A stretch of 35,157 nt of DNA from Gloeocapsa sp. DLM2.Bin57 (GTDB lineage: Bacteria > Cyanobacteriota > Cyanobacteriia > Cyanobacteriales > Gloeocapsaceae): positions 1 to 35,157 of the forward strand of contig RECR01000098.1 in NCBI GenBank assembly GCA_007693955.1, given 5' to 3'. Positions 1-35,157 of the stretch are shown piece after piece (position 1 is the stretch's first letter; the number at the start of each line of letters is the position of its first letter). The notes beneath the pieces were generated by a model that worked only from the letters and a program-made list of their open reading frames with translations, was not told the DNA's origin and ran no database searches. The position numbers and the translations under genes are program-made.

Positions 1-1029
1 AAATTTGTCGCACTCAGAGATGTCTATTTAGACGTTTACCCTGGAGAATTCGTCTGTTTACTTGGTCCATCGGGTTGTGGAAAAACTACCCTATTAAGGA
101 TTATCGCGGGTTTAGAACAACAAACCACGGGGAAAATCATCCAAGGTGGGAAAGATGTTTCCCGTTTGAGTGCCTCTGGGCGAGATTTTGGGATAGTTTT
201 CCAATCTTATGCGTTATTTCCCAATCTAACCGCGACTCAAAACATCGCTTATGGTTTACAAAATGCTAAAGCTGAACCCGGAAAAATTAAAAATAGGGTC
301 GAAGAATTGCTCAATATGGTAGGCTTAGAGGGAATAGGACATAAATATCCAGCCCAAATGTCAGGTGGACAACAACAAAGAGTAGCTTTAGCTAGAGCTT
401 TGGCTTTGTCTCCTGGCTTATTACTTTTAGATGAGCCTCTCTCCGCTTTAGACGCACAAGTCAGAGTAAAACTACGCACAGAAATAACTAGATTACAAAA
501 AAGTTTGGGCATAACCACGATTATGGTAACCCACGATCAAACCGAAGCTTTAGCTATGGCTGATCGCGCTGTAGTGATGGATAAGGGTTATATCGCTCAA
601 ATTGGTTCTCCCCACGCGATTTATCAACGTCCTAATACTCCTTTTGTGGCTAATTTTATCGGAGTCATGAACTTTTTAAAAGGGGTAACTACCGCTAAGA
701 ATCAGGTACGTTGTGGTAATAATATTAACCTGGAAATTATTGACCAGGATTTGGGGGTTAATACTCCTGTGAGTATCGCTATTCGTCCCGAAAATGTTTC
801 TTTAGTTACTGCCGCTGATAATCTACCTAATGTAATTAATGCCACCATTGAATCGGTAGAATTTTTAGGCTCTAACTATCATCTTAGTTTATCTCCTGAT
901 GGTAACGCTCAAGAAATTATGACCATTGAGTTATCTACTCATCAGGTTAGAGACTTAGATTTAAGCTATGGTTCAACTCTGCAATTGCAATTACCACCAG
1001 ATAAGATACAAGTATTCCCAGAAATATGA
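1..1029 (+). CDS. ABC transporter ATP-binding protein, partial at 5' end (Fe3+/2-aminoethylphosphonate importer type)
   Basis: This is the cytoplasmic ATPase of an ABC importer. The reading frame is open from base 1 without a start codon, so roughly the first 15 to 20 residues lie outside the window. Walker A (GPSGCGKTT) is at visible residues 22-30. Further on come the signature MSGGQQQRVALARA, Walker B LLLLDEPLSALD and the switch histidine in VTHDQ. The last 100 or so residues look like the TOBE-type regulatory domain found in CysA/FbpC/PotA-class ATPases. The stop overlaps the start of the permease gene (ATGA, 1026-1029), so the two are translationally coupled. The substrate is inferred from the class: Fe3+ (FutC/FbpC) and 2-aminoethylphosphonate (PhnT) importers look alike here. 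The periplasmic binding protein gene is not in view and probably lies upstream. Confidence 0.9.
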   Translation, partial: KFVALRDVYLDVYPGEFVCLLGPSGCGKTTLLRIIAGLEQQTTGKIIQGGKDVSRLSASGRDFGIVFQSYALFPNLTATQNIAYGLQNAKAEPGKIKNRVEELLNMVGLEGIGHKYPAQMSGGQQQRVALARALALSPGLLLLDEPLSALDAQVRVKLRTEITRLQKSLGITTIMVTHDQTEALAMADRAVVMDKGYIAQIGSPHAIYQRPNTPFVANFIGVMNFLKGVTTAKNQVRCGNNINLEIIDQDLGVNTPVSIAIRPENVSLVTAADNLPNVINATIESVEFLGSNYHLSLSPDGNAQEIMTIELSTHQVRDLDLSYGSTLQLQLPPDKIQVFPEI

Positions 1030-2798
1030 CTATTACTACTAGCAAAACTCAGGTAATTAAACCCATTATCACCAGAGAAGACTGGATCATGCGTATTGTT
1101 CTGGTTGTGAGTACTCTGTGGTTATTATGGGGTGTGGTTTTACCTCTTTCTCCTATTTTTTTAAAAAGTTTCCAGGATAAAGAGGGTAATTGGATTGGTT
1201 TACAAAATTATCTCGATTATGTAACTAATCCTAATTTGGTTGCTTCTTTTTTTAATAGTTTTTATGTGGCGATCGCTAGTACCTTAATTTCAGTATTCCT
1301 GGCTTTTATCTTTGCTTACGCTTTGACGCGTACTGCAATACATGGTAAAAAAATCTTTAACATCTTAGGGATGCTGCCTTTATATATACCACCTTTAGCT
1401 CATGCGATCGGTTTAATCTATTTATTCGGGAGACAGGGTATTATTACTAGAGCAGGTTGGGATATTGGGCTATATGGCGCTACTGGTATTATTATGGGTG
1501 AGAGTCTTTATTGTTTTCCCCAAGCTTTAGTGATTCTGATCACCGCTTTAAGTTTAACCGATGCTCGTCTCTATGAAGCAGCGGAGGTTTTAAGAACTCC
1601 TAAATGGCGAACTTTTTTGACTGTAACCTTACCTAGCGTTAAATATGGTTTAATTAGCGCAGTTTTTGTCTGTTTTATCCTCGCTTTTACAGATTTCGGT
1701 GTCCCCAAGGTTGTAGGGGGTAATTTTAATGTTTTAGCGACAGATATTTATAAACAGGTAATTGGACAACAAAACTTCTCCATGGGTGCGACTATTAGCG
1801 TTTTTCTGTTAATTCCTGCTGTGATGGCTTTTATCATTGATAGAATTATCCAAAGACGTCAAACAGCCTTAGTTAGTGCTAAAGCAGTACCTTTACAACC
1901 TAAACCGAATAAACTCCTCGATAGTTTAATGTTCGTTTTCTGTGCAATGATTGTTTTAGCAGCAATTATTATCTTCGCCACGATTATTCTAGCTTCCTTA
2001 ATTAAGATTTGGCCCTATGATTTCTATCAGTTTAAATTTAGTCTGAGTAACTTTGACTTTAGTAGAGTCGCAGGTGGTGGTTATAGCGCTTATCAAAATA
2101 GTATTATTGTGTCCCTATTAACAGCTATTTTCGGGACAATCTTAGTATTTATTGGCGCTTATCTGGTAGAAAAAGGCAAAAATCTGCGCATTTTACGCTT
2201 AATTAACTATTTTCTCTCTACAATGCCCTTAGCTTTGCCTGGGTTAGTCTTAGGTTTGGGTTACCTATTTTTCTTCGTGGTAGATAATAACCTCGGGATT
2301 AATAACGGGAATCTAGCCATGGTGATTCCGAATCCTTTTGGGAATAATTGGCTGATTCCTAATCCCTTTGGGAATAAATCTTTCCCCCTAATTATCTTGT
2401 GCAATATTATCCACTTTTACACCGTTTGTTTTTTAACAGCGAATACAGCGTTAAAACAGTTAGATCCTGAATTTGAATCGGTTTCGGCTTCTATGTCTGT
2501 ACCCTTTTATAAGACTTTTTGGCGCGTGACTCTGCCAATGTGTCTCCCGGCTATCTTAAGTATCGGTATCTATTATTTCGTTAACGCAATGGTAACAGTT
2601 TCAGCAATAATCTTTTTACGTCCTGATGACGCTAATTTAGCAGCGATCGCCATTGTTAATATGGATGACGCGGGAGATATTGGTGCTGCTGCGGCTATGT
2701 CCACTCTGTTAGTATTAACTAGTCTAGGGGTGCGTTTCTTTTATTGGTTATTTACCAAAAATATCGAAAAACGTAGTCAAGCTTGGTTAAAACGTTAA
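1026..2798 (+). CDS. ABC transporter permease, fused two-domain (Fe3+/2-aminoethylphosphonate type)
   Basis: This inner-membrane permease of 590 residues has about 12 hydrophobic segments arranged as two successive binding-protein-dependent transport domains. Each half has an EAA-type loop that should dock on the ATPase: YEAAEVLRTPKWRTF in the first half and FESVSASMSVPFYKTF in the second. Fused permeases of 520-600 residues are typical of the FbpB/FutB iron and PhnU 2-aminoethylphosphonate groups; the sequence reads slightly more like the phosphonate group, but this is not decisive. The ATG overlaps the ATPase stop by 4 bases. An odd feature is an almost exact 30-base tandem duplication (2324-2347 and 2354-2377) that writes IPNPFGN twice in a loop of the second half. 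Confidence 0.85.
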   Translation: MTITTSKTQVIKPIITREDWIMRIVLVVSTLWLLWGVVLPLSPIFLKSFQDKEGNWIGLQNYLDYVTNPNLVASFFNSFYVAIASTLISVFLAFIFAYALTRTAIHGKKIFNILGMLPLYIPPLAHAIGLIYLFGRQGIITRAGWDIGLYGATGIIMGESLYCFPQALVILITALSLTDARLYEAAEVLRTPKWRTFLTVTLPSVKYGLISAVFVCFILAFTDFGVPKVVGGNFNVLATDIYKQVIGQQNFSMGATISVFLLIPAVMAFIIDRIIQRRQTALVSAKAVPLQPKPNKLLDSLMFVFCAMIVLAAIIIFATIILASLIKIWPYDFYQFKFSLSNFDFSRVAGGGYSAYQNSIIVSLLTAIFGTILVFIGAYLVEKGKNLRILRLINYFLSTMPLALPGLVLGLGYLFFFVVDNNLGINNGNLAMVIPNPFGNNWLIPNPFGNKSFPLIILCNIIHFYTVCFLTANTALKQLDPEFESVSASMSVPFYKTFWRVTLPMCLPAILSIGIYYFVNAMVTVSAIIFLRPDDANLAAIAIVNMDDAGDIGAAAAMSTLLVLTSLGVRFFYWLFTKNIEKRSQAWLKR

Positions 2799-2822
2799 TT
2801 CGTTACTTTTTTCATTTATACT

Positions 2823-2843
2823 CCCCTCCGGTTTAGGATGGGG
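2823..2843. terminator. GC-rich hairpin between convergent genes
   Basis: CCCC-T-CC (2823-2829) pairs with GG-A(T)-GGGG (2836-2843) around a GGTTTA loop, with one bulged T. It lies between the stop of the rightward permease gene and the stop of the leftward AhpD-like gene, where a shared terminator is expected. A run of six T (2805-2810) sits just before it on the + strand, so neither strand has a classical U-tract directly after the stem. The hairpin also resembles those at the right ends of cyanobacterial IS200/IS605 elements, so it could be an insertion-sequence remnant. Confidence 0.35.
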
Positions 2844-2863
2844 ATTCTCCATAGGTCAATTAG

Positions 2864-3205
2864 CTAGTTAGTGAATTGGTCAAAAGCCCGTAAAGCATCA
2901 GCTGCATACATCAATGAAGGACCACCCCCCATATAAATAGCCATCCCTAATACTTCGGCTACTTCTTCACGAGTAGCCCCTAATTCGTGGAGTGCTTTTG
3001 TATGAAATCCAATACATCCGTCGCAACGAGTGGCTACACCAATGGCTAAAGCGATTAATTCTTTAGTCTTTTTATCAAGCGCTCCATCTTTAGATGCGGC
3101 CCCTGACATACTATAAAACCCTTTGAGAGTATCGGGAATAATACCTCTTAGTTGTTTAACGTACTCGACTATATCTGCTGTGACTTCGGGATAATTTTTA
3201 GACAT
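2864..3205 (-). CDS. AhpD-like / carboxymuconolactone decarboxylase family protein
   Basis: This 113-residue protein has the core of the AhpD-like alkylhydroperoxidase family. The redox motif is CDGCIGFH, with Cys61, Cys64 and His68, preceded by Lys/Glu residues (KKTKELIALAIGVA) that normally form the proton relay. Members of this size form all-helical oligomers and reduce peroxides with thiol partners, or act as uncharacterised CMD-family proteins. The C-terminal segment (AIYMGGGPSLMYAADALRAF) is typical of the family. It lies 8 bases downstream of pgeF on the same strand and is probably co-transcribed with it. The exact substrate is unknown; a detoxification role is inferred from the CxxC motif. 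Confidence 0.85.
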   Translation of the reverse strand: MSKNYPEVTADIVEYVKQLRGIIPDTLKGFYSMSGAASKDGALDKKTKELIALAIGVATRCDGCIGFHTKALHELGATREEVAEVLGMAIYMGGGPSLMYAADALRAFDQFTN

Positions 3206-3213
3206 ATCCTTAA

Positions 3214-3969
3214 TTAGTTAGATACTATTCCAGACCATTGTACTTTTTTTTCTTGGGTACGTCGATAGGAGAAAAAATATTCTGGTTGTTGATAGGTACA
3301 AAAAGGGGCGATCGCTATCTGTTGAGGTTCGATTCCTAGTTGTCTAAGTTGTAGATAATTAACTAAAGATACATTCAGGCGCACTCTCCCTGGTTGAGAG
3401 TCTGATTCTAAAGGACTAGGATTGTGTTTAAAGGCGATCGCTATTACCTCGTCATCACTTTGGGTTGTTGCCATAATACTCTTACAGACATTAGCTGCTA
3501 CGCTTAAGCCTACTTGATAGACTTTTCCGTTTATTGCTGGACCTAATGCTACACGTATATTTGCTAGCTTACTGCCTGATTCTACTAGACGGGCGATCGC
3601 TTTGGTAACTATACTTTGGGCTGTTCCTCGCCAACCTGCGTGTACAGCTGCTACTCTATTAGTCTCTACATCTCCTAGTAAAATTGGTGTACAATCAGCA
3701 CTAGCTACCCAGATAGCTTGGTTAGGCTGTTCGGATATTAACCCATCACCTTCCCTAATCCCTTCGGAGGGTTTAACCACTCTATTTCCATGTATCTGTT
3801 GCAATTGATAAGTTTTCCCATCTACCCCTAAGATTTCTGTCAGTTTTGCGGGTGAATTGGGGTAAAATTGGCGAGTAAAGAAACCATGTTGCCATTGGGC
3901 TAACAGAGTGCAACGTAAATAAGGTAATTCTTGTCCTTGCCATTCCCAGAGTGTAGTGTCAGTTGCCAT
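3214..3969 (-). CDS. pgeF: Peptidoglycan editing factor PgeF (laccase-domain, YfiH family)
   Basis: PgeF-family proteins are metal-dependent enzymes. In Escherichia coli the member removes wrongly inserted amino acids (L-Ser in place of L-Ala) from peptidoglycan precursors; others show polyphenol oxidase or purine nucleosidase activity. The metal ligands are visible, counted from the ATG used here: His60 in QQIHGNR, Cys93 in ADCTPILL and His110 in AVHAGWRG. The C-terminal motif QPEYFFSYRR is also typical. The length of 251 residues is normal. The open frame could start six codons earlier at a TTG (3987), but the ATG at 3969 is preferred. The gene precedes the AhpD-like gene by 8 bases and is divergent from the S2P protease gene. 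Confidence 0.88.
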   Translation of the reverse strand: MATDTTLWEWQGQELPYLRCTLLAQWQHGFFTRQFYPNSPAKLTEILGVDGKTYQLQQIHGNRVVKPSEGIREGDGLISEQPNQAIWVASADCTPILLGDVETNRVAAVHAGWRGTAQSIVTKAIARLVESGSKLANIRVALGPAINGKVYQVGLSVAANVCKSIMATTQSDDEVIAIAFKHNPSPLESDSQPGRVRLNVSLVNYLQLRQLGIEPQQIAIAPFCTYQQPEYFFSYRRTQEKKVQWSGIVSN

Positions 3970-4149
3970 TAAATCTGTAGGAGTCAAAATCTTTATCTCA
4001 ATTCAACTACGTATATTTTAGCTGATTTATTATTAAATAAACCCTTCTTCTTTATTAAGATTATTAAAGTAATATTATTGATTTTTGTATTAGGAACTCA
4101 AGGTTTAAAAAACCTGATAAAATATAATTATCAAGATAGGATTATTTGT

Positions 4150-5376
4150 ATGCAAAACAACTGGAGATTAGGGTCTTTACTAGGTATTCCACTCTACCTA
4201 GACCCTTCCTGGTTTTTGATCTTAGCATTAGTTACTCTGATTAATGCTCAGCAAATTGATGCACCAGGAATTTGGTCTTGGGTAGCGGGTTTAGCTATCG
4301 CGCTATTAATGTTTTCTTCTGTGCTTTTACACGAATTAGGACATAGTATAGCCGCGCTAAAACAAGGTATTAAGGTTAATTCTATCACTTTATTTCTCTT
4401 TGGGGGGGTAGCTTCCATAGAAAGAGAGTCAAAGACTCCCCTGGAAGCGTTTTTGGTAGCTGTAGCAGGGCCATTGGTTAGTTTTGCTCTATTCCTTGGT
4501 TTTTTTACTCTTAGTAACTATTTACCCGATTCAGGAATAATTAACCAGATTGTCTCAGATTTAGCCACAATTAATCTGGTATTAACTTTATTTAATTTGA
4601 TTCCTGGTTTACCTTTGGATGGAGGACAAATTTTTAAGGCGATCGTCTGGAAAGCTACAGGAGATCCCTTTACAGGAATGGTCTGGGCTGCTTTTTCGGG
4701 TATGTTAGTAGGTTGGTTGGGTATTTTATTTGGGCTATTTGTCTGGTTTATTAGTGGTGCATTTGGTGGTTTGTGGTTGGCTTTTATTGGTTGGTTTATT
4801 TTACGCAATGCAAATGCTTATCAACGTATTGCTATACTGCAAAAAAGTTTATTACAAATCAAAGCAGCTGAGGTAATGACTCGTGATTATCGCGTAGTTG
4901 AAGGTAAGTTAACTCTAGCTGAATTTGCTCAACAATATATTCTCTGTGATGATCATCGTAATTTCCCTTATTATGCAGCTACAGAAGGACGTTATTGCGG
5001 AATGGTGAGAATTGCAGATTTACAAAGATTTCCACGCAGTGAATGGGATTATCTAACTTTGGCTAAAATAGCTTATCCTCTGACAGAAATTCCCGCTGTT
5101 GGGGAAAAAACGCCCTTATACTTGGTGATTCAGTCTTTGGAGAAAATATCAGAACCCTGGATTACTATTCTATCTCCCGCGGGCGCAGTAGCAGGAGTAA
5201 TCGATCGTGGTGATGTTGTCAGAGCGATCGCCACTAAGTTAAATGTACCCATTCGGGAAGCTGATATTAAACGAATTAAATCGGAAAAAGCTTATCCTTC
5301 TGGTTTAGATTTAGGAGCGATCGCCGCAAGTTTAGCTAAAATGCCTATAGCTCAAGATAATGCTAACATACGTTGA
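4150..5376 (+). CDS. Site-2-protease (M50) family membrane metalloprotease with CBS-like C-terminus
   Basis: This is an intramembrane zinc metalloprotease of the S2P/M50 class (Rip/SpoIVFB-like), 408 residues. The zinc-binding HELGH is at residues 61-65 inside the second hydrophobic segment. The second metal-site motif [12 protein letters not shown] supplies Asp157. About five or six membrane segments occupy residues 18-230. Residues 235-370 resemble a CBS-domain pair, the arrangement common in cyanobacterial and plastid S2P proteins. An ATG at 4150 gives the usual family start [21 protein letters not shown]; the frame is open 24 codons further up to a TTG, but that stretch looks like AT-rich leader. 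A TATAAT at 4123-4128 could be the -10 element. The 3' end overlaps convergent nadA by 25 bases. Its substrate is unknown. Confidence 0.88.
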
Positions 5377-6311
5377 ATTGGTTTGAGAGCAGCTGTCATA
5401 ATTTCTGGGGCTAAAACAATTTCTGGTTGTTTATTTTGCATCGCTAGATAGATTTTTTCGAGGGTATTGAGACGCATATAGGGACATTCATTACAAGCAC
5501 AGTTATTTTGTCCTGGAGCTGGTATAAACTGTTTATGTGGTGCTTGCTTTTGCATTTGGTGAATGATTCCTGGCTCTGTAGCGACGATAAAGGTTTCTTG
5601 ACTACTTTGTAGAGCATATTGAAGTAAAGCAGTAGTAGAGCCAATATAATTAGCGTGTCGCAATACAGGGGGTTCACATTCGGGATGAGCGATTATTTCT
5701 GCTTGGGGATATTGAGTTTGTAGCTGGACAATTTTCTTTTCTGAGAAGGTTTCATGGACTATACAGCTACCATCCCAGAGGAGTAATTCTCTTCCGGTTT
5801 GTTCCATGACATAACGACCTAAATTGCGATCTGGTGCAAAAATAATCCGTTGATCCTCTGGTATTTGTTCCACAATTTTTACCGCGTTGGAACTAGTACA
5901 GATAATATCACTCATCGCTTTAATTTCAGCGGTGCAATTGATATAGGATATGACTATATGGTCAGGGTGTTGGGCTTTAAATTGGGCAAAAGCTTCGGGA
6001 GGACAACTATTAGCGAGGGAACAACCCGCGTTTAAATCTGGTAGGAGTACTAGTTTATCTGGATTAAGAATTTTAGCGGTTTCTGCCATAAAATGCACTC
6101 CCGCAAAGACTATGACCTCTGCGTTGGTACTAGCTGCTTGTTGGGAAAGACCGAGAGAATCACCGAGATAGTCAGCTATGTCTTGAATATCTGGTTCTTG
6201 GTAATAGTGAGCCAAAATTACGGCGTTTAATTCTTTTTTTAGCTCGTTTATAGCTGTAAATAAATCATGGGGGATTGTTGGGGTTTGAGGTTGAGATAAT
6301 GTAGTAAACAC
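5352..6311 (-). CDS. nadA: Quinolinate synthase NadA
   Basis: NadA condenses iminoaspartate with dihydroxyacetone phosphate to quinolinate, the first pyridine ring in NAD synthesis, using a [4Fe-4S] cluster. Typical motifs are [10 protein letters not shown], a cysteine region [38 protein letters not shown] and the C-terminal cysteine cluster [18 protein letters not shown]. The chosen start is GTG at 6311, giving the FTTLSQ-type N-terminus that matches cyanobacterial NadA as I remember it (MFTTALAQ...). The frame is open seven codons further to a TTG at 6332. No ATG is available near the start. The last 25 bases overlap the end of the oppositely oriented S2P protease gene. Confidence 0.93.
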
Positions 6312-6392
6312 AGTATTTTGGGGTATCGACAATTATAGTTATTCTTACCATAATATTATAGTCAATTTTACCAAAAATAGCTACTAGAGTTA

Positions 6393-6884
6393 TTAACGTT
6401 CCAATTCCCGTAGGAGTTCTTGAAATCCTGATTCGGTTAAAATCAACTTACCATCAGGAGTAACCTCATAATTAGCACCAATATAACCTGTCCAATTATA
6501 GAAAATCTGATGGATATATTGATCTAGTATTATTTCATCAGGAATTTGAGGACGATAGTAAGCTTTCATCACTTTCTCAACTTTTAACTCTTGAAGACGA
6601 CTGTGTAAATGTTTATTGTCTCTGACTACAAAAGCAGTAATCGACGTAGGATCTTTAAGAAAGATACCTAAAACCGAAGCCGGTACTCCTCCTAGGGTAA
6701 TCATCCCCCCTAAAAATAAGCTTAACCATACAGAAGAAGCGATCGCCACGGGTAAACCTACATGTTTCCAGTTAAATTTAAAAGGGGTTTTTACAGGAGT
6801 CTGTAGATTATTTTTCGCTATTTTTCGACGTCTTTTAGAAGTTTTAGTCTTTTGTTGAGGTTTAGGAATTGGTCTTAGTTTCAT
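6393..6884 (-). CDS. Conserved cyanobacterial protein, single-pass membrane, linked to YvcK
   Basis: I do not recognise a named family. The 163-residue product has a very basic N-terminus (many Lys/Arg in residues 1-35), a hydrophobic segment of roughly 40 residues (GLPVAIASSVWLSLFLGG onward) that probably forms one or two membrane passes, and a soluble C-terminal part ending in YEVTPDGKLILTESGFQEL. The start is the ATG at 6884; a TTG two codons earlier is less likely. It begins 7 bases after the stop of the yvcK-like gene, so the two form an operon and may act together at the membrane. The positive-inside rule puts the basic N-terminus in the cytoplasm. Function is unknown. Confidence 0.7.
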   Translation of the reverse strand: MKLRPIPKPQQKTKTSKRRRKIAKNNLQTPVKTPFKFNWKHVGLPVAIASSVWLSLFLGGMITLGGVPASVLGIFLKDPTSITAFVVRDNKHLHSRLQELKVEKVMKAYYRPQIPDEIILDQYIHQIFYNWTGYIGANYEVTPDGKLILTESGFQELLRELER

Positions 6885-6891
6885 AAGCAAA

Positions 6892-8229
6892 TTATTTAGA
6901 TACTTGATGATACCAGCGTAACAAAACTTGGGCTAAAAGTTGAGAGTTATGACGAATATATCCTTCAATGGTTTCTTCTTCCATAATGTTAGCTAAAACA
7001 ATACCCCGTCCTAATTTAGCGATCGCCTCGCGATCTAAGATAACGGGGTGAGAGTTTTCGGTGGCATAACGTTCTAAAGCTGCGTCTGATGGTAAAGTAC
7101 GATTAACCAAAACTGCATCAAAAATTTTACCTTTAGTTACCTTATCTATAGCACGGATATGATCGGAAACGCTATATTCGTCGGTTTCTCCAGGTTCGGT
7201 CATTATATTACAGATATAAATGCTAGGTGCTTGACTCTCAGCGATCGCTTTAACGATATCAGGAACTAACAAATTAGGAATAATACTAGTATAGAGACTA
7301 CCTGGACCAATGATTAAATAATCTGCTTCTTGAATAGCTTTAACAGCTGCGGGTAAGGCGATCGCTTCAGTAGGATGACAACCAATAGTTTCAATTTTTC
7401 CCCTAGCTTTAGCAATACTAGACTCACCTTCGATAATTCTGCCATCAGTAAGTTTTACCCAGAGATTGACATCGGTTAAAGTCGAGGGTAAGACTTTACC
7501 CCTAACCGCTAAAACACGAGAACTAGCTGCGATCGCTTTTTCCAAATCTCCTGTAATATCACTCATCGCTGTTAAGAATAAATTACCAAAACTATGACCT
7601 ATTAAACCATCACCCGCATTAAAGCGATATTGAAATAACTCTGTCAATAATTTTTCCTCATCAGCTAAAGCTGCTAGACAATTACGAATATCTCCTGGTG
7701 GTAATACTCCGATTTCCCGTCGCAATCTTCCCGAAGATCCGCCATCATCTGCTACAGTCACAATGGCTGTGATATTAGCACTATATTCCTTTAATCCTCG
7801 TAAGAGGTTGGATAATCCTGTTCCTCCCCCAATAGTGACGATTTTTGGTCCTCGATTGAGACGACGATGATTCATCAATAAATCGAGGATTTGCTCGTCA
7901 TTTTCTGGTTTAAGTACTCTAGTAATGGTATTAACAGTACTACTTTGTCCCCAAAAAATCAAAAATAAACCAGCGATAATTACTAAAGGTCCAGACACAT
8001 AACTAGGCATAATTTCGGTAATTACTTCTAATAATCCTGAAACTAGCGCCATAATTCGATAAACTGGGGTTAAATTACTCCAAATAGCTATACCGAATCC
8101 AGCGAGTAAGACTCCACTAATGGTAATCAGTAACCAACGCTTGACGAATAACCCAGGTGATAGCCACTGATACCATTTCAGCCATTGATTGGCTTTTTTA
8201 ACTGATTTTTTTTGACTTAGATTGTCCAT
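6892..8229 (-). CDS. yvcK: YvcK/GlmR-family (CofD-like) protein with N-terminal membrane anchor
   Basis: YvcK/GlmR proteins share a fold with CofD 2-phospho-lactate transferases, bind UDP-sugars, and in Bacillus steer carbon towards peptidoglycan precursors during gluconeogenic growth. The nucleotide-binding signature [14 protein letters not shown] starts at residue 134, followed by the family motifs [16 protein letters not shown] and [13 protein letters not shown], and later [16 protein letters not shown] and the C-terminal EGYIRH region. Before the domain, residues 1-125 carry two hydrophobic segments (about 33-51 and 76-96), so the protein is membrane-anchored, as is usual in cyanobacteria but not in Bacillus. 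At 445 residues it is about 120 longer than the soluble form. It is first in a leftward operon with the small membrane protein. Confidence 0.9.
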
Positions 8230-8327
8230 AAGCGCATAGAATTTGGCTATAGCTAGGGTTTAGCTTACCAAAAAAAGCAAGCCTCTGACTTGTTACAAAT
8301 TTTAATCAATATTAGCCTATATACCCC

Positions 8328-8362
8328 TTGACATTTTCTGGAAAAACGGTAACAATAGATAC
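8328..8362 (+). promoter_or_regulatory. gifB promoter with NtcA box overlapping the -10 region
   Basis: TTGACA (8328-8333) is followed after 17 bases by AACAAT (8351-8356). A perfect NtcA consensus, GTA-N8-TAC, occupies 8349-8362 and covers the -10 element. An NtcA site at this position would block RNA polymerase, which agrees with the known repression of gif genes by NtcA under nitrogen limitation. The transcription start is expected near 8363-8368, just before the riboswitch. Confidence 0.75.
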
Positions 8363-8370
8363 AGAAAGTA

Positions 8371-8431
8371 AATCGTTCATTCTTACTAAACCTAGTGAGA
8401 ACGGAAGTAGGGAAACTACCCGAAGGAACGC
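8371..8431 (+). promoter_or_regulatory. Glutamine riboswitch (glnA / downstream-peptide class)
   Basis: The leader carries the conserved blocks ATCGTTCAT, ACGGAAGTAGGG and CGAAGGAACGC, which I recognise as the cyanobacterial glutamine aptamer (downstream-peptide motif). P1 pairs CGTTC (8374-8378) with GAACG (8426-8430). A second helix of eight pairs joins 8380-8387 with 8394-8401 and includes one G-U pair. GTAG (8407-8410) can pair with CTAC (8416-8419), leaving GG/CC for tertiary contacts. It precedes an IF17-like gene, the context in which this riboswitch was shown to raise expression when glutamine is high. Confidence 0.88.
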
Positions 8432-8463
8432 GCCTCAATTGATTACTCGAATTCTAGGAGGCG
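8431..8463 (+). promoter_or_regulatory. Hairpin hiding the Shine-Dalgarno of the IF17-like gene
   Basis: CGCCTC (8431-8436) is an exact complement of GAGGCG (8458-8463). The latter contains most of the strong ribosome-binding site AGGAGG (8456-8461), which sits 8 bases before the ATG at 8470. This hairpin begins one base after the 3' strand of riboswitch helix P1, so it is the likely expression platform through which ligand binding controls translation. The direction of the switch cannot be read from the sequence alone. Confidence 0.6.
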
Positions 8464-8469
8464 ACAAAA

Positions 8470-8799
8470 ATGAAACTTACATATCGTGGTATTACTTATG
8501 AACATAATCCTACGGTTGTAGAAACCACAAGTACTTCTGTAGCAGGTAAATATCGAGGACTTGATTGGAGATTCCGCAACTTGAAAAAAGCACCAGTAAT
8601 CCAACCTGTGGCTAATTTAACCTATCGTGGCACTACTTACAATAAAGCAGGAACAACAACTATGACTACTCCGAATCAACCTCAAGTATCAACCCAAGAA
8701 AAAGCACGTTATCTGATGATCAATCACCACAAACATCTCAGAAATCGTCAACAAGTTATGCTTTCTCGCGCAGCTAATGAAATTGGTTTAGCGCACTAG
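8470..8799 (+). CDS. gifB: Glutamine synthetase inactivating factor, IF17-like, with DUF4278 N-terminal domain
   Basis: Gif proteins bind and inhibit type I glutamine synthetase when nitrogen is plentiful. Residues 1-58 are a DUF4278-type region with two copies of an LTYRG-x-TY motif (3-10 and 50-57). Residues 74-106 match the IF7/IF17 inhibitory segment closely (STQEKARYLMINHHKHLRNR and QQVMLSRAANEIG). The three arginines I recall as essential in IF7 (R8, R21, R28) correspond to R80, R93 and R100. The product is basic, 109 residues, shorter than Synechocystis IF17 (149) and without the tail that follows this segment in IF7. Control is clear from the sequence: NtcA box over the promoter, glutamine riboswitch, strong but hidden AGGAGG, and an intrinsic terminator. 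It is transcribed alone. Confidence 0.85.
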   Translation: MKLTYRGITYEHNPTVVETTSTSVAGKYRGLDWRFRNLKKAPVIQPVANLTYRGTTYNKAGTTTMTTPNQPQVSTQEKARYLMINHHKHLRNRQQVMLSRAANEIGLAH

Positions 8800-8845
8800 A
8801 GACTGAATTTTCCAGTTATCTCAACTTTTCATTCGCTTAAACTTT

Positions 8846-8869
8846 ACTCACCTACGGGTGAGTTTTTTT
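8846..8869 (+). terminator. Intrinsic terminator after gifB
   Basis: ACTCACC (8846-8852) and GGTGAGT (8857-8863) form a perfect 7-bp stem with a TACG loop, followed by a run of seven T. It lies 47 bases after the stop codon and closes the single-gene unit. Confidence 0.9.
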
Positions 8870-9199
8870 GTATCTACGAATCTAAATTTTTATCAATTTT
8901 TGTTTTGAGTTTTCCACTACAGATTCCCCATTATTTCCACAATTAATTTGAATTTTTTCCACAGTTTACCCAAACTTTTCCACAGGTTGTCACCACAGAA
9001 TCAAACTTTGGTATTTTTGATGGGGATATCCTTCTAATTCCAGATTTTCTTAAGTTATGTAACAAAAAACTTCTCAAACCCTGATTAATAGGTTGAGCTT
9101 ATTTTCTTTGACTCAATTTGTTAACATTCTGTATCATTGACAAATCCACCCTTAACCAGACAACAATAGTCTTAGTGACTATAATTTTTTTTATTCCTT
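8870..9199. other. 330-bp non-coding region holding the DnaA-like boxes and a putative promoter
   Basis: No coding frame is seen. The left third carries the DnaA-box-like cluster. The rest is AT-rich and could melt easily. A possible promoter for the DUF2811 gene is TTGACT (9108-9113), an 18-base spacer and TATCAT (9132-9137). No good ribosome-binding site precedes the ATG at 9200; the 20 bases before it are mostly T and A. Confidence 0.5.
8910..8984 (+). other. Cluster of four DnaA-box-like sequences (candidate oriC or DnaA-controlled site)
   Basis: TTTTCCACA occurs exactly at 8955-8963 and 8976-8984, with close matches TTTTCCACT at 8910-8918 and ATTTCCACA at 8933-8941. TTTTCCACA is the DnaA-box form I recall for cyanobacterial origins. 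All four share one orientation and start 23, 22 and 21 bases apart, about two helical turns, so they face the same side of the helix. A weaker CCACA-ending element follows at 8989-8997. The next 200 bases are AT-rich. Neither dnaA nor dnaN is in the window, so identity as oriC is an inference. Confidence 0.5.
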
Positions 9200-9409
9200 A
9201 TGAGCACATCTGTAAGCATTTTGGCTGAAATTCCCGAAGAATTACACGAATCTTTAGCTAATTATCTAGAAACTCACCCCAATTGGGACCAAGATCGCGT
9301 TTTTGCCGCTGCACTTTCTTTGTTTTTACTTCAAAACGGCGATCGCGCTAAAAACTATCGCTCCTGCGCCCGTGTTTATCTAGAAACTCTTTTTCAAGAC
9401 AATATCTAA
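9200..9409 (+). CDS. DUF2811 family small protein
   Basis: This 69-residue protein matches the cyanobacterial DUF2811 family as I remember it: SVSILAEIPEELHESLANYL at the N-terminus, then NWDQDRVFAAALSLFLLQNG and a short basic tail with the sequence YRSCARVYLETLF. The pattern of a short strand followed by helices resembles ribbon-helix-helix or antitoxin-like small proteins, but no DNA-binding motif is proven and no toxin-like partner lies next to it. It is transcribed alone towards hmpF and ends at a hairpin. Function is unknown; its position right of the DnaA-like boxes is notable. Confidence 0.75.
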   Translation: MSTSVSILAEIPEELHESLANYLETHPNWDQDRVFAAALSLFLLQNGDRAKNYRSCARVYLETLFQDNI

Positions 9410-9418
9410 GATAAAAGT

Positions 9419-9442
9419 CCCCATCTTTTGATTCAGATGGGG
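9419..9442 (-). terminator. Hairpin terminator shared by convergent genes
   Basis: CCCCATC (9419-9425) and GATGGGG (9436-9442) form a perfect 7-bp stem with a 10-base loop between the stops of the DUF2811 gene and hmpF. On the minus strand the stem is followed by ACTTTTAT, a short U-tract, so it probably ends hmpF transcription. On the plus strand no U-tract follows. Confidence 0.6.
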
Positions 9443-9455
9443 AGGTAAATATTGA

Positions 9456-11093
9456 TTAATTACCAAAACTGTTAAAGATTTGTTCAAACTCATTAAACAA
9501 CCCTACAGCTTGTCCATTATCACCCTGAATATGATTAAATGAATGTTCTATCTGATGTAATTTTTCTCGTATTTCATTAATGCCATCTTGCCAAGGTTGT
9601 AAAATCTGCTCAGCAACCTGGACTTGGGCTTGTATTAACGCCGATTCCCTGTGCAAATTCTGTAAATTTTCTAACTCTCTTTCTAATTCATTTTCTTTTT
9701 GTTGATTAGTATTACTTTGTTGATCAATCAACTCCTGAATACTCCCTAGATTTGACCCGAGACTATTAATATCTGGCTCTAACCTTTCTTTTTCTTGTTG
9801 TAAAGAATTATACTGTGTTTCTAAAAGGGCAAAGGTTGCTTGAAATGCTTGTCTATGTTGGTATAAATCTTGATATTGAGCTAAAATATCCCTTCTTTCT
9901 TCTAGAGTCGCTTTTTGACCCTCTATAGTTTCTTCCATCATGTTTTTTCTTTCTTGAGCATCAGCTAACTCTTGTCTGATTCTTTCTTTTTCTGAATCAT
10001 CAACTTCATCTAACCTTTTTTCTAACTCAAGAACACTTTCTACCTCTATACTCAGTTCTTCTTCTTGTCCATTAACGATAAATGTCCATCTTTGTAATTC
10101 TTGTTCTAGTTTATTGACCTCTTCTTGTAACTCTTCTAAAGAAAGACTCTCTAAAAACTCAAAATTATCAATAGGATGTTTATATTCTTTTTGTTCATTT
10201 TTAAATGATTTAATGCTATTAATTAGATTACTTCTTAACTCTTGATTACTTTGTAAATTAACATTAAGAATCCCTAGAATTCTTTGCTTATTCTGTAAAT
10301 CAATTTGTTGTTTTTCAAAGTCTATTTTTGCTTGTTCGATAGTTTTTTGTGCTGAAGATAATTCTCTTCTTTTATCTTGTAATTGATTAGCTAACTGTTC
10401 AACTTGGTTAGCTTTATGATCAGCTTCATTACGACGTCTTTCTAGATTATGCCATTCCTGTTCTAGATATTCTTGTTGAGTTTGAATAGCTCTGAGTATA
10501 ATCTCAAATTTTTCTTTAAGAGAATCTGTGCCCTGAAAAACACCCGCAAAACTATTGATTAGCTCTTTTAGTTTCGCTATTCTTTCCTCTCCTAGTACCT
10601 GGTTAGGGTGTAAATTCTCAATCTGTTGTTGATTTTCGGTTAACTTTTGCCAAGCTTCCTCTATTTCTCGGCGCTTTTCCTCAATATTAGCTAATTCTTC
10701 CTCTTTTTGGGCTATTTCTTGGAACTGAGACTCTAATTCCTCTCGACGTTTCTGCAATTCCTGACTTTGATAGGTTAGAGATTCTTTCCAATTATCAATC
10801 GATTCTTGCTCTTCTTGAGCTTTTTCTAACATACGGGAAAAATACTGTAACATTCTAACTATACGAGTACCCCCTAGTTCAGGATTACCCTGAACCTCCC
10901 GATTATTACTGAGGTTGACAAATACTAACGCTCCCTCTCCTACAGAGTTGACGTAATCACAGGATACTATCTCTTCGTTAGGTACAGTATTCCAAGCTTG
11001 ATCATCTCGTTGGAAAGCCAGGAGTTTAAGTTCTGTCTTTAAACCACCTATTAATCCCTTTGTCTGTTTTTTTACTTCTGCTAGATATAGCAC
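9456..11093 (-). CDS. hmpF: Pilus motility taxis protein HmpF (long coiled coil)
   Basis: HmpF is a cyanobacterial coiled-coil protein that, in Nostoc punctiforme, gathers at cell poles and is needed for type IV pilus activity and directional motility. The N-terminal 90 residues are the conserved globular head (MLYLAEVKKQTKGLIGGLKT and, later, GEGALVFVNLSNNREVQG and GGTRIVRMLQYFSRML). From about residue 90 to 530 the sequence is rich in Glu, Gln, Lys and Leu in heptad-like order, a long coiled coil with short breaks. The length of 545 is close to known members. The start codon is GTG. It is divergent from pilH-pilI-pilJ, as expected for a motility locus. A good promoter lies about 100 bases upstream, leaving a leader with a small hairpin. 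Confidence 0.88.
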   Translation of the reverse strand: MLYLAEVKKQTKGLIGGLKTELKLLAFQRDDQAWNTVPNEEIVSCDYVNSVGEGALVFVNLSNNREVQGNPELGGTRIVRMLQYFSRMLEKAQEEQESIDNWKESLTYQSQELQKRREELESQFQEIAQKEEELANIEEKRREIEEAWQKLTENQQQIENLHPNQVLGEERIAKLKELINSFAGVFQGTDSLKEKFEIILRAIQTQQEYLEQEWHNLERRRNEADHKANQVEQLANQLQDKRRELSSAQKTIEQAKIDFEKQQIDLQNKQRILGILNVNLQSNQELRSNLINSIKSFKNEQKEYKHPIDNFEFLESLSLEELQEEVNKLEQELQRWTFIVNGQEEELSIEVESVLELEKRLDEVDDSEKERIRQELADAQERKNMMEETIEGQKATLEERRDILAQYQDLYQHRQAFQATFALLETQYNSLQQEKERLEPDINSLGSNLGSIQELIDQQSNTNQQKENELERELENLQNLHRESALIQAQVQVAEQILQPWQDGINEIREKLHQIEHSFNHIQGDNGQAVGLFNEFEQIFNSFGN

Positions 11094-11193
11094 TTTGATA
11101 ATCCCTTTGATATCTTTTGTGCTGAAACCTCAATTACTCAAGAGAATTGACATTCTCTAGGGGTTTTCACCTTAGATTGTCAGTCTATAAATG

Positions 11194-11223
11194 ATTATAG
11201 CATACAGAATAATAAACTATCAA
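11194..11223 (-). promoter_or_regulatory. Promoter of hmpF
   Basis: On the minus strand TTGATA (11223-11218) is followed by an 18-base spacer and TATAAT (11199-11194), with an extended -10 TGC just ahead. Transcription would start near 11187, giving a leader of about 95 bases before the GTG. The leader includes a perfect 7-bp hairpin, AGAGAAT/ATTCTCT at 11141-11158 with a 4-base loop. Confidence 0.6.
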
Positions 11224-11824
11224 AGGTAATTTAACTCGATTAAGCTATAATTTAAGCACATAATTTTTTAGTCTGATCCTTTAGGGAAGGTAAGTTAAGT
11301 CAAATAAGTTTAGCTAGTATTTGTATTTTATTTGAATTTTATTAAAATACAAAAACTCTTCTGCTGAATTCTCAACAAGTAGATAATTATCTTTAAGTTA
11401 TTTTTGTTTATTTTGGTAATATAACTAAAAGATTATCTTCATTTTTAGAAAATTGATTGTTCTCTATAACCAACAAGACATTTTGACGATCGCCAGCAAT
11501 CTTTAGGGGGATTGAGAATGATAATTCTAACAATAGCCAAGACGGTTAGGAGAATAAGGAAGGCTAGAATCATTGTGCTCCAGGCATTTCCCTGTTTTAA
11601 TGGAAACAAAGAACTTTCTTGATAAAATTGAACTTAAAAACCTAAGCACAAACCATTTTTTTGACTAAACCTGGGTCAAAAGCCAGTTTATCGCTGTTAA
11701 TCGACAAATATCTCAAATTAGGTGGAAATCTAGATTAAATTTATCTGTGTTTAGGAAAATTATGCTCAAGAATCGGTTATTATAGAAACAGCATAGAGTA
11801 TCTTCTCTAGCAAGCAAGTAAATG

Positions 11825-11852
11825 TTGCTAAATATATTACTAGTAGTATAAT
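11825..11852 (+). promoter_or_regulatory. Putative promoter of the pilH-pilI-pilJ operon
   Basis: TTGCTA (11825-11830), a 16-base spacer and TATAAT (11847-11852) form a plausible sigma-70-type promoter. Transcription would start near 11859, leaving a 120-base leader that includes the 21-codon frame at 11891. Confidence 0.45.
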
Positions 11853-11890
11853 TATGCTAAAGGAATAAAAAAATAATTAAACAAGCAACT

Positions 11891-11956
11891 ATGAAAGATA
11901 ATATAAATATTACAGAGTCAAGCCGTGAAAATTGCAAGGTTTCTAGGTATTACTAA
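11891..11956 (+). CDS. Possible 21-residue leader peptide ahead of pilH
   Basis: An ATG at 11891 opens 21 codons (MKDNINITESSRENCKVSRYY) ending in TAA, 22 bases before the pilH start. No ribosome-binding site is obvious and composition is AT-rich, so it may be chance. It is listed because it lies inside the predicted leader of the operon and is complete. Confidence 0.15.
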   Translation: MKDNINITESSRENCKVSRYY

Positions 11957-11978
11957 GCTAACGATTAGGTAATTACTT

Positions 11979-12344
11979 ATGAGCAAAGTTTTGGTAGTAG
12001 ATGATAGCCTGACCCAAAGACAGATGATCTCAGACCTGTTAAAGGACTATGGGATGACTGTCGCTATTGCCCGTGATGGGCAAGAAGCGTTAGAGCGTGT
12101 AAGTAAATATTCCTTTGACCTGGTAGTCCTAGATATAGTCATGCCTAAAATGAATGGCTATGAAGTCTGTCGGCGGATCAAATCAGATCCAAGAACAAAA
12201 AATGTGCCAGTAGTCATGTGTTCCTCTAAAGGAGAAGAGTTTGATCGCTTTTGGGGAATGAAGCAAGGGGCAGATGCTTATATAGCCAAACCCTTTAATC
12301 CACCAGAATTGATTAGTACCATTAAACAACTTTTACGAGGTTAA
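11979..12344 (+). CDS. pilH: CheY-like response regulator, PilH/HmpB type
   Basis: This single receiver domain of 121 residues has no output domain, so it acts by protein contact. The acidic pocket Asp8-Asp9 (VVDDS), the phospho-acceptor Asp52 (VVLDIVMPKMNG), Ser82/Ser83 in the Thr/Ser position and Lys104 (AKPF) are all present, so it should accept phosphate. It most resembles PilH/PilG-type regulators of the cyanobacterial Tax3/Hmp chemosensory system, which sets type IV pilus motility. It heads the run pilH-pilI-pilJ. A second CheY (PilG) and a CheA (PilL/HmpE) are not next to it, as is also the case for pilL in Synechocystis as I recall. Confidence 0.85.
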   Translation: MSKVLVVDDSLTQRQMISDLLKDYGMTVAIARDGQEALERVSKYSFDLVVLDIVMPKMNGYEVCRRIKSDPRTKNVPVVMCSSKGEEFDRFWGMKQGADAYIAKPFNPPELISTIKQLLRG

Positions 12345-12495
12345 GGATAAAATAAAAATAACCAGGTGGGATCAAGTTAGAAAGTCTGTTTTAGGAATTT
12401 ATACCGAGCCTACCCAGAAAAAAATAAGATAAACTAAAAATAATCCTGACGCTAAACAATAAGTCTAGAATAATTAACATTAACCAAGATGCCTA

Positions 12496-13065
12496 ATGGT
12501 TAGTAACCCAGATTTTTTCAAAGAAAACAACCAAGAAAGACCCGCGGAATTACCCGAAGAGATTAAACATCGTCAGGGTGAGTTACATCTTAGATTTAAC
12601 TTATCTTCGGGTGATGAATTTGCTCTTCCTGCCATGGGTATTAAAGAAGTAATGCGACAAGAACCAGATATGATTACCCCAATTCCTAATGCCTCAGATT
12701 TATTATTAGGAACGATAAATTTAAGGGGACAGGTAATCTGGGTAGCTGATTTAGGAAGCTTTCTGCAAGATATGGGTGTTTTAAACACAGAAAGAGCTGA
12801 AATCCCCGTAATAGCGATCGAAGACCAAGATTTGGCTTTAGGATTAGCAGTAGAAAGATTAGGGGATATGGAGTGGTTAGATGTAGAGACCCTACAAATG
12901 CCGCTTAATGTACCGGATTATATCGCTCCTTATGTACAGGGAGAATGGGTAATAACCGACGAAGAGGACGAAAACAAAAAAACTTATTTAAGATTATTAG
13001 ACCAAGTAGCAATTTTACGGTCAGCAAGGTGGGTAACATTACGTTCATCACAATGGGTAAATTAA
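12496..13065 (+). CDS. pilI: CheW-like adaptor protein, PilI/HmpC type
   Basis: CheW proteins link the chemoreceptor to the histidine kinase CheA. This 189-residue protein has a CheW domain at about 27-150: LRFNLSSGDEFALPAMGIKE, then the conserved core TPIPNASDLLLGTINLRGQV and VWVADLG-like strand, IPVIAIEDQDLALGLAVERL. The C-terminus adds an acidic stretch (TDEEDENKK) and a final strand. It lies 151 bases after pilH and 42 bases before pilJ on the same strand. Together they build a receptor-adaptor pair for type IV pilus control. Confidence 0.87.
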   Translation: MVSNPDFFKENNQERPAELPEEIKHRQGELHLRFNLSSGDEFALPAMGIKEVMRQEPDMITPIPNASDLLLGTINLRGQVIWVADLGSFLQDMGVLNTERAEIPVIAIEDQDLALGLAVERLGDMEWLDVETLQMPLNVPDYIAPYVQGEWVITDEEDENKKTYLRLLDQVAILRSARWVTLRSSQWVN

Positions 13066-13107
13066 AGTGAAAAATCTGCAAATGAGGCAAAGTATGGAGA
13101 GAAGCAA

Positions 13108-15582
13108 ATGGCATCAGGAGTAAATTATACAGAAATATACGAGCAAGCAGAGAGAGCCTATTTAAACGGTAATTATCAACAAGCAGCATCAATAATTGAC
13201 CAGATGATACAGGAATTTCCCGAAGATCCTAGTGTACTGCTGCTAAGAGGTCATATTTATTGTTATGGATTACAAGATTATGAAATAGCTAAACAACAAT
13301 ATCAGTTAGTGATAGAATTAACAGATAAAGCTGATTTTCTAGGTTTTGCGCGGGATGGTCTCAGACGTATTCAACAAATGTACGACGACTCAGATCCTAC
13401 CCAAAGCACTATGGGCATTAATAGCGCCTTTAACAATCGACAAACAGGTAATAGTATTTATGATGAACCAACGGCTTATCAGCAATCTCGTTTTAGTGAA
13501 GCTTTTGGTTTAGATACTAGTGGTAACACCCCTCATTCAACTGCTCAACAACCAAACGAAAGCGGTAATTATACTAACCCTTTTGGAGATGAAGGGGATA
13601 TGGAAACTGAGCATAATTGGCAAGAAACAATAGATCGTAAAACTTCAGAATTTCCCTTCTTTGAACCAGAAGCGATCTCAGCAATGAGAGAAGATTTAGA
13701 AGGAGTGGACGAAGACGAAGCTCCCACCTTTGTAGTATCTTCAGCTTTAGAAGAAATGCCTTCATTTGAAGATATCTTTGAGGAACATTCAGGAAATGAC
13801 AATGATTACAGTTCAGAATTAGACCCCATTGAAGATAACATGGCAACTAACGCCGTGAAAAGAGAATTAGTAGAGGATATCTCAGGGAATTTAGATTCTT
13901 TCGACGAGCGAGACTTTTCCGAATTAGACTCAGAATTTTCTCAAGAATTACCAGACTCAGGATTATTTGAAGACTCTCTCGACGAGGAAGACGAAGGTAC
14001 AGTTAACTTTGATTTAGAAACCGTCAACCGTACAGAAATTCCCAATCAAGCTAAATTAAGAGAACCAAAAGAAAATATAGTCACAGGCTTTATTGGCACT
14101 AATGAGATTACCGCTAAACCAAGTAGTGAGATCAAATTAGGCGCATTAGGACCATTTTTTAATGCACCGATTAGAAGTAAAGAATTAGTAAAAGCAGCAA
14201 CCGTTGGGGTAGTTTCAGCTTTAGCGGTTATGTTTACAGGAATAATAACCACAACACCTTTAACAGAAGACACCGACACCAGGTTTTTCCCCCTAACCCC
14301 TTCAGGAGGTTTAATTACCTTAGTAGCAGGTTTAACCGGATTTAGTAGTAGTTTACTCCTCGGAGAATTAATCAGTAGAGAAGTTAAACGTTATAAACAA
14401 GATTTACTCATTCAATTTAACGCAGTCTGTCAAGGAGATTTGAACGCCAAAGCAACCGTTTACTCAGAAGATGAATTCGGGGAAATCGCTTCAGGATTTA
14501 ATCAAATGGTGAGAGTAATTAATACCACCATTACCGAAGCACAAAGAAGATCAGAAGAAACAGAACGCGATCGCGAAGACTTACAACGTCAGGTAATTCG
14601 TCTTCTCGATGAAGTAGAAGGAGCAGCTAGAGGAGATTTAACCGTTAAAGCTCAAGTAACAGCAGACGTATTAGGAGCGGTTGCAGACGCCTTTAACCTA
14701 ACTATTGAAAATTTACGGGAAATTGTCCGCCAAGTAAAACAAGCGGCTCAACAAGTACACCAAAGCTCCACCGATAGTGAATCATACGCGCGTAATCAAT
14801 CTAGCGACTCTTTACGCATGGCAGAAGAATTAGCCGTAACCCTCAACTCCGTACAAATGCTCACCGAATCCATTCAAAGGGTAGCCGAAAGCGCTAGAGA
14901 AGCAGCAGCAGTAGCCCAATCCTCAGCCTTAACCGCTAGAAAAGGTGGGGAAGCGGTAGAAACAACTGTAGCAGGTATCTTACAAATTAGGGAAACAGTA
15001 TCAGAAACCACGCGTAAAGTTAAACGGTTAGCAGAAGCTTCTCAAGAAATCTCTAAAATCGTCGCTTTGATCAATACTATTGCCTCTAGAACTAATTTAC
15101 TCGCTTTAAACGCTTCCATTCAAGCAGCTAAAGCAGGGGAAGCAGGTAGAGGTTTTGCCTTTGTAGCTGATGAAGTTAGACAGTTAGCCGATCGCTCAGC
15201 TAAATCTCTAACTCAAATCGAACAAATCGTTTTACAGATTCAAAGTGAAACAGGCTCTGTAATGACAGCGATGGAAGAAGGACTACAGCAAGTCTTTGAA
15301 GTAGCCGAAAAAGCCGAACAAGCTAAAGGCTCACTCGAAGACATTATTCAAGTAACCAACCGTATTGACTCTTTAGTACGTTCCATTTCTGCAGATACAG
15401 TAGAGCAGAGAGAAAATTCTCGCGCAGTAGCCCAAGTAATGCAATCAGTTGAATTAACCGCCCAAGAAACCTCTCAGGAATCTCAAAGAGTCGCAGGCTC
15501 GCTACAAAATCTAGTTAGTATCGCTAAAGACTTACTAGCCTCGGTAGAACGTTTCCGTATTGACCAAGATAATAAAGTCTAA
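13108..15582 (+). CDS. pilJ: Methyl-accepting chemotaxis protein, PilJ/HmpD type
   Basis: This 824-residue chemoreceptor should control the pilus-linked CheA kinase. Residues 8-75 look like TPR repeats ([20 protein letters not shown]). Residues 100-335 form a low-complexity, very acidic linker. Two membrane segments follow at about 360-385 and 401-423, with only a short loop between them, so there is no large periplasmic sensor. HAMP-like regions cover about 424-545. The signalling domain extends to about 820 and contains the hairpin tip ([20 protein letters not shown] and [20 protein letters not shown]). Most of the input therefore seems to be cytoplasmic. It is last in the pilH-pilI-pilJ run and overlaps the convergent zinc-ribbon gene by 4 bases. 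The start ATG follows a GGAGAGAAG-like ribosome site. Confidence 0.88.
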
Positions 15583-16094
15583 CTAAGATTATAACCGCAA
15601 CTAGAACAAAAGCGATCACCCTGATTAACCTTAGCCCCACAACTAGGACAAAAGCGTTTAGTAGCAGAATTACTAGTTCCCATATTCATCTCCATATTAC
15701 CCATTTTTAGACTCATTCCCCCCATAGGTTGCATAGGTTGCATAGGCTGCATGGGTTGCATGGGTTGCATAGGCTGCATGGGTTGCATCGGTGGTATATT
15801 AGCTTGAGGCATATTATCAATTTCCGTTAAAGGTAATACTCTGGCATTAATCATGCTACTCTGATTACCCTGAATTTGAATAATCTGTTCTCCATTAGCA
15901 GTAAAGATTTTAAGTACTACATTAGCAGAATTTTGTAATATTTGAGGTGGTGCTGTCCAAGGACCAGTAGTAAAGGAATTACTCGCTTGTTGTTGTTGTC
16001 CTGGACCACTACTAACAATGGTAAAAATAGTTTGGTTATTTTGATTATCTAAATAAACTAATTGACCTGTGCCAAGTTCGGATACGTAAGGCAT
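15579..16094 (-). CDS. Zinc-ribbon protein with Met-Gln-Pro tandem repeat
   Basis: The 171-residue product has three parts. Residues 1-98 form a beta-rich domain of unknown family ([20 protein letters not shown] and [20 protein letters not shown]). Residues about 103-123 are seven exact MQP repeats followed by a Met/Gly-rich stretch. The C-terminus is a double CxxC zinc ribbon ([19 protein letters not shown]). Such ribbons often dock proteins or nucleic acids, but no partner is evident. There is no signal peptide, so it is cytoplasmic. It converges on pilJ with a 4-base overlap. I know no function; the repeat tract is probably a flexible linker. Confidence 0.75.
15726..15788 (-). repeat. Seven 9-bp tandem repeats encoding Met-Gln-Pro
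   Basis: Seven contiguous 9-base units of the type RGGYTGCAT lie in frame in the zinc-ribbon gene, differing only at the third codon positions of Gln and Pro. Unit number can change by slippage without shifting the frame. Confidence 0.9.
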
Positions 16095-16140
16095 AATAAC
16101 TGCTATGAAAAAAATTAATCTCTACTTTAGTCTAACCTAA

Positions 16141-17421
16141 ATGCAAAAATTAGTTATAGCAATGAGCAGTCAGGCATTGACAAACTCTCGCCTTGTCCAA
16201 ATGGCTCATCACTTTATAAACAAGACCTTTTACTCTCTTTGCCTGAGTACCTTTTGCCTCTTGCCTTGCCCTCCGCGCTATATTCTGATCATCACAACCA
16301 TGATCATAACTATTATTTTTTCTCCGGGAAGTTATTCTCAGGAAAAAAGCGAACTCAGGGGAGTCTGGCTAACCAATATCGATAGTGAAGTATTATTTTA
16401 TCCCGAACAAACCGCTAATGGTATTAATAGACTAGCTCAATTAAATATCAACACCCTTTATCCGGCAGTTTGGAACTCAGGATATACCCTTTACCCTAGT
16501 AAAGTTGCTCAAAATACCATAGGCAAATCTATTGACCCGAGTTTAACCCTAGGAGATCGAGATATTCTTCAAGAAGTCATTAACCACGGACATAACCAGA
16601 ATATGGCTGTTATACCTTGGTTTGAATTTGGCTTTATGGCCCCTGCTGAGTCAGAATTAGCTAAACTCCATCCTCATTGGTTAACCCAACGTCTCAACGG
16701 TGAGACTATCTGGTTAGAAGGTAATATTCATCCCCGTGTTTGGTTAAATCCTCTACACCCGGAAGTACAACAATTTATTAGCGATTTAGTTGTGGAAATT
16801 GTCAGTAAATACGATGTCGATGGTATCCAATTTGATGACCATTTTGGTTATCCCGTGGATTTTGGTTATGACGATTGGACTATTAACTTATATAAACAAG
16901 AACATAACGGTAAAATGCCACCCCAAGATTATCAGGATTCAGAGTGGATTGGTTGGCGCGCTGAAAAAATTACCCAATATATGGAAAACTTATTTAAGAG
17001 TATTAAGATAGCTAACCCAGGGGCGATCGTTTCTGTTTCTCCCAATCCCCAGGGATTCTCTTTGAATCAATATCTTTTAGACTGGGAAACTTGGGAAAGA
17101 AAAGGCTTAATCGAAGAACTAGTTTTACAACTCTATCGTAATAATCTTAGTGACTTTAACAGAGAATTAAATCAACCCGAAGTTATTGCCGCGCGAGGGC
17201 ATATTCCCGTTAGTATAGGTATTCTCACAGGACTCAAAGGACGTCCCATACCCTTTACACAGATAGAAGAACAAATAGAAACAGTTAGAGAACAACAATT
17301 TGCAGGAGTATCCCTCTTCTTTTACGAGAGTTTATGGAATTTAAGCACTGAACCTCCCGCAGAACGTCTAAAAAGCTTTAAAAAGGTATTTTCAGCAGCA
17401 GTCGAACGACCTAGGTTATGA
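16141..17421 (+). CDS. Family-10-like glycosyl hydrolase (DUF187/GHL10), exported
   Basis: The conserved domain begins at about residue 70 (ELRGVWLTNIDSEVLF) and includes INTLYPAVWNSGYTLYPS, VIPWFEFGFMAP and VDGIQFDDHFGYPVDFGYDD, a TIM-barrel pattern of GHL10 proteins with acidic residues in place for catalysis. Such enzymes are thought to act on extracellular or cell-wall glycans; the substrate here is unknown. A hydrophobic run (ILIITTMIITIIFSPGSYSQ) before the domain should be a signal peptide or anchor. The start is uncertain: ATG at 16141 opens the frame, and ATGs at 16162, 16201 and 16302 are also possible. Bases 16240-16275 look like the CT-rich low-complexity DNA seen between genes elsewhere in the window, so part of the N-terminus may be non-coding. 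Confidence 0.75.
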   Translation: MQKLVIAMSSQALTNSRLVQMAHHFINKTFYSLCLSTFCLLPCPPRYILIITTMIITIIFSPGSYSQEKSELRGVWLTNIDSEVLFYPEQTANGINRLAQLNINTLYPAVWNSGYTLYPSKVAQNTIGKSIDPSLTLGDRDILQEVINHGHNQNMAVIPWFEFGFMAPAESELAKLHPHWLTQRLNGETIWLEGNIHPRVWLNPLHPEVQQFISDLVVEIVSKYDVDGIQFDDHFGYPVDFGYDDWTINLYKQEHNGKMPPQDYQDSEWIGWRAEKITQYMENLFKSIKIANPGAIVSVSPNPQGFSLNQYLLDWETWERKGLIEELVLQLYRNNLSDFNRELNQPEVIAARGHIPVSIGILTGLKGRPIPFTQIEEQIETVREQQFAGVSLFFYESLWNLSTEPPAERLKSFKKVFSAAVERPRL

Positions 17422-17472
17422 TAATGATACTATTAGGTAGAGACGACTCGATCGCTTTTACCTATGTAGATT

Positions 17473-18693
17473 ATGCAAACTCTGGATAAACTCAATCAAA
17501 ACCCTCCCACAGATCCACTACTAGATAGTACCATTCACCGACGTAAAACACGCCCTGTGCGAGTAGGAGACGTGATCATCGGTGGTGGCTATCCCGTAGT
17601 GGTGCAATCGATGATTAACGAAGACACTCTTGATATAGAAGGTTCAGTCGCTGGTATTCGGCGTCTCCACGAAAGCGGTTGTGAGATAGTTCGTGTCACC
17701 GTACCTAGTTTAGCCCATGCCAAAGCTTTAGCCGAAATAAAACAAAAACTAGCTCAAACTTATCAACCAGTGCCCTTAGTAGCCGATGTGCATCATAATG
17801 GCCTGAAAATCGCTCTAGAAGTAGCTAAACACGTAGATAAAGTCAGAATCAATCCTGGATTATACGTGTTTGAAAAACCCAAAGCAGATCGTCAAGAATA
17901 TACAGAAGCAGAATTTACCGAAATTGGGGAACAAATCAGACAAACCCTTGAACCTTTGGTACTATCTCTCAAAGAACAAAATAAAGCCATGCGTATTGGT
18001 GTCAATCATGGTTCTTTAGCTGAGAGAATGTTATTTACCTATGGGGATACACCCGAAGGGATGGTAGAATCTGCCTTAGAATTTATCAGAATTTGTCAAT
18101 CTCTGGACTTTCATAACCTAATCATTTCTCTGAAAGCTTCTCGTGTTCCGGTGATGTTAGCCGCTTATCGTCTCATGGTGAAAAGAATGGACGAATTAGG
18201 TATGGACTATCCCCTACATCTAGGCGTAACCGAAGCAGGAGACGGCGAATATGGGCGTATTAAATCTACTGCGGGTATTGCCACACTTTTAGCTGAAGGA
18301 ATCGGAGATACTATTCGTGTTTCTCTTACCGAAGCACCAGAAAAAGAAATACCAGTCTGTTATAGTATTCTCCAAGCCTTGGGATTACGTAAAACCATGG
18401 TAGAATACGTCGCTTGTCCTTCCTGTGGTCGTACCCTATTTAACCTAGAAGAAGTCCTCCACAAAGTCAGAGAAGCTACCAAGCATTTAACAGGTTTAGA
18501 TATCGCCGTTATGGGTTGTATCGTTAACGGACCCGGGGAAATGGCTGACGCTGACTATGGTTATGTAGGGAAACAAGCAGGTTATATATCTCTTTATCGT
18601 GGTCGAGAAGAAATTAAGAAAGTACCCGAATCTCAAGGAGTACAAGAGTTAATTAACCTGATTAAAGCCGATGGTCTTTGGGTAGATCCTTAA
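17473..18693 (+). CDS. ispG: 4-hydroxy-3-methylbut-2-enyl diphosphate synthase IspG (GcpE)
   Basis: IspG is the penultimate enzyme of the MEP isoprenoid pathway. It reductively opens methylerythritol cyclodiphosphate to HMBPP with a [4Fe-4S] cluster; in cyanobacteria ferredoxin supplies the electrons. The TIM-barrel part has [20 protein letters not shown] and [10 protein letters not shown]. The cluster cysteines are in [15 protein letters not shown] and [20 protein letters not shown]. The length of 406 residues is the short bacterial form without the plant insertion. The ATG at 17473 gives the familiar cyanobacterial N-terminus MQTLDKLN. The gene lies 51 bases after the hydrolase and ends at a GC-rich hairpin. 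Confidence 0.95.
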
Positions 18694-18702
18694 CAACGAA
18701 AA

Positions 18703-18721
18703 GGGGCGCTCTGGCGCCCTT
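18703..18721 (+). terminator. Hairpin after ispG
   Basis: GGGCGC (18704-18709) and GCGCCC (18714-18719) pair around a TCTG loop, extended by one G-U and one A-U pair. Only TTAA follows, so the U-tract is weak, but position 10 bases after the ispG stop supports termination. Confidence 0.65.
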
Positions 18722-18738
18722 AAGGGTTCGCAGGAAGG

Positions 18739-18815
18739 GGTTAGGTATTAGGTACTATTATTCCTATATAATATAACATGCTCCCCGTCTCCCCCTCTTC
18801 CCTCTTCCCTAAACT
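18739..18815. repeat. Dispersed intergenic repeat, copy A
   Basis: The sequence GGGTTAGG-like, then TATTATTCCTATATA (18756-18770), then a C/T-rich tract (CTCTTCCCTCTTCCC) recurs after murG at 24912-25000, where the 15-base core is identical. Both copies directly follow a rightward gene. It looks like a small non-coding mobile or slippage-derived element. Confidence 0.55.
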
Positions 18816-19122
18816 CAAAAGGGCAATTATAATCTTATTTAATAACCATATCCCAAAATAAACTGATTTTTTTAAGAATTAGGTTACTTAAATTAATTGA
18901 TTCTCCTTAGTAACTAAAGTTATTTAACTTTATATTAAAAGGTCTTAAAAATAAGAGAATATTTTCTCAAAAATAACTATTATATAAACATAATGAATAG
19001 TTAAAGATAAATCGAAATAGCGAGGCGGAGAGGAGAACCAAATCAGTATTTTGATATAAACTATTTAACCGTAAAAATACGGAAAAGTCAACAAGTCATT
19101 CTTAATAATGGAGACTAAAATA

Positions 19123-19599
19123 ATGGCTACTGAAGAAAAGAAAAAAGAGAATCGTTTACGCTTAACTAATTTAGCTTTATTAAGCCTTGCTGCAGGAGCT
19201 TGGGACATTCTAGGCAAAAAAGGAGTTAACTCCTTTAGTAATCAAATGGGAGACCAAATCCTGAAAGTTATGGAACAAGAAATGGGCTTAGAAATAGCAG
19301 GAGAAGATCCCGAAACAGTTTTAATGGAAGTTAGTCGTATCTTTATCGATGAGTATGGTTTTGCTAGTGATATCGATATTGAAAAAGTAGATGAAGAAAA
19401 TTTCCGCATCAAAGTACACAATTGTGTCAACCGTAGTTTTACTGATAAATTAGCAGAAGCAGGAGTAGAACACCCCTACATTTGCCCCATTATGAACGCT
19501 AGTCGCTCCGCTTTAAAACGCATGGGTTATAAAGTCCAACAAAACATTAGTAAATGGCCCGAAGGTAAAGGCTCAATCATTGAGTTTAGCAAGATTTAA
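19123..19599 (+). CDS. Small V4R-like / methanogen-output-domain-like protein with two conserved-looking cysteines
   Basis: The 158-residue product has an N-terminal helical part (NLALLSLAAGAWDILGKKGV) and a C-terminal alpha/beta part (FRIKVHNCVNRSFTDKLAEA, then HPYICPIMNASRSALKRMGY). The layout, with His99, Cys101 and Cys121 near the end, recalls V4R-type small-molecule or metal-binding domains and the related methanogen output domain; this assignment is tentative. There is no signal peptide. The ATG at 19123 is chosen because GGAG lies 9 bases ahead, while the ATG at 19108 has no ribosome site. It is the first gene of a tight operon with the amidoligase (20 bases on) and the glutamine amidotransferase, so it may bind the substrate or sense the product of that pathway. 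Confidence 0.65.
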   Translation: MATEEKKKENRLRLTNLALLSLAAGAWDILGKKGVNSFSNQMGDQILKVMEQEMGLEIAGEDPETVLMEVSRIFIDEYGFASDIDIEKVDEENFRIKVHNCVNRSFTDKLAEAGVEHPYICPIMNASRSALKRMGYKVQQNISKWPEGKGSIIEFSKI

Positions 19600-19619
19600 C
19601 CCAAAGGGGCTGACGCAAG

Positions 19620-20912
19620 ATGAAAGATCCCATTATCCTACCGAGTAAAAAAACTCTCACACCCACAGAAGATAGTTACTGGAAAGACTTATTGTATCGA
19701 GTTACCAAAATTGGTACAGAGTTAGAAGTAGCACCACCCAAAAGAATCAAGCGCGCGGTGTTTGAAGAGGAGATTAACCAAGCTCTCGAACCCTCCCATA
19801 GTTTAGATAAGCTCGGTTGTAATGGAGTCTTAGACGTCACACCAGAACATTGTGGTATCGAAATCAGAATCATTGGTCGTCAACCCCATTTTCGTAAACT
19901 GCAAGAACAATATAGTAAAATATTCCAGGTTCTACAGGATAAAGGTGCTCGTCCTAAAGCTACCTGTGGGCTTCATTTTCACCTGTTAACTCCTGGTTTA
20001 GGAGAGCCTGTACCAGAATTAATTTTAGCCAATCTCTGGAATTTGACTCGTCGTTACGCACCAGAATTGAAGTTTATCACCTCTGGGGGAGAAAAAAGAG
20101 AGAGTCTCTGTCGTCGTCGTAATCACAATAGTCACCTAGAAATGGTTAATCTCTCTCCTGGTATGATGAGTATCAAAGAGATAAAAACTGCTCTCAAAAA
20201 AAGTCATCGAGTCCCTGAACATCAGAATTTTCTTAACCTCGAACACATTGATTTTACCGAAACAGGTGATATTTTTCCCTTTCACATAGAGTTTCGTTTT
20301 CCTGATGCTGATTTTTCCGCTACTGCAATCACCGCTAAAACTTTTCTATTTTTAGCTATGCTACTCAAAGCCGTTGACTTGAGTCAATATGGTGTGATTC
20401 ATGTAGGAAAAGTACAAGCTTGGCGACGGAAGGTGGAAATATTAGACGAACTTAGTAATAATCAAGGTAATTTAGCAGCAAGTGATACTAGTGGCGTAAC
20501 TGATGAGATGATTGAAGAACTACGACAGGGCTGTTATGAGTTATTGGACTTATTAGCCCCTACCTTTAATCGTTTTATTGATAATCCCGCTTTAGATATC
20601 TTAACAGCTTTGGCTGAACAACCAATCTCTCTGATGCGCTGCGCGGGTTATGATTGGACAGAAATAGAGTCGATTTTAGCTAATAGAGCCAATCAAGACG
20701 AAATAGGATTTGATGAAACCGATCGCCGTCTGATGCAATGTATAGAATTGGGAGAATGGGATAATTTAGCCTCCCCTGACGCTTGGCGTTGGCACGCCGC
20801 CCGTAATCTCTATCTTACACCTCAAAGTCTAGAACGTCGTCTGCAAGAATTGGATAAACTGCGGGGTTTGTCCTGGGATTCCCGTCAAGGTAAAATGGTC
20901 TTTCAAAGCTAG
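19620..20912 (+). CDS. Putative amidoligase (glutamine-synthetase-fold COOH-NH2 ligase, Amidoligase_2-like)
   Basis: Amidoligases of this type share the glutamine synthetase/GshA fold and use ATP to join a carboxyl group to an amine or ammonia. Visible motifs of the fold are GTELEVAPP (residues 32-40), HCGIEIRIIGRQP (78-89), CGLHFHL (116-122), and FHIEFRFPDA (221-230). They supply acidic metal-binding residues (Glu34, Glu36, Glu81, Glu224) and basic residues for ATP or phosphate contact. The C-terminal 130 residues are helical. It is cytoplasmic. The next gene, a class II glutamine amidotransferase, starts 5 bases later and would release ammonia from glutamine for this ligase. The acceptor substrate is unknown. 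It does not look like ordinary GshA or GlnA. The family assignment is from recalled motifs, not a search. Confidence 0.75.
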   Translation: MKDPIILPSKKTLTPTEDSYWKDLLYRVTKIGTELEVAPPKRIKRAVFEEEINQALEPSHSLDKLGCNGVLDVTPEHCGIEIRIIGRQPHFRKLQEQYSKIFQVLQDKGARPKATCGLHFHLLTPGLGEPVPELILANLWNLTRRYAPELKFITSGGEKRESLCRRRNHNSHLEMVNLSPGMMSIKEIKTALKKSHRVPEHQNFLNLEHIDFTETGDIFPFHIEFRFPDADFSATAITAKTFLFLAMLLKAVDLSQYGVIHVGKVQAWRRKVEILDELSNNQGNLAASDTSGVTDEMIEELRQGCYELLDLLAPTFNRFIDNPALDILTALAEQPISLMRCAGYDWTEIESILANRANQDEIGFDETDRRLMQCIELGEWDNLASPDAWRWHAARNLYLTPQSLERRLQELDKLRGLSWDSRQGKMVFQS

Positions 20913-20917
20913 TCATT

Positions 20918-21691
20918 ATGTGTGGAATAGCTAGTGTCTTTTTATATCCCGAACAGCGATCGCCCCAAGTCTGGTCAGGAATTCGGTCAAATTTTACCGC
21001 TAATCTGCTGTTTAACGAACAACGAGGAGAAGCAGCTACAGGTTTAGCGATAGTCAATCGCTATGGTGAAACCTCTATTTATAAACAACCTCTTCCGGCT
21101 CATAAATTTATCGCTACTGAAGCTTATCAAACGCTCTTACAAGGAATTAATCAAGATACTGTCTTGATCTTAGGTCATACCCGCTTACCTACACAAGGTG
21201 CTGCCGAAGATAACCGTAATAATCACCCTCTACAAGCAGGCTCTATTTATGGTATTCATAATGGACATATTCACAACGATCGTCTCTTATTTGACCGTTG
21301 GGGTTTTCCAAGAGAAGCTGAGGTAGATAGTGAGATTATTTTTCGTTTACTCGCCGATTGTAGCGCTAATTGTCCAGAAGAAATCGAGCTTTTATCCTTA
21401 TTTAAACTGAAATTAAGCAGTCTGGAAGGAAAATACACTTTTTTAGCCACAGATTCTCGTATTCCCGAAAGACTATTAGTGGTTAAACACAATAACCCTA
21501 TTTCTCTACATTTTTGTTCAGAATCAAATACCCTGATTTTTTCCTCTAGTTATATTTTCTTGCGTAAAATGTTTGGTAGAGTGGTGATCAATGAATGTTT
21601 ACCCAATCACCATCTCGCTTTATTTAGAATAGAATATCTCACTGAGTTAAAATCTACTCCCTGGAAGCTTTTGAATTTACAAGAATCTTAA
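20918..21691 (+). CDS. Stand-alone class II glutamine amidotransferase
   Basis: This Ntn-fold glutaminase hydrolyses glutamine to feed ammonia to a partner. Cys2, exposed once Met1 is removed, is the catalytic nucleophile (MCGIAS). Other pocket residues are in RGEAATG (36-42), GHTRLPTQG (86-94), NNHPL (101-105) and GIHNGHIHN (112-120), in the order of PurF/GlmS/YafJ-type domains. At 257 residues it has no fused synthase or phosphoribosyltransferase domain, so it needs a separate acceptor enzyme. The adjacent amidoligase, 5 bases upstream, is the obvious partner. After it comes a 72-base AT-rich gap and pta, which probably has its own promoter. Confidence 0.85.
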   Translation: MCGIASVFLYPEQRSPQVWSGIRSNFTANLLFNEQRGEAATGLAIVNRYGETSIYKQPLPAHKFIATEAYQTLLQGINQDTVLILGHTRLPTQGAAEDNRNNHPLQAGSIYGIHNGHIHNDRLLFDRWGFPREAEVDSEIIFRLLADCSANCPEEIELLSLFKLKLSSLEGKYTFLATDSRIPERLLVVKHNNPISLHFCSESNTLIFSSSYIFLRKMFGRVVINECLPNHHLALFRIEYLTELKSTPWKLLNLQES

Positions 21692-21763
21692 GAAAAAACA
21701 AATTTTATTAGTAGTGAGTAAAGATAGATTTAAGATGTAAACAAAGTTATTTTAAATAAAAAA

Positions 21764-23866
21764 ATGGGTAACTCATTATACATTAATACCGTAGAACCAG
21801 ATACAGGTAAAGCTTTAATCGCTTTAGGAGTAATCGAATTATTATTAAGAAAAACCTCAAAAGTCGGCTTTTTTAGACCAATTATCATTAAACCAGAATC
21901 TGGCCAACAAGATGAAGATATAGATTTAATCTTAAATCATTTTCATCTCAATCAAAGTTATGCTGAATCCTATGGTTTATTTTATCGAGAAGCTAATGAG
22001 TTATTGGTTCAACAAAAACAGGATGAACTTTTAGAGATAATTATTAGTAAATATAAAGCTTTAGCGAATAAATGTGATTTTGTTGTTTGTGCAGGTTCAG
22101 ATTATATCGGAGAGAGTTCAGCTTTTGAATTTGATTTAAACAAGGAAATAGCTAAAAACCTCGGTTCTTCAATTTTATTACTAGGAAATGCTGATAAACC
22201 TAATATAGAAGATAGTCTGACTGCTATAGAAATGGCGGTTAAATTCTATCAAAATAATGATTGTTCTATTCTGGGGATAATTATGAATAAAGCTAACCCA
22301 GATTTAGTAGATAGTTTATATCAAACTCTGAGTTTACAGTACCAAAAGCAAGGTTATTTAATCGCTGTTATTCCCTATAATCAAGCTTTAGTTAGTCCGA
22401 GATTGACAGATATAATTAGTCAATTAAACGCAGAAGTACTCTATGGAGAACATCGTTTACATAGTTTAGTCTCAGGTTTTATTATCGCCGCAATGCAAGT
22501 CCAACACGCGATCACGAGAATTAAAGAAGGTTGTCTAGTAATTACTTCAGGAGATAGGGGAGATATAATTATTGGTTCACTCCAAGCTAATCAATCCTCT
22601 AATTATCCTAATATAGCAGGAATTTTACTTTCTACAGGGTTAAAACCTTCTTCATCTATTACTAAATTAATCGAAGGTCTCTACGATCCTCTACCTATTT
22701 TAGCGGTTAATCTTGATACTTATGAAACAGCAGCTAAAATTAATAAAGTTCATGCTACCTTGACAGCAGAAGATACCGAAAAAATTGCTCTATCGATTAA
22801 AATGTTCGATGAGTACGTTTATCTCGATAAGTTAGCGACACAGATAAGGGATATTAAACCTAATGGTATGACTCCCAAAATGTTTACCTATAATCTGGTA
22901 GAGTTAGCTAAATCTAATCCTAAACATATCGTTTTACCAGAAGGACAAGAACCACGTATATTAAAAGCAGTCTCTACTCTAGTTGCTCAAGGTATTGTTA
23001 AAATAACTCTATTGGGTAAAAGGTTTGAAATTGAGCAAAATATCATTAAACACGGGATTCAATTAGATTTAAATCAAGTCAACGTTATTTATCCCCCAGA
23101 AAGCGAAAAATTAACAGAATATACCGAGATATTATATCAATTGCGCAAGCATAAAGGCATGACACTAGAAATAGCTCATGATTATTTGATGGATGTTTCC
23201 TATTTTGGGACGATGATGGTTTATACTGGAGACGCAGAAGGAATGGTATCAGGAGCATTGCATACAACTCAACATACCGTTAGACCTGCTCTACAAATTA
23301 TTAAAACTAAACCAGGTTTTTCGATTGTATCCTCGGTCTTCTTTATGTGTTTAGAAGATAGAGTGTTAGTCTATGGAGATTGTGCGATTAATTCTGATCC
23401 TACCTCCTCAGAATTAGCCGAAATAGCGATCGCTTCTGCTGAAACTGCTCAAGCTTTTGGTATAGAGCCAAGAGTAGCCTTATTGTCTTATTCTTCGGGT
23501 GATTCAGGAAAAGGTGAAGCAGTAGAAAAAGTGAAAGAAGCTACTAAAATAGCTAAACAACTGCAACCCTCCCTAAAATTAGAAGGACCAATTCAATATG
23601 ACGCTGCTGTAGATCAAGCCGTAGCTGCGCAAAAATTACCAGGTTCAGAAGTCGCAGGAAAAGCTACAGTATTGATTTTCCCTGATTTGAATACAGGTAA
23701 TAATACTTATAAAGCTGTACAAAGAGAAACAGGAGCGATCGCCATTGGTCCAGTTTTACAGGGATTGAAAAAACCAGTCAACGACCTTAGTCGCGGTTGT
23801 ACCGTAGCTGATATTATTAATACTGTGGTGATTACCGCCATTCAAGCCCAAAACCATCGAGAATAA
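21764..23866 (+). CDS. pta: Phosphate acetyltransferase Pta
   Basis: Pta interconverts acetyl-CoA and acetyl phosphate in the acetate overflow pathway. The 700-residue protein is the long form: an N-terminal P-loop-like AAA_26 domain (MGNSLYINTVEPDTGKALIA), a central DRTGG domain (about 210-330), and the C-terminal catalytic PTA_PTB domain from about 370 (KHIVLPEGQEPRILKA, GMVSGALHTT, EGPIQYDAAVD, VLIFPDLNTGNNTYKAVQR). All expected parts are present and complete. Its stop TAA touches the murG ATG (no gap), so translation is probably coupled. The pairing with murG has no obvious metabolic link. Confidence 0.93.
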   Translation: MGNSLYINTVEPDTGKALIALGVIELLLRKTSKVGFFRPIIIKPESGQQDEDIDLILNHFHLNQSYAESYGLFYREANELLVQQKQDELLEIIISKYKALANKCDFVVCAGSDYIGESSAFEFDLNKEIAKNLGSSILLLGNADKPNIEDSLTAIEMAVKFYQNNDCSILGIIMNKANPDLVDSLYQTLSLQYQKQGYLIAVIPYNQALVSPRLTDIISQLNAEVLYGEHRLHSLVSGFIIAAMQVQHAITRIKEGCLVITSGDRGDIIIGSLQANQSSNYPNIAGILLSTGLKPSSSITKLIEGLYDPLPILAVNLDTYETAAKINKVHATLTAEDTEKIALSIKMFDEYVYLDKLATQIRDIKPNGMTPKMFTYNLVELAKSNPKHIVLPEGQEPRILKAVSTLVAQGIVKITLLGKRFEIEQNIIKHGIQLDLNQVNVIYPPESEKLTEYTEILYQLRKHKGMTLEIAHDYLMDVSYFGTMMVYTGDAEGMVSGALHTTQHTVRPALQIIKTKPGFSIVSSVFFMCLEDRVLVYGDCAINSDPTSSELAEIAIASAETAQAFGIEPRVALLSYSSGDSGKGEAVEKVKEATKIAKQLQPSLKLEGPIQYDAAVDQAVAAQKLPGSEVAGKATVLIFPDLNTGNNTYKAVQRETGAIAIGPVLQGLKKPVNDLSRGCTVADIINTVVITAIQAQNHRE

Positions 23867-24925
23867 ATGCGCTTATTAATTGCTGCTAGTGGTACAGGTG
23901 GTCATTTGTTTCCTGCTTTAGCTGTGGCTGAAGAATTATCAGATGTTGAAATTCATTGGTTAGGTGTAAGCGATCGCCTGGAGACATCTCTTATCCCCTC
24001 CTGTTACCCTTTACATACTATCTCTATCGAAGGGTTTCAAGAGAAATTTAGTCTCAAAACTCTGTTAATTCTGCAACGGTTTATAGTTGCTATTAATCAG
24101 GTCAAAAAAATCCTACAGCAACAACAGATAGATTTAGTATTTACCACTGGTGGTTATATCGCAGCTCCAGCTATTTTAGCAGCTCGTTGGGCGAATATCC
24201 CCGTTATTCTCCACGAGTCAAACTATCTCCCTGGTAAAGTTACCCGTTTTTTTAGTCGTTGGTGTGATCAGGTTGCTTTGGGTTTTGCCCAAACTAGTCA
24301 ATACTTACCCTCTTGTCAAACAGTTTACGTAGGTAACCCTATTCGTCAACAGTTTTTGCACCCCCAACCCCTAGACTTACCTATTCCACCTGATGTACCC
24401 TTAATAGTGATTATGGGTGGATCTCAAGGTGCAGTAGCTGTTAATCAATTAGTGCGTGTAGCTGCACCTAAATGGTTAGAAATGGGAGCTTTTATCGTGC
24501 ATTTGACAGGGAATCGCGATCCTGATTGGCAAAGTTTTCAACACCCCCAATATATCCCTTTAGCTTTTTATGATAATATTGCAGCTTTATTACAACGAGC
24601 TAATCTAGCTATTAGTCGCGCAGGATCTGGTAGTTTAACAGAATTAGCCATTACTTCTACTCCCTCTATCTTGATACCCTATCCCTACGCTGCTGAGGAT
24701 CATCAAACCTATAATGGGCGAATCTTTGCTAATGCAGGGGCGGCTATTTTACTCCCTCAAGCTGAGTTAACCCCCGATATTCTCCAAGAAAAAGTTATCG
24801 ATTTATTATGGCAATCCCAAGAATCTACCTTACAACAAATGTCCACTCAAGCTGCTAGTTTAGCTATTCCCGACAGTGCGCAAAAAATGGCTACTTTACT
24901 CTTGGGTATAGGTGTTAGGGGTTAG
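23867..24925 (+). CDS. murG: UDP-N-acetylglucosamine--undecaprenyl-PP-MurNAc-pentapeptide transferase MurG
   Basis: MurG is the membrane-associated GT-B glycosyltransferase that adds GlcNAc to lipid I to make lipid II. The N-terminal glycine-rich loop AASGTGGHLFPALAVA is at residues 7-22. The HESNYLPGKVTRFF motif, the second glycine loop IMGGSQGAVAVN and the donor-site region SRAGSGSLTELAI with LIPYPYAAEDHQTYNG follow in order. At 352 residues it is full length. The ATG directly abuts the pta stop. After the stop there is repeat copy B and the convergent recG gene. Confidence 0.94.
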   Translation: MRLLIAASGTGGHLFPALAVAEELSDVEIHWLGVSDRLETSLIPSCYPLHTISIEGFQEKFSLKTLLILQRFIVAINQVKKILQQQQIDLVFTTGGYIAAPAILAARWANIPVILHESNYLPGKVTRFFSRWCDQVALGFAQTSQYLPSCQTVYVGNPIRQQFLHPQPLDLPIPPDVPLIVIMGGSQGAVAVNQLVRVAAPKWLEMGAFIVHLTGNRDPDWQSFQHPQYIPLAFYDNIAALLQRANLAISRAGSGSLTELAITSTPSILIPYPYAAEDHQTYNGRIFANAGAAILLPQAELTPDILQEKVIDLLWQSQESTLQQMSTQAASLAIPDSAQKMATLLLGIGVRG

Positions 24926-25000
24926 GTTGAACGGTGGAACGGTGTTATTATTCCTATATATCATACTTCACTTTCCCACTCTCCTCCTCTCTTCCCTCTT
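24912..25000. repeat. Dispersed intergenic repeat, copy B
   Basis: It shares TATTATTCCTATATA (24946-24960) exactly with copy A at 18756-18770, followed again by a C/T-rich tract ending CTCTTCCCTCTT. It also holds a direct repeat GAACGGTG twice in a row (24929-24944). It fills the whole gap between the murG and recG ends and runs a few bases into both. Confidence 0.55.
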
Positions 25001-27437
25001 AATTTAATATTTCTGCACCTAACATCTTTTGCAGACGACGATCTAACTCTTTTCTTAACAAGGGATAATCCGTTAACTCTCTATCCACTAAGATTAACTT
25101 TTCGGCTGCGTCTCTAGCAAGGTTAAGTACTTCTTGATCTTCTACTAAACTAGCGAGGGCGAAATCTGGTAACCCTGATTGACGTTTCCCTAATACTTCA
25201 CCAGGTCCGCGTAATTGTAAGTCCATTTCTGAGATAAAAAACCCATCTTGAGATCCTGCTAAAATCTCTAAACGTTGTCTAGCTTCTGGAGTATTATTGC
25301 CTAATAGTAATAAACAATAGGATTTGTGACTACCTCTACCTACTCTCCCTCGGAGTTGATGTAGTTGTGATAAACCGAAGCGTTCGGCGTTTTCGATGAG
25401 CATAACTGTAGCGTTGGGTACATCTACACCTACTTCGATAACCGTGGTAGAGACGATAATCTGAGTTTTTTGATCACGAAATGCTGTTAAACTCTGTTCT
25501 TTTTCCGTTGAATTGAGACGCCCATGGAGTAAACCTATTTGAAAACCCGGGAACACTTGTTCTGATAATCTCTTATGTTCGGCTACCGCGGCGCGTACGT
25601 CAAGTTTTTCTGATTCTTCAATCATGGGTAAGATAATATAAGCTTGTCTTCCCTGGGCGACTTCTCGACGGATTAAGTCATAAGCTTGGGTACGTTGTCT
25701 CCCTGTGACTACGGTAGTTTGAATCCCTTGTCTTCCTGGAGGTAGTTCGTCGATTTGACTAACGTCTAAGTCACCATGAAGGGTTAAAGCGAGGGTACGG
25801 GGAATGGGTGTCGCTGTCATACTTAAGATATGGGGAGAGTTTCCCTTAGCTAATAAAGTAGCGCGTTGTTTAACCCCAAAGCGATGTTGTTCATCAATAA
25901 CGACTAAACCCAATTTGTCGAAGTTAACCGCGTCTTGAATCAAAGCGTGAGTACCTACTACTAGGGGTAATTCTCCTGTGGAAAGTTGGGCGTAGATTTG
26001 ACGTCTTTTGGCTGCTTTGGTTGAACCTGTGAGTAATTCTACGGGTAAATGTAAGAGGTTAAACCAGCTGACTATTTTCTGATAATGTTGTTCGGCTAAT
26101 ACTTCTGTAGGGGCCATTAAAGCGGTTTGATAACCTGATTGAATCGCTGCTAAGATGGCAAAAACTCCTACAACAGTCTTACCTGAGCCTACATCTCCTT
26201 GGACTAGACGATTCATGGGGGTGGATGATTCTAAATCTTCCAGAATTTCTTGGATAACTCTATTTTGGGCTTTAGTTAGTTGAAAGGGTAATAATTGTTC
26301 AAAGGCTGTGATTAATTCTCCCCTAATATTTAAGGTGGGGCTATGTTGTTGGTGACGTTGTTGTTGACGACGTTGTAAAAAGGCTAATTGTAAGTAAAAA
26401 AATTCGTTAAATACTAAGCGTCGGCGAGCTTGTGCTAAACTGTTATGGTCTGAGGGAAAGTGAATATTAGCGATCGCTTCTGGTAAGTTGACTAAACCAT
26501 ATTGACTCAATATACTCTCAGGTAGGGTTTCTCTGATTTGATTAACCGCACCTAAAGCGATAATTACACTACTTCTGACTAAATCTGCGGCTACTCCTTC
26601 GGTTAAGGGGTAAACTGGTAATAGACGTCCAATTTTCGGAGATTGGATCGTACTATTTGGTCCATTCATTAATTCTATTTCGGGATTGTCGAGGGTTAAT
26701 CCATATTTATTACCCTTGACTAATCCTGAAGCGGCGACTACTGCGTTAAGAGGATATTGATTTTTGAGTTTATGTTGCCAGCCTTTATTATTATACCTTG
26801 TACCCGCATAATAACGATTAAGTTTAATATCTCCAGTGCGATCGCTTAAAACTAATTCAAAAATAGTTAATTTAGGATTTTTAGGACTACTAAAACAATT
26901 ACATTTTTTCACTCTCCCGAGTAGAGTTACGGTTTCTCCTTCTTGTAAATCAATAATATTAACTTGACGTCCATAATCTACATAATCCCGGGGATAATAA
27001 AAAAGCAGCTCTTCAACTTTCGATAACCCTAAATATTCTAGATATTTACTCTTATTTAATCCAATTACTTCAGCTAAGGGTTGGGTTAATTTAGGTTTTT
27101 GTGGACTTGTGAGGTTTACGGTTTTGGGTTTTTTAATTTCTGGTGTAGGTGGTGTTTCTAGTTCGAGTTGTAATTGCTGTAGAAATCTACGAGTCTCGGC
27201 GACTAGATGTTGTCTTTGAGTGTAGCTTAATTCAGGATAACGGGCAAATTCTGTGGCGATATTTTGCCAATGTCTTTTAGCTTGGGGATTGTCTAGGGGA
27301 GGAGTTTGACCAAAACTTAAACAGAGAAACTCACTAAAGCGATATTGACGACCTTGTATATCTTGAAAGTCGTTTTCTACCTCTACTGAGAGGGCTTTTT
27401 GTAACCTTAATAATTCATATATTTCTTTTTGGCTCAT
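24999..27437 (-). CDS. recG: ATP-dependent DNA helicase RecG
   Basis: RecG reverses stalled replication forks and branch-migrates recombination intermediates. The 812-residue protein has a cyanobacterial-type N-terminal extension of about 130 residues, the OB-fold wedge domain (DYGRQVNIIDLQEGETVTLL), helicase motif I GDVGSGKTVVG, motif II DEQHRFG, SMTATPIPRTLAL, motif V/VI regions VSTTVIEVGVDVPNA and LHQLRGRVGRG, and the C-terminal DLQLRGPGEVLGKRQSGLPD. All motifs are intact. The gene is transcribed towards murG and is divergent from the GDSL-hydrolase gene. Confidence 0.95.
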   Translation of the reverse strand: MSQKEIYELLRLQKALSVEVENDFQDIQGRQYRFSEFLCLSFGQTPPLDNPQAKRHWQNIATEFARYPELSYTQRQHLVAETRRFLQQLQLELETPPTPEIKKPKTVNLTSPQKPKLTQPLAEVIGLNKSKYLEYLGLSKVEELLFYYPRDYVDYGRQVNIIDLQEGETVTLLGRVKKCNCFSSPKNPKLTIFELVLSDRTGDIKLNRYYAGTRYNNKGWQHKLKNQYPLNAVVAASGLVKGNKYGLTLDNPEIELMNGPNSTIQSPKIGRLLPVYPLTEGVAADLVRSSVIIALGAVNQIRETLPESILSQYGLVNLPEAIANIHFPSDHNSLAQARRRLVFNEFFYLQLAFLQRRQQQRHQQHSPTLNIRGELITAFEQLLPFQLTKAQNRVIQEILEDLESSTPMNRLVQGDVGSGKTVVGVFAILAAIQSGYQTALMAPTEVLAEQHYQKIVSWFNLLHLPVELLTGSTKAAKRRQIYAQLSTGELPLVVGTHALIQDAVNFDKLGLVVIDEQHRFGVKQRATLLAKGNSPHILSMTATPIPRTLALTLHGDLDVSQIDELPPGRQGIQTTVVTGRQRTQAYDLIRREVAQGRQAYIILPMIEESEKLDVRAAVAEHKRLSEQVFPGFQIGLLHGRLNSTEKEQSLTAFRDQKTQIIVSTTVIEVGVDVPNATVMLIENAERFGLSQLHQLRGRVGRGSHKSYCLLLLGNNTPEARQRLEILAGSQDGFFISEMDLQLRGPGEVLGKRQSGLPDFALASLVEDQEVLNLARDAAEKLILVDRELTDYPLLRKELDRRLQKMLGAEILN

Positions 27438-27530
27438 CTTTTTCTAGTAAACTTACTGATTTTCCCCCAATTTTTAAATTTTAAATGTTAGATTGGATTT
27501 GTAGGAGTGAACTTATTGTGTGGTGAAAAA

Positions 27531-29099
27531 ATGACTGTATCTAACTTTTTAGATTTCTTTGATAGTTATTATATATTTGGTGATAGCCTTTCTGATGTTA
27601 ACAATTTTACAGCATTAGATCCCGTTGGTCCTATTCCACAATTAAATCTCTTTAACCAAGGTCGCTTTACTAATGGTAACGAATCAGAAGGAGTCTGGGT
27701 TGATTATTTTACCAATGAATTAAACCTAGAATTAAGCTCTTTTTACCAAGGTGGTATAGCATCCGGAGAAGTAACCGTTGTTGACGGGATTAATTTTGCT
27801 CTAGGTGCAGATACTTCAGGCTCTAAAAATATATCACCTTTAGACGAGTTTTTTGATTTAGGACTAACTAATCAGGTAGATCAATTCGTCGATTTAGTAG
27901 AAACTGGTATTGTTGAGTCTGTCGATGATAGTCTAATTATCAACTGGATTGGAGCTAACGATTATCTCGATGTTGCTTTAACTCAACCTGATACTGTTGA
28001 TACTCCCGAAGAAATAACCGATTTTGCTAGTCAAGTTGTTGATAATATTACCTCTTCTTTAACTACTTTCTTAGATTTAGGTGCAGAAGTTATCGTTGTC
28101 CCCAATATGCTAGATCTTGGTTTAACTCCTCTAGCTAATCTTAATCAAGTGGCTGAGGTAGTTACCAACCTAAGTATAGCTCATAACGAAGCCCTAGAAA
28201 CTAGTCTGACCCAAGTCCGAGAAGATTACCCTGATGTGAGAATCATTGAGGTAGATATGTTTGACTTTTCTGGGGAGATTTATCCAGAGTTTGAGAATAA
28301 TACAGAAGGTGCAACAGAAACCAACCTCTATCCTGCTCCCTTTACCCCTGTTAATCTAGATCCTAATCTGTTTCCTGGTAGTTTAGAGAATTATGAAGCT
28401 GCTTCTCAAAGAGCAGAAGATTTTTTCTGGTGGGATAGTGTTCACCCAACCACTGCTGTACATGAATTAGTCTTTGAACACATTCTCGATACTATCACAG
28501 GAGAATTAATTACTACTGGAACAAGAGGTGATGATCTTCTCATCGGTAGTAATGGTAAAGAAAGGATTCTCGGTTTCTCTGGTAATGACACCATCACGGG
28601 AGGTACAGGTAATGATACCCTTATTGGTGGAGCAGGAGATGATGTCCTCTTGGGTGAGTCAGGTAATGATTCTCTAATCGGTGGTAGTGGTAATGACTTA
28701 CTTATCGGTGGACCTGGTGATGATACCCTCAATGGTGGTCCTGGTAATGATACCTTAGTAGGTGAATCAGGGGATGATTTCCTCATGGGAATGAGTGGGA
28801 ATGACTTACTTATCGGCGGACCTGGTAACGATACCCTCAATGGAGGTACAGGTAATGATACTCTCGTTGGTAGTGAAGGGAATAACCTCTTTATCGGTAG
28901 TCCTGGAAGTAATTTAATCCATGGGGGAACTGGTGAAGATACTTTACAATATCGCGCTGTTCGTCGTCGCTTTGAATTTGAAGGTACTCCCGAGCTTTTT
29001 ACCGCTTCTAGTCCCCAATTTGGTACAGATACCCTAATTAATGTGGAATTTATCCAATTTAGAGATGGTTTATTTGCGGTCAGCGATTTGTTATCTTAA
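27531..29099 (+). CDS. GDSL/SGNH hydrolase with C-terminal RTX calcium-binding repeats
   Basis: This is a secreted esterase or lipase by architecture. The N-terminal two thirds are an SGNH hydrolase: block [12 protein letters not shown] with catalytic Ser19, block [12 protein letters not shown], and block [14 protein letters not shown] with the Asp/His pair. From about residue 335 there are roughly fifteen nonapeptides of the GGxGNDxLx type that bind calcium and direct export by a type I system; there is no Sec signal peptide. The ATG at 27531 is used; a GTG eight codons earlier (27507) and a TTG at 27516, the latter 8 bases after AGGAG, are alternatives. It ends 10 bases before a strong terminator. 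The natural ester substrate is unknown. Confidence 0.88.
28525..28945 (+). repeat. RTX nonapeptide repeats (27-bp units)
   Basis: About fifteen tandem units of roughly 27 bases encode GG-x-G-N/D-D-x-L/I-hydrophobic. Several neighbouring units are close at the DNA level (for example ACTTACTTATCGG near 28695 and 28803), which suggests growth by duplication within the gene. Confidence 0.85.
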
Positions 29100-29109
29100 G
29101 TAGAGTTAT

Positions 29110-29140
29110 GGGTAAGGGTTTTTCACTCTTACCCTCTTTT
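29110..29140 (+). terminator. Strong intrinsic terminator after the GDSL gene
   Basis: GGGTAAGGGT (29110-29119) pairs over 10 bp, with one G-U, to ACTCTTACCC (29125-29134) around a TTTTC loop. TCTTTT follows. It isolates the hydrolase gene from purM, which begins 20 bases after it. Confidence 0.85.
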
Positions 29141-29160
29141 GAGATAGATTGAGAGAAAAT

Positions 29161-30189
29161 ATGGATTATAAACAAGCAGGTGTAGATATCCTCGCTGGTC
29201 GTGCTTTTGTTGAACGTATCCGTCAAGGTGTAGAAAGTACCTATCGTCCCGGAGTTTTGGGCAATTTGGGAGGGTTTGGTGGTTGTTTTGAACTTCCCTC
29301 GGGTTATCAACAACCTGTACTAGTATCGGGTACAGATGGAGTAGGAACTAAATTAAAAATTGCTCAAGAGGTTAACCGCCATGATACTATTGGTATCGAT
29401 TTGGTGGCTATGTGCGTTAATGATGTTTTGACCAGTGGTGCTGAACCTCTGTTTTTTTTGGATTATCTGGCTACAGGAAAATTAAAACCAGAACAATTAG
29501 CTGAGGTAGTTAGTGGTATTGTCACTGGTTGTAACCTTAGCGGTTGCGCTCTTATTGGTGGGGAAACCGCGGAAATGCCGGGTTTTTACGATTTGGGAGA
29601 GTACGACTTAGCAGGTTTTTGTGTGGGAATCGTGGAAAAAAGTAAGCTTTTAAACGGTTCTCGCGTTAATCTAGGAGAGGTGGCGATCGCTCTGACTAGT
29701 CAAGGTGTCCATAGTAATGGTTTTAGTCTAGTACGTAAAATTGTAGCTGATCATCAGTTGGATTGGCAGTATCAACCTGATTTACTCGAAGGTTTAACCT
29801 TAGCTGAAGCTTTGTTAACTCCTACCCAAATTTATGTCAAACCTGTGTTAAATCTACTTAATTCAGGTGTAGATATTCACGGGATGGCTCATATTACTGG
29901 TGGTGGTTTACCAGAAAATGCTCCTCGTTGTCTTAATCAAGGACAATCTCTGTTAATTAATCCTAATAGTTGGGAAATTCCCGGGATTTTTCGTTGGTTA
30001 GCCCAAAAGGGAAATGTTCCACCAGAAGCTATGTTTAATACTTTTAATATGGGAATTGGTTTTATTTTGATTCTGCCATCTCAACAAGTAGAATTAGCTT
30101 TACAATTATTAGCTAATGATGCTATTAAAGCCTTTAAATTGGGCGAAGTCGTTACAGGTAATCAAGAAGTTCTTGGTATTCCCCATTAA
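29161..30189 (+). CDS. purM: Phosphoribosylformylglycinamidine cyclo-ligase PurM (AIR synthetase)
   Basis: PurM closes the imidazole ring in purine synthesis (FGAM + ATP to AIR). It has the family N-terminus [13 protein letters not shown], the glycine-rich [16 protein letters not shown], the active-site region [34 protein letters not shown], and [14 protein letters not shown]. The length of 342 residues is normal. The ATG at 29161 gives the expected start; a TTG at 29149 would add four residues. It converges on the diguanylate cyclase gene with a 4-base overlap. No other pur gene is nearby. Confidence 0.94.
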
Positions 30190-32048
30190 TCTTTGTCTGG
30201 TCTTTTAGATCCCACAATAACGCGGTTGCGTCCTTTGGCTTTAGCTAGATATAGCGCTTTATCTGCTATATGAATTAAAGTCTCCTCATCTTCGCCATGA
30301 TTAGGAAAACTTGCTATACCAAAAGAAGCGGTTATTGTCGGTATTTTTTGCTCAAGATATTCCAAATTTAAATTTTTAATAACTATTTGTAGTTTTTTAG
30401 CTCTATAAACTAATTGCTTCAGAGACATATTAGGAATAATTATCACTATTTCTTCCCCACCATAGCGACAGATAAGATCTTCTTTACGAATATTATCTTT
30501 TAAATAATTAGCTACTTTTTGTAAAACCAAATCTCCCGCTAAATGTCCATAAACATCGTTAATTTTTTTAAAATAGTCAATATCTACTATGATAACACCT
30601 AATAATTGTTCGGAATTTTTAGCCTTAATTAGATATTCAGTAAAACTTTTAGTCAAATAACGACGATTATATAACCCTGTTAAAGCATCTCGATTGCTTT
30701 GATCTTGTAAGTTTTCTTGCAGTTTTAAATTAGCTATAATCAAAGCTATTTGTTTAGCTGCGGTTTGGGCTAAACTAATTTCTTCTTCTGTAAAATCAGA
30801 TTCAGTAGCACTATATAGAGATAATAAACCAGTAATTTCTCCTTGAGCAATCATGGGGATACACAAAGTATTATTACCCTGAAAAACTTGTTGATTATGA
30901 CAACAGTATAACTCAGGATAATTATAATTAGCTTCGTAGATATGACCAGTACGTAAAGCCCAACAATCATCTATATTAAAGTTGGTTAAGCTAACACATT
31001 CTCTCCCCCAATAGGATAGTATCTCCATTGTCTGGGTTTGATTATTTAACATAAATACTGCTCCATTAAATTTAGCAAATAATGGTTTCAATAATCCTCC
31101 TAGTGTTTTTTTTACTTCCTCGAAATCTTTACATACTTGTAAAAAGTCGTTAATTTTACCGAGTTGATTCATTTCTTGATTACGTAATCTTAACTGACTA
31201 ATTTGTGACTCTAAAGTCTCGTTTAATTTTAATAAATCCATTTTCGATTCTTTTAACTCGGTAATTTCTGAAGAAATACTGATTATTTGCTTAGGGTTTC
31301 CTTCTTCATCTCTATGAAAGACATAGTTAATAGTTTCAAACCAACGCCATTGATTTTTACTATCTTGCAGTCTATATTCTATTTTTAAACCATCTAATTT
31401 AATATTTTCAAAAAATTGTGAGCAGTAAACGTTAAATAATTCTATATCTTCCCCATGACAAAGACTTTTGATTAATTTCATTCCCTGATTTTTCAAGTTT
31501 TGTATAGGTAAACCCAAGATTTCTGTTAAAGATTGATTACCATAATTTATTTGACCTTCTAAGTCATAAATATAGACAATATTGGGAATTAAATTCAGAA
31601 CTTTTTCAATAAAATAATTACTTTCTTCTAATTCTTGGGTTCTTTGTTGGATACGGGTTTCTAGTTCGGAATTAAGATTAATATTTTCCTGGATTAAAGC
31701 TTCTAACTTTGTGGGAGAAGGTAAACTTAATGCTTGGGGAATAATTGGGATTAATTCAAAAACAGTATAGATAGAAACTAAAGCTGTGATTGCTTTAACT
31801 ATTCCTGATAACCAATAATGGGGATACCAAAGAGTCCAAATTTCTAGTAAATGTGTCGTTCCACAGGTGAGAATAAAGAAAGAAAAGAGGATAAACATAC
31901 CCTTAAAGGGTACATCTGTTTTCTTTTGCACATAAACCAAAAAACCAGGAATAGAATAATAAGCTAAAGTTATTGCGCCATCAGAAATAACGTGTAGAGA
32001 TACTAAATTAGTTTGCCATAAATAACAATGTCCATGAGGGATAAACAT
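30186..32048 (-). CDS. Diguanylate cyclase with ethylene-receptor-like membrane domain, PAS and GAF
   Basis: The 620-residue protein should make c-di-GMP in response to a membrane-bound signal. Residues 15-105 form three helices that match the ethylene-binding domain of plant ETR1 and Synechocystis Slr1212: [17 protein letters not shown] with Asp23, and [13 protein letters not shown] with Cys62 and His66, the copper ligands in C-x3-H spacing. A coiled coil (115-145), a PAS domain (145-268) and a GAF domain (about 300-440) follow. The GGDEF domain (452-615) starts [11 protein letters not shown], has the metal/substrate Asp in [11 protein letters not shown] and the active GGEEI at 530-534. The inhibitory site RxxD (RKED, 521-524) is five residues upstream, so product feedback is likely. 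It follows the EamA gene by 12 bases. Confidence 0.88.
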
Positions 32049-32060
32049 TTGATTAAATAC

Positions 32061-32924
32061 CTATAAAAGAGAAACAACAAAAACACCTATTACCATAATA
32101 ATAGCCCCCATCGCTCTTTCTTTTAAACCTGTTTCTCGCAAAATTAAATAACCCCAAAAAACACTAAATAATACACTAGTTCTTTTGACAGAGATCACTT
32201 GAGCTACCATGGCTAAATTAATAGCTTGCATTTGCAACATAACCGCTAATCCGTTAAAGATGCCGATAGGTAATAACACTGGTAAATGTTTAGTAATCTT
32301 CAGTGAAAATACCCGACAACGATAGACAACTACTGGTAATAACCCAATGGCAATAAAACTATAAATAGCAATAGACCAAAAAATAGGGGACGAATTTCGT
32401 ACCCCTAGTTTATCTATATTAGCAGCGATACTCCAAATCATGGCTACTGCTAACATTAGTTTAGCACCATTTTGAGTTAATAAAGCACGAAAGGGAGCTA
32501 AATAACCCTCTTTTCTAGATTTGATATTTAATAAATAAGCTCCAAAAACAATTAAGATAATACCCAAACAATCTAAATAACTAGGATACTCTTGCACTAA
32601 AATTGGTGAGGTAACAATTAAAAACAAGGGTGTAAAAGTAACCAAGGGAACTGTTAAGGATAAATCCCCTAAATTCAAGGCTTTAATATAGAGAATCATC
32701 GCCACAATATTAAGAGATCCTCCAGTAACCAGGGCTAACCAAAACCGCCAATTAAGAGGTGGAATATCAATAAACAATAGAGATGAAAGTAACAGAGGCA
32801 GACTTAATCCACTCAATGACCAAATAACTAAATATTCGTCAACTGTTTTTAAACTCCGCTTACTGGTTAAATCTTTAAGAGACTCAAAAAAAGCGGTTAA
32901 AATAGCTAAAATTAACCAATTCAT
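32061..32924 (-). CDS. EamA/DMT-family transporter
   Basis: A 287-residue protein with ten hydrophobic segments in two repeated halves of about 140 residues, the pattern of EamA (drug/metabolite) exporters. The first half ends at GIILIVFGAYLLNI and the second at GAIIMVIGVFVVSLL, the equivalent positions of the two repeats. The helix preceding the final pair (QVISVKRTSVLFSVFWGYLI, then RETGLKER) is typical of the family. The substrate is unknown. It is directly upstream of the diguanylate cyclase gene (12 bases) and probably shares its transcript, which could tie transport of a small molecule to that signalling protein. Confidence 0.85.
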   Translation of the reverse strand: MNWLILAILTAFFESLKDLTSKRSLKTVDEYLVIWSLSGLSLPLLLSSLLFIDIPPLNWRFWLALVTGGSLNIVAMILYIKALNLGDLSLTVPLVTFTPLFLIVTSPILVQEYPSYLDCLGIILIVFGAYLLNIKSRKEGYLAPFRALLTQNGAKLMLAVAMIWSIAANIDKLGVRNSSPIFWSIAIYSFIAIGLLPVVVYRCRVFSLKITKHLPVLLPIGIFNGLAVMLQMQAINLAMVAQVISVKRTSVLFSVFWGYLILRETGLKERAMGAIIMVIGVFVVSLL

Positions 32925-33040
32925 AGATAATGAAACCCAGACAAGATACCTAGTATAAGATAGTCTAAAAAAAATCGCCCCTATCTAGACCAAGACAGAG
33001 ACGATCAACTATTCAGATTAGCTTAGGTATTGAGGACAAC

Positions 33041-33184
33041 TTACATTAGTCCGATTTGAGATAAAATTCCTTTTCCGGTTAAGAGTTCGGTTAAAATTCC
33101 GATTAAGAAGCCAAGCATAGCTAGGCGACCATTCCAAGTTTCAGCAAAGTTAGTAAATCCGAGTTTAGCTTGTTTATCTTCCAT
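33041..33184 (-). CDS. hli: High-light-inducible protein (Hlip, single-helix CAB-family)
   Basis: This 47-residue gene encodes a single-helix relative of plant light-harvesting proteins. Residues 15-26 are the chlorophyll-binding motif [12 protein letters not shown] (Glu15, Asn18, Arg20 and the small residues around them), followed by the membrane helix [15 protein letters not shown]. Hlips bind chlorophyll and carotenoids, dissipate excess energy and help photosystem II assembly in thylakoids. A ribosome site AAGG lies about 8 bases ahead of the ATG. TTGACA occurs upstream (33227-33222 on the minus strand) but its -10 partner is weak. It is probably a single-gene unit, induced by high light as the family usually is. 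Confidence 0.9.
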
Positions 33185-33253
33185 AATTGCACCTTTTGTT
33201 TGATTTGAGTAGTGACTCTTTTGTCAACCTTCTTGATCTAAATTTAACATAGC

Positions 33254-33281
33254 TTTACAAAAAAAGCAACTTTTCTTTACA
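33254..33281. promoter_or_regulatory. Paired TTTACA sites upstream of hli (possible RpaB/HLR1-type half sites)
   Basis: TTTACAAA occurs at 33254-33261 and 33276-33283, 22 bases apart, just upstream of the hli gene and in the opposite orientation to it. Each matches the half-site of the HLR1 element bound by RpaB in high-light genes, but the known element has two half-sites only two bases apart. It is therefore a weak candidate. Confidence 0.3.
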
Positions 33282-33289
33282 AAAAAATT

Positions 33290-34687
33290 TTAAACGACGA
33301 AAATGTCTCTATGAGTCAGAGGTGGTGCATCCCGCAGAGAAGCGATCGCCACTTGGTTAAACCAGAGTCTCCCAGAGTCGGGATTGTAAATTAACCCGTT
33401 TTCCTGATTAAATAATTCTGAGGGTAAAAAAGTTCGTGGGGGTAAATCTAAATCAAAATCTCGTCGAGAAATAACGATAATATCTCTACCAGGTTGAAAG
33501 TCTCGGATACGTTGGAATCCTACACCAGGTGGAGTTAACACAAAGCGATCGCTACCTACACCACCTGTAAGTATATTATGACCAGGTCCACCAAATAAGA
33601 GATCATCTCCTGCACCACCAATTAAGGTATCATTACCTTGAGCACCCCTGATGGTATCATTACCAGTTGTACCCCTAATCAAATCATCTCTAGGACTACC
33701 GTTAAAGTTTCCTTGTGTCCTATTTTTGACCTCTCTAACCGCAGCATAAGTATTTAAACGCAAATATTCTAACTCTGTATTTTCTACGTTGTCGTCTTCG
33801 TCATCCCCATCAAAGATAGTATCTGCGGTAGTCATTAAAATGTCTCTGATTTGTTGAGGAGTTAATAAACTGTCTCCAAATTCTAAGGCTGCTTGCTGCA
33901 TTAAAACTACAGTCCCTGTTACCATGGGTGTAGCCATACTTGTACCCGCTTTTGTCCCTAATTCATCTCCTGGAATGGTACTATTAATAACAGCACCAGG
34001 TGCAAATAAAAAGTTATCAGCTTGGAGACGTTGACTAAAACTAACCAGGCGATCGCTATCTGTAGAATAATCAATACCACCCGATCGCCACTTTACCCGA
34101 TTATCTGTTTGATCTTGCCAAGTTGCACCCACAGCTAGGGTACTATAGATAGCAGGAGAAGCTAAACCTGGTTCTTGATATCTGAAATAATGATTACCTC
34201 CGGCTGCAACTACGCTAATTCCTTGGGTTTCTAACTCTGTGATTTGGTTAAGTATAAAATCTTCTTCTACTTCATCTACTGAGGTATAAAAACCACTCCC
34301 ACCAGAGATATTAACCGCGATAATATTATATTCTTCTTGATTTTCTGATATCCAATCTAAAGCTTCAGCTAGGGGGGTGTTGTCACCCTCCCCATTATTA
34401 GCAAATACCCTTAAAGGTATCAAACCTACAGCAGTAGCAATACCAATATCAGGATCACTAGCTCCAATAATACCCGCTACGTGTGTTCCATGTCCATCTG
34501 TATCGACAATTTCTTCACTATCTTCGAGAAAATCATATCCTCTGCGATAATTAGCTTCTAATAAAGAGTGATTGGTGTCTAATCCAGTATCGATTATGAC
34601 TACACTAAACCCACTCCCATCTAAACTACTAAACTCGGAGTCGTTACGCAATTGGGTTAAACCAATAATCTCAAAAGCTGAACTCAT
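33290..34687 (-). CDS. Subtilisin-like (S8) serine protease with C-terminal RTX repeats
   Basis: The catalytic triad is complete: Asp33 (VVIIDTGLDTNH), His66 (DGHGTHVAGIIGA) and Ser250 (GTSMATPMVTG), with oxyanion Asn165 (AAGGNH). After the catalytic domain, about residues 338-385 contain calcium-binding RTX nonapeptides ([20 protein letters not shown]), and the rest is a beta-rich tail. There is neither signal peptide nor a recognisable pro-domain; the protease begins within 30 residues of the start. RTX repeats suggest type I export. The ATG directly follows the stop of the WD40 gene with no gap, so the two are translated together. The target proteins are unknown. Confidence 0.9.
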   Translation of the reverse strand: MSSAFEIIGLTQLRNDSEFSSLDGSGFSVVIIDTGLDTNHSLLEANYRRGYDFLEDSEEIVDTDGHGTHVAGIIGASDPDIGIATAVGLIPLRVFANNGEGDNTPLAEALDWISENQEEYNIIAVNISGGSGFYTSVDEVEEDFILNQITELETQGISVVAAGGNHYFRYQEPGLASPAIYSTLAVGATWQDQTDNRVKWRSGGIDYSTDSDRLVSFSQRLQADNFLFAPGAVINSTIPGDELGTKAGTSMATPMVTGTVVLMQQAALEFGDSLLTPQQIRDILMTTADTIFDGDDEDDNVENTELEYLRLNTYAAVREVKNRTQGNFNGSPRDDLIRGTTGNDTIRGAQGNDTLIGGAGDDLLFGGPGHNILTGGVGSDRFVLTPPGVGFQRIRDFQPGRDIIVISRRDFDLDLPPRTFLPSELFNQENGLIYNPDSGRLWFNQVAIASLRDAPPLTHRDIFVV

Positions 34688-35157
34688 TTATGTTGTTAAA
34701 TCCCAAATTCTGATAGTTTTATCACCACTACCACCGGCTAAAAAGCGACCATCCCGACTATAATTTACTGAGTAAACCCAATCAGAATGACCCGTTAAGG
34801 TACGTATTTCTCTTCCCGTTGCTACATTCCAAATTTTGATAGTATTATCATCACTACCACTAGCTAAAAAGCGACCGTCGGGACTATAATTTACTGACCT
34901 AACCCAATTAGAATGACCTGTAAGAGTACGTATTTCTCTTCCCGTTGCTACTTCCCAAATTTTGATAGTATTATCATCACTACCACTAGCTAAAAAGCGA
35001 CCGTCAGGACTATAATTTACTGAGTTAACCCTAGCCGAATGACCGGTTAGGGTACGTATTTCTCTTCCTGTTTTTACATTCCAAATTTTGATAGTATTAT
35101 CATCACTACCACTAGCTAAAAAGCGACCATCCCGACTATAATTTACTGAGTTAACCC
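34688..35157 (-). CDS. WD40 repeat protein, C-terminal part only (runs off the window)
   Basis: The minus-strand frame is open from the window edge to a TAA at 34690-34688. It encodes nearly four WD40 repeats of 42 residues, each with the pattern VNSVNYSPDGRFLASGSDDN, TIKIWNVATGREIRTLTGHS. The last repeat ends KTIRIWDLTT. A beta-propeller of about seven blades would be expected, so three or more repeats and any N-terminal domain (in cyanobacteria often a kinase, caspase-like or NB-ARC domain) lie outside. It is co-oriented and contiguous with the subtilisin gene, which suggests they work together or are at least co-regulated. Confidence 0.9.
   Translation of the reverse strand, partial: VNSVNYSRDGRFLASGSDDNTIKIWNVKTGREIRTLTGHSARVNSVNYSPDGRFLASGSDDNTIKIWEVATGREIRTLTGHSNWVRSVNYSPDGRFLASGSDDNTIKIWNVATGREIRTLTGHSDWVYSVNYSRDGRFLAGGSGDKTIRIWDLTT
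34700..35157 (-). repeat. 126-bp tandem repeats of the WD40 gene
   Basis: The word GCGACC recurs at 34745, 34871, 34997 and 35123, exactly 126 bases (42 codons) apart. The two inner units and the window-edge unit are nearly identical at the DNA level, including third codon positions, so they spread by recent duplication or gene conversion. Confidence 0.9.

Follow-up and report, generated by a model that had tools for sequence, protein, structure and literature searches.

A three-gene locus of Gloeocapsa encoding a putative amide-forming enzyme pair and a predicted TRAPP/V4R-fold protein, linked in relatives to Ras-like GTPase/Roadblock operons

Introduction

The locus described here raises the question of what three adjoining genes of a cyanobacterium do together. 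They lie on a contig of 35,157 nucleotides from Gloeocapsa sp. DLM2.Bin57 (RECR01000098.1 of assembly GCA_007693955.1), which was analysed over its whole length and is called the window below, and they encode a small protein (SP), a ligase-like protein (LIG) and a glutaminase (GAT). A first-pass annotation had read them as an operon for an amide-forming pathway. Phage studies and comparative genomics have described pairs of an amidoligase and a class II glutamine amidotransferase (GAT-II) (PMC10580990, PMC6209634), and Ras-like GTPase/Roadblock systems are likewise well established (PMC4316618); we ask here whether the trio is better understood as a metabolic pathway standing on its own or as an accessory to such a signalling system.

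Results

The three open reading frames were found co-oriented and tightly packed, as first described, with gaps of 20 bases between SP and LIG and 5 bases between LIG and GAT (Table 1). Because all 11 SP homologues open with MATEExK and a GGAG stands nine bases 5' of the ATG at 19123, SP likely starts at this ATG and not at 19108. In comparisons with a relative labelled uncultured Gloeocapsa, dN/dS was 0.09 for SP, 0.04 for LIG, and 0.15 for GAT; therefore all three are functional genes under purifying selection. The gene upstream of the trio is presumably ispG, as recognised from its sequence, and downstream there are a phosphate acetyltransferase (pta-like) gene and a murG-like gene; in this genus the trio has only ispG on one side and the pta-like gene on the other, apart from any cassette. 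Elsewhere in the window we noted two proteins with RTX-type calcium-binding repeats (27507-29099 and 33290-34687), of which one has a GDSL lipase domain and the other a subtilase domain, a diguanylate cyclase (30186-32048) having an ethylene-receptor-like N-terminal domain together with PAS and GAF domains, and, on the minus strand, a 545-aa open reading frame with no Pfam match (9456-11093).

Table 1. Features of the trio and its leader in the window.
Feature	Position	Strand	Description
SP	19123..19599	+	158 aa; predicted TRAPP/V4R (Bet3-like) fold; MATEExK N-terminus and two Cys invariant
LIG	19620..20912	+	430-aa ligase-like protein; GxExE / xIEx / HxH / ExR motifs of GS-fold amidoligases
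GAT	20918..21691	+	257-aa stand-alone class II glutamine amidotransferase (Ntn, Cys2)
Leader	18694..19122	+	AT-rich; downstream part kept within genus; no Rfam match

Two inverted repeats in the leader had been taken to hint at dedicated control. These two perfect 8-bp hairpins were matched by 45 of 300 shuffles, promoter- and terminator-like sites in the leader were no different from those in shuffles, and the perfect palindromes were not conserved in relatives. With repeats and sites at chance level, palindromes not conserved, and no Rfam match, we concluded that control through the leader is unsupported.

The assignment of GAT as a stand-alone Ntn glutaminase with Cys2 was borne out. The protein begins Met-Cys (MCG) and matched GATase_6 (PF13522) at 4e-12, with 46.8 bits against a cut-off of 27. 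It matched GlmS at 4e-15 versus EgtC at 4e-4, the best hmmsearch matches were GlmS, and the GAT profile aligned with the GlmS glutaminase domain at 4e-18. Residues Cys2, R89, T92, N115-G116, and D137 of GAT aligned to the glutamine site of GlmS, whose glutamine-binding residues include R73, T76, N98-G99, and D123, and all were invariant; Cys2 was missing from a single homologue, whose start had been placed within the gene when the alignment was made. Judged by its sequence, GAT is a class II glutamine amidotransferase with all of the glutamine-site residues.

The motifs by which LIG had been called a glutamine synthetase (GS)-fold ligase were all present: GTELE (32-36), GIEIR (79-83), CGLHFHL (116-122), and FHIEFR (221-226). 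Residues G32, E34, E36, E81, H119, H121, E224, and R226 were invariant in 11 LIG homologues. In a post hoc test, 409 of 200,000 shuffles of LIG reached the same ordered set of GxExE (32), HxH (119), and ExR (224), and TC6_049, a phage protein that passes PF12224, carries the motifs in the same order, at positions 19, 91, and 180. The Amidoligase_2 profile (PF12224) did not confirm the family: LIG scored 12.4 bits (E 0.14) where the cut-off is 22 bits, and the best of the 11 homologues reached E 0.037. We dropped the filing of LIG under Amidoligase_2, as it fell below the curated cut-off. No NCBIfam model matched LIG, which lies below every curated family cut-off, and none of the 11 LIGs matched the GshA/EgtA-type (GCS) models of NCBIfam or Pfam. 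No significant match was found among solved structures, nor any sequence match to PafA/Dop. In profile comparisons with hhalign, LIG gave E 0.11 against Amidoligase_2 and 0.0077 against COOH-NH2_lig (PF14395), a test in which these two known families fail against each other too (E 0.022) and which so has no discriminating power; with phage amidoligases there was no match, and the positive control failed as well. The AF2 model of LIG, built from five close sequences, had a pLDDT of 48, too poor to prove a fold; its top Foldseek match was Dop, at a nonsignificant E of 0.06, and guanido kinases were among its weak structural matches (Z 4-5). Both Dop and the guanido kinases have a GS-like fold. 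LIG would thus be a GS-type ligase at the level of motifs only. It represents a well-conserved protein family, 56-68% identical outside the genus and, in alignments of homologues, conserved far better than SP or GAT, that is named in none of the libraries searched.

The claim that the small protein is V4R-like agreed with its modelled fold. The AF2 model of SP had a pLDDT of 75 and a pTM of 0.73, and with it Foldseek returned TRAPPC3 as the best match (E 2e-4, probability 1.00). VIA aligned the model with TPC6 (Z 10.3, rmsd 3.3, 138 aligned) and with Thorarchaeal TRAPPC3 (Z 9.8, rmsd 4.0, 142 aligned); further fold matches were to H-NOX, the V4R domains of PoxR and MopR, and BcsD, all of which share one broad fold. 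We conclude that SP has a predicted TRAPP/V4R fold. V4R and Bet3 are regarded as homologous, and hydrophobic ligands are the supposed binding partners of V4R domains (PMC2253512). Neither Pfam V4R nor TRAPP matched any of 11 SP homologues at E 10, the only match being NitrOD5 (0.015). The C-terminal half, described earlier as a Cys/His domain, has two Cys (101 and 121) and no His that are invariant in the 11 homologues. With only two invariant Cys in this alignment, SP lacks the four-Cys zinc site that is a feature of PoxR and Thor-TRAPPC3 (PMC10933270). Heme sensing of the H-NOX type was rejected despite the fold match, as there is no invariant His to ligate heme.

LIG is rare, occurring in 3 of 291 cyanobacterial genomes, in two genera; of the other two genomes belonging to the genus of the window, one encodes LIG and the second, which is more complete (4.0 Mb), does not. 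Outside Cyanobacteria it was found in a Thermoflexales MAG, in one further genome among 400 drawn from Chloroflexota, and in 8 of 48 genomes of the order to which that further genome belongs, one of these copies being a fragment. A contig search with a single sequence yielded two loci only, and the remaining loci came from wider genome searches. The order SP-LIG-GAT was constant in Cyanobacteria and Chloroflexota, and the genes stayed together save in one genome (G002), in which SP and LIG are intact and the trio's GAT was not found. In the trees of both LIG and SP, the cyanobacterial copies grouped together. LIG was found neither in plasmids nor in IMG/VR viral contigs, which leaves an origin in a mobile element or phage without support. 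Two loci had other peculiarities: in G002, a histidine kinase gene on the opposite strand follows 59 bases after LIG (L022 14490-14549), and in G720 the N-terminal part of LIG (L054 7558-7869) stands at a contig edge, followed directly by the REC-GAF gene, and is either truncated or an assembly artefact.

At eight loci, two from one cyanobacterial genus and six from Chloroflexota, the trio or SP and LIG lay in a single co-oriented operon with genes for a Ras-like GTPase, Roadblock/LC7, and DUF4388. The cyanobacteria G002 and G027 have the order Roadblock, Ras-like GTPase, DUF4388, SP, LIG, with GAT next in G027. In the Chloroflexota (L005, L028, L047, L048, L050, and L053, the last counted on SP and the contig-edge start of LIG), the trio lies among genes for a Ras-like GTPase, several Roadblock proteins, DUF4388, and response regulators, and in several of these operons for a REC-GAF protein also; at L049, DUF4388/Roadblock-like genes are present at the contig edge. 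The trio stands before or after the GTPase depending on the locus, its internal order unchanged. Directly upstream of SP, L049 (11373-11744) and L050 (5647-6018) encode a 123-aa protein with no Pfam match. The repeated linkage, the strongest clue obtained, points to signalling and not to a free-standing metabolic pathway, and suggests amide chemistry as an input to, or a means of tuning, a signalling switch.

The genome to which the window belongs has Roadblock, Ras-like GTPase, and DUF4388 genes side by side on another contig (C78; L055 8080-9879), unlinked to the trio; their products are 79%, 67%, and 48% identical, respectively, to those of the trio-linked cassette of G002. In G237, of another cyanobacterial family and a third genus, a stop-riddled SP remnant (L056, about 9555-9923) lies directly behind an intact Roadblock-GTPase-DUF4388 cassette, which is trio loss in progress; a hemerythrin-like gene follows the remnant. 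The cassette's Roadblock gene occurred in 57 of 145 cyanobacterial genomes, most of which do not have the trio. Co-occurrence in cyanobacteria therefore proves little, and the trio would be an addition to a more widespread system, in many cases lost or never present.

Discussion

The reading of the three genes as an amide-forming operon stands in part. A GS-type ligase at motif level, an intact stand-alone GAT-II, a V4R-like fold for SP, and the keeping of the trio over two phyla speak for it; against it, LIG stayed below the Amidoligase_2 cut-off, the Cys/His domain of SP has no conserved His, and the leader repeats are at chance level. Of the findings that the first-pass annotation had named as refuting it, a GshA/EgtA match was not observed, and separation of the three genes was seen only as the missing GAT of one genome. 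"Amide-forming pathway" is a plausible label, and the genes probably encode an ammonia-using, amide-making enzyme pair and a small binding protein. We propose, tentatively and with somewhat less than even confidence, that SP-LIG-GAT serves a bacterial signalling system of the Ras-like GTPase/Roadblock type as an accessory module for chemistry. GAT would hydrolyse glutamine, or a gamma-glutamyl amide, to supply ammonia, and LIG, as an ATP-dependent ligase of GS fold, would use this ammonia to amidate a carboxylate. SP, of a fold type that may bind hydrophobic ligands or dock on GTPase regulators, would bind the substrate or product and pass its state on to the Roadblock/GTPase/DUF4388 cassette, whose genes in the window's organism lie elsewhere in the genome. 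Counting against this proposal, LIG matches no enzyme family or solved structure significantly and its AF2 model is poor, G002 has SP and LIG but no GAT, and trio and cassette lie apart in the window's organism, where the argument from context for GTPase coupling is indirect; that argument also draws on MAG contigs with edges.

A rather unlikely alternative is a free-standing metabolite pathway in which GAT and LIG produce a small amide that SP binds or senses, the GTPase neighbours being incidental or regulating expression only. The solitary position of the trio in the window's genus fits this alternative, as do phage pairs of amidoligase and GATase_6 that have no annotated GTPase (PMC10580990; TC6 genes) and the ligands that V4R domains are thought to bind (PMC2253512). 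It is opposed by the recurrence of the GTPase/Roadblock/DUF4388 linkage in two phyla with differing surrounding gene orders, and beside the trio we saw no recurrent transporter gene and no other recurrent gene of metabolism.

We consider it unlikely that LIG, aided by GAT, amidates or otherwise modifies a carboxylate of a cassette protein, thereby setting the switch. The best candidate target would be SP, through its MATEExK N-terminus: five of the six positions in SP columns 2-7 are invariant (p about 0.001) although whole SPs are 35-54% identical to the window's copy between phyla. The far greater conservation of LIG, and Dop, a protein-acting GS-fold enzyme, as its nonsignificant top Foldseek match, are in line with such a role; however, a dimer helix or docking of LIG could also explain the conserved N-terminus, and the LIG model is unreliable. 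A gamma-glutamyl cycle in which LIG adds a gamma-glutamyl group and an EgtC-like GAT removes it after a further step, with no free ammonia, is very unlikely: EgtA/EgtC do combine a gamma-glutamyl ligase of GS fold with a hydrolase of GAT-II fold, GAT does match the EgtC model weakly, and its conserved Arg/Asp pair is expected to recognise a gamma-glutamyl moiety in both cases, but GAT is nearer to the GlmS glutaminase, LIG has no EgtA/GshA match, and we saw no further egt gene in the window.

The known systems closest to the trio include the Amidoligase_2 and GATase_6 pairs of phages (phiEco32-like, TC6, MEP401), which share the order of the GS-type ligase motifs, a class II glutaminase nearby, and predicted amide chemistry; unlike these, LIG is cellular, below the PF12224 cut-off, 430 aa long versus 315 aa in TC6, and accompanied by a TRAPP/V4R-fold protein and GTPase neighbours. 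SP resembles the V4R and Bet3-TRAPPC3 families (PF02830, PF04051) in predicted fold and in length, and the small GTPase and Roadblock proteins that accompany it bring to mind the TRAPP/Asgard setting (PMC10933270); it differs in having no Pfam sequence match and two invariant Cys in place of the four-Cys zinc site, and the paired-glycine motifs were not seen. The operons of relatives are like MglA/MglB and the conservons (Cvn) in combining a Ras-like GTPase, a Roadblock/LC7 regulator, and response-regulator or GAF proteins, whereas amidoligase, GAT-II, and V4R-like genes are not described there in the literature searched, and the window itself has no GTPase. EgtA/EgtC of ergothioneine synthesis likewise join a GS-fold ligase to a GAT-II-fold enzyme; LIG has no family-level match, and GAT is nearer to GlmS. 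PafA/Dop, the Pup ligase and deamidase, belong to the protein-acting class of GS-fold enzymes and supplied the weak top structural match of the LIG model; that match is not significant, and we noticed neither Pup nor proteasome genes in the vicinity. The literature searched, to which the amidoligase survey of 2009 did not belong, yielded no description of amidoligase/GAT-II combined with a Ras-like GTPase/Roadblock system and a TRAPP/V4R-fold protein, and no paper in it linked roadblock to either an amidoligase or a glutamine amidotransferase.

Ras-like GTPase/Roadblock systems occur widely in bacteria, and most have no known input. A conserved enzyme pair with a TRAPP/V4R-fold protein in GTPase operons offers a testable one, in the form of a small amide or of protein amidation. 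With it, a predicted TRAPP-like fold stands beside a small GTPase and Roadblock in bacteria, a setting so far discussed for eukaryotes and Asgard archaea. That the Ras-like GTPase/Roadblock switch is controlled by covalent amidation of SP (or of the GTPase, or of Roadblock) by LIG and GAT, with SP as a TRAPP-like adaptor, seems to us quite unlikely; if it were true, nitrogen status, in the form of glutamine, would be read into a Ras-like switch by chemistry.
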